64,000 bases of DNA from Acidisphaera sp. (GTDB taxonomy: Bacteria > Pseudomonadota > Alphaproteobacteria > Acetobacterales > Acetobacteraceae), in the NCBI GenBank assembly GCA_019240635.1, contig JAFAYA010000040.1:1-64000 (forward strand), read 5' to 3'. The notes under the pieces were generated by a model. That model saw only the letters and a program-made list of their open reading frames with translations, did not search any database and was not told the origin of the DNA. Made by a program: the position numbers and the translations under genes. Shown in pieces: positions 1 to 64,000 of this stretch; position 1 is the first letter of the stretch; the number at the start of each line of letters is the position of its first letter.

Positions 1-670
1 CCTTGAACACCCCGTCATAGGTTTTCAGGATCGTGTTCTTGGTCGACAGATAGACGGGATATTTGCGGGCCAGCGCGTAGTTGAAGGTGGCGCGGGCAAA
101 GCCTTCGATCGACTGCCGCGTGTTGTGCATCCCCATCGCGATGCCGGGTCCCTTGAAGGCGTGGACCTCCAGCACCTCCGGCGCGCCGCCGCCCTCCGGC
201 TGAAAGCTCAGGGTCACCGTGCCGGCGCCCGGAATCCGCATCTCGCTCGCCCGGTAGATGTCGCCGTAGGCGTGGCGGCCGATGACGATTGGCTCGCTCC
301 AATGCGGCACCAGCCGGGGTACATTGCGGCAGATGATCGGCTCGCGAAAGATCGTGCCGTCCAGGATGTTGCGGATCGTGCCGTTCGGGCTGCGCCACAT
401 CTTCTTCAGCTTGAACTCTTCCACCCGCGCCTCATCCGGCGTGATGGTCGCGCATTTCACGCCGACGCCGTACTGCCGGATGGCATGCGCGGCATCCACG
501 GTCACCTGGTCATCGGTCTGATCGCGGTATTCGATGCCGAGGTCGAAATATTTCAGATCGATATCGAGGTAGGGCCGGATCAGCTTGTCCTTGATGAAGC
601 CCCAGATGATACGGGTCATCTCGTCCCCGTCGAGCTCGACGACGGGCGTCTTCACCTTGATCTTCGCCAT
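1..670 (-). CDS. icd: NADP-dependent isocitrate dehydrogenase, N-terminal part (runs off window start)
   Basis: Reverse-strand translation [61 protein letters not shown]... is the typical Icd N-terminus; start codon complement at 668-670. Confidence 0.93.
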
Positions 671-860
671 TCCTGTCCTCTGTCGGCCTGCGGCGCATCT
701 GCACGCATGGCCGGACATTCGCACCGGGTCACCGCACCGGCAAGCCGCACCCCGTACGGACGACAGGCGGGCTCGACCCGGTCGAGCCCGCCTGTGCGTA
801 TCCGCGCTCACCTCAGCGTGCGGTACCCGGGGTCGCGCAGATGCTCCCGGGAGGCCGGGC

Positions 861-992
861 TCAGCGGCCGCCGTCGGCCGGGTACTGCGGCAGGCTGCTG
901 TAGTACTGGCCGGCGTTGTAGGTGGCCGCCACGGCCGCCGTGCCGGTCATCAGCGAGAGGCCCAGCAGCGCGGCAACGAAAAGCTTGTTCAT
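861..992 (-). CDS. Small secreted protein (43 aa) with signal peptide
   Basis: [43 protein letters not shown]; signal-peptide-like N-terminus, AAGGAGTT upstream. Confidence 0.55.
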
Positions 993-1068
993 GGTCAACT
1001 CCTTCGGATCGCGGCGACTTCTGCCGCACCGCGCCATATGGTGCAAAGCAAGCTTATAATAAGCTGCG

Positions 1069-2265
1069 TTATGATTCCTCCAGCGCTGCGGATTCTGCAT
1101 GCAACCCGAGCTCGTTCTGGCGCGCGCGCATGAGCGGGCCGAGCGCCGCCTCCAGCCCAAACCGCCCCGGCAGGCCGCCGCGCGGAAACAGCCGCGTCAC
1201 ATGCCCCATCTTCCGGCCGCGCCTCGCCTCGGCCTTGCCGTAGAGGTGCGGGATCAGTCCGGGGGTCGCCAGGATGTCCGGCCACAGCGCCGTCTCCTCC
1301 GGCCCGACGAGGTTCTTCATCACCGCGTCGGCGTAGCGGATGGCCGGGGGCAGCGGCAGGCCGGCGACGGCACGGATGTGCAGCTCGAACTGGCTCGCCG
1401 GGCATGCGTCGATCGTCCAGTGGCCGGAGTTGTGCGGCCGCGGGGCGATCTCGTTCACGCGCACGGTGCCGCGCGGACCGATGAACATCTCGACGGCCAG
1501 CAGGCCCACGAGGTCGAGGGACGCGGCAAGCCGCCGGGCGATCGCCCTTGCCTCCGTGGCCAGCGCCGGGGCGATCGGCGCCGGCGCCAGCGTGAGGTCC
1601 AGGATGTGGTCGCGGTGGCGGTTCTCGACCGTGTCGAAGGCGGCGTCCGACCCGTCCGTCCCGCGCGCCACGATCACGCTGATCTCCGCCGCGTAGTCGA
1701 CGAAGCCTTCCAGGATCAAGGGTTTCGGGCCGAGACTCGCGAAGACGGGCCCGAGATCTGTGGGCTCGCGCAGGATCGCCTGCCCCTTGCCGTCATAGCC
1801 GAGCCGGGTGGTCTTCAGCACGGCGGGCAACCCGAGCCGCTGCACCGCGGCCGCGAGCTCGGCCGGCGTCTCGACCGGCAGCCACGGCGCCGTTGCGATC
1901 CCGCACGCATTGACGAAACGCTTCTCGCTCACCCGGTCCTGGCTGATGCGCAGCACCTCCGGGGCGGGCCGGACCGGCTTCAGCGAGGCCAGCAGGTCGA
2001 GGCCCTCGGCGCTGACGTTCTCGAACTCGAAGGTGATCACGTCCACCCGCGCGGCGAAGGCGCGCAGCGCGGCAGGGTCTTCGTAGTCGCCGAGCGTCAC
2101 GCCGGCCGAGACCAGGGCCGCCGGACTGTCCGGTTCGGGGGTGAGGACATGGCAGCGATAGCCGAGCCGCGCCGCGGCCATCGCCGACATGCGGCCAAGC
2201 TGGCCGCCGCCGACGATGCCGATCGTGGCGTTCGGCGCAAGCGGGAACGTCGGCGCCGGCCGCAT
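1069..2265 (-). CDS. purK: 5-(carboxyamino)imidazole ribonucleotide synthase
   Basis: ATIGIVGGGQLGRMSAMAAARLGY..., ATP-grasp features, NEIAPRPHNSGHWTIDAC; start overlaps purE stop (TGATG). Confidence 0.95.
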   Translation of the reverse strand: MRPAPTFPLAPNATIGIVGGGQLGRMSAMAAARLGYRCHVLTPEPDSPAALVSAGVTLGDYEDPAALRAFAARVDVITFEFENVSAEGLDLLASLKPVRPAPEVLRISQDRVSEKRFVNACGIATAPWLPVETPAELAAAVQRLGLPAVLKTTRLGYDGKGQAILREPTDLGPVFASLGPKPLILEGFVDYAAEISVIVARGTDGSDAAFDTVENRHRDHILDLTLAPAPIAPALATEARAIARRLAASLDLVGLLAVEMFIGPRGTVRVNEIAPRPHNSGHWTIDACPASQFELHIRAVAGLPLPPAIRYADAVMKNLVGPEETALWPDILATPGLIPHLYGKAEARRGRKMGHVTRLFPRGGLPGRFGLEAALGPLMRARQNELGLHAESAALEES

Positions 2266-2720
2266 CAGGCCGGCTGCTCGGCCACCGCGGCGGTCTGTTC
2301 GGCCCGGTAGGCGTCCAGCCGCGCCGCCAGGGCGGCATCGCCGCCGGCCAGGATGGCCGCCGCCAGCAGCGCCGCGTTCACCGCCCCGGCGCGGCCGATC
2401 GCCAGCGTGCCGACGGGAATGCCGGCCGGCATCTGCACGATCGAAAGCAGGCTGTCGAACCCCTTGAGGCCATGGGTCTCGATGGGCACCCCCAGCACGG
2501 GGAGCGGGGTCCACGCGGCGCACATGCCCGGCAGGTGCGCCGCCCCGCCCGCGCCGGCGATGATCACCCGCACCCCCCGCCCGCGCGCGCCCTTGGCGTA
2601 GCCCGCCAGCCGGTCCGGCGTGCGGTGCGCCGACACGATGCACGCCTCGTACAGCACGCCGAGCCGCTCCAGCGTCTGCGCCGCATGCTGCAAGGTCGGC
2701 CAGTCCGACTGGCTGCCCAT
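2265..2720 (-). CDS. purE: 5-(carboxyamino)imidazole ribonucleotide mutase
   Basis: [38 protein letters not shown]...[11 protein letters not shown]; start may lie slightly upstream. Confidence 0.95.
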
Positions 2721-2752
2721 GATGAGGCCGACGAGAGGGGGCGGCGTCGCGG

Positions 2753-2956
2753 TCAGGCGATGCTGTCCGGGATCAGTCGGCTCTCCAGCCAGGAGATCTC
2801 ATCCTTGAGCAGCAGCTTGCGCTTCTTCAGCCGCTGCAGATGCAACTGGTCCACCGAGCCCTGGTCGGACATGCGGACGATGACCGTGTCGAGGTCGCGA
2901 TGCTCGCTGCGCAGTTCGTGCAGCTTGCGCAGCAGCGAATCGCGGTCATTCAACAT
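2753..2956 (-). CDS. YdcH/DUF465 family protein
   Basis: 67 aa, ...[24 protein letters not shown], typical DUF465 pattern. Confidence 0.85.
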
Positions 2957-3099
2957 CCGGGCTCTATACCATGAACGCCGGGGTCGCCGAATAGCTGGCG
3001 TTCCCCGCGTGCCCGGCGTTACGGTTGCGCGGCACGCTGGGCCCGACCCGGCCTGGCGGCGCGTGGAGCGACAACCCGAGAGCTGTCAGAGGAGCCAGC

Positions 3100-3279
3100 A
3101 TGAGCCTGCATGCCCGACTCGAGAGTCTGAAGGAACGCCACGCCCTGCTGGAGACGCGCATCGCCGATGAAGACAGTCGGCCGCGCCCGGACAGCGATGC
3201 CCTGGTACGCCTGAAGGTCGAGAAGCTGCGGCTCAAGGAGGAGATGGAGCGCCTGCAGAGCGCCCCGCCGGAAACCTGA
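3100..3279 (+). CDS. YdcH/DUF465 family protein
   Basis: MSLHARLESLKERHALLETRIADEDSRPRPDSDALVRLKVEKLRLKEEMERL; GGAG RBS. Confidence 0.85.
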   Translation: MSLHARLESLKERHALLETRIADEDSRPRPDSDALVRLKVEKLRLKEEMERLQSAPPET

Positions 3280-3291
3280 CCGCAGGCCGGC

Positions 3292-3867
3292 CTACGCCGC
3301 CTCGTTGGTGGCGGGCGGCGGGGGCGGCAACGCCTGGCCCTCCCGCGACAGCCGCTCGTTGGCCTGCGCCACCATGGCGTTAAGGTCGGTCTGGCTGCAC
3401 AGACCGAGGATCACCGGGTCGCGCGGCTTGATGTTGGCGGAATTCCAGTGCGTCCGGTCCCGGACCTTCTGGATCGTCTCCTTGGTCGTCCCGAGCAGCT
3501 TGCCGATCTGCGCCTCCGTCAGCTGCGGGTGGTTGCGCAGCAGGAAGACGATGGCATCCGGCCGGTCGTTGCGCTTCGCGACCGGCGTGTAGCGCGCCCC
3601 CTTGGCCCGCTTCGGCACGGGATTGGCGCTCGGCGCGAGCTTCAGCCGTGCGTCGGGATCCGCTTCGCAGCGGCGGATTTCCTGGGTCGTGACCTGGCCG
3701 TTCGCCACGGGATCATAGCCGACGATCCCCTGCGCCACCTCTCCGTCCGCGATCGCCTGCACTTCCAGCGGATGCATGCCGCAGAAATCGGCGATCTGGG
3801 TGAATGTCAGCGCCGTCTTCTCGATGAGCCAGACGGCGGTGGCCTTCGGCATCAGCGGCAAAGTCAT
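3292..3867 (-). CDS. DUF1013 / TrcR-like cell-cycle transcriptional regulator
   Basis: MTLPLMPKATAVWLIEKTALTFTQIADFCGMHPLEVQAIADGEVAQGI...; alphaproteobacterial DUF1013 pattern. Confidence 0.88.
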   Translation of the reverse strand: MTLPLMPKATAVWLIEKTALTFTQIADFCGMHPLEVQAIADGEVAQGIVGYDPVANGQVTTQEIRRCEADPDARLKLAPSANPVPKRAKGARYTPVAKRNDRPDAIVFLLRNHPQLTEAQIGKLLGTTKETIQKVRDRTHWNSANIKPRDPVILGLCSQTDLNAMVAQANERLSREGQALPPPPPATNEAA

Positions 3868-4059
3868 GGCATCATTACCTTCGAATTCCCGGGGGAAACC
3901 GGGAGCGCCGTCGCGCTCCTCACGTTTCTCTCGCATCATGAGGGGGTTGGCTGGATATGGCGCGCGCCCCTCCGGCGGGTCAAGGCCCGGGCGAATCAGG
4001 GCCCGGGGGTCGGCGATGCGCCGGCATCGCGCAGGTCCGGCACGCTTGGGGAGCATGCG

Positions 4060-4263
4060 ATGAGCCGAGAGGACGACGAACCGGAAAAGCCCCGCCCCCG
4101 CCTGGCGCCGCTGCTGCTCGACCCGCTCGGGGTCGGGGAACTGCGGGACTATATCGTGGAGCTCCGCGCGGAGATCGCCCGCGCCGAGGCGGCGATCGCC
4201 CGCAAGCAGGACCATCGCAGCGCAGCCGACAGCTTCTTCCGCCGGCCTGATCCGGCCGGATGA
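4060..4263 (+). CDS. DUF1192-like small protein
   Basis: MSREDDEPEKPRPRLAPLLLDPLGVGELRDYIVELRAEIARAEAAIARKQDHRSAADSFFR. Confidence 0.8.
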   Translation: MSREDDEPEKPRPRLAPLLLDPLGVGELRDYIVELRAEIARAEAAIARKQDHRSAADSFFRRPDPAG

Positions 4264-4360
4264 CCGAAAAGGCCGCTGCGGCCGCTTCCGAGGGCCTGAA
4301 CGTCCGGCTCACCCGCGCCCGCGCGGTCGGCGGCCCCGGCGGCGGTAGCTGACGCAGCGA

Positions 4361-5338
4361 TCAGGATCCGCTGCGCGGCGGCCGGGGAGCGTACTCCGCC
4401 TCCAATAGCCCCGTCTCTTCGGCGGTCAGTGTGACCGAGAGCCCAGCCATTGCGTCCTGCAATTGCGAAACCGAGGTGGCGCCCAGGATCGGCGCGGTGA
4501 TCCCGGGCTGCCGCAGCACCCACGCCAGCGCGATCTGCGCTGGCGTGACACCCCGGCCATCGGCGATCCGGGCAACCGCTTGCTGGACGCGATGATCGCC
4601 GGGTCGATGATAGTGCTTCAGCGTATAGTCGTCACTCTCGTGCCGCGCCGTGGTGTGCGAAGCTTCCCGTCGGTCGGCGCACAGGAAGCCTCGCGCCAGC
4701 GGACTGAACGGGATGACGGCGATCCCGTCGTCCCGGCAGAACGGTATCAGCTCGCGCTCCGCCTCGCGGTGGCACAGATTGTATTCGCACTGCATGGAGC
4801 ACAGCGCCGCCTGTCCCAGGTGCCGCGCAATGCCGATCGTGCGCACGAAGGCCCAGGCTGGCATCGTCGTCGCGCCGACATACAGCGCCTTGCCTGAGCG
4901 CACGATGTCGCCGAATGCGACGGCCAGCTCGTCGAGGTCGGTCGCGGGGGCCCAGATGTGGGTCTGAAACAGGTCCACATGATCCGTTCGCAAGCGCCGC
5001 AGCGAGGCGTCGATCGCAGCGAACAGGTGCTTGCGCGAGAAACCCCGGGCGTTCGCGTGGCTGCCCATCGGGTTGCCGGCCTTGGTCGCGAGCACGATCT
5101 CGTCGCGCCTGGCGTGCTCCCACAGCACCGCCCCCAGCACCTCCTCGCTGGCGCCATCCGAGTAGTAGTCGCAGGTGTCGACCAGGTTGATGCCGGCTTC
5201 CAGCGCGTGCCGGATGATCGGCCGGGCCTGCGCCTCCGGCAGCACCCATTTGCGCCACGACGGACTGCCGAATCCCATCGCCCCCAGCGCGATCCGCGAG
5301 ACCCTCAGGTTCGACCGTCCGAAGCGGACATAGTCCAT
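4361..5338 (-). CDS. Aldo/keto reductase
   Basis: MDYVRFGRSNLRVSRIALGAMGFG...GINLVDTCDYYSDGASEEVLG; AKR fold motifs. Confidence 0.92.
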   Translation of the reverse strand: MDYVRFGRSNLRVSRIALGAMGFGSPSWRKWVLPEAQARPIIRHALEAGINLVDTCDYYSDGASEEVLGAVLWEHARRDEIVLATKAGNPMGSHANARGFSRKHLFAAIDASLRRLRTDHVDLFQTHIWAPATDLDELAVAFGDIVRSGKALYVGATTMPAWAFVRTIGIARHLGQAALCSMQCEYNLCHREAERELIPFCRDDGIAVIPFSPLARGFLCADRREASHTTARHESDDYTLKHYHRPGDHRVQQAVARIADGRGVTPAQIALAWVLRQPGITAPILGATSVSQLQDAMAGLSVTLTAEETGLLEAEYAPRPPRSGS

Positions 5339-5340
5339 CG

Positions 5341-6249
5341 TTGCGTCTCTCCGTCCTGCTGCGGCTTGCCCGCCCCGGCACAACGGCCGCATACCATCTG
5401 ACAAAAGGGAGTGCCACGTTGGCCGCCATCCCAGGACCGGAGTCGCGGACCTTTACCGGCCGCGGCGATGTCGCCCTGCGCTACCAGATCGAGGGCGCGG
5501 GACCGCTCGTTGGCCTGATCCACGGGGTCGGCGCGAACCTGGAGAGCTGGGATGAAATCGCGCACCGGCTCGCCGGGCAGTTCACGGTGCTGCGCGCCGA
5601 CCTGCGGGGGCATGGCCGGTCGGGGCGCATCGCTCAGTGCAGCATCGCGGATTTCGTCGCGGACGTGACGGACCTGCTGGACACGCTCGGGGCGGCCTCG
5701 ACACACCTCGTCGGCTTCTCTCTCGGCGGGCTGATCGCGCAGCATGTCGCGCTCGCGCATCCCGGGCGCGTGCGGCGCCTGGCGCTGATCAGCTCCGTCG
5801 CTGACCGCACGCCCGAGGAGCGCGCGCGCGTGCTGCAGCGGGCGGACATCTTGCGCGACTCGGGGATCGCCTCGGTGGTGCAGGCCGCGCAGGACCGCTG
5901 GTTCACACCGGCATTCAAGGCGGCGAACCCGGATAAGGTCGAGCGGCGGCTCCGCGAGCTGGTCGCCAACGATCACCGGTCCTACGCCGCCGCGTACCGC
6001 GTGTTCGCGCAAGCCGACGCAGGCCTGCGCGTCGAGACGATCGCCTCGCCGACCCTGATCATGACTGGCGAGCACGACCAAGGCTCGACGCCGCGCATGG
6101 CGCGCTACCTGCACGAGCGCATCCGCGGGTCGGAGCTGCACATCCTGCCGGACCTGCGGCATAGCGTGCTGCTGGAACGCCCGGATCTGATCGCCCGGCT
6201 GCTTCTGGAATTTTTGACCCGCACCGAGCGCCCGAAGGCGACGGGGTAG
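5341..6249 (+). CDS. Alpha/beta hydrolase (3-oxoadipate enol-lactonase-like); start uncertain (TTG at 5419 plausible)
   Basis: LIHGVGANLESW, LRGHGRSG, HLVGFSLGGLIAQ nucleophile elbow. Confidence 0.88.
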   Translation: MRLSVLLRLARPGTTAAYHLTKGSATLAAIPGPESRTFTGRGDVALRYQIEGAGPLVGLIHGVGANLESWDEIAHRLAGQFTVLRADLRGHGRSGRIAQCSIADFVADVTDLLDTLGAASTHLVGFSLGGLIAQHVALAHPGRVRRLALISSVADRTPEERARVLQRADILRDSGIASVVQAAQDRWFTPAFKAANPDKVERRLRELVANDHRSYAAAYRVFAQADAGLRVETIASPTLIMTGEHDQGSTPRMARYLHERIRGSELHILPDLRHSVLLERPDLIARLLLEFLTRTERPKATG

Positions 6250-6340
6250 CGGCAGCGGCAAAAAGGGTCTCCAGGGCGCTGTCCTTTATTCCGGCGACGC
6301 AGCGGATGGAACTGCCAGCGAAGGGAAACCCTGGCCTACG

Positions 6341-7048
6341 CTATGCGACCTCCTGGTCAGCGGCCTCCGCCAGGCACTGTGCTGCGAACGCCGCCGAGCG
6401 AGCGACGAACCTGCGGCAGGCAGCGGCGGCCCGTTCGCCGTCGCGCACATGCAAGGCGTCCACGATCTCCCGCATCTGTTCGATCGACGCCTTGCGCCGT
6501 AGCGGCGGCGACAGCCGGGTCGTGGTCGCCCGAAGGAAGCTGATCCTCGCCCGCAGCGATCTCATGATGACGTCGGCGGTCCGATTATGCGCACCGGCGA
6601 ACAGCAGGTCGAAGAACCGGTCGGTCGCCTTGCGGTAGGTCTCGGCGTCCTTGCCGCCCGCCTTCAGCATGGCCGCATAGGTCTTTTCGAGGTCGTTCAG
6701 CTCACCCGCCGTTGCGCGCTCGGCGAAATGCCGCGCCGCCTCCGCCTCCAATGCCGCGCGAACCTCGTAGATCTCGATCGCGGCGGCAGCGGTCAGAGAT
6801 GTCACGAACATGCCCCGAGTGCCCCGGCTTTCCACCAGCCCCTCGGACTCGAGATGGCGCAGCGCCTCGCGGACGCTGCTTCTGCTGACACCCGTCTGCT
6901 CGCAGAGGTCGCGCTCGACCAGGCGCTGGCCCGGCCGGAAATGCTCGGACAGGATGGCCTCGCGCAGGACGTGCAGGGTCTTCTCCCGCAGCGTCTGGTT
7001 CTCCTGGACGCGCAGGACGCTGCCCGGCCGGCTTGCGCTCCCGATCAT
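6341..7048 (-). CDS. GntR family transcriptional regulator (FCD/FadR-type)
   Basis: LREAILSEHFRPGQRLVERDLCEQTGVSRSSVREALRHLESEGLV wHTH plus FCD-like C-terminus. Confidence 0.92.
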   Translation of the reverse strand: MIGSASRPGSVLRVQENQTLREKTLHVLREAILSEHFRPGQRLVERDLCEQTGVSRSSVREALRHLESEGLVESRGTRGMFVTSLTAAAAIEIYEVRAALEAEAARHFAERATAGELNDLEKTYAAMLKAGGKDAETYRKATDRFFDLLFAGAHNRTADVIMRSLRARISFLRATTTRLSPPLRRKASIEQMREIVDALHVRDGERAAAACRRFVARSAAFAAQCLAEAADQEVA

Positions 7049-7986
7049 TCGTCGGGTTCCTCCTGCCCGGTATACAGGGCATGGGCTGTGCGGGAGTCGG
7101 CACAGAACCACGCGAGGAGCCGGGTCACGGTCTCCGGGCGGTCATGCATCAGCGCATGTCCGCTGCCGTTCAAGACGTGCATATCCGCCCGGGGAATCAA
7201 CCGCATCAGGGCGAGGCCGCGCTCCACCGGCACCGTCGCGTCCTCGTTTGCCCAGATCAGCAGCGTGGGTGCGGTCATCTGCGGGAGATAGGGAAGCAGG
7301 TGATCTTCCTGCAACCGTACATAGGCGCGGTAGTCGGTCGGGCCGTCGCTCTGCGAGTCACGCATCATCGCCGCCTGGCCGCTGGCCAGCGCACGCCCGT
7401 ATGCTTCGCGCAGCAGCCCCGCGTGTTGCTCGTCCATGGCGGGGCTCGCGCGCCGCGCCGCCGCCACGAATGCCTCGGCATCCCCTGGGAAATTCCGGTA
7501 GTCGTAGGCTCGCCGGCTCGCCGCCATCCAGGCCTCGTCCGCCGCGCCGCCCAGTGCCGGCGCGGTGCCGCCGCTGGTCATCAGCACCAGCCTGGTGACC
7601 AGGTCCGGCCGCGTCACCGCGATGCGCGCGGCCATGAAGGCGCCTTCGGAATGGCCGACCAGACAAGCGGCCCGCACGCCCAGCGCGTCGAGCACGGCAA
7701 CCGCGTGCTCCGCACGTTCCAGCCGGTTCCGGTAGCGTCGGTCCGCGGGCATGTCGGTGCGGCCGAAGCCGATCTGATCGAAGGCGATCACGCGGAACGA
7801 CCGCGACAGCGGCTCGATCTGGCGATGGAAGGTGACGTACGCCTCCACCCCGATCGAGGCACCGTGCAGCAGCACCATGGCGGGACCAGATCCGGCCTCC
7901 ACCACGAAGGTGCGCACCCCACCCGCCTGGATGAACCGCCCCGCCGAAACCGCCGCAGGTCCGCGTTCAGGCATCTGATGAACCAC
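7045..7986 (-). CDS. Alpha/beta hydrolase
   Basis: MVLLHGASIGVEAY, ACLVGHSEGAFMAARIA, GHALMHDRPE. Confidence 0.9.
   Translation of the reverse strand: MVHQMPERGPAAVSAGRFIQAGGVRTFVVEAGSGPAMVLLHGASIGVEAYVTFHRQIEPLSRSFRVIAFDQIGFGRTDMPADRRYRNRLERAEHAVAVLDALGVRAACLVGHSEGAFMAARIAVTRPDLVTRLVLMTSGGTAPALGGAADEAWMAASRRAYDYRNFPGDAEAFVAAARRASPAMDEQHAGLLREAYGRALASGQAAMMRDSQSDGPTDYRAYVRLQEDHLLPYLPQMTAPTLLIWANEDATVPVERGLALMRLIPRADMHVLNGSGHALMHDRPETVTRLLAWFCADSRTAHALYTGQEEPDE
7069..7077. promoter_or_regulatory. Candidate GntR operator half-site GGTATACAG
   Basis: About 20 nt upstream of the GntR start (7048); same core as the two sites near 13.2 kb. Confidence 0.35.
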
Positions 7987-8029
7987 CCACTACCTCCGGC
8001 AACGCCGGCCGGGCCCGACGGCGGCCTTC

Positions 8030-9592
8030 TCAGGCTTCGCCGCGCCAAGTGTCGCGAAACCGTGGTATCTGGTCGGGCGGCCAGGCGAAGCCCTTCACCG
8101 ACTTGGCGATCGCGGCGTATTCCGCCGAGAAATACAGCGGGATGTAGGGCAGGTCCTCCATGACCTTCGTTTTCACTGCGGCATACAGCGCCTTTCGCTT
8201 CGCCTGATCCAGGCTCTGGCGGGCCTCTTCCAGCATGCGGTCGACCTCAGGGTTGGAGTAGCCGGTGGTGTTCGCGTAGCCCTTGCTGTCCAGCAGCACG
8301 TAGAGCATGCCGTCGGGATCGGCCAGCTGGGTCCAGCGCATCGGCGTGAAGTCGATCGCCTTCTGCACGACGCGCGCGTACCACTCGCTCTGCGCGACCG
8401 GCTGCAACCGCACGTCAAGGCCCACCTCGCCGAGCTGCTCCACGACGAGCTGGACCAGCTTGCGCAGCACGGCGTTGTCGGGTGCGGAGAGGACGAGCCT
8501 GGTGCCCGGCGCGATCCCCGCCTGCTTCAGCAGTTCCTTCGATCTGGCGGGTTCGCGATCGTAGACGATCGCATCGGGGCTCGACCACCAGACGCCGCTC
8601 GGAATCGGGCCGTTCGAGATCCGGGCCTGGCCGCCCATCGTGATCGCGTTGATCTTGTCGCGATCCAGGGCGTAGGCGATCGCCTTGCGCAACCGGATGT
8701 CGTTGAAAGGCGGTTTGTCCACCTGAAATTGCAGGGTGTACCAGCGGCCGATCTTTGCCTTCTCGACGCGCAGCTTGTCATCGCCCTGGATCTGTCGCAG
8801 CTCGTCCACCGAGAGCGCGTCGAGGTAGTCGGCTTCGCCGGTGAGCAGCCGTTGTATCCCGATGTTCAAGGTGCCGATGTCGTTAAAGACGATGCGGTCC
8901 CAGTGCGGCAAGCCCTTCTGCCAGTAATTCGGATTCCGCTCCACCGTCACGTCGACGCCCTGGTTCCAGTCCTTGAAGACGAAAGCGCCCGTCCCCACGG
9001 GATTGCGGCCGAAATCCTGGCCGTATTTCTGCACGGCGCTGGGAGAGACCATGAAGCCGGCACGGTCCGCCAGTGCGGCGAGCAGCGGCGGATAGGGCGC
9101 GGTCAGATTGATCGCCACCGCATGCGGGCCCGCCACCTCGACCGATTCAATGACGGGACGGAGCTGCGGGCGTTGGGTGGAGTTCACCTTGTCATCCAGG
9201 CGTCGGTCCAGGTTCCATTTCACCGCCGCGGCGTCGAAATCCGTGCCGTCGTGGAACTTGACGCCCTCTTGCAGCTGCAGGACGTAGCGGTGCCCCTCGT
9301 TTTCGGGACTCCAACTCGTCGCCAGCTCCGGCTTCAGTGAGAAGTCGAGGTCGGTCGCGATCAGCGTGTTGTAGATCAGGAACAGGATCTGCCGCTCCGC
9401 CCATTGGAAGGAGAAGGTCGGATCCAGCGTCTTCGAATCGTTCTGGATCGCGACAGTCAGGGTACCGCCCTGCCGCGGCGTGTCCGCATTTTCGGCCACC
9501 GCGGGCCGCGACCCCTGAAGGACGGAGATCGCGCCAAGTCCCGCGAGCGCCGCCCTGCGGCCTAGTCGGAAAGTTCCAACCGGAAAACTCAT
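8030..9592 (-). CDS. Peptide-type ABC transporter substrate-binding protein (SBP_bac_5)
   Basis: GGTLTVAIQNDSKTLDPTFSFQWAERQILFLIYNTL... with signal sequence. Confidence 0.93.
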   Translation of the reverse strand: MSFPVGTFRLGRRAALAGLGAISVLQGSRPAVAENADTPRQGGTLTVAIQNDSKTLDPTFSFQWAERQILFLIYNTLIATDLDFSLKPELATSWSPENEGHRYVLQLQEGVKFHDGTDFDAAAVKWNLDRRLDDKVNSTQRPQLRPVIESVEVAGPHAVAINLTAPYPPLLAALADRAGFMVSPSAVQKYGQDFGRNPVGTGAFVFKDWNQGVDVTVERNPNYWQKGLPHWDRIVFNDIGTLNIGIQRLLTGEADYLDALSVDELRQIQGDDKLRVEKAKIGRWYTLQFQVDKPPFNDIRLRKAIAYALDRDKINAITMGGQARISNGPIPSGVWWSSPDAIVYDREPARSKELLKQAGIAPGTRLVLSAPDNAVLRKLVQLVVEQLGEVGLDVRLQPVAQSEWYARVVQKAIDFTPMRWTQLADPDGMLYVLLDSKGYANTTGYSNPEVDRMLEEARQSLDQAKRKALYAAVKTKVMEDLPYIPLYFSAEYAAIAKSVKGFAWPPDQIPRFRDTWRGEA

Positions 9593-11253
9593 GATCCAGC
9601 TCCTTCGCCGTTGCCGTCCATCGTGCGGCCGCGGATCAGGTCCGCGGCGCGTTCTGCCAGCATGAGCACGGGCGCATTGATGTTGCCGCCCGTCAGGTCA
9701 GGCATGACCGATGCGTCGATCACGCGCAGCGCCTCAATCCCGTGCACGCGCAGCAGCGGATCGACGACCGCCATCCGGTCCCGCTCCGGTCCCATCCGGC
9801 AGGTTCCCGCCGGATGATGCGCCGTGACCGCGGTCCGGCGCACGTGTCGATCGAGCGAAACATCATCGATGGCGGTCGGACCCGGCGCCAGCTCCCGGCC
9901 GATGAACGGCCGCAGCGCCGGCTGCGCCGCCACCTCGCGGATCAGCCGCAGGCCGGCGCGCAGCACCGCGAGATCATCGCCGGCGGCGAGAAAATTCTGC
10001 CGGATGCGTGGCGCGGCGAGCGGATCGGCGGAGGCGAGCATGACCTCGCCACGGCTCGCCGGACGCAGCAGCACGGCGCGGCAGCCGAAATCATCCTGGA
10101 AGGGCACGCCGAACAGACCGGAATAGGGACGCGCGGTCATCGGCGCGGCCCGGAACATCAGCTGGACGTCCGGCAGGGTCTTGTCGTGCGCCGTGCGCAG
10201 GAAGGCGACCCAGCCGCCCGGCAGCCAGGTCGCGAAGCCGCGGCCGAGCAGATACGCCCTCGCCAGTTCGCGCAGGATGCGATCGGCCCGCATCACCGAT
10301 GCGAACGGCCCGGGCCGCAGCCGGGCGAAGTCGATCCCGGCGGCGAGATGGTCCTGCAGCCCTTGTCCCACCCCGGGCAGGCTCGCAGCGACGGCGATGC
10401 CATGCGCGCGCAACGCATCCGGCGCGCCGACGCCCGACAGCATCAGCAGCTGAGGGGAGAGGATCGCGCCGGCGCACAGGATCACCTCGCGTGCGGCAGA
10501 GACGGTACCCCGGCCTTCGCGCGCCACGAACTCGACCCCAACCGCCCGGCCGCTGCGGACCAGCACGCGCGTCACGCGGGCACGCGTGCGGACGCGCAGG
10601 TTGCGCCGGGACAGGGCCGGGCGCAGGTAGGCATCTGCGGCGCTGCATCGCCGGCCGCGAGCGATCGTGCACTGGCTGCGGGCAAAACCCTCCTGCCCGG
10701 CACCGTTGTAGTCCGATACCCCGGGGAAGCCGGCCTGCCGCCCCGCCTCGATCCAGGCATCGACGATCGGGTCCGGGTAGCGGGACACGCAGACCGCTAT
10801 CGGGCCGGCGGCTCCGCGGAACGCATCCGCGCCATGCTCCCAGCGCTCGAGCCGGCGAAAATAGGGCAGCACCTCGGCATAGCTCCAGCCGGTGCAGCCT
10901 CGCGCGGCCCAGCGATCGAAGTCCATCGGATGTCCGCGCACATGCGCGAAGGCATTGATGGAAGACGAGCCGCCGATGACCTTGCCGCGCGCACATTCGA
11001 TGCGGCGATCGGCTAGATTGGGTTCCGGCTCCGAGTCGAAACCCCAGTCATGCCGGCGTCGGGTGACCAGGCGACCCCAGGCGAGCGGGATGCGGATCTG
11101 CGGGTCGCGGTCCCAGCCGCCGGCTTCCAGCAACAGCACGTGGGCTTGGCCGTCCTCGGTCAGTCGGTCGGCCAATGTACAGCCCGCTGAGCCGGCGCCG
11201 ACGACGATGTAGTCGAATCCGCTGTCGGCGGAGCGACGGCCCTCAGTCAACAC
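9589..11253 (-). CDS. GMC family oxidoreductase (choline dehydrogenase-like)
   Basis: FDYIVVGAGSAGCTLADRLTEDGQAHVLLLEAGG; GGSSSINAFAHVRG; HHPAGTCRMG; NINAPVLMLAERAADLI. Confidence 0.95.
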   Translation of the reverse strand: MLTEGRRSADSGFDYIVVGAGSAGCTLADRLTEDGQAHVLLLEAGGWDRDPQIRIPLAWGRLVTRRRHDWGFDSEPEPNLADRRIECARGKVIGGSSSINAFAHVRGHPMDFDRWAARGCTGWSYAEVLPYFRRLERWEHGADAFRGAAGPIAVCVSRYPDPIVDAWIEAGRQAGFPGVSDYNGAGQEGFARSQCTIARGRRCSAADAYLRPALSRRNLRVRTRARVTRVLVRSGRAVGVEFVAREGRGTVSAAREVILCAGAILSPQLLMLSGVGAPDALRAHGIAVAASLPGVGQGLQDHLAAGIDFARLRPGPFASVMRADRILRELARAYLLGRGFATWLPGGWVAFLRTAHDKTLPDVQLMFRAAPMTARPYSGLFGVPFQDDFGCRAVLLRPASRGEVMLASADPLAAPRIRQNFLAAGDDLAVLRAGLRLIREVAAQPALRPFIGRELAPGPTAIDDVSLDRHVRRTAVTAHHPAGTCRMGPERDRMAVVDPLLRVHGIEALRVIDASVMPDLTGGNINAPVLMLAERAADLIRGRTMDGNGEGAGS

Positions 11254-12142
11254 TGGAGCCGATCAGGTAGAAGCCCGAGACCATCACCCCGACCACGGCG
11301 CCGGGTGCGAGGCTCGCCATCGGGTTCAGTGTCAGGAACTGGAAGCCGCCGCGCACCATGCCGCCCAGATCGGGGGTGGGCGGCGGAATGCCGAGACCGA
11401 GGAAACTCAGGCTCGCCGCAGTGAAGATCGCAAACGCGACGGTCGTCGCGTATTGCGCGGCCACGGTGCGCATGATGTTGGGCCAGACGTGCCGGACCAG
11501 AATCCGCGTGGTCCCGCAGCCGGTCGCGCGCGCCGCCTCGACGTAAGGCTTGACCGCGACGTCCATCGCCTGCCCACGCACCAGGCGCGCCATCGTGGGC
11601 CACATCACCACGCCGAGCACCAGGATGATGTTCCGCAGGCTCGGTCCGACCATCACGGTGATGAACAGCGCCAGGACGAGCCCGGGAAGGGCGATGCAGA
11701 GGTCGATCAGCTGCACGATCACCAGTGCCGGCAGTCCGCGCAGGAAGCCGCCGAGCAGGCCCAGCGGCAGGCCGATTGCCGTGGCCAACAGGGCGGCGCA
11801 GGGGCCGATCAGCAGCGAGACGCGTGCGCCGAACAGCACTCGGGCCAGCACGTCGCGCCCGAGGTCGTCGGTGCCAAAGCGATGGACGGCGGAGGGCGGG
11901 GCGAGCGATTCGACACTGGAGCCGTCCGGCGGATAGCCGGACAGCAGCGGCGCGGCGACCGCGCAGAGCGCGACCGCCAGAACCAGGGCGCAACCGGCAG
12001 CCCGTCGCGTCAGCAGCATCTCCGCCATGGCACGCCCACTCGTCAAGGCGGCCGGGTTCTTGGACCGGCGGCGGCGCGGTCTCGCCGGTTCCGCAGCCGT
12101 GGCCGCCTGCAGGGCGGCAGCGCCTGGAGCCGACCCGCCCAT
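11243..12142 (-). CDS. ABC transporter permease (DppC-like)
   Basis: HRFGTDDLGRDVLARVLFGARVSLLIG; EAARATGCGTTRILVRHVWPNI. Confidence 0.92.
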   Translation of the reverse strand: MGGSAPGAAALQAATAAEPARPRRRRSKNPAALTSGRAMAEMLLTRRAAGCALVLAVALCAVAAPLLSGYPPDGSSVESLAPPSAVHRFGTDDLGRDVLARVLFGARVSLLIGPCAALLATAIGLPLGLLGGFLRGLPALVIVQLIDLCIALPGLVLALFITVMVGPSLRNIILVLGVVMWPTMARLVRGQAMDVAVKPYVEAARATGCGTTRILVRHVWPNIMRTVAAQYATTVAFAIFTAASLSFLGLGIPPPTPDLGGMVRGGFQFLTLNPMASLAPGAVVGVMVSGFYLIGSSVD

Positions 12143-12148
12143 CCAGCC

Positions 12149-13084
12149 CTAGGTCCGAAGCTGCGGATTGACGATCGTATAGGCGATATCGACGGCGATA
12201 TTCATGACCGTGACCGCAGCCAGGATGATCATCCCGATCACCAGCATTACCGGAAAATCGTATGACCCGATCGCATTGACGAACAGGCCGCCGATGCCGG
12301 GTATCGAGAATACGTTTTCCGTCACCACGGCGCCGCCCATGAGCTGGCCGAGCGAAATCCCCAGATAGGTGATGACCGGCAGCACCGAGTTGGGCAGCGC
12401 GTGGCGAAACGAGACGCGGGTGTCCGACAGTCCCTTCGCCTGCGCGACCCGTATGTAAGCCTGCCGGTAGGTGGCACGGTACTGCGCCCGGTAAACCATG
12501 CTGTACGACCCGAAATAGAAGGCCGAGAGTGTCAGCACCGGCATGATCAGATGCACGAGGTGCGTGCGGGCGCCCTCTGACCAGGGAACCCAGCCGGTGG
12601 TCGGCAGCCAGTGCAGCCGCACCGACAGCAGGTAAATCAAACCAGTGCCCAGGATGAAATTCGGCACCGTGATCCCGACGATCGCGAGCAAGGCGGTCAC
12701 CGGACCCAGAATGCCGCGCGCCCAGACGATGCTGTTGAGTATCAGCGCCGCCGAGACGGCCAGCAGGATCGACCAGGCGCTCAGCTCAAGCGTGACCGGG
12801 ATCGCCGTGGTCAGCATGGCTGCGACCGGCTGGCGCGTGGCATAGGAACGGCCGAAGTCGCCGTGCACCGCGCGCTGCAGCCAACCCACGTACTGCATCA
12901 CGATCGGCCGGTCGAAGCCGTATTGCTGGTCGATCCGCTCGATCGCCTCCGGCGTGGCGTCTTGCCCCAGCATCATCGCGGCGGGGCTGCCGAGGACCCC
13001 GGTGACGCAGGCGAATAGCAGGAAGGTCAGCAACACGAGGCTGGGCACCAGCAGTGCCAAGCGGAAGGCGATGAGACCCGTCAC
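12149..13084 (-). CDS. ABC transporter permease (DppB-like)
   Basis: ATPEAIERIDQQYGFDRPIVMQYVGWLQRAVHGDFGRSY; VTENVFSIPGIGGLFVNAI. Confidence 0.92.
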   Translation of the reverse strand: MTGLIAFRLALLVPSLVLLTFLLFACVTGVLGSPAAMMLGQDATPEAIERIDQQYGFDRPIVMQYVGWLQRAVHGDFGRSYATRQPVAAMLTTAIPVTLELSAWSILLAVSAALILNSIVWARGILGPVTALLAIVGITVPNFILGTGLIYLLSVRLHWLPTTGWVPWSEGARTHLVHLIMPVLTLSAFYFGSYSMVYRAQYRATYRQAYIRVAQAKGLSDTRVSFRHALPNSVLPVITYLGISLGQLMGGAVVTENVFSIPGIGGLFVNAIGSYDFPVMLVIGMIILAAVTVMNIAVDIAYTIVNPQLRT

Positions 13085-13144
13085 GCGGCTTCGTCCACCG
13101 GCTCGCCACTCCCTGCACCGGCATCAGAACACCGGACATCGGAC

Positions 13145-13160
13145 GGTATACTGTATTACC
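13145..13160. promoter_or_regulatory. Candidate GntR operator GGTATACTGTATTACC
   Basis: Imperfect palindrome in the divergent intergenic region; GGTATAC core recurs at 13226-13237 and 7069-7077. Confidence 0.5.
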
Positions 13161-13225
13161 GCGGTCCCGAGCGCCGCAAGCCGGCGCAGGCTGGCGGCAG
13201 GCGCTTTGACAGATTGCATGCCGTC

Positions 13226-13237
13226 TTATAGTATACC
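13226..13237. promoter_or_regulatory. Candidate GntR operator TTATAGTATACC (reverse complement GGTATACTATAA)
   Basis: Inverted second copy of the GGTATACT(G/A)TA motif upstream of the LLM gene. Confidence 0.5.
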
Positions 13238-13267
13238 AAAGCCGAGTTCCGGGGGGCGGAGGACGCG

Positions 13268-14452
13268 ATGCAGATCAGCTACTTCCAGAACATCCACGAC
13301 CTCTCGACGACCCGCGAGTACAGCGACCTGCTGGCCGAGTTTCGGCAGATCGCCCTCGCCTGCGACGAGGGTGGATTCGACTGCTTCTGGATCCCCGAGC
13401 ACCATTTCAGCGTCTGGGGGCGGGAGCTGGTCCCCAATCCGATCCTGCTTGCGGCCGACATCGCGGCGCGCACCCGCCATTGCCGCATCGGCCTCTCGGC
13501 CGCCATCATCACCTTCTGGCATCCGATCCGGCTGGCCGAGGATCTGGCGATGCTGGATCATCTCACTGGCGGTCGGCTGGTGATCGGCGTCGGCCGCGGC
13601 AATTACGGTCTGGAGGCCAGCAACCTCAATCCGCTCGCTGACCCGAACAACCCGGCTGGCAACATGAAGGTGTTCGCCGAGACGTTGGAGATCGTCAAGC
13701 GCGCCCTGAGCCAGAAGCGCTTCAGCTTCTCGGGCGAGATCTACCGATTTCCCGCGCCGGGCTTCCAGGCGGACCGCGCCCACTCGGTCAATGATCCCGC
13801 CTACGTGGATCCGGCGACCGGCGAGCTGACCAGCCTTTCCATCTTCCCGCAAGCGCTGCAGCGGCCACACCCGCCGATCTGGCAAGTCGTTTCCGACAGC
13901 GAGCAATCGCTGCGCTTCGCGGCCCGGCAGGACTGCGGGGTGTTGATGTGGCGGCCGACGGTGAGGGAGCTGCAGCGTCGCTTGCGGGTGTACCGGGACG
14001 CCTACCAGGAGGCGCATGGTATCGACCTGCCGCTCGGCGCGCGCACCGGCATCGTCCGCGACACGTTCGTGGCGGAGACGGAACAGGACCTCGATGTCGC
14101 AAGGGAGCCGCTGATGGGGGCGTTGAACTTCGCCAACTGGCGCGGCCCTCGCATCTACCTCGATCCCGACGAAGCGCTGGACAAGGAGACCGAGGCCGCT
14201 TTGAAAAAGCGGATCACTTACGAGTTCGTCAAGGAGCGCTCACTGCTGTTCGGCACGCCGGATCAAGTGGTCGAAAAGATTCTCCATCTGCATCAGTCGA
14301 CCGGCATCGAGCAGCTGGTCGTGAAGTGCTCCTGGCCGGGCTTGCCGCACGAGCAATGCATGCGCTCCATCCGGCTGCTTGCGGATGAGGTGCTGCCAAA
14401 GGTGCGCGAGCGTCTGGCCGGGGGGCGCGCAGCGTCGATCGCCGCGGAATGA
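13268..14452 (+). CDS. LLM class flavin-dependent oxidoreductase (luciferase-like)
   Basis: MQISYFQNIHDLSTTREYSDLLAEFRQIALACDEGGFDCFWIPEHHF...; LTGGRLVIGVGRGNY. Confidence 0.93.
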   Translation: MQISYFQNIHDLSTTREYSDLLAEFRQIALACDEGGFDCFWIPEHHFSVWGRELVPNPILLAADIAARTRHCRIGLSAAIITFWHPIRLAEDLAMLDHLTGGRLVIGVGRGNYGLEASNLNPLADPNNPAGNMKVFAETLEIVKRALSQKRFSFSGEIYRFPAPGFQADRAHSVNDPAYVDPATGELTSLSIFPQALQRPHPPIWQVVSDSEQSLRFAARQDCGVLMWRPTVRELQRRLRVYRDAYQEAHGIDLPLGARTGIVRDTFVAETEQDLDVAREPLMGALNFANWRGPRIYLDPDEALDKETEAALKKRITYEFVKERSLLFGTPDQVVEKILHLHQSTGIEQLVVKCSWPGLPHEQCMRSIRLLADEVLPKVRERLAGGRAASIAAE

Positions 14453-14476
14453 GCTTCGGAATTCGTCTCTCAAGTA

Positions 14477-14536
14477 GAGGGGCCTGGAGCGTTGCCCCAG
14501 CGGGGTCCAGGGGCAGCGCCCCTGGCCTTGCCTTCG
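14477..14536. repeat. G-rich intergenic repeat, copy 1
   Basis: GCCCCAGCGGGGTCCAGGGGC...CGCCCCTGGCCTTGCCTTCG closely matches 50934-50996. Confidence 0.7.
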
Positions 14537-14558
14537 CCCCCCTGATCGTGCACCCGGG

Positions 14559-15308
14559 TTACGGGCGCAGCGCGGCGTAGCCCATCACCGCCTCTGCGGT
14601 TTCGGCCTGCGACAGATCGGAGCCGAGCAGCCGCTCCGCCTGGTCGGTCTGGCCGTCCAGCACCAGCGCGGCGGCCAGGTCCTGCCGGACCCGCGGTGAG
14701 GCCCCCTCGCCGGCGGCCAGCGGCTGCAGCATCGCCACACCCTGATCCGCCCTGCCGCCGAGCGCCAGCGACAGACCGAGATTGACTTCGGCCGCAACGA
14801 GATCCGGCGAGGCGGCCAGCGCCCGGCGGTAGGCCTCCTGCGCGTCGCGGTGGCGGCCCTGCAGGTCGCAGGCGATGCCAAGGTCGTTCTGCGCCGTCGC
14901 GTTGCGCGGATCGTGCGCGACGGCCTTGCGGAGCAGCCGCTCCGCCGCGCCCGGGTCGTCGGTCAGGCGAACGCGCGCCAACCCGACCAGCGCCTCCTCG
15001 TCGCGCGGCTCGATCGCGAGCGCACGCTGATAGGCATCCGCGGCCTGGGCGGTCCGATTGAGCGAATAGAGGGCGTTGCCCTGCCGCACCAGCGCCGGGA
15101 CGTTCGCGGGATCCTTGGCCAGGATCTCCTGCGTTACCGAGAGCGCCATCGCCGGCGCGCCGCTCTGCATCGCGACGTCGGCGACCTTGAGGCTCGGCTG
15201 TCGGCCGCGCCAGGCGGCTGCATTCTGGTGCGCGCAGGCCCCCAGAAGCAGCAGGGAAAAGAGGATCGAGGTGCGCAATTTTTGCCTCCGCACGTTTTGT
15301 CTCCGCAA
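14559..15308 (-). CDS. tadD: TPR lipoprotein, Tad pilus assembly TadD-like
   Basis: LLLGACAHQN lipobox plus TPR repeats; directly downstream of TadC. Confidence 0.8.
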   Translation of the reverse strand: MRRQNVRRQKLRTSILFSLLLLGACAHQNAAAWRGRQPSLKVADVAMQSGAPAMALSVTQEILAKDPANVPALVRQGNALYSLNRTAQAADAYQRALAIEPRDEEALVGLARVRLTDDPGAAERLLRKAVAHDPRNATAQNDLGIACDLQGRHRDAQEAYRRALAASPDLVAAEVNLGLSLALGGRADQGVAMLQPLAAGEGASPRVRQDLAAALVLDGQTDQAERLLGSDLSQAETAEAVMGYAALRP

Positions 15309-15317
15309 GTCTGCTCG

Positions 15318-16256
15318 TCAGTGTCGCATCACCTTCAGCACCTGCAGCATGGCCGGTCCACCGACCACCATGAACACGCAGGGCAGGATGAAGATGATCA
15401 TCGGCAGCGTCAGCAGCACCGGCAGCCGCGCCGCCTTCTCCTCGAACCGCGTCAGCGTCTCCTGACGCATCTCCGCCGAAAGCGTGCGCAGCGCCTGGCT
15501 CAGCGGCGTGCCGTATTGCATGGTCTGCACCAGGGTGGCCGCCAGCCGCTTGATGTTCTCGATGCCGGTCCGCGTGCCGGCGTTGATCAGGGCGGTGCGG
15601 CTGTCGGCGATGACGCGCAGCTCGTTCGCCGTCATCGCCAGCTCCTCGGCGACGGCGCGGTGGGCGGTGCGGATCTCCTGCGCCACCCGCGAAATCGCCG
15701 GCTCCAGACCGAGTCCGGCCTCGCTGCAGATCACCATCATGTCCAGCGCATCCGGCAGCCCGCGCTCGACCTGCCCGAGGTAGCGCCGCCGCATCCAGCG
15801 CACCGCGAAGTCGGGCGCCAGCAGCCCGACGACGGCGCTCGCGCCGACCAGAGTGTGGTGGATCATCGTGCCGAAATGGAACTGGCCGAGCACCAGCAGC
15901 GTCAGCAGCGGCAGGCCGACCATCAGCAGCAGCTTGGAGCCGACGAACAGGCCGAGCCCGTTGCCCTGCCGGAACCCGGCGGCCGCGAGCGTCTGCTCGA
16001 GGTTCGCCATCGTGCTGTTGGACAGCAGCCCGCTGCGCGCAAAGGTCATGCCGAGCAGTGCGATGAGCCGCAGCGGCAGCGCCGTGTCGTCGTCCTCGCG
16101 CACCTCGCGCACGGTGCGCCGCGCGTTGCCCTGCACCATGGCGAGCCGCGCGTTGAAGCGGTCCTGCCGGTGGATTTCGCGCATCAGCAGCCAACCGCAG
16201 CCGGCCAGCAGCGGCAGGCCGGCGCTCATCAGCTTGAGCAGCAGCAGCGGCGTCAT
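15318..16256 (-). CDS. tadC: Type II secretion F-domain protein TadC
   Basis: RGLPDALDMMVICSEAGLGLEPAISRVAQEIRTAHRAVAEELAMTANELRVI. Confidence 0.9.
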   Translation of the reverse strand: MTPLLLLKLMSAGLPLLAGCGWLLMREIHRQDRFNARLAMVQGNARRTVREVREDDDTALPLRLIALLGMTFARSGLLSNSTMANLEQTLAAAGFRQGNGLGLFVGSKLLLMVGLPLLTLLVLGQFHFGTMIHHTLVGASAVVGLLAPDFAVRWMRRRYLGQVERGLPDALDMMVICSEAGLGLEPAISRVAQEIRTAHRAVAEELAMTANELRVIADSRTALINAGTRTGIENIKRLAATLVQTMQYGTPLSQALRTLSAEMRQETLTRFEEKAARLPVLLTLPMIIFILPCVFMVVGGPAMLQVLKVMRH

Positions 16257-17215
16257 GCCAGGCTCCGGTTGATCATTGTGCGCATCACCAGCAGCCCCGC
16301 GCCGAGCGAGCCGATCGCCGCCCCGAGGATGTGCTCGCCTGCGGTCGTCGTGAACAGCACGGCGATGTAGCTCGGGTTGAGCACCCACAGCGCCAGTCCG
16401 GTCAGCACCGGCAGCGCCGCCAGGATGCCAGCACTGGTCCGCGCCTCCGAGGCGAGCGCGCGTCCGCGCGACTTCAGCGCCACCCGCTTGCGGATGACGT
16501 CGGCGAGGTTCTCGAGCGTCTCGGCGAGGCCGCCGCCGGTCTGGCTCTGCAGCGCGAGCGCGGTCGCAAAGAAGCGGTATTCCGGCAGGTTGTTGCGTCC
16601 GCCCATTTCGCGCAGCGCCTCGTCGAGCGGCCTGCCGATCGCCAGCTGGTCGGCGAGCTTACCGAACTCAGTGGCGGTCGGATCGACGCTCTCGCGCGCC
16701 ACGATGCGGATCGATTCGGCGACCGGGATGCCCACCCGCACCGAGCGCACGATCATCGCCAGCGCGTCCGGGAACTGGCGGTAGAGGATGTTGGTGCGCC
16801 GCCCTTCGAACCACTTGAAGGCGAAGCGGCTGACGCCGATCCAGATCACCGGCAAGGCCGCATACCCGAACACGCCGAGCATGCCGACCAGCACGCCCAT
16901 CGCCGCGCGCGCCGCCCCGGCGGCGACGCCAAGCACCAGCCACCATTTCACGGGGTAGTGGTCCTGGCGCCCCGGGTCGAAGCCGAACAGGGCGGCGCCG
17001 GCGCGCGCCAGGCTGTCCTTCGGCAAGGCGTTGGCCAGCCGCAGCAGCGAGGGCTCCTCGACCGGCCGCGCGCGTGCATAGGTGCTGCAGATCGCGTTCA
17101 ACCGCCGGCGGTAGCGGTCCTGCCGCTGCTGCGCGCGCAGCACCAGCCAGAAGCAGAGGCTCAGTCCGGCGAGCCCGACGAACGACCAGAGCAGCAGGGT
17201 GGTCAGCCGCCCCAT
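16253..17215 (-). CDS. tadB: Type II secretion F-domain protein TadB
   Basis: RQFPDALAMIVRSVRVGIPVAESIRIVARES...GGGLAETLENLADVIRKR. Confidence 0.9.
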   Translation of the reverse strand: MGRLTTLLLWSFVGLAGLSLCFWLVLRAQQRQDRYRRRLNAICSTYARARPVEEPSLLRLANALPKDSLARAGAALFGFDPGRQDHYPVKWWLVLGVAAGAARAAMGVLVGMLGVFGYAALPVIWIGVSRFAFKWFEGRRTNILYRQFPDALAMIVRSVRVGIPVAESIRIVARESVDPTATEFGKLADQLAIGRPLDEALREMGGRNNLPEYRFFATALALQSQTGGGLAETLENLADVIRKRVALKSRGRALASEARTSAGILAALPVLTGLALWVLNPSYIAVLFTTTAGEHILGAAIGSLGAGLLVMRTMINRSLA

Positions 17216-18591
17216 CAGTGGCTCGCCTCCTCCAGCGCCGCGAGCCAGGCGCGGTCCAGGCCGAAATAGGAGAGCCGGTCGAGGAAGCTCGGCCGCGCGT
17301 GGCTGGTGCGGTAGCGGCCGTGCAGCTTGCCGTCCATGCTCTCGCCCTCGACATCGAAGAGGAAGATGTCGTTGAGGATGACGACCTCGCCCTCCATGCC
17401 GCAGAGCTCGGTGACCTGCGTTACCCGCCGGCCGCCGTCGCGCTGGCGCTCGACCTGCACGATCACGTCCACCGCGCCGACGATCTGCGTGCGGATGGCG
17501 CGCGCCGACAGGCCGAGATTGCCCATCATCACCATATTCTCGATGCGGGTCAGCGCATCGCGCGTGGTGTTGGAGTGGATAGTGGACATGCTGCCGTCAT
17601 GGCCGGTGTTCATCGCCTGCAGCATGTCGAACGCCTCGGCGCCGCGCACCTCGCCGATGATGATGCGGTCGGGCCGCATGCGCAGCGCGTTGCGCACGAG
17701 GTCGCGCTGCGTCACCTCGCCGCGACCTTCCAGGCTCGACGGCCGCGTCTCCATGCGCACCACGTGCGGCTGCTGGAACTGCAGCTCGGCCGCGTCCTCG
17801 ACGGTGATGATGCGCTCGCCGTGGTCGATCAGCCGCGACATCGCGTTCATCAGCGTGGTCTTGCCCGAGCCGGTGCCGCCCGAGATGATGATGTTGAGCC
17901 GGCAGCGCGCGGCGATCTCGAGGATGCGCGCGACCGGGGGGGTCAGCGAGCCGTACTGGATCAGCTTGGCGAAATCGATGACCTTGCGCGAGAACTTGCG
18001 GATCGACAGGTAGGGTCCGTCGAGCGCCAACGGCATGAACACGATGTTGACGCGCGATCCGTCCTTCAGGCGCGCGTCCACCATCGGGCTGGATTCGTCG
18101 ATCCGCCTCCCCACCGCCGCGGCGATGCGCTGGCAGATGTTGGCGACGTGCCCGGAGTCACGGAAGCGCACCTGCGACTGCGTGACCTTGCCGCGGCGCT
18201 CGACGAATACCCGCTCCGGCCCGTTGACCATGATGTCGGTCACCGACTCGTCCTCGAGCAGCGGCTCGAGCGGGCCGAGGCCGAGCATGTCGTTGACCAG
18301 CTCGGCCGCCAGCTCGCGCTGCTCGCGGCCGTTGAGCTGCAAGCGCCTTTCGGTGGCGATCTCGGCGATCAGCCGTTCGACCTCGGCCTCCAGCCGATCG
18401 GGTGGCGTGTTCGCGACGATCGCCGGATCAAGGCGGGTGAGGCAGAGTGTGCGCAGCTCCGTCATCGGCGCGGCGCGGAGCGGCTTGGCCGGCTCGACCG
18501 GCGCCACCTCCACCGGGGGCGCCGGCAGCTCGGGCTCGAGCTCGCCGTCGGCCCGGCGGCGTCCGAAGGCGGGCGGCAGCTTGGTGATCAC
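17215..18591 (-). CDS. tadA: CpaF/TadA family secretion ATPase
   Basis: IIISGGTGSGKTTLMNAMSR Walker A; ITVEDAAELQFQQPHVVRMETRP; RMRPDRIIIGEVRGAEAFDMLQAMNTGHDGSMSTIHSN. Confidence 0.96.
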   Translation of the reverse strand: MITKLPPAFGRRRADGELEPELPAPPVEVAPVEPAKPLRAAPMTELRTLCLTRLDPAIVANTPPDRLEAEVERLIAEIATERRLQLNGREQRELAAELVNDMLGLGPLEPLLEDESVTDIMVNGPERVFVERRGKVTQSQVRFRDSGHVANICQRIAAAVGRRIDESSPMVDARLKDGSRVNIVFMPLALDGPYLSIRKFSRKVIDFAKLIQYGSLTPPVARILEIAARCRLNIIISGGTGSGKTTLMNAMSRLIDHGERIITVEDAAELQFQQPHVVRMETRPSSLEGRGEVTQRDLVRNALRMRPDRIIIGEVRGAEAFDMLQAMNTGHDGSMSTIHSNTTRDALTRIENMVMMGNLGLSARAIRTQIVGAVDVIVQVERQRDGGRRVTQVTELCGMEGEVVILNDIFLFDVEGESMDGKLHGRYRTSHARPSFLDRLSYFGLDRAWLAALEEASH

Positions 18592-19859
18592 TTCCTCAGG
18601 CCGAACAGGCGCCGGCGCGGCCGCTGCTCACGCAGCAGGTCCTTGCTCGACCCCATCGAGGAATCCAGCAGCCGGACGAAGGCCACTTCCCGCGCGAGGT
18701 CCACCAGCCCCTGGCGGAACGGTCCCTTCTGGCCGGCTTCGGGTTCGCCCATGCTGGCGGCGTTGCCGAGCTGGCGCGGCAGGTAGGGGATGCAGACGTC
18801 CGGCTTCATCTTCAGCGCCTGCTCGACCTGGGCGCGGCTCAGCCCTCCCGGCAGGCCGAGGCGGTTCAGTACCAGGACGGCGCGGCGCGGCTGCGTCGGC
18901 CCGCTCGGCAGGCCGAGCAGGCGCAGCGTCTCGCGCACCGCGGCGAGGGTGGGCTCCATCACCAGCACCCGCTGATGCGCGCCGTCCAGCAGGTCGCGGT
19001 AGAAGGCCAGCGGCGCGAACGGCACGTCGGCGACGACGAAGTTGTAGCGCCGGCGCAGCGCGTCCAGCAGCCGGCCCGCGGCTCCCGCCACATAGGTGGG
19101 CTGATCGCCCAGCCGCTCCTCCCCCGCCAGCACGTGCAGCCGGTCGGCCACCGGCTGGGCCGCACGCTCGACGAACAGCTCGTCGATGCGTTGCGGCGCC
19201 TCCACCGCCGTGCGCAGGCCGGAGCCGGTCTTCGCGTCCAGCAGCATCGCCGCGTTGCCGGTGTGCAGGTTGGGGTCGAGCAGCACCGTATGGCGGCGTG
19301 CCGCCACGCCGAAATACCAGGCGAGATGGGCCGCGATGGTGGTCGCGCCCACGCCGCCGCGGGCGCCGGTGACGGTCACCACCCGCCCGCCATGCACCGC
19401 CTCCTGCTGCGCCGCCTGCGGCTGCACCAGCGGCCCGAAATAGCGCGCCACCATGTCGCGGGTCAGCGGCTTGTACAGGTATTCGAGGGCGCCCAGCCCG
19501 CGCGTGACCTGCCGATAGAAGTTCACGTTCTCCTGGTCGCCGACCACCAGCACGCGGACGTCCGGCTCGACGACATCCGAGAGGTTGGCGAGCGCGGTCA
19601 GCGGCTGCTCCTCGCCCGACACGTCGACGATCAGGATTTTTGGCGTCGGCGTCTTGTGCAGCGTCGCGACCGCCGCGCGCACGTTGCCACGGCGCACGTC
19701 CAGACCCTGGGGTGCCGCGTCCACCAGGACCTCGCGCAGCACCGCCTCGGTCTCCGGGTCGGTGACGAAGGCGAGCAGGTACGGTCGGTCGTGCCGCCCG
19801 ACGGCGGAGGCTTCGACCGCCGGCGCGGCGCCGGCGGAGAGAACGTCGTTGTCGGCCAT
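18588..19859 (-). CDS. cpaE: CpaE/TadZ-like pilus localisation ATPase
   Basis: Receiver-like N-terminus plus VVTVTGARGGVGATTIAAHLAWYFG deviant Walker A. Confidence 0.88.
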   Translation of the reverse strand: MADNDVLSAGAAPAVEASAVGRHDRPYLLAFVTDPETEAVLREVLVDAAPQGLDVRRGNVRAAVATLHKTPTPKILIVDVSGEEQPLTALANLSDVVEPDVRVLVVGDQENVNFYRQVTRGLGALEYLYKPLTRDMVARYFGPLVQPQAAQQEAVHGGRVVTVTGARGGVGATTIAAHLAWYFGVAARRHTVLLDPNLHTGNAAMLLDAKTGSGLRTAVEAPQRIDELFVERAAQPVADRLHVLAGEERLGDQPTYVAGAAGRLLDALRRRYNFVVADVPFAPLAFYRDLLDGAHQRVLVMEPTLAAVRETLRLLGLPSGPTQPRRAVLVLNRLGLPGGLSRAQVEQALKMKPDVCIPYLPRQLGNAASMGEPEAGQKGPFRQGLVDLAREVAFVRLLDSSMGSSKDLLREQRPRRRLFGLRK

Positions 19860-20200
19860 CAGGGTGCCTGCTCCGCGCCGCCGCCGGAGGACGAGCCGCC
19901 GCCACCGCCGCCGCCGCCGATCTGCACGATCGAGGTGTCCGGCAGCGCCTTGACCTGGTCGCGCCGCAGCCGCCCAACGGCGGCGGCGGCGGCCTGCCCG
20001 TCCGCGCCGGGCATGCCGCGGCCACGGGCGAAGTCCAGCGGATTGGCCGCCTCGGCGGCGCGGTCGATCGTGTTCGCCTGGTTCGGGCGCCACAGCCCCG
20101 GCGCCTTGTAGGGATCGGTGATGTCGCAGCCCGCCAGCGCGATCGGCGCCAGCAGGGCGACGGGGAGCAGCACCCTGACCGTCATGGCTCGGGCCATCAT
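19859..20200 (-). CDS. cpaD: Short CpaD-like pilus lipoprotein (113 aa)
   Basis: LAPIALAGCDITDPYKAPGLWRPNQANTIDRAAEAANPLDF lipobox; position between CpaC and CpaE; poly-Gly tail. Confidence 0.65.
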   Translation of the reverse strand: MMARAMTVRVLLPVALLAPIALAGCDITDPYKAPGLWRPNQANTIDRAAEAANPLDFARGRGMPGADGQAAAAAVGRLRRDQVKALPDTSIVQIGGGGGGGGSSSGGGAEQAP

Positions 20201-20211
20201 GGCTCGCCCCC

Positions 20212-21744
20212 TCACTGCACGATAAATCCAGCCGAGCCCGGGATGCGCGCGACCGCCCGCGTCGCCCGCGTCGGCGGCCCGCCGCCGATCTGGCGCAGCA
20301 GCAGCAGCCGCTCGAGATCGTTCGGCACGACGTAGCCGTCGGTCGGCAGGCTCACCGCACTCGGACTGCTGATCGGATTGACGACGTAGGGCGTCACCAC
20401 GATCACCAGCTCGGTCTCGTTGCGCTGGAAGCTGCTCGACCGGAACAGCGCGCCGATGATCGGAATTTCGCCCAGCCACGGCAGCGCGTTGGCGTCCTGC
20501 GTCGTGGTGTCGGAGAGCAGGCCGGCGATGGCGAAGGTCTGGCCGCTGCCGAGCGTCACCGTGGTGTCGGCGCGCCGCACCGTCAGTGCCGGGATCTGCA
20601 GGCTGGCGTTGCCGGCCTGCAGCTGCACCGCGCCCTGGCTGGTAAGCTGGCTCACCTCCGGCCGCACGCGCAGGCTGATGCGCCCGTCGCTCAGCACCGT
20701 CGGCACGAAGGCCAGCGAGATGCCGTACTGCTTGAACTCGACCGAAACCTCGTTGTTCTGCTGGCTGATCGGGATCGGGAACTCGCCGCCGACCAGGAAG
20801 CTCGCGGTCTCGCCGCTCATCGCGGTCAGGGTCGGCTCGGCCAGCACATGCACCAGCTCGTCGGTCGCCAGCGCGTCGATGATGGTGCTGAGGTTGACGC
20901 CCTTGTTGGCGTACGACACGCCGATCGCCGTCGCCGCCGTCGCCGCCGTCGCCAGGCCGTTGCTGGTCGCGGCGCTCAGCGCGTATTTGCCGATCGTGCC
21001 CATCGCCGTCCAGTTCACGCCGAGCTCGCGCACCACCGAGCGCGACATCTCGGCGATGCGCACGCGCAGGCTGACCTGCACCGGCGCGGTGACCGCGAGC
21101 TGGTTGCTCAGCGTCTGGTGCGGCTGGAGGTAGCCGCGCACGATCGACGCCGCCTCGTCGGCCTGGCCGGGACTGGCGACGCTGCCGGTCAGCGCGAGGC
21201 CGTTCGGCGTCGCCTGCACGCGCACGTTGCTGCCCGGCAGCTGGCGGCGCAGCGTCGTGCCGACCTCGGCGGCGGCGTAGCTGGACGGCCGCACCGTCAC
21301 CTCATACTGGGCGATGATCTTGCCGGCGGAATCCATCGCCGCCACCGTCGTCCGCCCGGGTGCGACGCCGAACACGAACAGGCTGGTCGGGCTGGCCGGC
21401 CGCACCTCCACCACCTTGGGATCGGCGGCGAACACGCTGGCGGCGGCGCCGGCGAGGTTGACCACCTGCCCGCTGCCGGCCTCGATCGACACGCCGCGGC
21501 CGGACGGCGAGATCGAGTTGCGGCGCGCCGGCGCGAAGTCGGCGGGCGGCAATCCCGGTGCCGCGCCGAGGGCCGGGGCGCTGGGCGGGGGGCTGGTGAG
21601 CGGGGTAGCCGGAGCACTCGCCGGGTCACCCGCCGGGTCACCCGCCGTCGTGGGGCTCGCCGCGGCGGCGGCGGTCTGGGCGCGGGCCGGCGCCAGCGGC
21701 GCCAGCGCGAGCAGCAGCAGGACGGCGTGTCGCGCGCATGTCAT
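20212..21744 (-). CDS. cpaC: Secretin, type II/III secretion system protein (CpaC/RcpA)
   Basis: VSIEAGSGQVVNLAGAAASVFAADPKVVEV; VHVLAEPTLTAMSGETASFLVGGEFPIP. Confidence 0.93.
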   Translation of the reverse strand: MTCARHAVLLLLALAPLAPARAQTAAAAASPTTAGDPAGDPASAPATPLTSPPPSAPALGAAPGLPPADFAPARRNSISPSGRGVSIEAGSGQVVNLAGAAASVFAADPKVVEVRPASPTSLFVFGVAPGRTTVAAMDSAGKIIAQYEVTVRPSSYAAAEVGTTLRRQLPGSNVRVQATPNGLALTGSVASPGQADEAASIVRGYLQPHQTLSNQLAVTAPVQVSLRVRIAEMSRSVVRELGVNWTAMGTIGKYALSAATSNGLATAATAATAIGVSYANKGVNLSTIIDALATDELVHVLAEPTLTAMSGETASFLVGGEFPIPISQQNNEVSVEFKQYGISLAFVPTVLSDGRISLRVRPEVSQLTSQGAVQLQAGNASLQIPALTVRRADTTVTLGSGQTFAIAGLLSDTTTQDANALPWLGEIPIIGALFRSSSFQRNETELVIVVTPYVVNPISSPSAVSLPTDGYVVPNDLERLLLLRQIGGGPPTRATRAVARIPGSAGFIVQ

Positions 21745-22625
21745 TGGAAATGGAATTCCTTTCCATCCTGGTTGCCGGTGAACACCTTCACGGTGCCGGC
21801 TCCGCCGCCGTTCTGGCGGGTCTCGTTCAGGGCGGGCGAAACGTCGCCCGCCCAGGTGATGACGGGCGCCACCGGGCCGGGCGTGGCCGGCGCGCCGGCC
21901 ACGAGCGACGCGGCCGGGCCGTGCTCGGCCGAGCGCACGACCAGCGACAGCGGCCCGAGCTTGGCGGCGACCGTCACCTCCTCGGCCTGCGGCCCGGTGA
22001 CCTCCAGGGTGGCGGTCCGCGCGGTCCGCTGGTCGGAGCCCTCGGGCGAAACCCCCTGCACGAGCTGCTGGTCGATGGCGATCACCCGCACGTCCGCCAG
22101 CACCGTCTCGCTGGCGATGCGCCGGCCGAGCGGCGCGTTCGGCTGATCGATCGTCTGCGTCAGGATCAGGTCCACCCGGTCGCCCGGCCAGATCAGCCCC
22201 GCACTGCCGCTGATGGCGTCCACGCCGACGGTGATCGCGCGCATGTTCGGGCCGAGCACCGCGGCGAGGAAGCCGTGGTCGCCCGGGCGCATCACGTCGG
22301 TCGGCAGCAGCGGATCGCCGGCACTCAGGCTGCGCCGCACCATCGCGCCGAGCAGGCTGGTGCGCGCCGCCGGCGTATCGGCGCTGGCGCCCACCGGTAC
22401 CTGCGGCTGGTCGATATCCGCCGAGCCCATGTCGTCGGGCTTGAGCAGGCTGCCGGCGCGCAGCGGATGCGCGGCGACGAGCACCTTCTCCTTCACCGGC
22501 GGCGCCGGCGCCGCCGGCTGGTGCATCGCCGCGGTCGGCGGCGGCCGGGTGCTCAGGTAGGCGACCGTGCCGAAGCCGCCCAGACCGAGCGCCATCAAGG
22601 CGAACAGGGCGATGCGCAGCAGCAT
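21741..22625 (-). CDS. cpaB: Flp pilus assembly protein CpaB (RcpC)
   Basis: KEKVLVAAHPLRAGSLLKPDDMG (SAF-like); AITVGVDAISGSAGLIWPGDRVDLILTQ. Confidence 0.9.
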   Translation of the reverse strand: MLLRIALFALMALGLGGFGTVAYLSTRPPPTAAMHQPAAPAPPVKEKVLVAAHPLRAGSLLKPDDMGSADIDQPQVPVGASADTPAARTSLLGAMVRRSLSAGDPLLPTDVMRPGDHGFLAAVLGPNMRAITVGVDAISGSAGLIWPGDRVDLILTQTIDQPNAPLGRRIASETVLADVRVIAIDQQLVQGVSPEGSDQRTARTATLEVTGPQAEEVTVAAKLGPLSLVVRSAEHGPAASLVAGAPATPGPVAPVITWAGDVSPALNETRQNGGGAGTVKVFTGNQDGKEFHFQ

Positions 22626-22632
22626 GGCGGCC

Positions 22633-23229
22633 TCACCGGATCAGGAAGGTGAACAGGGCCCCGGCGGCGATCGCCGAGGCGTAGGGCAGCGAGAAGTGCC
22701 GGCGGATCCGCCGCTGCTCGACACGCAGGATGCGCGCCAGGCGCTTCGCCGGCCGCCCCGCGGCGGGCTTCGGCAGCACCCGGCCCAGCAGCAGATAGAC
22801 CGTGGCCAGCCCACCGCCGGCCAGCGCCACCGCGAGCAGCAGGTCCGGCACCAGCCGCGGCGGCACCAGCAGCGCCGCCGCGCCCAGCAGCTTCACGTCG
22901 CCGCCGCCCAGCCAGCCGCCGCGCCAGCACAGCGCCGCCGCGGCGAACACCGCCGCCCCGGCGCCGAGTGCGCCCAGCGCCTGGCCCGCCAGCGCCTGCA
23001 GCGCCAGCCCGACCCCCGCCAGCGCCAGCGACAGCCCGTTGCCGACCACGCGCGCCGCCACGTCCTGCGCGGCGGCACCGATCAGCAGCGCCGCCGCGAG
23101 ACAGTCCAAGGCGATGGCGAGGCCGCCGCTCACCGCCGCGCCCCGCCCGCCGCGTTCGTGCCGGCGGAGGCGCCGATGTGCGGCTGCCCCAGACCCGGCG
23201 TCGTGATCCCGTGCTGTTTCATCGGGCAC
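22633..23229 (-). CDS. cpaA: Prepilin peptidase CpaA (A24 family); start may be internal
   Basis: ALCWRGGWLGGGDVKLLGAAALLVPP contains the GGGDVK motif. Confidence 0.88.
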   Translation of the reverse strand: MPDETARDHDAGSGAAAHRRLRRHERGGRGAAVSGGLAIALDCLAAALLIGAAAQDVAARVVGNGLSLALAGVGLALQALAGQALGALGAGAAVFAAAALCWRGGWLGGGDVKLLGAAALLVPPRLVPDLLLAVALAGGGLATVYLLLGRVLPKPAAGRPAKRLARILRVEQRRIRRHFSLPYASAIAAGALFTFLIR

Positions 23230-23316
23230 CCGTTTTGGCCGGCCGTCCTGGACCGGACCCGTGGCGGCACCGTGCCGGCCGCTGCGCCCGCCCCGGCGGC
23301 GCGCCGGAAGTTGCGG

Positions 23317-23490
23317 CTAGATTTGTCCGCCGATCGTCGTGAACTTCGAGCTCAGGCTGGTGCCGAGCTGCGACACCGCGGTCACGATCACCGCAGCGAT
23401 CAGCGCCGCGATCAGGCCGTATTCGAGCGCGGTCACCGCTCGCGTATCGGTCTTCAGCTCAAGCCACGCCTTGACGTATTCGATCATCAT
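23317..23490 (-). CDS. flp: Flp family type IVb pilin (57 aa), absent from supplied ORF list
   Basis: Manual reverse translation MMIEYVKAWLELKTDTRAVTALEYGLIAALIAAVIVTAVSQLGTSLSSKFTTIGGQI*; TALEYGLIAALIA is the Flp processing/hydrophobic signature. Confidence 0.93.
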   Translation of the reverse strand: MMIEYVKAWLELKTDTRAVTALEYGLIAALIAAVIVTAVSQLGTSLSSKFTTIGGQI

Positions 23491-23656
23491 CCTGCTCCTT
23501 CGTCCGCACGGCGCCTCGCGCGCTCGCGTGCATTGTTGCCGACGGACTACCGGCGGATTGGTCCGGAAAGAGGACTTTCCTGTTTCCCGACGCGGCCCCG
23601 TCCATTGCAGAACACCACATCCGCCCTTGCAAAACCGTTAACCCGGTTTCGGCTTT

Positions 23657-24427
23657 TCAGCCCGGCCCCGCCGGGGTGAAAACCCGCGGCAGCCGGCCCG
23701 CGCCGCCCGGCCCGGACGCGCGCGAAACCGGCGGGCTGGACGGCGTGTACACGGCAACCGCGGCGGCCCGCGCCGAGATCATGATCACGAAGGGATCGGC
23801 CGGCGGGCTCCGCGGCGCGACGCCGCCAGCGGGGTGCCAGCCGAAGGCGACGCGCTCGCCGTGCCAGTCTGCCGCCACCATGCGCTGATACGGCTCGCCC
23901 CGCTCCGGCACCGCGGAGTGGTAGAGCGCGACCGCCGTGTCCCAGCCGCCGCTCCGCGCATAGAGGCTGCTGAGAAACGCCGCCGCCGCCTGCGCATTGG
24001 CGTCGGGGTCGAAGGCCTGCGCGAGGCTGGCGAAGGCGTCGGGATGGTAGAACAGGTTCATCTGGAAGCAGCCGACATCGATCGACTGCACGCCCTGCGA
24101 GCGCAGCGCCTGCACCGCCGCGATCGCCTCCGCTGCGGAGGCGGCATAGCGCCCCTGGCCGGCGGCGTTGATCGCCCAGGGCCACGCATCCACCCGCCCG
24201 GCGGCGGCGTCGTAGCGCCCGCTCTCGACATGGCCGATCGCGTCCAGCAGGCCGCCCGGCAGGCCCCAGGCGCGCTCCGCGTCGGCCGCCGCGTCGTGGC
24301 AGGTTCGCCCCGCTCCGCTCGCCGCCACCTGGCCGGCCACCAGCCCCCCGGCCACCGCATCCGCGGTGCGCACGAGCAGCACGAGGGACAGGAGCGCGCC
24401 GAGGCGCCAGGCCGGGCTGCGGGGCAT
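23657..24427 (-). CDS. Lytic transglycosylase (SLT domain)
   Basis: AWGLPGGLLDAIGHVESGRYD...SIDVGCFQMNLFYHPDAFAS...ALYHSAVPERGEPYQRMV. Confidence 0.9.
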   Translation of the reverse strand: MPRSPAWRLGALLSLVLLVRTADAVAGGLVAGQVAASGAGRTCHDAAADAERAWGLPGGLLDAIGHVESGRYDAAAGRVDAWPWAINAAGQGRYAASAAEAIAAVQALRSQGVQSIDVGCFQMNLFYHPDAFASLAQAFDPDANAQAAAAFLSSLYARSGGWDTAVALYHSAVPERGEPYQRMVAADWHGERVAFGWHPAGGVAPRSPPADPFVIMISARAAAVAVYTPSSPPVSRASGPGGAGRLPRVFTPAGPG

Positions 24428-24855
24428 CAGTTCTGGATCGTGCCCACCGCCTGCGCGGTGAGCGTGATCGCGGCGAAATGCGCGATCGTCGTCATCGGCG
24501 CCCAGGAATAGCTCGCCTGCACGGTCACTTGGCTGCCCGGCGCGTTGCTGCTGCCGGCGTAGGTGACCGTGACCGTGCAGCTCTGCGCATCCGCCGCCCC
24601 CAGCACCGGGGTGACCGCCGCGGTGAAGGCGCTCTGCACGGCGGTCGTGCTGGAGGGGGAGGACGGGCTGCTCGAACTCGAGCCGTGCACGACGGCGTAG
24701 CGCGCCGCCTTGATCACCCCGAGATTGAGCGCGTGCTCGGCGGAGAACAGGCGCCCGAGATCGACCATGCCCATCACCAGGATCAGGAAGGTCAGCGTCG
24801 TGACGGCGAACTCCACGGCCGCCGCGCCGCGCCGGTCGCGCGCCAGGCGGCGCAT
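24427..24855 (-). CDS. TadE-like pilus assembly protein
   Basis: MRRLARDRRGAAAVEFAVTTLTFLILVMGMVDLGRLFSAEHALNLGVIKAARYAV. Confidence 0.87.
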   Translation of the reverse strand: MRRLARDRRGAAAVEFAVTTLTFLILVMGMVDLGRLFSAEHALNLGVIKAARYAVVHGSSSSSPSSPSSTTAVQSAFTAAVTPVLGAADAQSCTVTVTYAGSSNAPGSQVTVQASYSWAPMTTIAHFAAITLTAQAVGTIQN

Positions 24856-24881
24856 CGGGCCGCGTCCGCGGGGGGCGGGGG

Positions 24882-25337
24882 TCACTGGATGCGGAAGGTG
24901 CCGGATGCCGACAGCGTCATCGGCGATTGGAAGATCGGCGTCGGCACCGGCAGGCTCAGCGCGGTGGTCGCGGTGAGCGTCACGTAGGTCGCCAGCACCT
25001 TGGGCGATGTGCAGCTGCCGGTACAGGCGACCGCGGTCGGGCTGGTCGCGGTGGCGGTGACGCAGTAGCAGGCGAGCGCCGCACTCGCCGTCAGCGCCGG
25101 CGTGCCGCCGCCGTAGCCGGTCTGCGCGGCGGACTGGATGTTGGCGGCGGTCGCCGAACCGCCGATGTTCCAGGCGTATTGCGCCGCCGCCTGCAGCGCC
25201 CGGTCGAGCCGCGCCTGCGTCGTCATGATCATGCCGACATCGATGGCGCCCATGCAGAGCGGCGCCAGTACGTACGCGACCACCAGCGCCGTCTCGACGC
25301 TGACGCTGCCCGACCTGCTGGTGCGCAGCCACCTCAC
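24882..25337 (-). CDS. TadE/TadF-like pilus assembly protein
   Basis: MRWLRTSRSGSVSVETALVVAYVLAPLCMGAIDVGMIMTTQARLDRALQAAAQYAW. Confidence 0.82.
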   Translation of the reverse strand: MRWLRTSRSGSVSVETALVVAYVLAPLCMGAIDVGMIMTTQARLDRALQAAAQYAWNIGGSATAANIQSAAQTGYGGGTPALTASAALACYCVTATATSPTAVACTGSCTSPKVLATYVTLTATTALSLPVPTPIFQSPMTLSASGTFRIQ

Positions 25338-26623
25338 TGCAGCAGCACGAGGCTGCCCGTGCCGGAGGAGCCGCTGCCCGACTGGCTGGTCGCCGCGGTG
25401 ATCGCGGCCGAGCCGGTGGCGTAGATGGTGCTGGCGACGACCGACATGGCGCTGCTCCCGGCGGCTTCGATCTTGGCGTTATTGCTGGCATTGAGGGCGC
25501 CGCACGCGGCGTAGAACGAGCCCGACAGCTCGAGCGTGCCGCCGCCGTTGAAGGTGTTGGCCGCGGTGTTGCTCGGGTCGGCGCAGGTCTGCCAGAACAC
25601 GATGCCGGCCGTCGCCCCGGTCGTCGGCGCGCTGATCGAAGTCGTGTTGGAGTAGTTGGTCCACTCCACCCCGCCGACCTCGGTCGTGCCGGTCAGCACG
25701 AAGGTCACGCCGGCGGCCGAGGTGATGTCGGCGTTGTTGAAGATCAGATTGCCGTTGACGACGTAGTAGACGCCGGGCGCGAAGGTATCGGTCGATCCGT
25801 TGCCGCCGATCGTCACGTCGCCGCACCAGATGTTCGCACTCTGGGTGAAGTTGTAGGTGCCGTAGGCCGTGAAGTTGTTCGTCGGGTTGTTGCAGCTCCC
25901 CGGGGTCGGCGCGGTCTTGCTGGCGAACGGATCCTGCTGCGCCGCGGCGCCCTGGCTGGTCTTGCCGCCAAGCGAGTTGCTGCCGCTGTTCGACTCGCTG
26001 ATCTGCCCGGAGGTGCCGACCGTGGTCGCCGAGACGGTGCCGCTGTTGAGGTAGATGGCGTTCGACGCCGTCGAGTTGGCGAAGATGCCGCACCCGGTGC
26101 CGGCGGTGATGCTGCCTGAGTTGTCCACGTCGATCGCGTCCTGCGCGGTCTTGCTGGTGGCGAGCACGCAGAGTGGGTTGGCGCTGCTCTGGCTGGAGCC
26201 GGCGGTCGCGCTCGCCGTCATCACCGGCGGGCTGCGCGAAAACACCGAGCTGAAGTAGGAGTTGGCGGTGCTGGTCAGCGTCACCGTGACCGATTGCTGG
26301 TTGGAGCCGACGCTGACCGTAATCGGCGTGGTCAGCGTGCCGACCAGCTTTCCGCCGGTGATGCCGTTCACCTCGGCGAGCCCGGCCGCCTGGTAGTCCG
26401 CCGTGGTCGCCGAGGCATCCGTCAGCAGCCGCCCGGCACCCAGCGCCGCCGCATCGGCCGCCAGCTGCAGCCGCTCGTATTGCCGGTACCATAAACCGGT
26501 GTCCACCGTGAGCCCGGCGAAGCCGACCATGGCCGGCGCCAGCAGGGCGGAGATGATGGCCGTGCCGCCACGCCGCTCGGCCAGCAGCCGTCGCAGGGAG
26601 CGGAGGAAGATGAGCGGAGACAT
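25334..26623 (-). CDS. TadG-like pilus assembly protein with long Ser/Thr/Asn-rich C-terminus
   Basis: RRGGTAIISALLAPAMVGFAGLTVDTGLWYRQYERLQLAADAAALGAGR. Confidence 0.85.
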   Translation of the reverse strand: MSPLIFLRSLRRLLAERRGGTAIISALLAPAMVGFAGLTVDTGLWYRQYERLQLAADAAALGAGRLLTDASATTADYQAAGLAEVNGITGGKLVGTLTTPITVSVGSNQQSVTVTLTSTANSYFSSVFSRSPPVMTASATAGSSQSSANPLCVLATSKTAQDAIDVDNSGSITAGTGCGIFANSTASNAIYLNSGTVSATTVGTSGQISESNSGSNSLGGKTSQGAAAQQDPFASKTAPTPGSCNNPTNNFTAYGTYNFTQSANIWCGDVTIGGNGSTDTFAPGVYYVVNGNLIFNNADITSAAGVTFVLTGTTEVGGVEWTNYSNTTSISAPTTGATAGIVFWQTCADPSNTAANTFNGGGTLELSGSFYAACGALNASNNAKIEAAGSSAMSVVASTIYATGSAAITAATSQSGSGSSGTGSLVLLQ

Positions 26624-26707
26624 CGCGCGCGATCCGTCCGGGACAGTGGGAACGTCCCAAGAATCGCACCAAATGATGAATCGCCCGTGTAAACATCGAT
26701 GCTCCTC

Positions 26708-27964
26708 TCATGTCCTGAGACGAACCGGCAACGCCCCGTCAGCCCGTTCCCAGCGCAACGGCCGCGCCTGCATCCACCGCTCCCGCCGGGCGTGGCCGAC
26801 GCAGAGCGCCAGCAGGCCGAGCGGCACCAGCGGCCCCACCCCGAGCGGTACGGCCATGCCGAGGCCGCGCGACACCAATGCGACCGCCGCGATCGCCGCG
26901 AAGGCCGGCTTCTCGCCTAGCAGGTAACCGCCCTGCCGCGCCTCGCGCACCAGCCAGGCGCCGGCGAGGGCGGCCAGCATCAGTTCGTAGAACAGCGCGA
27001 GCGGCACCGCGGCCAGCGTCGCCGCGAGCAGGCCGGCCGCCCGCACCGGCAGGCTGGCGCAGCACCGCCACAGCCAGGCGACGGTCGCCGCCGCGAGCAG
27101 GGCGGCGATGGCCTGCAGGCCGTAGGCAACGGAGGGCGACAGCCCAGCCAGCCGCGCCGCACCGAACACGCTGATCATGCCGGCGAAGCCGATCCGTCCG
27201 GACTGATAGAGTGCCGGCGCCGCGGCGAACGCGGCGAAGAACGCCCGCCAGCTGCCCAGCCCGAAGGCCAGCACCGAGAGCAGCACCAGCAGCGCGGCCG
27301 AGGCCGCCGCCGCGGCAAACGCCCGCCAGTGTCCGCCGGCCGCCAGCGCCACCGGCACCAGGACGCCGAAATGCGGCTTGTAGCAGAGCGCCCCGAAGCA
27401 CAGCCCGGCCAGCAGCGGCCGGCGGTCGACCAGCAGGGTAGCGAACCCGAACAGGCTCGCCGTCAGCAGCGCATTCTGGCCGATGCCGAGAGTCCAGGGC
27501 AGCGCCGGGAAGGCCAGCAGCGGCAGCATGTCGCGCCAGCCTTCCCGTCCGATGACCCGCCGGGCCACCGCCACGAACGCCGCGAGCGTGCCGACCGCGA
27601 ACAGCAGGAAGGCGGGCAGGTACGGCAGCCGGGCGAGCGGCGCACAAAGCAGCAGGAATACCGGCGGATAGTAGAAATAGTTGTAGGTGATCCCCGGCGC
27701 GGCGGCGCGCTGTTCGGCGGCGTAGTGGTCGGGCACGCTGTAGGCCAACTCGGGATGGCCGGCATCGGCGAGGTCGCCGGCGGCGTAGAAGCTGACGAAG
27801 TCGGTGCTCGCCGGCCGGTCCAGCCGCACGATCAGGCCATGCGTGCCCGCCACCATCACCGCGAGGGTGACGAGTTCGAGCCCGAGCAGGATGGCGCTCC
27901 AGGCGGCGACCCGCCGCCCGGTGAGCCACTCGTTGCCCAGCAGCAGGCGCAGCACGGCCGTCAT
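26708..27964 (-). CDS. GT87-like (DUF2029) polyprenol-linked glycosyltransferase, membrane protein
   Basis: DRPASTDFVSFYAAGDLADAGHPELAYSVPDHYAAEQ...YNYFYYPPVFLLLCAPLARLPY. Confidence 0.85.
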   Translation of the reverse strand: MTAVLRLLLGNEWLTGRRVAAWSAILLGLELVTLAVMVAGTHGLIVRLDRPASTDFVSFYAAGDLADAGHPELAYSVPDHYAAEQRAAAPGITYNYFYYPPVFLLLCAPLARLPYLPAFLLFAVGTLAAFVAVARRVIGREGWRDMLPLLAFPALPWTLGIGQNALLTASLFGFATLLVDRRPLLAGLCFGALCYKPHFGVLVPVALAAGGHWRAFAAAAASAALLVLLSVLAFGLGSWRAFFAAFAAAPALYQSGRIGFAGMISVFGAARLAGLSPSVAYGLQAIAALLAAATVAWLWRCCASLPVRAAGLLAATLAAVPLALFYELMLAALAGAWLVREARQGGYLLGEKPAFAAIAAVALVSRGLGMAVPLGVGPLVPLGLLALCVGHARRERWMQARPLRWERADGALPVRLRT

Positions 27965-27973
27965 GACGCGAGC

Positions 27974-28129
27974 CTAGTGGTCCGATCGCTGCAGTCGGTT
28001 CCCGACTGCAGCGTGAATCGGCCCACCTGCCGAGTCTCTGGTGGTGCGATTCACGACGCAGATGGCCGCACCGGCCTTTCTGCGAGTGCCGCGATATGAG
28101 GGAGCCATCTGCATCGATCGCACCACTAG
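27974..28129. repeat. Nested-hairpin MITE-like element (two head-to-head CTAGTGGT units)
   Basis: Outer inverted repeat CTAGTGGTCCGATCG/CGATCGCACCACTAG (1 mismatch); 12-bp stem with TTC loop at 27987-28013; GTGAATCG/CGATTCAC; GCAGATGGC/GCCATCTGC. Confidence 0.75.
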
Positions 28130-28196
28130 TGCCGCGCCGATAAGAAACGGTTTACGCTCGCCGCGCCGGGTGACGGAGCACGGAGGAAGAGGCGGC

Positions 28197-28913
28197 ATGC
28201 AGGGGCGCAACGTCGCGGTGACCGGGGGCGCCAACGGGCTCGGCGAGGCCATCGTCCGCGCCCTCGCCGCCGCCGGCGCCGGGGTCGCGATCATCGACCG
28301 GGACGCCGCCGGCGCGCAGGCGCTTGCCGACCGCCTGGGCGGCGTCGCGATCGCCGGCGACATCGTCCGCCGCGAGGCGGCGCACGCGCTGTTCGGGCGT
28401 GCGGTCGCCGCACTCGGCCGCATCGACGGCCTGGTCAACGCCGCCGGGGTCTATCCGCGCCGCCCCCTCCTCGAGATCACCGACGAGGACTGGGAGTTCG
28501 ACGTCGCGGTCAACGTCCGCGGCCTCTACCACATGTCGGTCGCGGCGGTGCGGCACATGCGCGAGCAGGGCGGCGGGCGGATCGTCAACATCGCGTCCAT
28601 CGACGCCTTCAAGGCGCACCCGCAGAACGCCCATTACGCGGCGACCAAGGCGGCGGTGGTCAGCCTGACACGCAGCTTCGGCCTGGAGTGCGCGCCGGCC
28701 GGCATCCTGGTGAACGGCGTCGCCCCCGCAGCCATCGCCACCGAGCGGGCGAAGGCGTCGGACTGGCTCGCCGAGCACGCCGCGCACACCCCGCTCGGCC
28801 GCGCCGCGGAGCCCGCGGATATCGCCGACCTCGTGCTGTTCCTGCTCTCCGAGCGCAACCGCTACATGGTCGGCGAGACGGTGATCGTCAGCGGCGGCAT
28901 GCTGTTCGCCTGA
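28197..28913 (+). CDS. SDR family oxidoreductase
   Basis: NVAVTGGANGLGEAIVRALA; NIASIDAFKAHPQNAHYAATKAAV (YxxxK). Confidence 0.94.
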   Translation: MQGRNVAVTGGANGLGEAIVRALAAAGAGVAIIDRDAAGAQALADRLGGVAIAGDIVRREAAHALFGRAVAALGRIDGLVNAAGVYPRRPLLEITDEDWEFDVAVNVRGLYHMSVAAVRHMREQGGGRIVNIASIDAFKAHPQNAHYAATKAAVVSLTRSFGLECAPAGILVNGVAPAAIATERAKASDWLAEHAAHTPLGRAAEPADIADLVLFLLSERNRYMVGETVIVSGGMLFA

Positions 28914-28917
28914 CGCC

Positions 28918-29922
28918 TCACGCGGCCAGCGCGAGCGCCGCGTAGCTCGCGAGCCAATGCCCGCCCATGTAGTCGTCATCCAGATGCGGGAGGCTCGCCG
29001 CGAGGTGCCGCTCCGCCGCCGCTTCGCCGCGCCCGCGCGCCTCGCCCGCGAGCGCGCCGGCCAGGCGGCGCCAGCACCAGGCGCGGCTGAGGTTCAGGCC
29101 ATCGAGATGGGCGATCTTGCCGTCCGAGCGGTCGCTGACCCGCACCGGCGCGAACAGGCTCGCAGGCTCGCCTTCGGCCAGGCGCGGCAGGAAGCCGGCG
29201 AACCAGGGCGCGAACTCCGGCTCCGGCAGCGCGGCCTGCATGCACATCGCCTCGATGAGCGCCGAGGAAAGAAAATCGTCGCCGCCGGGCTCCCAGGCCT
29301 GGCAGTCGCGATCCCCGGCGAACCAGCGCCGCGCCGTATCGCGCGCCAGCCGGTCGAGCTCCGGGGCGCCGCACGCCGCCGTGTAGTCGAGTGCCAGCAG
29401 CAGCGCGAAGGCGCTGTTGGCGTGCGTGCCGGCGCGGATCGGATAGGTCGCCTTCGGCAGGAAGTCGAGGAAACGCTGGACGAAGCACCGGGCGAGCGGG
29501 GTCAGCGTGTCCGACCAGCGCCGCCCCTCGGTCGTCTCGTGCCGCGCCAGCTCGCCGGCCAGCATCAGCAGCCAGGCCCAGCCATAGCTGCGCTCGAAGC
29601 CCGCGCGCATCGGCTGATCGAGGTAGGCGATCTCGGCGGCGACCTTCTCCGGCGTGACGTGCGCGTCGAGCAGCCGGCGGATTGCCGGCGCCGGCGTGAA
29701 GCCGGCGAAGCGCCGGTACAGGAAGGCCAGCAGCCAGTAGCCGTGCACGCAGGAGTGCCAGTCGAAGCTGCCGTAGAACACCGGATGCAGGTCGCGCGGC
29801 CCGCGCAGATCCTCCGGCCCGCGCAGCACGTGGTCGAGCTTGTTGGGATACTCGCGCGTGACGTGGCCGAGGGCGATCCCGGCCATGCCGGCCGCCAGTT
29901 CGGGCGTCAACCCGTCCGCCAT
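28918..29922 (-). CDS. DUF2891 family protein
   Basis: HVTREYPNKLDHVLRGPEDLRGPRDLHPVFYGSFDWHSCVHGYWLLA...DDYMGGHWLASYA. Confidence 0.88.
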   Translation of the reverse strand: MADGLTPELAAGMAGIALGHVTREYPNKLDHVLRGPEDLRGPRDLHPVFYGSFDWHSCVHGYWLLAFLYRRFAGFTPAPAIRRLLDAHVTPEKVAAEIAYLDQPMRAGFERSYGWAWLLMLAGELARHETTEGRRWSDTLTPLARCFVQRFLDFLPKATYPIRAGTHANSAFALLLALDYTAACGAPELDRLARDTARRWFAGDRDCQAWEPGGDDFLSSALIEAMCMQAALPEPEFAPWFAGFLPRLAEGEPASLFAPVRVSDRSDGKIAHLDGLNLSRAWCWRRLAGALAGEARGRGEAAAERHLAASLPHLDDDYMGGHWLASYAALALAA

Positions 29923-29933
29923 GATGCCCCTCG

Positions 29934-30084
29934 CTCAGAGACCGTCTGATAATGCTACTACAGCGGCCATCTGCCGCGGCTTTCTGCGCTCCCGGTGCTC
30001 ACGGCCGCAAACGGCCGCTCCGCTCCGGTTCTCGAAAGCCACGCCAGCTGACTCGCCGCAGCGCATTCTCAAACCGTCTCTCAG
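29934..30084. mobile_element. Candidate IS5/IS1031-type MITE with 22-bp imperfect TIRs
   Basis: CTCAGAGACCGTCTGATAATGC (29934-29955) versus reverse complement of 30063-30084 CTGAGAGACGGTTTGAGAATGC; TCA (TNA) duplication; internal GGCTTTC/GAAAGCC and CGGCCG-CAAA-CGGCCG. Confidence 0.6.
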
Positions 30085-30143
30085 CCGATCCCCGCCTGGC
30101 CGCGACTGTGATCTACTGCGCGCCCCGGCTTCAAGGTCCGCCC

Positions 30144-30608
30144 GTGCCGCAATCCACGCTGTTTTCGATCGGCTACGAGAAGGCCGCTCCGGACGCGTTC
30201 CTGGCGGCCTTGCGGCGTGCCGGCGTGGCCACGCTGATCGACGTGCGCGACCTGCCGCTGTCGCGCCGCGCCGGCTTCTCCAAGCGACAGCTCGCCGCGG
30301 CGATGGACGCGGCCGGCATCGCCTACGTGCACCTGCGCGGCCTTGGCACGCCGCCCGAGGGGCGCGAGGCCAACCGGCGGCGCGACTGGAGCCGCTTCTG
30401 GCGCATCGTCGAGGAGAAGCTCGCCACCGTCGAGGCCGAGCTCGACCTGCAGCGCGCCGCGGAAATCGCCGCCGCCGGCCCGGCCTGCCTGCTCTGCTAC
30501 GAGGCCGACTGGCACATCTGCCACCGTCGCCGGGTCGGCGAATTGCTCAGCGAGCGCCGCGGCTTGCGCGTGTGCCATCTCGTCGTGGGACCGGTGGCGC
30601 CAACCTGA
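30144..30608 (+). CDS. DUF488 family protein (GTG start)
   Basis: STLFSIGYEKAAPDAFLAALRRAGVATLIDVRDLPLSRRAGFSK; LLCYEADWHICHRR. Confidence 0.9.
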   Translation: MPQSTLFSIGYEKAAPDAFLAALRRAGVATLIDVRDLPLSRRAGFSKRQLAAAMDAAGIAYVHLRGLGTPPEGREANRRRDWSRFWRIVEEKLATVEAELDLQRAAEIAAAGPACLLCYEADWHICHRRRVGELLSERRGLRVCHLVVGPVAPT

Positions 30609-30768
30609 TTTTTGCGACAGACGTTAATCTTCCGTGAAGAAAACGCTTGTCTCGGTGTGCAACCTATGCGATCAATAATGAGACAGCCCGCCCGCACGGC
30701 CGGTCCGCCGGCCCGGGCAGCGCGAGGCGGCAAAAGCTGCGCGGCTCCCCATCCGAGAGAGCGTATCG

Positions 30769-32535
30769 ATGGCCGGCGATGCCCTCCAAGCTGCCGATCC
30801 TCTCGCCGCCGCGGATGCCGGCGGCACGATCTACGAGGACGCGTTCGGCAACCACACCATCACCCTCGCCGACGGCTCCGACCTGACGATCCAGCTCGGC
30901 GCCGGCTTCGACACCGTGCTCGGCGCCGACAACGCCGACACCATCTACGGCGGCACCGGCGGCTACGACACGATCATCCTCGGCGGCGACCGCGAGAGCT
31001 TCTACAGCTCCGCCGAGGGGGCGACCATCAAGGCGGACGCGCAGTTCCTGGGCGCGACCATCGACGGCGGCGGCCGTTCGGAGCTGGACATCACCGCCGC
31101 CACGTCGGCGGCGGCCGCCTCGGTGACGCTGGGCGGCAACATCACCGGCATCGCGGCGCTGCAGGTCGCCGCCAGCGGCTTCACGCTCGACACCGGCGTG
31201 CTGGACCCGCCGTTCATCGACCTCAGGGGAAGCGGCGACGCCATCACGCTGCGCAGCGCCGGCCAGGCGATCGAGGACGAGAGCGGCGGCAACACCATCG
31301 TCTTCACCGCCGCCGGGCAGACGCTCACCCTGCCCTACGCCGACCTGCCGACCGGCGACCCGGCCGATCCCTTCGGCGGCGAGACGCCCGACCTACTGCG
31401 TGGCTTCGCGCCCGGCGACACGCTCGACATCGCATTGCCGTACTCGACCGCCGATACGCTCGCCTTCGAGGCCGGCAGCGGCGTTCTCACCCTCTCCGAA
31501 GGGCCGGGCAACTACACGCAGACCATCGACCTGCTGGGCAGCTACGCCGGCACGTTCCGCATGCAGGAGGCGTCGGACGCCATCGCCGGCCTGCACGGCA
31601 CCGACATCACCTACGAGCCGGCGGAGGCTCCGTGCTTCTGCGAGGGCAGCCGCATCCTGACGCCGGCGGGCGAGGTCCTCGTGCAGCACCTGCGCGTCGG
31701 CCAGCGGGTACTGACGGCCTCGGGTGCGGCGGTGCCGATCGTCTGGCTCGGCCAGCGGCGCATCGACTGCCGCCGGCATCCGCGGCCGGAGCGGGTGCTG
31801 CCGGTGCGCGTGCGCGAAGGCGCCTTCGGCGCCGGCCTGCCGCGGCGGGCGCTGCTGCTCTCGCCCGACCACGCGATCGCCGTCGACGGCGTGCTGATCC
31901 CGGTACATCACCTGCTGAACGGCACCACGATCGTCCGCGAGGCCGTGGATGACGTGCGGTATTTCCATGTCGAGCTGCCGGCGCACGACGTGCTGCTCGC
32001 CGAAGGCCTGCCGGTCGAGAGCTATCTGGACACCGGCAACCGCGCCCAGTTCGCCAATTCCGGCGCGGCGGTCACGCTGCACGCGGACTTCGCCGCGCGT
32101 GGGCGCCGGAACGGCTGCGCGCGGCTCGTGCAGGACGGTCCGCGGCTGCGCCGGGTGCAGACGCGGCTCGCCGCCCGCGCGCGCTGCCTGGGCTTCACGG
32201 CGACGCCGTCGCTGCGCGTGTTCGCCGACGGCAGCGAGCTCCGCCCCACCCGCTTCGCCTCGGTCTGCGTCACCGTGCTCGCGGCCGATCCGCAGGAGGT
32301 GCGGCTGCTCGCCCCACCCGGCGCGGCGCTGCGGCGCATCGTGCTGCGCGACGGCCGGACCTCCTGCACGATCGGCGCGGAGGACCCGCGGCTGGCCCGC
32401 AGCATCGGCCCGATCCGCCGCCGCGGCACCGCACCGGCGCGGCTGATCGGCGCCGAAGCCCACCTGCCGCCGGCCTGCTGGGCCGGCCTGCGCTTTCCGC
32501 TGCTGCTCGAGCTGCACCTCGATCCCGCCGCCTGA
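30769..32535 (+). CDS. Hint (hedgehog/intein) domain-containing protein
   Basis: N-terminal Gly/Asp/Thr-rich beta-repeat region; CFCEGSRILTPAGEVLVQHLRVGQRVLTASGAAVPIVWLGQRRI...LLLSPDHAIAVDGVLIPV...ESYLDTGNRAQF. Confidence 0.88.
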   Translation: MAGDALQAADPLAAADAGGTIYEDAFGNHTITLADGSDLTIQLGAGFDTVLGADNADTIYGGTGGYDTIILGGDRESFYSSAEGATIKADAQFLGATIDGGGRSELDITAATSAAAASVTLGGNITGIAALQVAASGFTLDTGVLDPPFIDLRGSGDAITLRSAGQAIEDESGGNTIVFTAAGQTLTLPYADLPTGDPADPFGGETPDLLRGFAPGDTLDIALPYSTADTLAFEAGSGVLTLSEGPGNYTQTIDLLGSYAGTFRMQEASDAIAGLHGTDITYEPAEAPCFCEGSRILTPAGEVLVQHLRVGQRVLTASGAAVPIVWLGQRRIDCRRHPRPERVLPVRVREGAFGAGLPRRALLLSPDHAIAVDGVLIPVHHLLNGTTIVREAVDDVRYFHVELPAHDVLLAEGLPVESYLDTGNRAQFANSGAAVTLHADFAARGRRNGCARLVQDGPRLRRVQTRLAARARCLGFTATPSLRVFADGSELRPTRFASVCVTVLAADPQEVRLLAPPGAALRRIVLRDGRTSCTIGAEDPRLARSIGPIRRRGTAPARLIGAEAHLPPACWAGLRFPLLLELHLDPAA

Positions 32536-32645
32536 CGGCCTGCCGCGTCACGGAAATTTCCCGGTCCGCTGCGCCGCCCCGGGGGTTCGCCCGCCGCCCA
32601 CGCATGCTATGCGAACGCGAACCGTGCGCGAGGCGAGAAGACGGC

Positions 32646-34187
32646 ATGACCACACGAGCTCCCCTGCTGCTCGCGATCGGGCTGGTCGCCGGCTGCATCG
32701 GCCTGGCGCCGCCGGCGCGCGCGCAAGCGAATCCGCCGGCTCGGCTCGACGCCATTCAGACCGTCGTGGTTCTGTACGCCGAGAATCGCAGCTTCGATAA
32801 CCTGTATGGCAACTTCCCGGGCGCCAACGGCCTCGCCAACGCCACCGACACCATCCAGATCGACCGCGACGGCACGCCGCTGAAGGAGCTGCCGCCGGTC
32901 TGGGGCGGGCTGACCGGCAAGGGCGCCTTCCCGCCGGTGACGCAGGCCTCGACCGAGCACCTCCCCAACGCGCCGTTCGCCGTCGATGACGCCGCCGAGT
33001 TCCACGTCCCGCTCGGCGTCGTCACGCACGATCTCTGGCATCGCTTCTACGAGAACCAGATGCAGATCGACCGCGGGCGCAACGACCGCTTCGTCGCCTA
33101 TGCCGATTCCGGCGGCCTCGTGATGGGCCACTACGACGGATCGGGCCTGCCGCTCTGGCCGATCGCGCGGCAGTACACGCTGGCCGACAACTTCTTCATG
33201 GGGGCGTTCGGCGGCTCCTTCCTCAACCACATCTACCTGGTCTGCGCCTGCGCGCCGGTCTATCCGAACGCCGATCACAGCCCCGCCCACCCGGCGATCA
33301 GCGCCGTCGAGAGCGACGGCGTGACCCTGAAGCTGGCCGCCGATTCGCCGCCTTCGGCGCTGGGCGGCGTGCCGAAATTCGTCGCCGACGGAACGCTCAC
33401 GCCGGATTTCTACGCCGTCAACACGATGCAGCCGCCCTACCAGCCGAGCGCGGTCAAGCCCGCACCGGGCGGTGACCCGGCCTACGCCGATCCGAACAAC
33501 GCCAACACGCTGCCGCCGCAGACGGCGCGGACGATCGGCGACGAACTCTCGGCGAAGGGCGTGAGCTGGGCCTGGTACGGCGGCGCCTGGCAGGCCGCAC
33601 TCGAGGGGCGCAACGCCGACCCGGTGCCGAACTTTCAGTACCACCACCAGCCCTTCAACTACTTCGCCGCCTACGCCCCGGGAACGCGTGCGCGCGCCGA
33701 GCACGTGCTGGACGGCGGCATGGACGGGAGCGCCTTCCTCACCGCGATCGACGCCGGCGCGCTGCCGCAGGTCGCCTTCTACAAGCCGCAGGGCAACTTC
33801 AACGAGCACGCCGGCTACGCCGACGTGATGGCCGGCGACCGGCACCTCGCCGATCTGGTCGCGCACCTGCAGAGGAGCCCGCAATGGGCGCACATGCTGG
33901 TGCTCATCACCTACGACGAGAACGGCGGCTGGTGGGACCACGCGGCGCCGCCGAAAGGCGACCGATGGGGCCCGGGCACGCGCATCCCCGCGCTCATCAT
34001 CTCGCCGTACGCGAAGCAGGGGTTCGTGGATCACACGCCATACGACACGGATTCCGTGCTGCGCTTCATCACCCACCGCTTCGCGCTGGCGGAGCTGCCT
34101 GGCCTCGCGGCGCGCGACGATGCCCTGGTCGCGGCGGGCGGGCAGAGGATGGGCGACCTGACGAACGCACTCGACCTGCCGCGCTGA
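32646..34187 (+). CDS. AcpA-like acid phosphatase / phospholipase C superfamily, secreted
   Basis: Signal peptide; IQTVVVLYAENRSFDNLYGNFPGANG; LITYDENGGWWDHAAPP. Confidence 0.9.
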   Translation: MTTRAPLLLAIGLVAGCIGLAPPARAQANPPARLDAIQTVVVLYAENRSFDNLYGNFPGANGLANATDTIQIDRDGTPLKELPPVWGGLTGKGAFPPVTQASTEHLPNAPFAVDDAAEFHVPLGVVTHDLWHRFYENQMQIDRGRNDRFVAYADSGGLVMGHYDGSGLPLWPIARQYTLADNFFMGAFGGSFLNHIYLVCACAPVYPNADHSPAHPAISAVESDGVTLKLAADSPPSALGGVPKFVADGTLTPDFYAVNTMQPPYQPSAVKPAPGGDPAYADPNNANTLPPQTARTIGDELSAKGVSWAWYGGAWQAALEGRNADPVPNFQYHHQPFNYFAAYAPGTRARAEHVLDGGMDGSAFLTAIDAGALPQVAFYKPQGNFNEHAGYADVMAGDRHLADLVAHLQRSPQWAHMLVLITYDENGGWWDHAAPPKGDRWGPGTRIPALIISPYAKQGFVDHTPYDTDSVLRFITHRFALAELPGLAARDDALVAAGGQRMGDLTNALDLPR

Positions 34188-35246
34188 TCAGGGAGTCGCA
34201 AAGACCCGCGTGAGGAAGCGGCCGAAATCGCGGTTCGATTCCGCGCGCACCTTTGCGTCGCGGCCGATCGGATAGGGCTGCGAGGAGACGCAGAAGGCCA
34301 GCAGCACTTTCCTCATGAACGACCCGGTCATGGCGATCCCCGTTGTTGTGTCGTGGATCGTGCCGTCGGGTCCCACGGTAAAGTCGCAGGCCGACAGATT
34401 GCGGCCGATCAGCCGGCGCGCCATGCCGCCATCCCATTGGTGCACCGCGCCGGGATAGGCGATCATTTTCACGTCGCTGCCGCCGGCGCGGAGGTCCTGG
34501 GCGATCTGCTCGCAGCGCTGCGGGCGGATCAGTTCGTCTTGCTCTCCGTACAGCATCAGCAGCGGCGCGCCGGTGGTGCGGCTGTCGCGAAAGCGCGCGA
34601 TGCACGGGCCGTAGAAGGCGACGTGGCCGGCGAAGCGCAACCCCGCCATGCTTGTCCAGTTGCGGCTCGCCCGGTCGGCCATCTGCGCATAGAGCGCGTA
34701 CATCGTCGCCATGCCGCCATAGGAGAACCCGGCGAGCACGACGCGATGCGCATCGATCTCCGGCAGCCCCGCCAAATAGCGCAGCCCGGCATAGGCGTCG
34801 GCCACGAACATCGTCTCGGTGACGTTCAGCACCCGCTCGTTGAAGCCGGTGCCCATTTCTCGGCGCGCGCCAAAAGTGTCGATCACCAGCACGGCGACGC
34901 CCATCGCGGCGAGCTGCGGCCCGTAGGTGGCGCCGCGCTCCGCCACCAGGCCGGCGGCGCCGTGCAGCATCACCACCGCCGGCGTGCCGTGGTCGGGCCT
35001 GGTGCCCGCGGGTTCGTAGAGCGTGCCGATGGCGGTGGCCGGCGGCGCCTCCGCGGTGCCGAGTGCGGCCGGGTCGAACGGGCTGCTGGAGGGAAAGCTG
35101 ACCTCTTCGACATGCGGCGGCGGCAGGGTTTCGGGATCCGGCCAGGGATCGACGATATGCGCCCCCACCAGGGCCCGGCCGGCCAGCAGCAGGGGGAACA
35201 GCAGGGCAATCGCAGCGCGCATGGCTCGTTCGCAGGAGTGTTGCAT
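34188..35246 (-). CDS. Dienelactone hydrolase family protein
   Basis: PAVVMLHGAAGLV; VVLAGFSYGGMATMYAL; YPGAVHQWD. Confidence 0.87.
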   Translation of the reverse strand: MQHSCERAMRAAIALLFPLLLAGRALVGAHIVDPWPDPETLPPPHVEEVSFPSSSPFDPAALGTAEAPPATAIGTLYEPAGTRPDHGTPAVVMLHGAAGLVAERGATYGPQLAAMGVAVLVIDTFGARREMGTGFNERVLNVTETMFVADAYAGLRYLAGLPEIDAHRVVLAGFSYGGMATMYALYAQMADRASRNWTSMAGLRFAGHVAFYGPCIARFRDSRTTGAPLLMLYGEQDELIRPQRCEQIAQDLRAGGSDVKMIAYPGAVHQWDGGMARRLIGRNLSACDFTVGPDGTIHDTTTGIAMTGSFMRKVLLAFCVSSQPYPIGRDAKVRAESNRDFGRFLTRVFATP

Positions 35247-35343
35247 CGGCTCCGCCGGACTCCGGTAGCACCGGGAGAAGAATGGGAGAGGGTGTCTGCA
35301 CCGAGGCCTGTGCTGGGTCCACCTTGATCGGCGTGGCTCCGGT

Positions 35344-35357
35344 TGTTACATGTAACA
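35344..35357. promoter_or_regulatory. Perfect 14-bp palindrome TGTTACATGTAACA upstream of MazEF-like pair
   Basis: Read directly; ends 2 nt before GTG start candidate at 35360. Confidence 0.6.
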
Positions 35358-35359
35358 TT

Positions 35360-35593
35360 GTGGCGAACACACGGGGAAGTGCCGAACGCGTGCGGCGCCG
35401 GCGGGAAAAGCTGCGGGCCGCCGGGCTGCGGCCCGTACAGCTCTGGGTGACCGATATGCGAGCGCCGGGTTTTGCCGAGGAGTGCCGTCGGCAGTCGCGG
35501 CTGGTCACTGAGAGCGAGACCAAGGCGAGCCGGGCTGAAGACGAGGAGTGGGAAGCCGTGTCCGTCGAGGCGACGCCGCATGACCCGGGGTGA
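35360..35593 (+). CDS. MazE-like (DUF3018) antitoxin
   Basis: (V)ANTRGSAERVRRRREKLRAAGLRPVQLWVTDMRAPGFAEECRRQSRLV; alternative start at 35282. Confidence 0.85.
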   Translation: MANTRGSAERVRRRREKLRAAGLRPVQLWVTDMRAPGFAEECRRQSRLVTESETKASRAEDEEWEAVSVEATPHDPG

Positions 35594-35900
35594 CCTGATC
35601 GTGGTTTCGCTGCCGGGCGATTACGGCAAGCTGCGACCGGCGCTGGTAGTGCAGTCGGATCGCTTTGCCGAGCATCCGTCGGTCACGCTGCTGCCGATCA
35701 CCACGGCCCGGGTCCCTGCCCCGCTTTTGCGCATCGACATCGGCCCGGGAAACGGACTGGCGCGGCCCTCGCAAATCCAGATCGACAAGGCGCAGACGGC
35801 GCGGCGCGAGCGAATCGGCAGGGTGATTGGCCGGGCGAACGACGCCACTCTGACCGCCGTCAACCCCGCGCTCGCGGTGTTTCTCGGTCTGGCGGGCTGA
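35580..35900 (+). CDS. MazF/PemK-like endoribonuclease toxin
   Basis: MTRGDLIVVSLPGDYGKLRPALVVQSDRF...LLPITT; overlaps antitoxin by 14 nt. Confidence 0.9.
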   Translation: MTRGDLIVVSLPGDYGKLRPALVVQSDRFAEHPSVTLLPITTARVPAPLLRIDIGPGNGLARPSQIQIDKAQTARRERIGRVIGRANDATLTAVNPALAVFLGLAG

Positions 35901-35981
35901 CCGCTCCGGCGGCCCGGCGCTCCGGGGTTCGTGTTTTCCCGCGCCGTTGCACTGTCGCCGTCGCGCTGCAAAAGAAGGTCC

Positions 35982-37766
35982 ATGATCCCCGGCGCCATCC
36001 CGCACGAAGCCGTCGCCTTCGCCATCATCGGCCTGATGCTGCTCGGCTTCATGTGGGGGCGGGTGCGCTATGACGTGATCGCCGGGATCGCGCTGCTCGC
36101 CGGCGTGCTCACCGGCGTGGTGCCGGGCGATCGCGCGTTTTCCGGCTTCAGCAACCCGGTGATCATCATCATCGCCTCCGTGCTGGTGATCAGCCGCGCC
36201 ATCGCCCTCTCCGGCATCGTCGAGAGCACGCTGAACCGGCTGATCCCCCGGCTGCCGCACGCCGGCCAGCAGATCGGCGTGCTGACCGCCTGCGTCACCG
36301 CACTCTCCGCCTTCATGAAGAATGTCGGGGCGCTCGGCATCTTTCTGCCGATCGCGGTGCGCGCCGCGCAGCGCAGCGAGCGTTCGCCGTCGTACTATCT
36401 GATGCCCCTGGCGTTCGGATCGCTGATCGGCGGCACCATCACCGAAATCGGCACCTCGCCCAACCTGCTGATCTCCGCGGTGCGCCAGCAGGTGCTCGGC
36501 CATCCCTACGCGCTGTTCGATTTCGCGCCGGTCGGCCTGCCGCTCTCCATCCTCGCCGTCGTGTTCCTGTCCTTCGGCTACCGGCTGTTGCCGGGCGGGC
36601 GGCGTGGCAGCGCCGGCGCCGCGTTCAAGATAGAGAACTACCTGACCGAGGTGCTGCTGCCCGACGACTCGCCGCTGGTGGACAAGACCGTGCGCGACCT
36701 GGAGGCGCTGGCGCAGCAGGAGGTCGCGGTGGTCGGCATCGTGCGCGACGGCGGGCGGCGCTACATCCCGAGCGGGCACTGGACGATCTTTCGCGGCGAC
36801 GTGCTGGTGTTGCGCGCCGATCCGGCGGTGCTGGGGGAGCTGGTCGAGCGCGCCAAGCTCGAACTGGTCGGCGCCACCGAACTGGCCAGGCCGGAGCAGG
36901 GCGACGAGCCGCCGCGCACCGTCGAGGCGATCGTGACCCCGGACTCCGCGCTGGTCGGCACCTCCGCCCGCCGCATGCATCTGCGCCAGCGCTACGAGGT
37001 GAACCTGCTGGCGGTGCGCCGCGCCGGACGGCAGATCGCCACACGGCTGAACCAGACGGTGTTCCAGCCCGGCGATGTCGTGGTGCTGCAGGGCTGGGAG
37101 CGCGCCGTGCCAGAAATGCTGTCGAGCCTCGGCCTGCTGCCGCTGGCGGATCGCGATCTGGCGCTCGGCCGCCGGCGCCGCCGCCTGCTGCCGCTGGCGA
37201 TCCTGGTGGGTGCGATGGCGCTGGTGGCGGCCGGCCTGGTGCGGGTGGAGGTCGGCTTCTTCGGGGCCGCCGTGCTGATGGTGCTGCTGCGCCTGCTGAG
37301 CGCGCGCGAGGCCTACGACTCCATCGACTGGCCGGTCATCGTGATGCTGTCCTGCCTGCTGCCGGTCGGCGAGGCGCTGAAGCTTACCGGCGGCACCGAC
37401 CTGATCGCGCACGGGCTGACGGCGGTGGGTGCGGCGATGCCGCCGCTGCTCGCGGTCGGCGCGGTGCTGGTGGCGGCGCTGCTGCTGACGCCGCTGATGC
37501 ACCACGCCGCGGCAGTGGTGGTGCTGGGGCCGGTCGCCGCCGACGTGGCGCGCAATCTCGGCTTCGCGATGGACCCGTTCCTGATGGCGGTGGCGCTCGG
37601 CGCCTCCTGCGACTTCCTCACGCCGATCGGCCACCAGAACAACATTCTCGTGATGGGCCCGGGCGGCTACCGGTTCGGCGACTACTGGCGGCTCGGGCTG
37701 CCGCTGTCCTGCCTGGTCGTGCTGGTCGGCACACCGCTGATCGTCCTGGTCTGGCCGCTGCACTGA
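35982..37766 (+). CDS. SLC13 family permease with TrkA-C (RCK_C) domains
   Basis: ALSAFMKNVGALGIFLPIA; TEIGTSPNLLIS; two central RCK_C-like segments (VVGIVRDGGRRYIPSGHWTIFRGDVLVL). Confidence 0.92.
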   Translation: MIPGAIPHEAVAFAIIGLMLLGFMWGRVRYDVIAGIALLAGVLTGVVPGDRAFSGFSNPVIIIIASVLVISRAIALSGIVESTLNRLIPRLPHAGQQIGVLTACVTALSAFMKNVGALGIFLPIAVRAAQRSERSPSYYLMPLAFGSLIGGTITEIGTSPNLLISAVRQQVLGHPYALFDFAPVGLPLSILAVVFLSFGYRLLPGGRRGSAGAAFKIENYLTEVLLPDDSPLVDKTVRDLEALAQQEVAVVGIVRDGGRRYIPSGHWTIFRGDVLVLRADPAVLGELVERAKLELVGATELARPEQGDEPPRTVEAIVTPDSALVGTSARRMHLRQRYEVNLLAVRRAGRQIATRLNQTVFQPGDVVVLQGWERAVPEMLSSLGLLPLADRDLALGRRRRRLLPLAILVGAMALVAAGLVRVEVGFFGAAVLMVLLRLLSAREAYDSIDWPVIVMLSCLLPVGEALKLTGGTDLIAHGLTAVGAAMPPLLAVGAVLVAALLLTPLMHHAAAVVVLGPVAADVARNLGFAMDPFLMAVALGASCDFLTPIGHQNNILVMGPGGYRFGDYWRLGLPLSCLVVLVGTPLIVLVWPLH

Positions 37767-37799
37767 CCCACGGGGCCGCCGCACTGAGCGGCCCGGGCT

Positions 37800-37937
37800 G
37801 GCCGCAGTGTGACCCAGGCCACGCGGAGACGGCCCCGTGCTGACGCAGAGTGCGCGCGGCCGGTTGCGGCCGGCCGCTTCTTCCTGGACGTTTCCTCCTC
37901 GCCTGGGCCCGGGACGACCCTCCCGGGCCCTTTTTTC
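37800..37937 (+). ncRNA. Candidate small RNA ending in an intrinsic terminator
   Basis: CGGCC/GGCCG stem, then unpaired CTTCTTCCTGGACGTTTCCTCCTC, then terminator; 5' end not determinable. Confidence 0.35.
37905..37936 (+). terminator. Rho-independent terminator
   Basis: GGGCCCGGGA-CGACCC-TCCCGGGCCC-TTTTTT, 10-bp perfect stem. Confidence 0.85.
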
Positions 37938-38023
37938 GCCGGCTTTGCCGGCGCGCCTGCCTGTGGCAGTACGGTGCCGCGTGCCCCGGCACCCAAAGGG
38001 GGGCACGGCAAGGTGGGTGAACG

Positions 38024-38875
38024 ATGAAGCATTGGCGCATCGACGAGGTGGCCTGGGACCGGTTCGACCCCGCGAAGGTCGACCCGGAGACGGTGCCGCT
38101 GGTCAAGGCGGCGGCCATGGTCGAGCGCAACGGCACCGACTATGCGGTCTATCTCAACAACATCTTCCACGACGACCCCGCCTTCAGCCAGGCCGCCGAT
38201 TACTGGGCGACCGAGGAGGTGCAGCACGGGGATGCGCTCGGCAAATGGGCGATGCTGGCCGATCCCGGTTGGGACTATGCGGCGGCGTTCACCCGCTACA
38301 AGGCCGGCTACAAGCTGCCGCTCGACGCCACCGCCTCGATCCGCGGCTCACGCACCGGCGAGCTGATCGCCCGCTGCATGGTGGAGACCGGCACGTCCAG
38401 CTACTACACCGCACTCGGCGAGGCGACGGCGGAGCCGGTGCTGCAGCAGGTATGCAAGCTGATCGCGGCCGACGAGTACCGGCATTTCAAGCTGTTCTAC
38501 GACCACATGCGCCGCTATCTGGCGCGCGAGCGCATCGGCGTGCTGCGGCGGCTGCGCATTGCGCTCGGCCGGATCACCGAGAGCGAGGACGACGAGCTGG
38601 CCTATGCGTTCCACTGCGGCAACGAGCCGGAGGGGGTCGCGTACGATCACGCGCGCTGCATCGCCGCGTATATGGCGCGGGCGATGGGCTGCTACAAATT
38701 CCGGCACGTCGAGCGCGGCATGGGGATGATTCTAAAAGCGGTGGGATTGCCGCCGCGCGGGCGGCTGTCGGATGCGTCGGCGCGTTTTGCGTGGCGGATG
38801 ATGCAGCGCCGGCGTCGGCGGTTCGCGGGGGAGGCGGTGCCGGCTGGCGCACCGGAGCTCGCGAGGGCGGCCTGA
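38024..38875 (+). CDS. Ferritin-like di-iron domain protein
   Basis: TEEVQHGDALGKW and ADEYRHFKLFYDHM di-iron ExxH-type motifs in a helical protein. Confidence 0.7.
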   Translation: MKHWRIDEVAWDRFDPAKVDPETVPLVKAAAMVERNGTDYAVYLNNIFHDDPAFSQAADYWATEEVQHGDALGKWAMLADPGWDYAAAFTRYKAGYKLPLDATASIRGSRTGELIARCMVETGTSSYYTALGEATAEPVLQQVCKLIAADEYRHFKLFYDHMRRYLARERIGVLRRLRIALGRITESEDDELAYAFHCGNEPEGVAYDHARCIAAYMARAMGCYKFRHVERGMGMILKAVGLPPRGRLSDASARFAWRMMQRRRRRFAGEAVPAGAPELARAA

Positions 38876-38960
38876 CATACGTCGGCGCGGGGGCTCTTTG
38901 TCCGGACGCATTGACGAGTGTCAGCTTGCGGCGCGGGTCTAATATGGTCGCTCAGCGCGG

Positions 38961-40554
38961 ATGATGCGAGAAGCGACGGTGCTCAGGCGAATCCGGAAGT
39001 GTTTCCTCTCAAGCTCAGTGTTGAGCGCTATGCTGGCGGCTGCTCACGTCGGGCCTGCGCGCGCACAAACCGCGGATCAATCACCCTGGCCGACGAAAGA
39101 ATGGCTGACATCCACGCCGGAAGAGCAAGGCATGGATTCGGCGGCTCTGGCCAGGCTCGTCGCCTATGGGACAGGCCACGACTTCGACAGCCTCCTCGTC
39201 GTGCGCCATGGGCGGATCGTCACCGAGGCGTATTACGCGCCCTACACGGGGGACCTGCAGCACGAAATCTTCTCTTCGACGAAAACGGTCATCGGCACGC
39301 TTGTTGGGATGGTCTGGAAAGACGGATCGCTCGATCGCCTCGACCATCCCGTGCTGGATTTTTTCGCCGACCGCCACGTCGCGAATGTCGATGACCGAAA
39401 GAAAGCGATCACGGTCCAGAACCTGTTGGACATGACGTCCGGGCTCGATTGGAAGCAGGGTTTGACGGCGAAGAGGAGATAACGCTGAACGAAATGTACC
39501 GTAGCTCGAATTGGACGCAATTCATTCTCGATCGTCCGATGGCCCATGCGCCGGGAGACATTTCAACTACAGCAACGGAGAACCGGATCTCGTTTCCGCG
39601 ATCATCACCAAGCTGACCGGCAAGCTTGCCGAAGACTATGCGCGGGAAAAGCTGTTTGAGCCGTTGGGCATCACCGATTGGCACTGGGAGCGCGAACCCG
39701 AAGGTCTCTCAATCGGCGACGGGATGTTGACCCTGCTGCCGCGCGACATGGCGAAGATCGGCTATTTGTATTTGCGCCATGGACAATGGGAGGGAAAGCA
39801 ACTCCTTCCGCCCGGCTGGGCGGACGTCTTGAGTCACTCGCTCGTGACTATGCACGCGTCATATGACCCCAATCAGAGCTACTCGAACTTTATGTGGGTA
39901 TTCCCTGACAAGCACGTTTTCATGGCGACTGGCCTGCATGGCCAGTTGATCTCGGTGTTTCCCGACCTTGACGTGGTGGCGGTGACCACTGCCCGGGAGT
40001 ATGTCCGCTTCAGCACCCTGATCGGCCGCGTTACCGCGGCGGTCAAATCCGCCTCGGCGCTCCCGCCCGACCCGAACGCGGCCGAACTGCTGGCGAATGC
40101 GATCAAGGATGCCGCGATCGAAAGGCCAACTGCCGTCGGTCCGACCCCCGAGCTTGCTTCCGCCATCTCGGGCAGGACCTACAAGTTTCCGGACAACGAT
40201 CTCGGGTTGAAGTCACTGACCTTGTTTTTGACCGGCCCCAATCCGCACCTTGAATACGAGTTGTCTTTGAAAAATCCGCCCCATTCCTCGGCCATCTATG
40301 ACGCACCGATCGGACTCGATGGGCTCTTTCGCAAAGGCTCGCCAACGCTCGTTGGTATCAACCCCGGCCACATTCCGGCCCTCAAAGGAACGTGGCTGAA
40401 CGGGCAGACATTCGAAATCGACTCGGAAGGTCTGGGACAGGGCCGAAAGACCAGATATCGGTTCTCATTTGACGGCGCGAAGCTCCATTTTCACCTCACG
40501 GCAGAGCAAGCCCAGGACATGTCGCTCGATGGCGAACAGGGCGATTTACGGTGA
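38961..40554 (+). pseudogene. Serine hydrolase (class C beta-lactamase family) interrupted by two -1 frameshifts
   Basis: Frame 1 to ...SSTK...GLDWKQGLT; middle frame GEEITLNEMYRSSNWTQFILDRPMAHAPG; third frame RHFNYSNGEPDLVSAII... Confidence 0.8.
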
Positions 40555-40764
40555 AGAACCTGGCGCTTGAGTGACGCCGGACGATGGCCCAGGTGCGAAA
40601 CACGGCGCCGAGCGTTTCGCAGCGAACCCCTTCATCTCGGCCATTTTTGAAGCGGACAGTGCATTCGCGGGTCGCCGCTGCTCGCCTTCGCTGTCCCGGA
40701 ATCGTCTTGCGACGATGATTCGGCGCGGCAAATCGGAGCAGTTGCGAACCTCGGCGTCGGGCTC

Positions 40765-42240
40765 CTACAAGGGGCTGGACGATCTCGGGCGATTATTTCC
40801 CTGCGCCGCGAGAACTCGCCCTGGAGGGCGCTCCTGCAGCTGTCGCCAGATCGCGGCGTCGCGATTGTAGAAATCCGGGCGGAATTGCAACGACCCGTCG
40901 GTATCGACGAACGCGGTCTGGTAGACCACGAACACCGGCACCGGGGTCGGCAGATCGTTTCGGGTGGTGCTGCCCGCCGAGATCCCTTGGTTGATCGCGT
41001 CGATTGATTGCTCCATCAGCAGGGCGGCAAAGTCACGCGGGTCCTGCACCCGGATGCAGCCATGGCTGATGCGGCGGTTGTCGCGGCTGAAGATGATCTT
41101 GTCCGGGGTGTCGTGCAGGTAGACGTCGAAGCGGTTTGGCATGTCGATCATGATAAGCCCGAGTCCGGCGTCGGGTCCCGGCAGCTGCTCGACCTCGCCG
41201 TTGGCCAGCAAAACCATCTTGTTCCGCGTGAGATAATCGGGGTCGTGGCTGAGCTTCGGCAGGATCTCCGCGGAGGCGATGTCGGCCGGGACGACCCAGG
41301 GCGGGTTGTAAAAAATGGCGTCGATCGTGGCGCGAAATTCCGGGCTTTGATTGCGCTCGACATCTTCGCCGACGACGACCCGCGTCGAGAAAACCGGCTG
41401 ACCGGCGCGATACAGGACCAGTCGTTCGTCGGCGGCGTTGACCCAGGCCCGGTCCGCCGGCAGCCGCCGCGGTAGCCAGCGCTGGCGTTCAAGGTTCACC
41501 TCGATCGTGCGCACGCGGTTCGCGGAGGCCGCGTTGCTCGCCGGGGCGCCTGAGCGATCCCGCTGCAAGGCCTGACGCAGCGCCCGGTAGGTCGGCGTCG
41601 TCGGCGCGAGCGCCTCGATCACCGCTGCTGGATCGGGACTGTCAATCGCCTCGTCGAGCACGGCCGCCACATCGATCGGCTCGGGCGCCAGGCTCTCGTC
41701 ATCTCTTCGGCGCTCGACCGGCACGGCACCGCGGGCCAGCGCGTCGGCATACGACAGGAAGGCGTCAGACAGTAACAATTCGCGCTCGAGCGGCGACGAT
41801 GTCGCTCCGTGCCGAAGCAGGGTCGCGTGAAACAGCTCGGGGTCGAGACCTTGGCCGCCGGCGCGCAGTACGGCATCCCCCAGCGAATCCGCCTCTGCTT
41901 GCCGTGTGGTCCAGACCGGCTCGAAGCCATGCCGCGCGTAGAAGCGTCCCAGCAGCCCGACATTCAGGTGTTCACCCCCGACGACCAGCTCGGGCGCGCC
42001 GTCGACCAGGTTGCGTAGGTCCGAATCGGCTTGCGGCGCCAGCCCAAAGACCGGTTCGGGCATCGGATCCCCGTCGCATGCAGCCAACGCAAAAGCTGCG
42101 GCGAGAGCCATTGTTCCGCCTGCCACGGTGGCGCGTCGGGACACTCGAGCCCGAGCGACCGTCAATGGTTCTTGGCGACTCAAACCGTCCTTGCGCCACG
42201 GCGCCCGCACTGCCCCACCCCCCGACCTCTGCCGACCCAA
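40765..42240 (-). CDS. L,D-transpeptidase (YcbB/ErfK-like), lipoprotein signal
   Basis: AFALAACDGD lipobox; ISHGCIRVQDPRDFA catalytic motif; FYNPPWVVPADIASAEILPKL. Confidence 0.93.
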   Translation of the reverse strand: MGRQRSGGGAVRAPWRKDGLSRQEPLTVARARVSRRATVAGGTMALAAAFALAACDGDPMPEPVFGLAPQADSDLRNLVDGAPELVVGGEHLNVGLLGRFYARHGFEPVWTTRQAEADSLGDAVLRAGGQGLDPELFHATLLRHGATSSPLERELLLSDAFLSYADALARGAVPVERRRDDESLAPEPIDVAAVLDEAIDSPDPAAVIEALAPTTPTYRALRQALQRDRSGAPASNAASANRVRTIEVNLERQRWLPRRLPADRAWVNAADERLVLYRAGQPVFSTRVVVGEDVERNQSPEFRATIDAIFYNPPWVVPADIASAEILPKLSHDPDYLTRNKMVLLANGEVEQLPGPDAGLGLIMIDMPNRFDVYLHDTPDKIIFSRDNRRISHGCIRVQDPRDFAALLMEQSIDAINQGISAGSTTRNDLPTPVPVFVVYQTAFVDTDGSLQFRPDFYNRDAAIWRQLQERPPGRVLAAQGNNRPRSSSPL

Positions 42241-42320
42241 CGCGACGGAAGTTTGACTCTTTGTTGAGAATCGCGGTTAGCATCTACCTTGTCTACGAGC
42301 ATCTCATTAAGGAGGAGCGG

Positions 42321-42518
42321 ATGATCACCGTTTCAGAAACAGCGGCCCGTCACAGGTTGCTCCGTGGCGTGGCGATGGTTGCCGTCGTGGTTCCCATGGC
42401 GCTTCTCGCGGCGTGTGCTCAGCAGCCGCCTCCACCGCCGGCGCCGACGCCGGTCGAGGTTGCTCCGCCGCCGGCCCCGCCTCCGGCTCCGGCTCCGGTT
42501 CCGCCGGCTCGAGGCTAG
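42321..42518 (+). CDS. Small proline-rich lipoprotein (65 aa)
   Basis: MITVSETAARHRLLRGVAMVAVVVPMALLAACAQQPPPPPAPTPVEVAPPPAPPPAPAPVPPARG; GGAGGA RBS. Confidence 0.7.
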   Translation: MITVSETAARHRLLRGVAMVAVVVPMALLAACAQQPPPPPAPTPVEVAPPPAPPPAPAPVPPARG

Positions 42519-42640
42519 TGGTCCCTCACCTGACGCTTGGCTCCCAAGCGTCAGGTGAATCGGCCTGCCAACAAGGAACTGGTGGAGAGAATCTGACGGG
42601 ACGAACCGTCAGATTCTCTCCACCAGTTGTCCGACAAGGC
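42515..42640. repeat. CTAGTGGT-type intergenic hairpin element (copy B)
   Basis: 15-bp perfect stem TCACCTGACGCTTGG-CTC-CCAAGCGTCAGGTGA and 23-bp perfect stem AACTGGTGGAGAGAATCTGACGG-GACGAA-CCGTCAGATTCTCTCCACCAGTT. Confidence 0.8.
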
Positions 42641-42950
42641 TTTGCAGGGCTTCTGCCACGCGAGTGGAGAGGTGCGCAATAAGCCGGGTGCTGCACAGCT
42701 GCCCCACGATCCGTAGGGCGCGGACTCATCGCGGCCAATCTGTGACGGCGGCGGCGAGGCAATGCTCGCGAGGCAGTTGCGGGCAGTTCAGCCCATTCGC
42801 GAGGGCCCGCGCCTGTCCGCGACCCTCGTGGACCTCACCATCGCGATGCAACGCGCTTTGCGCGCCGAAGATTCAACCTGAACCCAGTGTCGCGACTCCG
42901 CCGTTTACGGGGGATTGGTTTCCTGTAACAATCCGCCGCGGAGGAAGCGC

Positions 42951-43187
42951 ATGTCGCACGGGGGCAGTGTCGGGCCGGTCGGAGGGGCACGCCATAGCGC
43001 GCACTGGATTCGCCTGATCCTGCTGCTGCCGTTTCTCGCGATGGCCTGGGTGCCCAGCTACAACGCGGTGGAGCCGAGGCTCGCGGGCGTGCCGTTCTTC
43101 TATTGGTACCAGATCTTGTGGATCCTGCTCGCCGCGCTGCTGGTCGCCATCGTCTATCGCGTCGAGCACCGATCGGCGGAAGCCTGA
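42951..43187 (+). CDS. DUF3311 family small membrane protein
   Basis: Precedes sodium:solute symporter; LILLLPFLAMAWVPSYNAVEPRLAGVPFFYWYQILWI. Confidence 0.88.
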   Translation: MSHGGSVGPVGGARHSAHWIRLILLLPFLAMAWVPSYNAVEPRLAGVPFFYWYQILWILLAALLVAIVYRVEHRSAEA

Positions 43188-43197
43188 GCGCCGACCC

Positions 43198-44727
43198 ATG
43201 AACTGGACCGCGACGATCGTCTTCGTGGCGCTGTTCGGCCTGGTGACGGCGCTCGGCTTCTTCGCCGCCCAGTGGCGGCGCGGCGATCTCGGCCTGCTGC
43301 ACGAATGGGGGCTCGGTGGGCACCGCTTCGGCACCTTCGTCACCTGGTTCCTGCTGGGGGGCGATCTCTATACCGCCTACACTTTCGTCGCCGTGCCAGC
43401 GCTGATCTACGGGGCGGGGGCGCTTGGCTTCTTCGCCGTGCCGTACACGGTGGTGATCTACCCGATCCTCTATGTGGTGTTTCCCCGCCTGTGGCTCGTC
43501 GCGCACCGGCATGGCTACGTTACGGTCTCCGACTTCATCCGCGGCCGATTCGGCAACCGCTGGCTGGCGCTCGCCGTGGCGGTGACCGGGCTGGTCGCCA
43601 CCATGCCCTATATCGCGCTGCAGCTCGTCGGCATCACTGTCGTCATCGGCGCGCTCGGCTTCCCCGGCACGGGGCTCGCCGGCGACCTGCCGCTGATCAT
43701 CGCCTTCGTGATCCTGGCGGCTTTCACCTACACCAGCGGCCTGCGCGCGCCGGCGCTGATCGCGGTCGTCAAGGACCTGCTGATCTATCTCACGGTGTTC
43801 GCGGCCGTCATCGCCGTGCCGATGCAGCTCGGCGGGTTCGGCGCGATCTTTGCAAAAATCCCGGCGGCCAAGCTGACCCTGCCGGTGCCCCCGCCCGGCA
43901 CGATGGGCCTCTATAGCGGCTACGCGACGCTCGCCATCGGCTCGGCGTTCGCGCTGTTCCTTTACCCGCACTCGATCACCGGCATCCTCAGCTCGAGCAG
44001 CGCGGGCGTCATCCGGCGCAACGCGGCGATCCTGCCGGCCTATTCGCTGATGCTCGGCCTGCTGGCGCTGCTCGGCTTCATGGCGCTGGCGCTGGGGGTC
44101 GGGCAGCTGGCGGAATACGCCGACGGGTTCAAGCGCTACGGCCCGAACTTCGCCGTGCCCGCGCTGATCCTGGCGATCTTCCCGTCCTGGTTCGCTGGCG
44201 TCGCCTTCGCCGCCGTCGCCATCGGCGCGCTGGTGCCGGCGGCGATCATGTCGATCGCCACGGCCAACCTGTTCACCCGCAACATCTGGCGGGAGTTCCT
44301 GAACCCGGCCTGCACCGACGCCGAGGAGGCGGGCATCGCGAAGATCGCGTCGCTGGTGGTGAAGGTGGGCGCGCTGTTCTTCATCATCTTCCTGCCCCAG
44401 CAATACGCAATCCAGCTGCAGCTGCTCGGCGGCATCTGGATCATCCAGACCGCGCCTTCGGTGATGCTCGGCCTCTATACGCGCTTCTTCAATTCGTGGG
44501 CGCTGTTGCTGGGCTGGGTCGCGGGCATCGTCTCCGGCACCTGGATGGCGGCAACGCTGGCGTTCCGCGGCGCCATCTTCCCGCTGCACCTGTTCGGCCT
44601 GACCGTGCCCGGCTACGCGGCACTCTATTCGGTGCTGATCAACCTCTTGGTGGCGGCGGCGCTGTCGCTGGCGTTCAACGCGGTCGGGTCCGACCGCGAC
44701 GTGACCTTGAACGAGGACTACGCCTGA
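43198..44727 (+). CDS. Sodium:solute symporter (MctP-type monocarboxylate permease)
   Basis: LHEWGLGGHRFGTFVTWFLLGGDLYTAYTFVAVPALIYG..., SSS family pattern with DUF3311 partner. Confidence 0.92.
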   Translation: MNWTATIVFVALFGLVTALGFFAAQWRRGDLGLLHEWGLGGHRFGTFVTWFLLGGDLYTAYTFVAVPALIYGAGALGFFAVPYTVVIYPILYVVFPRLWLVAHRHGYVTVSDFIRGRFGNRWLALAVAVTGLVATMPYIALQLVGITVVIGALGFPGTGLAGDLPLIIAFVILAAFTYTSGLRAPALIAVVKDLLIYLTVFAAVIAVPMQLGGFGAIFAKIPAAKLTLPVPPPGTMGLYSGYATLAIGSAFALFLYPHSITGILSSSSAGVIRRNAAILPAYSLMLGLLALLGFMALALGVGQLAEYADGFKRYGPNFAVPALILAIFPSWFAGVAFAAVAIGALVPAAIMSIATANLFTRNIWREFLNPACTDAEEAGIAKIASLVVKVGALFFIIFLPQQYAIQLQLLGGIWIIQTAPSVMLGLYTRFFNSWALLLGWVAGIVSGTWMAATLAFRGAIFPLHLFGLTVPGYAALYSVLINLLVAAALSLAFNAVGSDRDVTLNEDYA

Positions 44728-44852
44728 GCCGCTGCCGGCTCGACAGGAACGTCAGCCCCCCGCGGGACGCAGGCGGATTTCCGCGGCACGATCGCCTGTT
44801 CCGCCGGCGGGTGGCCCGTGAGCGGGCTGCAATTCTGGTTCAGTCGCGTGAT

Positions 44853-47800
44853 TCACGCCTCCGGTGATGCCGCCTCCGCCGGTCGCACCCAGACTCCTGG
44901 TCGGGCGGCCAGCGTCGCCGCGACCTCCCGCAAGTAGCGCCTTTGCCGCGCCCGCAGGTCCGGGGCGGCACCGGGCAGGGCGGCAAGATGGGCGTGCATG
45001 CGCGCGATCTCGCGGAGATGCCGTGCCGTCTCCAGCCGACGGGTGGTGCCGGCCTCGTGCCGGCGATGGATGTTCAGCGCCTCCGCGACATAGGCGACGC
45101 TGCCTCCCTGCTTGAGTGCCTCCGAATAAAGGCGCCAATCCCCGGCGAGCCGCCAGCGCGGCAGCTCCGCCGCGCAGCGCCGCAGCGCCTCCAGCAGCGC
45201 GCTGCGGCGCCAGAGCACGCCGCTGACATTGAGGATCAGGTTGCGTTCGGCCAGGAAACGGCGGGCGAAGCCAGCGGCCTCGAACAAGTCGTCATGCGCC
45301 AGCGCGCCGGCGCCGGCGCTCCGCTCGTAGTAGTCGCGGTAGCTCGGCGCGATCGGTCGGTCCTCGGCGTCGATGCTGCGGCTGTCGCAGAAGCCGAGCA
45401 GCGTGTCCGGCGCGCGCGCCAGCGCCTCGGCGAGGCGTTCGAGGAAGCGCGGCTCGCAGGCGTCATCGGCTTCGGCGAGCCAGATGAAGTCGCCGCGCGC
45501 CAGCTCGGCCGCGCGGCGCCACTGCGCGAACACCGAGCCGGAGTTGGTGGCGTTCTCGACGACGGTGATGTCGCGCTCCCATGAGTCCGCGGCCTCCCGC
45601 GCCACGCTGACGCTGCCGTCTGTCGAGGCGTCGTCGAGCACGATGACCTCCAGCACCGGGCAGGTCTGCGCGAAGATCGAGGCGAGCCGGGCCCGCAGGT
45701 AGCGGGCATACTGGTGGCTCAGCACCACCGCGGAGATCGCGGGCAGCCCGGGTCGGGCGAGGCGAAGCAGCGACTCGGCGTACGGCCCGAAGGCGCAGCT
45801 TCGCAGCACCTGCTCCGCCAGGCGCTGCCGCGCTGCCCGCCGCGGCGGCCGGTGTGCCGCCACACGGCGCGCCATGGCCTCGGTGTCGGCGAGCGGAACG
45901 ACCTCGCCGGCCCGGTGCCGGAGCAGCAGCTCGGGTGCGCCGCCGCTCTCGGCGAAAGCCAGCACCGGCGTGCCGACGCTCATCGCCTCGAGCACCGTGG
46001 TCGGCAGTGGGTCCTCGCGGGAGGTCAGCAAGAGCAGGTCGGCGGCGGAGAGCACGTCGCCGACATCCTCCCGCCAGCCGAGCAGGCGGAAGCTGCCGGT
46101 CGCCTCGGCGGCGGCGATCTCGGCGCCGAGATAGGCCTGCATCGCCGGGTCCATCGCACCGGCCCAGGCCAGGTGCACGCGCCGGCCACGTCGGCGGAGC
46201 GCGCGCCAGACCTGCAGGAAGAGGTCGAAGCCCTTGCGCAGATCGGCGTAGCCCATGCCGAGCGCCAGCACGTCCTCCGAACCGAGGCCCCAATGCCGCC
46301 GCAGCCGCGCCCGCGCCTCGGCGGAGAAGGCGGGCTGGCGATAGCAGCCCTGCGCCAGCACCACGGCGCGGGCGGGATCGAGCGGCACCAACGCGGCGAA
46401 CCGGTCGCGCACGCACCCAGCGGCGAATACCACGTGCCGCGCCGCCGCCGCACCCTGCCGCGCCGCCTCGAGCAGCCCGCGCTCCTCGATCAGCCGCGGC
46501 AGCTCGTGCACCAGCAGCGTGGCGGTGATCCCGAGCTTGGCCAGCAACGGGCAGACCTGGGCGGCCGCGCAGGTGTTGACGATCGCCGTGCGAAACCCGG
46601 CGGCGTGCAGCTCTTCGAGGCGGCGGGACGCGTCCGCCGTGTCGCGCGCCACCGTCACCGGCGCGACCGCGGCGTACTCGGCTTCCAGCGCGCCGCCGTC
46701 CAGCAGCAGGAAGCCCACGCGCACGCCGTGCACGCGGCGGAGCTGGCGGCCGAGATGCAGCAGCAGGTGCTGCGAGCCGGCGGGAAACGCGTCGTGGCCG
46801 ATCAGCAGCAGGCCGGCCGCGTTGGCGGGCGAAACCAGTCCCGCGACGGCGCGGCCGGTGGCGTTGAGGAAGGCGGCCCCGAAATGCAGGTCCGGCTCGA
46901 GGTAGGCGCCCTCCGCCCACTCGTTCCACGCGTTGATGCAGACCAGCGCCTCGCCGAAGAACGGCCGCTCCTGCGCCTGGCGCACCAGCCGTTCGAACCA
47001 AGCCTGGTATTTCGCCGGCGTGGCACCATGCACGACCAGCCCCGCACCCTGCCGCCGCGCATCATTGTCCCAGCCAGGAATGGCCGTGCGGATCAGCGGC
47101 CAGGGCGGCGGCGGTGCGGCGAGCGAGGCCGCCGCCAGCGCGTCGTAGTCATAGACCTGCGCCGAGAACTCGTGGTCGAGGATGTGCAGCGCGTCGTTGC
47201 GCGTCGCCAGGCCGTCCACCAGCTTGTGCGGCGGAAACTCGATCGCTGCGTCCATGCCGAACGCCGTCGGGTCGTGGTCGCCGAAACTCTGCGAGGTGAT
47301 GAAGATCGGCTGCTCGCCGTGCGCCGCGTCGAAGCGTGCACGCCAGCGCGCGAGCGTGGCCGCCGGATCGGCCATCAGCCGGGGCCGATAGACCATCAGC
47401 AGCGGCCGGCCGCCGATCCGGATATAGCGCGGATCGGCGAAGTGGCGGGCGAAGGTCGCCAGCAGCGACGGCTCGTCCTCGGCGTGATAGTCCTGCGAGA
47501 CGAGCACCTCCGCTTCGGAGCCGTCCCAGCGCCGCGTCCAGTTCTCGTTCGCCCACATCAGGCAGAACGGAAAGTCGAGCGTGCGGTCGGCAAGGAAAGC
47601 CTCGAGCGGCTTGTCCATCAGCCGCCGCCCGTTGAACCAGTAGAAGTAGAAGACGAAGCCGCCGAGCCCGGCGCCGCGCGCCATGTCGATCTGCCGGCGC
47701 AGCACGCCGGCATCCAGCGTGTAGTGCCCGAGGTCACGCGGAATGCGCGGCTGGTAGTGACCGCCGAAGCGCGGCAGGGCCCGCTGCAGGTTCGTCCACT

Positions 47801-48689
47801 CGGTGAAGCCGCGGCCCCAGAAGCGCTCGTTCTCCGGCACGGGATGGAACTGCGGCAGGTAGTAGGCGAGCACGCGCGCTCGCCGGGGTGCCGACGCGGG
47901 CAGCGGACGGAACTCCTCGAAATCCGGCCCGGGCCGCGTGAAGCGGCGCACCTCGCGCGCGATGCTCGTCTCGTGCTCGGGCATGCAGGGATGCACGCCC
48001 GGCGCGTCCCGGTTGCGCAGGTAGTGCAGCAGCGGGTTCTCGTCCGGCTCGGCCTGAAGGTAGCGCATCCGATAGTAGCGGCTGTCGAACCGGCCCGACG
48101 GGTTGCGCGCCTCGCGGAAGCCCTGGACGAGGTAGTGCTCCATCGGGTCCATGCCGGCATCCGCGACGTCCGGATAGGCGCGCAAGTACCAGGCGGCGTC
48201 GAATTCCGGGATCGGGCTGACCCGTCCGGTTCGGCGCAGCTGCAGGAAGTGCAGCAGGCAACAGGCGTCCTCGGCGAGGCCGTTGGCGGTGCGGTACCAG
48301 GCGGGATCGAAGTGCAGGATCGGGTGCCGGCCTTCCCGCTCGCCGTAGCTGATATAGTGCAGCAGCGGATTGACGCCGAGCTCGCGGACGTCCTGATTGC
48401 AGGCAAGGTAGTAGGCCGGGTCGAAATACAGGTTGGGCCGGTGCCCCATCCGCCAGCCCTGCTCCACGAAGTGGCGGAGCGGATCGGCGCGCACGCCGCG
48501 GTCGGGGTAGGCCGCCTGGTACCAGGGAGCGTCGAACAGGCCGGAGCGCCGCAGCACTTCCACGCCGGCCGCCTGGAAGGCGGTGTCCCAGTCCGGCGCC
48601 TGCCAAGTGCTGGACCGCGATGCGCCGGGCTGGCGCGCGGCCTCGATCCAAGGCTCGGCGGCCTGACTGAGGAAATCGGCGGGGCTCAC
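44853..48689 (-). CDS. Multidomain GH99-like (WbsX) / GT4 / GT2 glycan enzyme, 1278 aa
   Basis: RRARVLAYYLPQFHPVPENERFWGRGFTEWTNL (WbsX); GMGYADLRKGFDLFLQVWRAL...SREDPLPTTVLEAMSVGTPVLAF (GT4); VVLSHQYARYLRARLASIFAQTCPVLEVIVLDDASTDGS (GT2). Confidence 0.92.
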   Translation of the reverse strand: MSPADFLSQAAEPWIEAARQPGASRSSTWQAPDWDTAFQAAGVEVLRRSGLFDAPWYQAAYPDRGVRADPLRHFVEQGWRMGHRPNLYFDPAYYLACNQDVRELGVNPLLHYISYGEREGRHPILHFDPAWYRTANGLAEDACCLLHFLQLRRTGRVSPIPEFDAAWYLRAYPDVADAGMDPMEHYLVQGFREARNPSGRFDSRYYRMRYLQAEPDENPLLHYLRNRDAPGVHPCMPEHETSIAREVRRFTRPGPDFEEFRPLPASAPRRARVLAYYLPQFHPVPENERFWGRGFTEWTNLQRALPRFGGHYQPRIPRDLGHYTLDAGVLRRQIDMARGAGLGGFVFYFYWFNGRRLMDKPLEAFLADRTLDFPFCLMWANENWTRRWDGSEAEVLVSQDYHAEDEPSLLATFARHFADPRYIRIGGRPLLMVYRPRLMADPAATLARWRARFDAAHGEQPIFITSQSFGDHDPTAFGMDAAIEFPPHKLVDGLATRNDALHILDHEFSAQVYDYDALAAASLAAPPPPWPLIRTAIPGWDNDARRQGAGLVVHGATPAKYQAWFERLVRQAQERPFFGEALVCINAWNEWAEGAYLEPDLHFGAAFLNATGRAVAGLVSPANAAGLLLIGHDAFPAGSQHLLLHLGRQLRRVHGVRVGFLLLDGGALEAEYAAVAPVTVARDTADASRRLEELHAAGFRTAIVNTCAAAQVCPLLAKLGITATLLVHELPRLIEERGLLEAARQGAAAARHVVFAAGCVRDRFAALVPLDPARAVVLAQGCYRQPAFSAEARARLRRHWGLGSEDVLALGMGYADLRKGFDLFLQVWRALRRRGRRVHLAWAGAMDPAMQAYLGAEIAAAEATGSFRLLGWREDVGDVLSAADLLLLTSREDPLPTTVLEAMSVGTPVLAFAESGGAPELLLRHRAGEVVPLADTEAMARRVAAHRPPRRAARQRLAEQVLRSCAFGPYAESLLRLARPGLPAISAVVLSHQYARYLRARLASIFAQTCPVLEVIVLDDASTDGSVSVAREAADSWERDITVVENATNSGSVFAQWRRAAELARGDFIWLAEADDACEPRFLERLAEALARAPDTLLGFCDSRSIDAEDRPIAPSYRDYYERSAGAGALAHDDLFEAAGFARRFLAERNLILNVSGVLWRRSALLEALRRCAAELPRWRLAGDWRLYSEALKQGGSVAYVAEALNIHRRHEAGTTRRLETARHLREIARMHAHLAALPGAAPDLRARQRRYLREVAATLAARPGVWVRPAEAASPEA

Positions 48690-48911
48690 AACACGCTGCG
48701 GAAGCGGCCAGACGTCATCTTAAAAACAACCAAAGGTTGTCCAAAGTTCTCGGTATTTTACGCTGCGGGCGAACTCTTTGCCAATGGCTTTGTAACCATT
48801 GATGCTCAGGTGGGCAAAGATGACCGAGGCCGAGGTTCGTCCAGCCTACCCCCGCGGCGGGGGTGCGACCCCAGCCGAAGCTGCCCTCTCCACCCAGGCC
48901 GTTGAATTCCC

Positions 48912-48939
48912 TTGACTTCCGGGACCCAACGCCTATCTG
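48912..48939 (+). promoter_or_regulatory. Candidate sigma70 promoter for rpsA (TTGACT-N16-TATCTG)
   Basis: Read directly upstream of the rpsA leader. Confidence 0.5.
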
Positions 48940-49107
48940 TCGCAGTACCCACCGGCCCGGTTGAACCGGGCCACTGAACCGCTGTACGGTCCGGACAATG
49001 CAACCCGGCCCGCCGTTTTTCGCGGGCAAGCCGTGCTTCGGCAAACGGAGCGCGCAAACAGCGGCGTTTGGGCCCCCGACGCCGCCTTTGAGGACACACC
49101 GACCCAC

Positions 49108-50847
49108 ATGTCAGCTAGTGCCGCCACCCGCGTGGCCCCCCACGCTGCTACCGACCCCGGCGAGGACTTCTCCGCCCTGCTCGAAGAGACGCTGGGGCGC
49201 GATTCCGGCTTCGACGGCTCCGTCGTCACCGGCCGTATCGTCCGCCTCACCGACGACTATGCGATCGTCGATGTCGGCCTGAAGAGCGAAGGCCGCGTCG
49301 CGCTCAAGGAATTCGGTCCGCCCGGCAGCAAGCCGGAGATCAAGCCCGGAGACACCGTCGAACTCTACGTCGAGCGCTACGAGGATCGCGATGGCTCGAT
49401 CGTGCTGTCGCGCGAGAAGGCACGCCGCGAGGAGGCCTGGACCAATCTTGAACGCGCCTTCGAAGGCAACCAGCGCGTCAACGGCTCGATCTACGGTCGG
49501 GTCAAGGGCGGCTTCACCGTCGATCTCGGCGGCGCGGTTGCCTTCCTGCCGGGCAGCCAAGTCGACATCCGCCCGGTGCGCGACGTCGGCCCGCTGATGG
49601 GCACGCCGCAGCCCTTCCAGATCCTGAAGATGGATCGCGCCCGCGGCAATATCGTCGTCTCCCGCCGCGCCGTGCTCGAGGAAACCCGCGCCGAGCAGCG
49701 CAGCGAGCTGATCCAGGGTCTCAAGGAAGGCATGATCCTGGACGGCGTGGTCAAGAACATCACCGACTACGGCGCCTTCGTCGATCTCGGCGGCGTCGAC
49801 GGACTGCTGCATGTCACCGATATCGCCTGGAAGCGCATCAATCATCCCTCGGAGGCGCTGCAGATCGGCCAGCAGGTGAAAGTGCAGGTGATCCGCTTCA
49901 ACCCGGAAACCCAGCGCATCAGCCTCGGCATGAAGCAACTCGAGGCCGACCCATGGGAGGGTGTGGCGGCGAAGTACCCCGCCGGCGCCAAGTACACCGG
50001 CCGCGTCACCAACATTACCGACTACGGCGCGTTCGTGGAGCTGGAGCCCGGCGTCGAGGGCCTCGTGCACGTGTCGGAGATGTCGTGGACCAAGAAGAAC
50101 GTGCATCCGGGAAAAATCGTCGCGACCTCCCAGGAGGTCGAGGTGATGGTGCTCGACGTGGATTCCGGCAAACGCCGCATCTCGCTCGGCCTGAAGCAGG
50201 TGCAGGGCAATCCCTGGGAGCAGTTCGTCGACCAGCATCCGATCGGCTCAGTGGTCGAGGGCGAGATCCGCAACATGACGGAGTTCGGCCTGTTCATCGG
50301 CCTGTCGGTGGACATCGACGGCATGGTGCACATGTCCGACCTGTCCTGGGACGAGTCCGGCGAGACCGCGATGGCCAGGTACAACAAGGGCGACGTGGTC
50401 AAGGCCAAGGTGCTGGATGTCGACGTCGAGAAGGAGCGGATCAGCCTCGGCATCAAGCAGCTACAGGACGACCCGGCGGCCGACGTGCTCAGCCGCGTGC
50501 ACAAGGGCGACATCGTCACCTGCGTGGTGACGGCGGTGCAGAGCAACGGCATCGAGGTGAAGGTGGACGAGGTACTGACCGGCTTTATCCGCCGCGCCGA
50601 GCTGGCGCGCGACAAGGGCGACCAGCGGCCCGACCGCTTTGCCGTGGGTGAGAAGGTGGACGCCAAGATCACGGCGATCGACCGGGCGGCGCGCAAGCTT
50701 TCGCTCACCGTCAAGGGCAAGGAGATGGATGAGGAGAAGCAGGCGATGGTGGAGTACGGCTCGTCCGACTCCGGCGCCTCGCTCGGCGACATCCTCGGCG
50801 CGGCGATCCGCCGGCGCAATCAGCAGGCGCAGCAGGAGAACAGCTGA
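49108..50847 (+). CDS. rpsA: 30S ribosomal protein S1
   Basis: Multiple S1 repeats (GSIYGRVKGGFTVDLGGAVAFLPGSQVD; GVVKNITDYGAFVDLGGVDGLLHVTDIAWKRINHPSE); start MSASAATRV chosen at 49108. Confidence 0.96.
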   Translation: MSASAATRVAPHAATDPGEDFSALLEETLGRDSGFDGSVVTGRIVRLTDDYAIVDVGLKSEGRVALKEFGPPGSKPEIKPGDTVELYVERYEDRDGSIVLSREKARREEAWTNLERAFEGNQRVNGSIYGRVKGGFTVDLGGAVAFLPGSQVDIRPVRDVGPLMGTPQPFQILKMDRARGNIVVSRRAVLEETRAEQRSELIQGLKEGMILDGVVKNITDYGAFVDLGGVDGLLHVTDIAWKRINHPSEALQIGQQVKVQVIRFNPETQRISLGMKQLEADPWEGVAAKYPAGAKYTGRVTNITDYGAFVELEPGVEGLVHVSEMSWTKKNVHPGKIVATSQEVEVMVLDVDSGKRRISLGLKQVQGNPWEQFVDQHPIGSVVEGEIRNMTEFGLFIGLSVDIDGMVHMSDLSWDESGETAMARYNKGDVVKAKVLDVDVEKERISLGIKQLQDDPAADVLSRVHKGDIVTCVVTAVQSNGIEVKVDEVLTGFIRRAELARDKGDQRPDRFAVGEKVDAKITAIDRAARKLSLTVKGKEMDEEKQAMVEYGSSDSGASLGDILGAAIRRRNQQAQQENS

Positions 50848-50868
50848 TCTTTGTCGGGCGACAAAAAA

Positions 50869-50996
50869 GGCCAGGGGGCTCTGCCCCCTGGACCCCCGGC
50901 AAAGGCAGAGCCTTTGCAATCCTCGATTTAAGTGAAGGGGTCTGGGGCTCGGCCCCAGCGGGGGTCCAGGGGGCGGAGCCCCTGGCCTTCCTTTCG
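50869..50996. repeat. Inverted pair of G-rich intergenic repeats (copies 2a and 2b)
   Basis: GGCCAGGGGGCTCTGCCCCCTGGACCCCC ... GGGGGTCCAGGGGGCGGAGCCCCTGGCC; plus GCAAAGGC-AGA-GCCTTTGC. Confidence 0.75.
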
Positions 50997-51916
50997 TGAG
51001 CCTCGAAACCGACCTTCTGCTGGACCGGCGGCGCCTGAAACGCCGCCTGATCTTCTGGCGCGTGCTGGCCGTGGTTGCAGTCTGCGCCGCCCTGATCGTT
51101 GCAGTCGGCCGCGCGCCGCTGCCCGGGCTGGCGGGCCGGCACATCGCCCGTCTCAACGTCAGCGGCATCATCACCGAAGACCGCAAGCTGACCGAGGCGG
51201 TCGCGGCACTGGCGAAAGATGCGCGCGTCGCCGCGCTGATCGTCACCATCGACAGCCCCGGCGGCTCCGTCTCCGGCGGCGAAAGCCTGCACGACGCGAT
51301 CGCCGAGGTGGCGGCGAACAAGCCGGTCGCGGCGGTGATGGCGGGCGTCGCGGCCTCGGCCGGCTACATGGTCGCCGTGCCGGCGCAGCGCATCTTTGCG
51401 CGCAGCGCCACGCTGACCGGCTCGATCGGCGTGCTGCTGCAGACCGGCGAGGCGTCCGGCCTGCTCTCGCGCCTGGGCATCACCACGGACGCGATCGTCT
51501 CCGGCCCGCTGAAGGATCAGCCGAGCTTCACCGCCCCGCTCTCATCGGAAGGCCGGCAGTATCTGCAAGGGCTGGTCACGGACATGTACGACCAGTTCGT
51601 GACGATGGTGGCGGAAGGCCGGCACATGGACCCCGCCCGGGTGCGCGCGCTGGCCGACGGGCGCGCCTATACCGGGCGGCAGGCGCTGCAGCTCGGTCTG
51701 GTCGATGCGATCGGCGGCGAGACGGAGGCGCGGGACTGGCTCGCCGGCAAGGGCGTCTCGCGCGACCTGCCGGTGCGCGATGTCAGCACACGCGGCCTGC
51801 TCGAGCGCACCTTCGGCGCGAGCCTCGGTGCAGGGCTGGCCGACGTGCTGAAAAGCCTTCTTGGCCAAGGGCTTACGCTTGACGGGGCGTGGGCGCTCTG
51901 GCAGCCTCGGCAATAG
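50996..51916 (+). CDS. sppA: Signal peptide peptidase SppA (GTG start)
   Basis: [55 protein letters not shown]. Confidence 0.93.
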
Positions 51917-51963
51917 ACGGGGGACCGGGCCCGGACGAGCGTGCGGGCCTGGGCGCGGGGGCC

Positions 51964-52281
51964 ATGACCAAGTCGGAACTGATCGCCGAGCTTGCGGCCG
52001 CCAATCCGCATCTGCTCGCGCGCGACGTGGAAGTGATCGTGGGCACGATCTTCGACGAGATCACGACGGCGCTGGCGCACGGCGCACGGGTGGAGCTGCG
52101 CGGCTTCGGCGCCTTCACAGTCAAGCGCCGCGACGCGCGCACCGGGCGTAACCCGCGCACCGGGGAGGCGGTGCCGGTCGGCGAGAAGGCGGTGCCGTTC
52201 TTCAAGGCCGGCAAGGAGCTGCGCGAGCGGGTCAACCGCGGCAAGCCGGCGCGGGCCGCCGGCGACCGCGTCCGCGTCTGA
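51964..52281 (+). CDS. ihfB: Integration host factor subunit beta
   Basis: [68 protein letters not shown]. Confidence 0.93.
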
Positions 52282-52289
52282 GGCCACGC

Positions 52290-52610
52290 ATGCTGCGCCT
52301 GTTGCTCGCGGTCCCGCTCCTGGTGCTGCTCGTGCTGTTCGCGCTGTCGAACACCGCGCCGGTGCGCATCGGCCTCTGGCCGACCGATCTCGGCCTCGTC
52401 GCGCCGCTTTCCGTGGCGATCCTGATGGCCGTGGCCGCCGGCTTGCTGGCCGGCGCGCTCCTCACCTGGTTCGGCGCGCTCGCCCAGCGCCGGCGCGCTC
52501 GCCGGGCGGAAGCCCGCGTCCGGGCGCTCGACGCCGAGATCGAGGGCCTGCGCGCCCGCCTGCAGCCTCCCCCGACCCTGCCTCCCCCGACCCTGCCGCC
52601 GCCGGCGTGA
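52290..52610 (+). CDS. LapA-domain (DUF1049) membrane protein
   Basis: LLVLFALSNTAPVRIGLWPTDLGLVAPLSVAILMAVAAGLLAGALLTW. Confidence 0.85.
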   Translation: MLRLLLAVPLLVLLVLFALSNTAPVRIGLWPTDLGLVAPLSVAILMAVAAGLLAGALLTWFGALAQRRRARRAEARVRALDAEIEGLRARLQPPPTLPPPTLPPPA

Positions 52611-52637
52611 CGCGGTCGGTGCGGCCGACGCGGAGGG

Positions 52638-53690
52638 CTACAGGATGTCGTCGCGGATGCACGCCTTGGCGTGGCCGGGTGCCACCTCCCGCAGCAGCGG
52701 CACCTGCACGGCACAGGCGGCGAGGACGTGCGGGCAGCGGGTGCGGAAGACGCAGCCGGAGGGCGGCGCGAGCGGGCTCGGGATTTCGCCGGCCAGTCCG
52801 GGTCGGGTCGCCCGGCGCGCGGGATCCGGCTCCGGCACCGCTTCCAACAGGGCGGCGGTATAGGGATGGCGCGGGCGGCAGTAGAGGGCCTCTCGCGGGG
52901 CAATCTCCATAAGCCGTCCGAGATACAGCACCGCCACGCGGTTGCTCACGTGCCGCACCACCGCCAGATCGTGCGCGATGAACAGCATGGTCAGCCCGAG
53001 CGATTGCCGGAGGTCCAGCAGCAGGTTCAGCACCTGCGCCTGCACCGAGACGTCGAGCGCCGAGACCGGCTCGTCGGCGATCACCAGCTCCGGCCCGACC
53101 GCAAGCGCGCGGGCGATGCCGATGCGCTGGCGTTGGCCGCCGGAGAATTCGTGGGGATAGCGGTCCATCGCGTCCTCGGGCAGGCCGACCTGGCGCAGCA
53201 TGTTCGCGACGCGCTCCGGCCGGTCGCGCCGGCTGCCGATGGCGTGGATCGCGAACGCCTCGCCGACGATGTCGCGTACCGTCAGCCGCGGGTTGAGGCT
53301 GGAATAGGGGTCCTGGAAGATCATCTGCATGCGCCTGCGATGGCGGCGCAGCGCGGCGCGCGGCAGATGGGTGATATCCTGGCCGTCGAAGCGCACGGCG
53401 CCGGCGCTCGGCTCGACCAGGCGAAGGATGGCGCGGCCGACGGTGGTCTTGCCGCTGCCGGATTCGCCGACGAGCCCCAACACCTCGCCGCGGCCGACGC
53501 TGAGGCTCAGCTCGCGCACCGCGCGCAGCGCCGGGACGGCACCGCCGAACCAACGGCGCTGCGGCGCGAACGTCACCTCGAGCGCCCGCAGCTCGACGAG
53601 AGCGTGATCGCCGGAGGTGGAAACACCGGAGGCGTGAATCACGCTATCAACGAAGGCATGGAGCCGGACGGGTGGGCGCAAGCGACCCAT
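52638..53690 (-). CDS. Peptide-type ABC transporter ATP-binding protein (DppF-like)
   Basis: [53 protein letters not shown]-terminal oligo/HPY region. Confidence 0.95.
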   Translation of the reverse strand: MGRLRPPVRLHAFVDSVIHASGVSTSGDHALVELRALEVTFAPQRRWFGGAVPALRAVRELSLSVGRGEVLGLVGESGSGKTTVGRAILRLVEPSAGAVRFDGQDITHLPRAALRRHRRRMQMIFQDPYSSLNPRLTVRDIVGEAFAIHAIGSRRDRPERVANMLRQVGLPEDAMDRYPHEFSGGQRQRIGIARALAVGPELVIADEPVSALDVSVQAQVLNLLLDLRQSLGLTMLFIAHDLAVVRHVSNRVAVLYLGRLMEIAPREALYCRPRHPYTAALLEAVPEPDPARRATRPGLAGEIPSPLAPPSGCVFRTRCPHVLAACAVQVPLLREVAPGHAKACIRDDIL

Positions 53691-53708
53691 CCGGCGCGAG
53701 CGGCGCGC

Positions 53709-54706
<998 letters not shown>

Positions 54707-54710
<4 letters not shown>

Positions 54711-55582
54711 GTGAGACGCCGGAGCCGCGGATCGAGCGCGTCGCGCAGCCCGTCGCCGACCGCCTGCAGCGCCAGCACGGTCGCCACCATGCACAGGCCG
54801 GGGGCAAAGATCAGCCAGTCGGCGCGACCGATATACTGCTGGCCGCCGGCGATCATGTTGCCCCAGCTCGGGCTGGTCGGCGGCACCCCGGCGCCGAGGA
54901 ACGACAGACCCGCCTCGGTCAGGATCGTCGCGGCGAAGGTGAAGGTGCACTGCACGAGCAGCGGCGACAGCAGGTTGGGCAGCAGATGCACGCGCATGAC
55001 CCGCCAGTCCCCCGCACCGAGCGCCTCGGCCGCCTCGACGAACTGCAATTCGCGCAGCACCAGCGTGCCGCCGCGGACCACGCGGGCGACGCGCGGCGTG
55101 TAGACCGCGCCGAGTGCCACCACCACGTCGTAGAGCGAGGCGCCGAGTGCCGCCATCAGCGCGATGGCCAGCAGGATATCGGGAAACGCCATCATGGCGT
55201 CGGTGACGCGCATCAGGAAGCCGTCGAGGCGACGGACATAGCCGGCGGTGATGCCGACGATCGTGCCGGCGAGGCCGGAGAGCGCCACCACGAGCAGGCC
55301 GATCGTCAGCGAGATCCGCGCGCCGTACATGCATCGGGCGAGCACGTCGCGGCCGAATTCGTCCGACCCAAGCAGGTGCGCGGCCGAGGGCGGAGCGAGG
55401 CGGTGGACGATGTCCATGCGCTGCGGCGCATACGGCACGAGCCAGGGTGCCGCCGCCGCGGCGATCAGCACCCCTGCCAGGACCAGCATGCCGAACAGTG
55501 CAAGCCGCCGCCGCACCAGGCGGCGCAGCAGTTCGCGAAGCGGTGCCGCGCGGGCCGGCGCTCGCGCGATCATGCCGGACAT
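54707..55582 (-). CDS. ABC transporter permease (DppC-like)
   Basis: [55 protein letters not shown]. Confidence 0.93.
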
Positions 55583-56523
55583 CAGTAGCGCACCCGGGGG
55601 TCGAGCGCCGCGTACAGCAGGTCGACGGCGAGATTGATCAGCACGTAGGCGCCGGAGATCACCAGCAGCGCGCCCTGGATCACCGGATAGTCCCGCCGCA
55701 GCACCGCCGAGACCACGAGGTTGCCGATGCCGGGCAAGCCGAACACCGTCTCGGTGACGATCGCGCCGCCGATCAGCCCCGCGACGGTGAGGCCGAGCAC
55801 CGTCAGTACCTGCGTCCGCGCGTTGCGGAAGGCGTGCTTCATGATGACCGCGCCGGGCCCGAGCCCCTTTGCGCGCGCGGTGCGCACGTAGTCCTCGCCG
55901 AGCACGTCCAGCATGCTGGCGCGGGTGAAGCGGACGATCAGCGCGGAGTTCGGTATGCCGACTGCGATCGCCGGCAGGATCAGGTAGCGCAGATGCGCGA
56001 GCGGGCCCGCGCCCGGCGGCCCGTATCCGGCGACCGGCAGCACGTGCCAGCGCACGGCGAAATACTCGATGAGCGTCAGCCCGACCCAGAAGCTCGGCAG
56101 GCTTGCAGCGGTCATCGCGAGCCCGGTCGCCGCCTGGTCGAGCAGGCTGCCCCGCCGGACCGCGGCGAGCACGCCGACCGGCACGCCGAGCCCCACGGCG
56201 ATGGCCGCGGCGATCGCCGTGAGCTGCAGCGTCAACGGCGCGCGCTGCGCGAGTGCCGCGGTGACGCTCTGGTCGAGGAAGATGGATTGGCCGAGCCGAA
56301 GCCCGGCGGCCGCCCGCATGAAGCTCAGATACTGCACCGGAAGCGACGCATCGAGACCGAGCCGCGCGCGCAGCGCGGCGACGTCCGCGGCGGTGGCGGA
56401 AGGGCCGAGCATCACCGCCGCCGGATCGCCGGGAATCACATGCGCGATCACGAACACCACTGACGCGACCAGGAACATCACGACGAGCATGCCGGCCAGG
56501 CGCCGCAGCATGAAGCGCGTCAC
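55582..56523 (-). CDS. ABC transporter permease (DppB-like)
   Basis: [66 protein letters not shown]. Confidence 0.93.
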
Positions 56524-56571
56524 GGCGCGGCTACCTTCGCGGCGCGGCAGCTCAAGCCGGAGGAGCGAAGA

Positions 56572-58113
56572 TCAGGCCGCCAGGGAAACATTCCAGAACG
56601 CCGGCGGCTGCGCCGGCGTGAAGTCTTGCAGCTTCGTGCTGATGCCGTAGAGCAGCTTGTAGTAGCCGATCAGCAGGCTGGGCACCTGGCTGTAGAACAG
56701 CTCGTGCATGCGCCGCCACGCCGCCAGCTTCGCCTCCGTGTTCGGCGCGGTGACAAAATTTTCCAGCGCCGCGCGCTTCTCGGGCGTGTCCCACCATCCC
56801 GCGTAGTTCGGGTTGAAGATGCTGAAGAAAGTAGGATCCGGCATGATCGGGCTGGACGTGACGAACGCCTCCCAACTGGTCGGGTCGTTGCGCTTCTGCA
56901 AGAGCGTCGCCCAGTCCATCACCTGCACATCGACCGTGAATCCGGCATCCTGCAGATTGGCGCCGGCCACCTGGGCGGCCTTGTACATATAGTCGTACTG
57001 GGTGGTCGTGAAGATGCGGAACGGCTGGCCCTTGTAGCCCGCCGCCTTCAGCATCGCCCTCGCCTTGGCCGGGTCGTGCGTGTCGTAGCCCGGCGTGTCC
57101 GCGACAAAATAGTCGGTGCCCTTCGGGTAGATCGAGCCGGTGGCGGTCCACAGCGACGGCGGGCCGAACGCCGCGGCCAGCATGTCGCCCGGCACGGCCG
57201 CCGCCAGCGCCGCCTGACGGATGCGCAGGTCGGAGGTGAGCCCCGCCTTGGTGTTCATCGCCAGCAGTACCCAGCCCGGCGTGATCATCGTGCCCTGCTG
57301 CAGCCCGGGCTTGCCGGCAAGCTGCTGGTAGCTTTCGGTCGTCAGCACATCCGCGAAATGATATTCGCCGGAGATCAGTCCATCGGCGCGCGTGGTCGGG
57401 TTGCCGACCGGAATGAAGCGCAGCTCGTCGACGTTTGCGGTGCGCGCGCCGACAAAACCGTTCGGCTTGCCCGGCGGCGAGGCGTATTTGTCGAAGCGCG
57501 CGACCCGGATATAGCGGTCCGGCACGTGCTCGAGCAGGCGATATGGGCCGGTGCCGACAAATTTTTCCAACGGCCCGCTCGCCGCGGCGATGGCCTTCGG
57601 CATGATCGCGGAGGCGCCGTTGAACAGCGCGAGCAGGATGATCAGGGGTGAGTAGGGCTGCTTCAGCGCGATCTGCACGGTGTGCGGATCCGGTGCGCTG
57701 AGCGCCTCGACGGAGGGTGCCGCGGCCTGGGCGCGCGGCGACAGCTTCAGCCACCGCTGTAGTGACGCGACCACGTCGTCGGCCGTCATGACGCTGCCGT
57801 CGTGGAACGGCACGTTCTCCCGCAGCGGTATCGTGTACCGCTTGCCGTCTTCGCTGATCTGCGGCATCGCGGCGGCCAGCACCGGGGCGACGTGAAACGA
57901 CGGATCGCAGGCATACAGTGTCTCGAAAAAATGCTGGTCGATCTCGTTGACCAGGTCGGCCAACGTGGTCATCGGATCGAGCACGCCGGGCTCGCCGATC
58001 ACGGCGATATTGGCGGCGTGTGCGCCCTGCGCCGCGGCGAAGCGCGTCGGCATAACCGCGGCGGCAGCCGCGGCGAGCAGCAGCCGGCGCTCCGGCGAAA
58101 CCAGCTTTTCCAT
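56572..58113 (-). CDS. Peptide-type ABC transporter substrate-binding protein (SBP_bac_5)
   Basis: LDPMTTLADLVNEIDQHFFETLYACDPSFHVAPVLAAAMPQISEDGKRYTIPLRENVPFHDGSVMTADDV. Confidence 0.94.
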   Translation of the reverse strand: MEKLVSPERRLLLAAAAAAVMPTRFAAAQGAHAANIAVIGEPGVLDPMTTLADLVNEIDQHFFETLYACDPSFHVAPVLAAAMPQISEDGKRYTIPLRENVPFHDGSVMTADDVVASLQRWLKLSPRAQAAAPSVEALSAPDPHTVQIALKQPYSPLIILLALFNGASAIMPKAIAAASGPLEKFVGTGPYRLLEHVPDRYIRVARFDKYASPPGKPNGFVGARTANVDELRFIPVGNPTTRADGLISGEYHFADVLTTESYQQLAGKPGLQQGTMITPGWVLLAMNTKAGLTSDLRIRQAALAAAVPGDMLAAAFGPPSLWTATGSIYPKGTDYFVADTPGYDTHDPAKARAMLKAAGYKGQPFRIFTTTQYDYMYKAAQVAGANLQDAGFTVDVQVMDWATLLQKRNDPTSWEAFVTSSPIMPDPTFFSIFNPNYAGWWDTPEKRAALENFVTAPNTEAKLAAWRRMHELFYSQVPSLLIGYYKLLYGISTKLQDFTPAQPPAFWNVSLAA

Positions 58114-58164
58114 CGCGTCCTCTCGTTCCGGCCGGCGATGCCCGAGGATAGGTCGCCGGCCGAC

Positions 58165-58178
58165 TTTCGCAAAAGAAA
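58165..58178. promoter_or_regulatory. Degenerate candidate operator TTTCGCAAAAGAAA
   Basis: TTTC-N6-GAAA arrangement, same arms and spacing as 58872-58887; upstream of the SBP start at 58113. Confidence 0.4.
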
Positions 58179-58198
58179 TACCGAAGGCTCCCGCCGGT

Positions 58199-58834
58199 TC
58201 AGCCCGGGCGGCGCCGCCGTGCCGGCGCCTGCGCCGCCGGGTCGGCCGGCGAGATCGCGATCACGTTGATGATCGCGGCCTTCGCCCGCCCGACCCGCAG
58301 GAAAGCGTGGCCGACCCGGCTGTCGAAATACGCGGAATCGCCGGTATGCAGGATGGCAGGCGGATGGCCGATCCGGTGCAGCGCCACCGTGCCCGAGGCG
58401 ACCCAGACGAACTCCTCGCCGGGGTGGCTGTTGAATGGCCCGAACGCCTCCAGCGTGGCGGTCTTCACCTCGGTCAGCAGCGGCACCATGCGCTTGCCCG
58501 AAACCTCCGCGCACAGATATTCGTAGCGGTAGTTCTCGCCCGCGACCTGCCGGCCGCCGCGGCGCAGCGTCAGGCCGAGCACGCCATCCAGCCGCGCCAC
58601 CGGCGCCTCGGCGAGCAGTTCGGCGATGTCGATCTGCAGTCCGCCGGCGATCTTCAGCAGGCTTTCGTAGGTCAGGGAAATCTGCCGGTTCTCGACCTTC
58701 GAGAGGGTGGAGACGGCCAGCCGCACGCGCCCGGCCATCTCCTGCAAGGTCCAGCCGCGCGCCTTGCGCAGATGGCGGAGCCTGCCGCCCAGGTCGATCC
58801 CGCCCTCGCTCGCCGCGTCGGTTCTTGCCCGCAT
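58199..58834 (-). CDS. XRE family regulator with C-terminal cupin
   Basis: LGGRLRHLRKARGWTLQEMAGRVRLAVSTLSKVENRQISLTYESLLKIAGGL HTH plus NSHPGEEFVWVASGTVALHRIG cupin. Confidence 0.92.
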   Translation of the reverse strand: MRARTDAASEGGIDLGGRLRHLRKARGWTLQEMAGRVRLAVSTLSKVENRQISLTYESLLKIAGGLQIDIAELLAEAPVARLDGVLGLTLRRGGRQVAGENYRYEYLCAEVSGKRMVPLLTEVKTATLEAFGPFNSHPGEEFVWVASGTVALHRIGHPPAILHTGDSAYFDSRVGHAFLRVGRAKAAIINVIAISPADPAAQAPARRRRPG

Positions 58835-58871
58835 GCCGCCATCCTGACCGCCCGCATTGCCGGGCCCGTCG

Positions 58872-58887
58872 TTTTCTAATAGGAAAA
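58872..58887. promoter_or_regulatory. Candidate XRE-cupin operator TTTTCTAATAGGAAAA
   Basis: TTTTC-N6-GAAAA dyad between the divergent regulator and DAPAL-like gene; 15-mer repeated exactly at 62688-62702. Confidence 0.65.
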
Positions 58888-58892
58888 GCCGC

Positions 58893-60026
58893 ATGCCGCC
58901 ACCGACCGCGCGCCTCGAGCTGAACCGGCAGAGACAAGCCGATCCCGCAGCCGTCGCCGCGCTTGTCACGCGAGCGGCGTTGCGCGCGGCGGCGCGGGCG
59001 ATCGCCGACTGGGCGGAATACCGGCCGACGCCGACCCGACCGCTGCCGGGCCTCGCCGCCCGGCTCGGCGTGGCCGAGGTCGCGGTCAAGCTGGAAGGCG
59101 AGCGCTTCGCGGTCGGCAGCTTCAAGGCGCTGGGTCCGCCCTACGCGCTGCAACGCGAGCTGCGCCGCCGCGGCGGCGCGCCCAATGGCTGGACCGCGGT
59201 CGCCGCGACCTCCGGCAATCACGGCCGCGCGCTGGCCTGGGGCGCGGCGCGGCTCGGCGCGCGCGCCTGCATCTTCATGTCGGCGCACGTCTCGCCAGGC
59301 AGGGCCGAGGCCATCGGCCGGTTCGGTGCCGACGTTGTGCGCGTGCCCGGCGATTTCGACGCGGCGTCGCAAGCCGCGGCCGAGGCGGGACGCCGCCCGC
59401 GGCATCTGCTGATCGGCGACCTGCCGGTGCAGGGCCGGATGGACATCGCGCGCGACACGATCTGCGGCTACGCGGTGCTGGGACAGGAGATACTCGCGCA
59501 GTGCGGCGAACCGCCGACGCATGTTTTCGTCGCGGCCGGCAACGGCTCGCTCGCCGCCGCGGTCTGCGCGCGGCTGCGGCTCGAGCCCGGGCTGCGCCAG
59601 CCCTGCATCTGCACGGTCGAGCCGACCGCGTCCGACGCGATCCGCCGGAGCCTGGCGGAGGGCGCCGCGGTGAGCCTGCCGGACGGCGCCTCGGTCATGG
59701 ACGGGTTGGTGGTCCGCGCGCCGGCGGCGGCCGCCTGGCCGATCCTGCGCTGCGGCCTCGACGCCGCACTGGCGATTCCCGACGCGGCGGCACTGCTGGC
59801 GCTGCGCGGGGCGGCCTCCGGCGCCTGGGGCGACGCGCCGCTCGCGATCGGCGAGACCGGCATCGCCGCCGTCGCCGGCCTGCTGCAAGCGGCCGGCGAT
59901 CCGATGATGGCGCGGGCGCTCGGCGTCGGCCCGACGAGCCGGTTGCTGGCGATCGCCTGCGAAGGGGTGACCGATCCCGACGTCCTCGCCCGTCTGCTCC
60001 ACGAAGCGGAGAGGGCGATGGCGTGA
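58893..60026 (+). CDS. PLP-dependent diaminopropionate ammonia-lyase/threonine dehydratase-like
   Basis: FAVGSFKALGPPYAL (PLP Lys); VAATSGNHGRALAWGAARLGARACIFM; PTHVFVAAGNGSLAAAV. Confidence 0.88.
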   Translation: MPPPTARLELNRQRQADPAAVAALVTRAALRAAARAIADWAEYRPTPTRPLPGLAARLGVAEVAVKLEGERFAVGSFKALGPPYALQRELRRRGGAPNGWTAVAATSGNHGRALAWGAARLGARACIFMSAHVSPGRAEAIGRFGADVVRVPGDFDAASQAAAEAGRRPRHLLIGDLPVQGRMDIARDTICGYAVLGQEILAQCGEPPTHVFVAAGNGSLAAAVCARLRLEPGLRQPCICTVEPTASDAIRRSLAEGAAVSLPDGASVMDGLVVRAPAAAAWPILRCGLDAALAIPDAAALLALRGAASGAWGDAPLAIGETGIAAVAGLLQAAGDPMMARALGVGPTSRLLAIACEGVTDPDVLARLLHEAERAMA

Positions 60027-60036
60027 GGATCGCGCC

Positions 60037-61512
60037 TTGAAGATCGCCTTGGGCGCGCTGCTGTTCGAGGGCAACACGTTTTCGCCGGTCGTGACCGATC
60101 GGCGCGACTTCGCGTCAAAATACCTGTTCGAGGGCGAGGCCATGCTGGCCGGCCTGGCCGGCAGCGGCACCGAGATCGCCGGCGCCGCCGCCGCCGCAAG
60201 CGCGACCGGTGCCGACATCCTGCCGCTGATCGCGACGCATGGCGGGGCCGGCGGGCGCGTCGCCGCGGCCTGCCACGCCGAGCTGAAAGCGACCTTGCTG
60301 CACCGGCTGGCGGCCGGCGGCGCGGTGGACGGCGTCTGCCTCGCGTTGCATGGCGCCTTCGTCGCCGAGGGGATCGACGACGTGGAGGGCGATCTGCTCG
60401 CCGCGGTGCGCGGCATCGCCGGCCGCGTGCCGATCGTGGTGAGCTGCGACCTGCACGCCCATGTCACCCAAGACATGCTGCGGCTCTGCGACGCGCTGAT
60501 CGGCTACCGCACCTACCCGCACGACGACGCGTACGAGACCGGCGAACGCGCGATGCGCCTGCTGCTCGACATCGTCGCCGGGCGGCTGCATCCGATTATG
60601 CGCGCCTGCCGTGCGCCGCTGCTGCTTCCGGCGCAGCGCCAACGCACCGCGGGCGATGGCCCGATGGCCGGCATCGTCGCGCTGGCGCGCCGGCTGGAGA
60701 CCGGGCCGGTGCGCGCGGTCAGCTATTTTCCCGTGCAGCCCTGGATGGATTTTCCGGCGATGGGCTTTACGACCGTCGCGGTCGGCGAGACCGAGGCGGC
60801 GACCGCCGAGGCGGCCGAGCGTGTCACCCGCGCCGCCTGGGAGGCGCGCCGCGCATTCCAGGTCGCGGTGCACGCGCCGGACGCGGCCATCGCCGCCGGC
60901 CTGCGCCAGCCCGGTCTGGCGGTGCTGGCGGACGCGGCGGATTGCGTGGGCGGCGGCGCCACGGGCGACAGCGCGGGCATCGCCGCCTGGCTGCGACAGC
61001 ACGCGCCCGAGGCGCCGGCGGCGCTGCACGTCGTCGACGCCGAGACGGTGCGCCAAGCGCAGCGTCACCGGCCCGGCGCACGCTTTCGCGCATCTCTCGG
61101 CAACAAGCTCGACCCGGCCTATGGCACGCCGGTACCGCTGGATGTCGAGCTGGTCTCTCTCTCCGACGGACGGTTCCGTTATGCCGGCGGGCTGATGCGC
61201 GGCGTGGAGGCAACCACCGGTCCCACGGCGGTTCTGCAGTCCGGTGCACTGACCATCGTGGCGGGCTCGCTCTCCGCCTACGAATACGCCGACGAGGTCT
61301 TTGCCGCCAACGGCGTCGACGTGCGCACCAAAAAATTCGTCGTGGTGAAAAACCCGATGAACTACCAGCCGGCCTATGCGGGGGCGGCGCAGTACGTGCT
61401 CGACACGCCCGGCCCGACCACGCCGAATCTGGCCCGCCTGCCATGGGGGCGGCTGGACCGGCCAACCTATCCGATCGATCCGGATTGTCCGCCGTCGTTC
61501 GTGCGGATGTGA
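60037..61512 (+). CDS. M81 family (MlrC-like) metallopeptidase, TTG start
   Basis: KIALGALLFEGNTFSPVVTDRRDF; VSCDLHAHVTQDML; GYRTYPHDDAYETGERA; DCVGGGATGDS. Confidence 0.88.
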   Translation: MKIALGALLFEGNTFSPVVTDRRDFASKYLFEGEAMLAGLAGSGTEIAGAAAAASATGADILPLIATHGGAGGRVAAACHAELKATLLHRLAAGGAVDGVCLALHGAFVAEGIDDVEGDLLAAVRGIAGRVPIVVSCDLHAHVTQDMLRLCDALIGYRTYPHDDAYETGERAMRLLLDIVAGRLHPIMRACRAPLLLPAQRQRTAGDGPMAGIVALARRLETGPVRAVSYFPVQPWMDFPAMGFTTVAVGETEAATAEAAERVTRAAWEARRAFQVAVHAPDAAIAAGLRQPGLAVLADAADCVGGGATGDSAGIAAWLRQHAPEAPAALHVVDAETVRQAQRHRPGARFRASLGNKLDPAYGTPVPLDVELVSLSDGRFRYAGGLMRGVEATTGPTAVLQSGALTIVAGSLSAYEYADEVFAANGVDVRTKKFVVVKNPMNYQPAYAGAAQYVLDTPGPTTPNLARLPWGRLDRPTYPIDPDCPPSFVRM

Positions 61513-62741
61513 CGCAGTCCCGGCGGGCGCTGAACGTCGCCGACTTGCGTGAGGCGGCCCGGCGGAGCTTGCCGCGGGCGCTGTTCGAGTTCATCGACCG
61601 GGGCACGGAGGACGAGGTGGCGCTGCGCGAGAACCGCCTCGCCTTCGAGCGAATCCGCCTGCGGCCGCGCGTCGGCGTGGACGTGTCCATCCGCTCGCAA
61701 GCCGTGTCGCTGTTCGGCCGCGAACAGGCGATGCCGCTCGCCGTCGCGCCGACCGGGATTGCGCCGCTCGCCTGGTTCGACGGCGAGGTCGCGGTCGCGC
61801 GCGCCGCGGCGGCGGCCGGAATACCCTTCGCCATCGCCACGGCTTCGCTGACCGCGATGGAGCGGCTGGCGGCGGAGGCGGGTGGGCGGCTATGGTTCCA
61901 GCTCTACGCCTTCACCGACGCCCGCATCACTGTCGGCCTGATCGAGCGGGCGCGGGCCGCCGGATTCGAGGCGCTGATCGTCACGCTGGACACGCCGGTC
62001 TTTCCCAACCGCGAATACAACCTGCGCAACGGCTTCGCGGTGCCCGTGCGCATGAGCCCGCGCCTGGCGCTGGACGTGCTCGGGCATCCCGGCTGGCTGA
62101 TGTCGGTGCTGCTCCGCTATCGGCTGAGGGGCGGACTGCCGGTCAGCGCCAACCTGCCGGAGCCGTATCGCCGGCTGATCGCGCGTGACCCGGACGCGGT
62201 GGCCGCGTCGCGCAGCGCCGCGCTGACCTGGGAGGATGTCCGGGCTATCCGGGACCGCTGGCCCGGCATCTTCATGGTCAAGGGGATCATGCGCAGCGAC
62301 GACGCAAGGCGCGCCGTCGTCTGCGGCGCCGACGCCATCATCGTCTCCAACCACGGCGGCCGCACTCTCGACAGCGCCCTGGCGCCGATCGACGCGCTGC
62401 CCGGGATCGCCGATTGCGTGGGAGATGCGGCGACGGTGCTGATGGATGGCGGCGTCCGGCGCGGCAGCGACGTCGTGAAGGCGCTCGCCCGCGGCGCGCG
62501 GGCGGTGCTGGTCGGCCGCGCGCCGCTCTACGGCGTGGCGGCGGGCGGCCAGGCCGGGGCGGCGCATGCGCTGGCCCTGCTGCGCCGGGAGATCGACCTC
62601 TGCCTCGCCCTGGCCGGCTGTCCGCGCGCGGCGGAGATCTCGGCCGAGCTGCTCGCGGATTGCAGACGGGCGGTATCGTGTCCAGAATTTTCTAATAGGA
62701 AACAGGCGGGCGGCGATGCGTGGCGTACACCTCGAGGCTGA
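61509..62741 (+). CDS. FMN-dependent alpha-hydroxy-acid dehydrogenase
   Basis: ALFEFIDRGTEDEVALRENRLAFERIRLRPR; DAIIVSNHGGRTLDSALAPIDALPGI; LMDGGVRRGSDVVKALARGA. Confidence 0.93.
   Translation: MTQSRRALNVADLREAARRSLPRALFEFIDRGTEDEVALRENRLAFERIRLRPRVGVDVSIRSQAVSLFGREQAMPLAVAPTGIAPLAWFDGEVAVARAAAAAGIPFAIATASLTAMERLAAEAGGRLWFQLYAFTDARITVGLIERARAAGFEALIVTLDTPVFPNREYNLRNGFAVPVRMSPRLALDVLGHPGWLMSVLLRYRLRGGLPVSANLPEPYRRLIARDPDAVAASRSAALTWEDVRAIRDRWPGIFMVKGIMRSDDARRAVVCGADAIIVSNHGGRTLDSALAPIDALPGIADCVGDAATVLMDGGVRRGSDVVKALARGARAVLVGRAPLYGVAAGGQAGAAHALALLRREIDLCLALAGCPRAAEISAELLADCRRAVSCPEFSNRKQAGGDAWRTPRG
62688..62702. promoter_or_regulatory. Candidate XRE-cupin operator TTTTCTAATAGGAAA (second exact copy)
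   Basis: Identical 15-mer to 58872-58886, inside the 3' end of the preceding ORF and 13 nt before the deacylase ATG. Confidence 0.6.
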
Positions 62742-63720
62742 TGTCGACCGCCGCGGCCGCTCGCTCGGCTGGCTCCGGGCGGAGTGGTCGAACGATCGTT
62801 CGGGCTACGGCACCGTCGCCACGCCGGTCGTGGTGATCGGCAACGGGCCCGGCCCGACCCTGCTGCTGATCGCCGGCACGCACGGCGACGAATACGAAGG
62901 CCAGGTGGCGCTGGCGCGGCTGGCGCGCGCGCTCGACCCGGCCCGGCTGCGCGGGCGCGTGCTGCTGCTGCCGGCGCTCAATCGCATGGCGGTGCAGGCC
63001 GGCGCCCGGCTCTCGCCGGTGGATCGCGGCAACCTGAACCGGCTGTTCGGTGTCGGCGCGCAGACGCCCACCGGCCTGCTCGCGACGTTCCTGGAACGGG
63101 AGCTGATCCCGCTCGCCGACGCGGTGCTCGACCTGCATTCCGGCGGACGCTCCATGCGCTACGTGCCGAGCGTGTTCGTGCAGGATGCGGCGGAGGCCGC
63201 GCTGTGGCAGCGCACGCGCGGCATCGTCGCCGCCTTCGGCGCGCCCTGGTGCTTCGTCAAGCCGAAGGACCCGAGCGAGACGACGATGCTCGGCGCCTGC
63301 GGGCGGGCCGGCGTGGCCTACCTCTCGACGGAGCTGGGCGGCGGCGAGCGGCTCGACCCAGTGTTGCTGGCGCTTGCCGAGGCGGGCTGCATGCGCGTCG
63401 CCGCGGCGCTCGGCATGATGCAGCCGCCGGAGGGCCGCGGGGAGACCGTGCGCTGGCTGAGCGTGCCGGGCGAGAGCCACTACGTGTACGCGCCGTGCGG
63501 CGGCGTGTTCCAGGCCGAGGCGGCGCTCGGGGCGGAGGTGGGGCGCGGCGACTGCGTCGGGCTCGTACATACGCCGGAGGACCCGCTGCGCGAGCCGGTG
63601 CCCGTGCATTTCCGCCAAGACGGCGTGTTCGTCTGCCGACGGACCACGGCGCGCGTCGAACCCGGGGATTGTCTCGGGCATCTCGGCGTCGCGCTGCCGG
63701 ACATCAAGGGATCGGGTTAG
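62716..63720 (+). CDS. Succinylglutamate desuccinylase/aspartoacylase family deacylase (DoeB/EutE-like)
   Basis: LLLIAGTHGDEYEGQVALARLARAL; LSPVDRGNLNRLFG; DAVLDLHSGGRSMRYVPSV; YLSTELGGG. Confidence 0.9.
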   Translation: MRGVHLEADVDRRGRSLGWLRAEWSNDRSGYGTVATPVVVIGNGPGPTLLLIAGTHGDEYEGQVALARLARALDPARLRGRVLLLPALNRMAVQAGARLSPVDRGNLNRLFGVGAQTPTGLLATFLERELIPLADAVLDLHSGGRSMRYVPSVFVQDAAEAALWQRTRGIVAAFGAPWCFVKPKDPSETTMLGACGRAGVAYLSTELGGGERLDPVLLALAEAGCMRVAAALGMMQPPEGRGETVRWLSVPGESHYVYAPCGGVFQAEAALGAEVGRGDCVGLVHTPEDPLREPVPVHFRQDGVFVCRRTTARVEPGDCLGHLGVALPDIKGSG

Positions 63721-64000
63721 GCAGCGCCTCGCCGCGAAAGAATGCGCGCAGATTGGCGATGATGATCGCCGCCGTCTCCCGCCAGGTCTCTCGCGTGCCG
63801 CCGCGATGCGGTGCGAGGACGACGTTGCGGCACGCCAGCAGGGCCTCGGGAACCGCCGGCTCGGCCTCGAACACGTCCAGGCCGGCGCCGCCGATCTCGC
63901 CCGCTTGCAGTGCCTCCATCAGTGCCGCCTCGTCGATGCTGCTGCCGCGCCCGAGATTGACGACGAGTCCGCCGGGGCCAAGCGCCCGCAGCACCGCGCG
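63704..64000 (-). CDS. D-2-hydroxyacid dehydrogenase, C-terminal part (runs off window end)
   Basis: MLRALGPGGLVVNLGRGSSIDEAALMEALQAGEIGGAGLDVFEAEPAVPEALLACRNVVLAPHRGG. Confidence 0.92.
   Translation of the reverse strand, partial: RAVLRALGPGGLVVNLGRGSSIDEAALMEALQAGEIGGAGLDVFEAEPAVPEALLACRNVVLAPHRGGTRETWRETAAIIIANLRAFFRGEALPNPIP

Follow-up and report, generated by a model that had tools for sequence, protein, structure and literature searches.

A conserved 16-bp palindrome as the predicted operator of an XRE-cupin regulator in a catabolic gene cluster of Acidisphaera sp.

Gene organization of the cluster

The 64-kb stretch of DNA analyzed here (the window) belongs to a draft genome of Acidisphaera sp. 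that comprises 2.39 Mb in 134 contigs and is 72% complete. Near its end lies a group of genes arranged around an XRE-cupin regulator (Table 1). The genes of an ABC transporter run in the direction of the regulator, and a divergent operon encodes an ammonia-lyase, an M81-family peptidase and an FMN-dependent dehydrogenase, followed by the gene of a deacylase. Together with a class II aldolase gene beyond the window, these neighbors of the sites described below are all concerned with transport or with small-molecule metabolism. The GTG start of the FMN-dehydrogenase gene overlaps the stop of the M81 gene (GTGA), which suggests that the two form one operon.

Table 1. Genes and predicted operator sites of the cluster. 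Scores in bits and ranks of the sites are those of the weight matrix derived from other species.
Feature	Position	Strand	Remarks
Two permeases and two ATPases of the ABC transporter	52638..56523	-	ORFs; homologous to annotated Dpp-type permease and ATPase genes of relatives
Substrate-binding protein (SBP_bac_5), dipeptide/nickel-type ABC transporter	56572..58113	-	Pfam
Weak candidate operator 4, CTTTCGCAAAAGAAAT	58164..58179	.	Between regulator stop and substrate-binding protein start; 15.8 bits, rank 5
XRE-cupin regulator (HTH + Cupin_2)	58199..58834	-	Pfam HTH_31/HTH_3 at 14-73, Cupin_2 at 132-191, above cut-offs
Predicted operator 1, TTTTCTAATAGGAAAA	58872..58887	.	Perfect match to TTTTCYNATNRGAAAA; 29.0 bits, rank 1
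PLP-dependent ammonia-lyase, diaminopropionate ammonia-lyase family	58893..60026	+	PALP; first operon gene after operator 1
M81-family (MlrC-like) metallopeptidase	60037..61512	+	Pfam PF07364 and PF07171
FMN-dependent alpha-hydroxy-acid dehydrogenase/oxidase	61509..62741	+	Pfam FMN_dh, 423 bits
Predicted operator 2, TTTTCTAATAGGAAAC	62688..62703	.	24.9 bits, rank 2
AspA/AstE-family deacylase	62716..63720	+	Nearest NCBIfam model DoeB, 217 bits against a cut-off of 403
Predicted operator 3, GTTTCCTATACGAAAA	64658-64673		Same contig, outside the window; 24.2 bits, rank 3

The regulator combines an N-terminal helix-turn-helix of the XRE/Cro type with a C-terminal cupin, as expected of local metabolic repressors of the XRE-cupin kind. 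Against the NCBIfam PuuR model it scored 22.5 bits, far below the cut-off of 211, and it is not assigned to that equivalog. Within the cupin, residues H137, E141 and H176 (as well as E140) are invariant in eight aligned relatives. In an alignment with the epoxidase HppE, H137 and E141 correspond to His138 and Glu142, known as iron ligands in that enzyme, and the sensor cupin of the regulator may therefore hold a metal.

The ammonia-lyase scored 258 bits against NCBIfam PRK08206, just under the cut-off of 276, and matched the diaminopropionate ammonia-lyase of E. coli (4d9g) with E=9e-32. Lys77 and Asp189 of the E. coli enzyme are kept, and the position of Asp120 is occupied by Ser (SGNHG versus DGNHG), so that the substrate or the stereo-preference of the enzyme may differ from that of its E. 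coli counterpart.

Beyond the window, the gene next to operator 3 that encodes the 2-hydroxyacid dehydrogenase carries a frameshift at its GxGxxG motif (L004 about 7716-8636; contig C3 about 63715-64635, minus strand), either through genuine decay or through an error of the draft assembly.

Operator-like palindromes in the window and the draft genome

The 15-mer TTTTCTAATAGGAAA occurs as exact copies at 58872 and 62688, as had been reported in an earlier note on this DNA. When up to three mismatches were allowed, the rest of the 64-kb window gave no match other than these two sites read on the opposite strand, and shuffled sequence would be expected to give 0.01. The shorter form TTTC-N6-GAAA was found three times (58165, 58873 and 62689), against 0.06 expected after dinucleotide shuffling; the degenerate site that the note had placed at 58165 is among them, and the three places it named are the sole occurrences in the window. 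Its judgment that such a repeat is improbable by chance is thus borne out. The TTTTC-N6-GAAAA dyad that it had described holds in full (5+5) at 58872. The copy at 62688 ends in C and retains only a 4+4 dyad, with one outer base unpaired.

The flanks of the 58872 and 62688 copies show no similarity to each other. Duplication of a segment was therefore ruled out as the origin of the exact repeat, which is taken to be a selected sequence.

The sites of the XRE-cupin loci described in the following section yield a palindromic consensus of 16 bp, TTTTCYNATNRGAAAA, which the 58872 site matches at all positions. The center of the site (N6) is itself non-random, since the sites of these loci fit the perfect palindrome. 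Searching the whole draft genome with the 16-bp consensus at up to two mismatches returned three sites only, the third of them, which the note had missed, situated 658 bp past the end of the window. All three fall inside one cluster of about 6.5 kb in this 72%-complete draft, and the regulon, which had been called scattered, is accordingly local.

Operator 1 occupies the gap between the regulator and ammonia-lyase genes, which are transcribed divergently, and it precedes both starts, that of the regulator by 37 bp and the ATG at 58893 by 5 bp. Operator 2 falls within the final codons of the FMN-dehydrogenase coding sequence and precedes the deacylase ATG at 62716 by 12 bp. Operator 3 has the 2-hydroxyacid dehydrogenase gene (minus strand) on one side and the class II aldolase gene (plus strand) on the other. 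A search for sigma-70-type promoters at the sites recognised none.

Conservation of the palindrome among XRE-cupin loci

The palindrome was sought in 113 XRE-cupin loci (1.69 Mb) from genomes and plasmids, the window locus included, whose other regulators are 36-48% identical to the present one. A close orthologue of the whole cluster was not found, the closest regulators in other genomes being 43-48% identical. With the arms as defined in the earlier note, exact occurrences of TTTTC-Nk-GAAAA were counted for k = 0 to 14. There were 17 at k=6 (16 of them outside the window), and between 0 and 3 at each of the 14 other spacings, with a mean of 1.7. Upstream of the regulator start, within 300 nt, eight sites had the k=6 spacing and none any other, in agreement with the predicted conservation of the motif ahead of related regulators. 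The Poisson probability for the 16 sites outside the window is about 5e-11, a value that overstates independence, as some loci are closely related: four are from Ensifer, and L127 and L048 belong to the same contig. Both the weight matrix and the consensus were selected in part on these very loci; full independence holds for the spacing test alone. Spacings of N5 and N7 with one mismatch also seemed enriched near the regulators, but nearly all of these are N6 sites read one base off register, and they were dismissed as separate spacings.

Sites were present in Ensifer, Mesorhizobium, Brucella, Acetobacteraceae, Rhodospirillaceae and other groups, those of Mesorhizobium and Brucella carrying one arm mismatch. 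Many related regulators, including most of those from Rhodobacteraceae, are without the motif, which therefore belongs to only part of the regulator family. The length of 16 bp lies within the range of about 15-25 bp expected of operators of this kind, and arms and spacing are conserved across species.

This conservation bears on the suggestion that the AGGAAA end of the palindrome doubles as a ribosome-binding site at both starts, and on the related reading that the whole element acts in the RNA, as a ribosome-binding site or, through its T-tract, as part of a terminator. The former role is plausible only at the ammonia-lyase gene, where AGGA stands 8 nt before the ATG at 58893. The deacylase gene, in contrast, has a closer AGGCGG before the ATG at 62716. 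The sites of relatives do not lie over ribosome-binding sites: in Ensifer L026, 28 and about 240 nt separate them from the next starts, which have ribosome-binding sites of their own, and the left arm and exact spacing kept across species have no role in ribosome binding. Weak terminator-like hairpins do precede the T-tracts at all three sites. These tracts, however, are only four residues long, short for terminators, and neither the right arm nor the spacing nor the AT-rich surroundings of the sites in relatives accord with such a function, so that a terminator was rejected. An RNA hairpin was ruled out as well, folding being no better than that of shuffled sequences (z 0.60 and -0.81). We consider an element working at the RNA level extremely improbable, and the overlap with the ribosome-binding site incidental to a site on DNA.

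Specificity of the sites

A weight matrix built exclusively from sites of other species was applied to about 76 kb (75,984 positions) and ranked operators 1-3 first to third, the next score being 16.6 bits (for individual scores see Table 1). In 19 genomes or plasmids of relatives, the consensus at up to one mismatch was found at 0-5 sites each, 48 in total, and 17 of the 48 lie within the regulator's own locus of about 16 kb, that is, in about 0.3% of the DNA searched. Neither these counts nor the three sites of the Acidisphaera genome approach the hundreds of copies that would mark an unspecific sequence. The regulator loci of G144, G669 and G746 lack any sequence within one mismatch of the 16-bp consensus; those of G746 and G144 carry a looser match ahead of the regulator.

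Four of the genomes (G144, G574, G669 and G746) carry 4-5 operator-like sites each, almost all of them away from the regulator locus. They could reflect either a wider regulon or paralogous regulators.

Gene content of related clusters

The genes that accompany the regulator and its sites vary among the related loci. The M81 peptidase and the deacylase of L129 are 54% and 41% identical to those of the present cluster, and two sites lie there between the M81 gene and a divergent gene of the enolase superfamily. Four Ensifer loci (L025, L026, L052 and L060) combine a Dpp-type transporter with an M81 gene, with sites before the M81 gene and after the transporter; in L026 the latter site stands before a gene of the creatininase family. 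In Microvirga (L058), a class II aldolase gene (54%) directly follows the regulator, and the transporter comes next.

Sites also occur downstream of the regulator. In Mesorhizobium (L051 and L063) the regulator stop is followed by a site and then by an SBP_bac_5 gene, and in Brucella (L050 and L053) as well as in L054 and L056 a site comes after the regulator stop and before another enzyme gene. The site at 58164 in the window occupies an equivalent place, and of 20,000 shuffled versions of the 85-bp gap, 28 scored at least as high. On the strength of the matrix score, the shuffling and the sites of these relatives, it was kept as a candidate, and is probably a weak fourth operator.

Genes for D-serine dehydratase-like, D-amino-acid oxidase-like and M55 proteins, as well as permeases of the D,D-dipeptide type, recur in L050, L053, L054, L056, L026 and L031. 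This mixture, together with the M81 peptidases, suggests that the related clusters serve to import and degrade small peptides or amino acids, which may be D-configured or modified.

The variable gene content is also relevant to the question of which protein binds the palindrome. It might be the site of another transcription factor, encoded elsewhere in the genome for example, that regulates the cluster along with the XRE-cupin gene. Co-occurrence is not binding, and a gene for a MocR-type regulator is found about 2 kb past operator 3 (L004 10190-11656). On the other hand, the one thing that all the loci share is the XRE-cupin gene, by which they were collected, and the palindrome with a spacing of 6 persists while the surrounding enzymes change from species to species. 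Characterized XRE-cupin proteins, moreover, use palindromes of similar size beside the regulator. Control by a different factor thus appears quite unlikely.

Proposed mode of repression

The prediction that the palindrome is the operator of the XRE-cupin regulator is well supported by its conservation, its rarity and its recovery by a matrix from other species. We consider it highly probable that a dimer of the 58199-58834 product recognizes the 16-bp palindrome and represses the cluster until an inducer is bound; dimer binding, repression and induction by a substrate are proposed by analogy with characterized XRE-cupin relatives. The dimer would bind TTTTCYNATNRGAAAA, one copy of which is TTTTCTAATAGGAAA(A), and in the absence of inducer would occupy at least three sites of the cluster and block transcription. 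Through operator 1 it would control the divergent ammonia-lyase/M81/FMN-dehydrogenase operon and the regulator itself, which is likely to be autoregulated. Operator 2 would act on the deacylase, operator 3 on the class II aldolase and/or the 2-hydroxyacid dehydrogenase, and the weaker site at 58164 may govern the dipeptide-type ABC transporter. When the cupin binds a small pathway molecule, probably a substrate of the amino-acid or dipeptide type, the protein would leave the DNA and the cluster would be expressed.

The same regulator could conceivably bind these sites and activate transcription, or both activate and repress it. NceR of Neisseria, an XRE-family protein that has been compared with XRE-cupin regulators, is described as activating ompA (PMC10470515). 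All of the characterized Pseudomonas XRE-cupin proteins and DbuR are repressors, however, and the short distances of operators 1 and 2 from the neighboring starts place them for blocking. Activation, alone or combined with repression, is consequently regarded as very unlikely.

A broader reading would be that TTTTCYNATNRGAAAA represents a so far undescribed operator of an alphaproteobacterial XRE-cupin clade, which controls genes for importing and degrading amino acids or dipeptides that are D-configured or otherwise modified, with a single recognition code and a changing gene content. This is offered tentatively, as a possibility that falls somewhat short of being probable. Among the papers searched, none described the motif or a close variant of it. 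A 2025 survey reports 223 XRE motif clusters (PMC12565409), and the present motif could be among them.

The predicted operator provides a testable site for uncharacterized regulators in Acetobacteraceae, Rhizobiaceae, Mesorhizobium, Brucella and related bacteria, whose small catabolic regulons become predictable from sequence. It also points to the natural substrate of the cluster as the likely inducer.

Comparison with known XRE-cupin systems

Characterized XRE-cupin proteins, such as PsdR, PauR, ErfA and DbuR, are local repressors with palindromic sites (PMC7901475, PMC10965056, PMC12724383). PsdR of Pseudomonas aeruginosa shares with the present regulator the combination of helix-turn-helix and cupin, and has two palindromic sites around its own gene. 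It represses the adjoining genes for a dipeptide-type substrate-binding protein, dppA3, and a metallo-dipeptidase, mdpA (PMC7901475, PMC10965056). Its operator, TTAAG-N5-CTTAA, differs from the TTTTC-N6-GAAAA found here, which is therefore not of the PsdR type, and the set of targets in Acidisphaera additionally includes an ammonia-lyase, an M81 peptidase, an FMN dehydrogenase, a deacylase and an aldolase.

DbuR of Pseudomonas putida is similarly divergent from the catabolic operon that it represses, and its site is a 20-bp palindrome over the -10 element (PMC12724383). This palindrome (AATTCTCATATATTAGAATT) is a single site, in contrast to the three or four in the present cluster. The polyamine repressors PauR and PuuR likewise provide for cupin-sensed repression of catabolic genes, with a site upstream of pauR (PMC7901475), but they respond to other ligands, and the PauR regulon is larger. 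The general picture of XRE-cupin regulators is unchanged by these results, which will not greatly surprise specialists: the predicted system described here would join PsdR and DbuR among the known local metabolic repressors of the XRE-cupin type.
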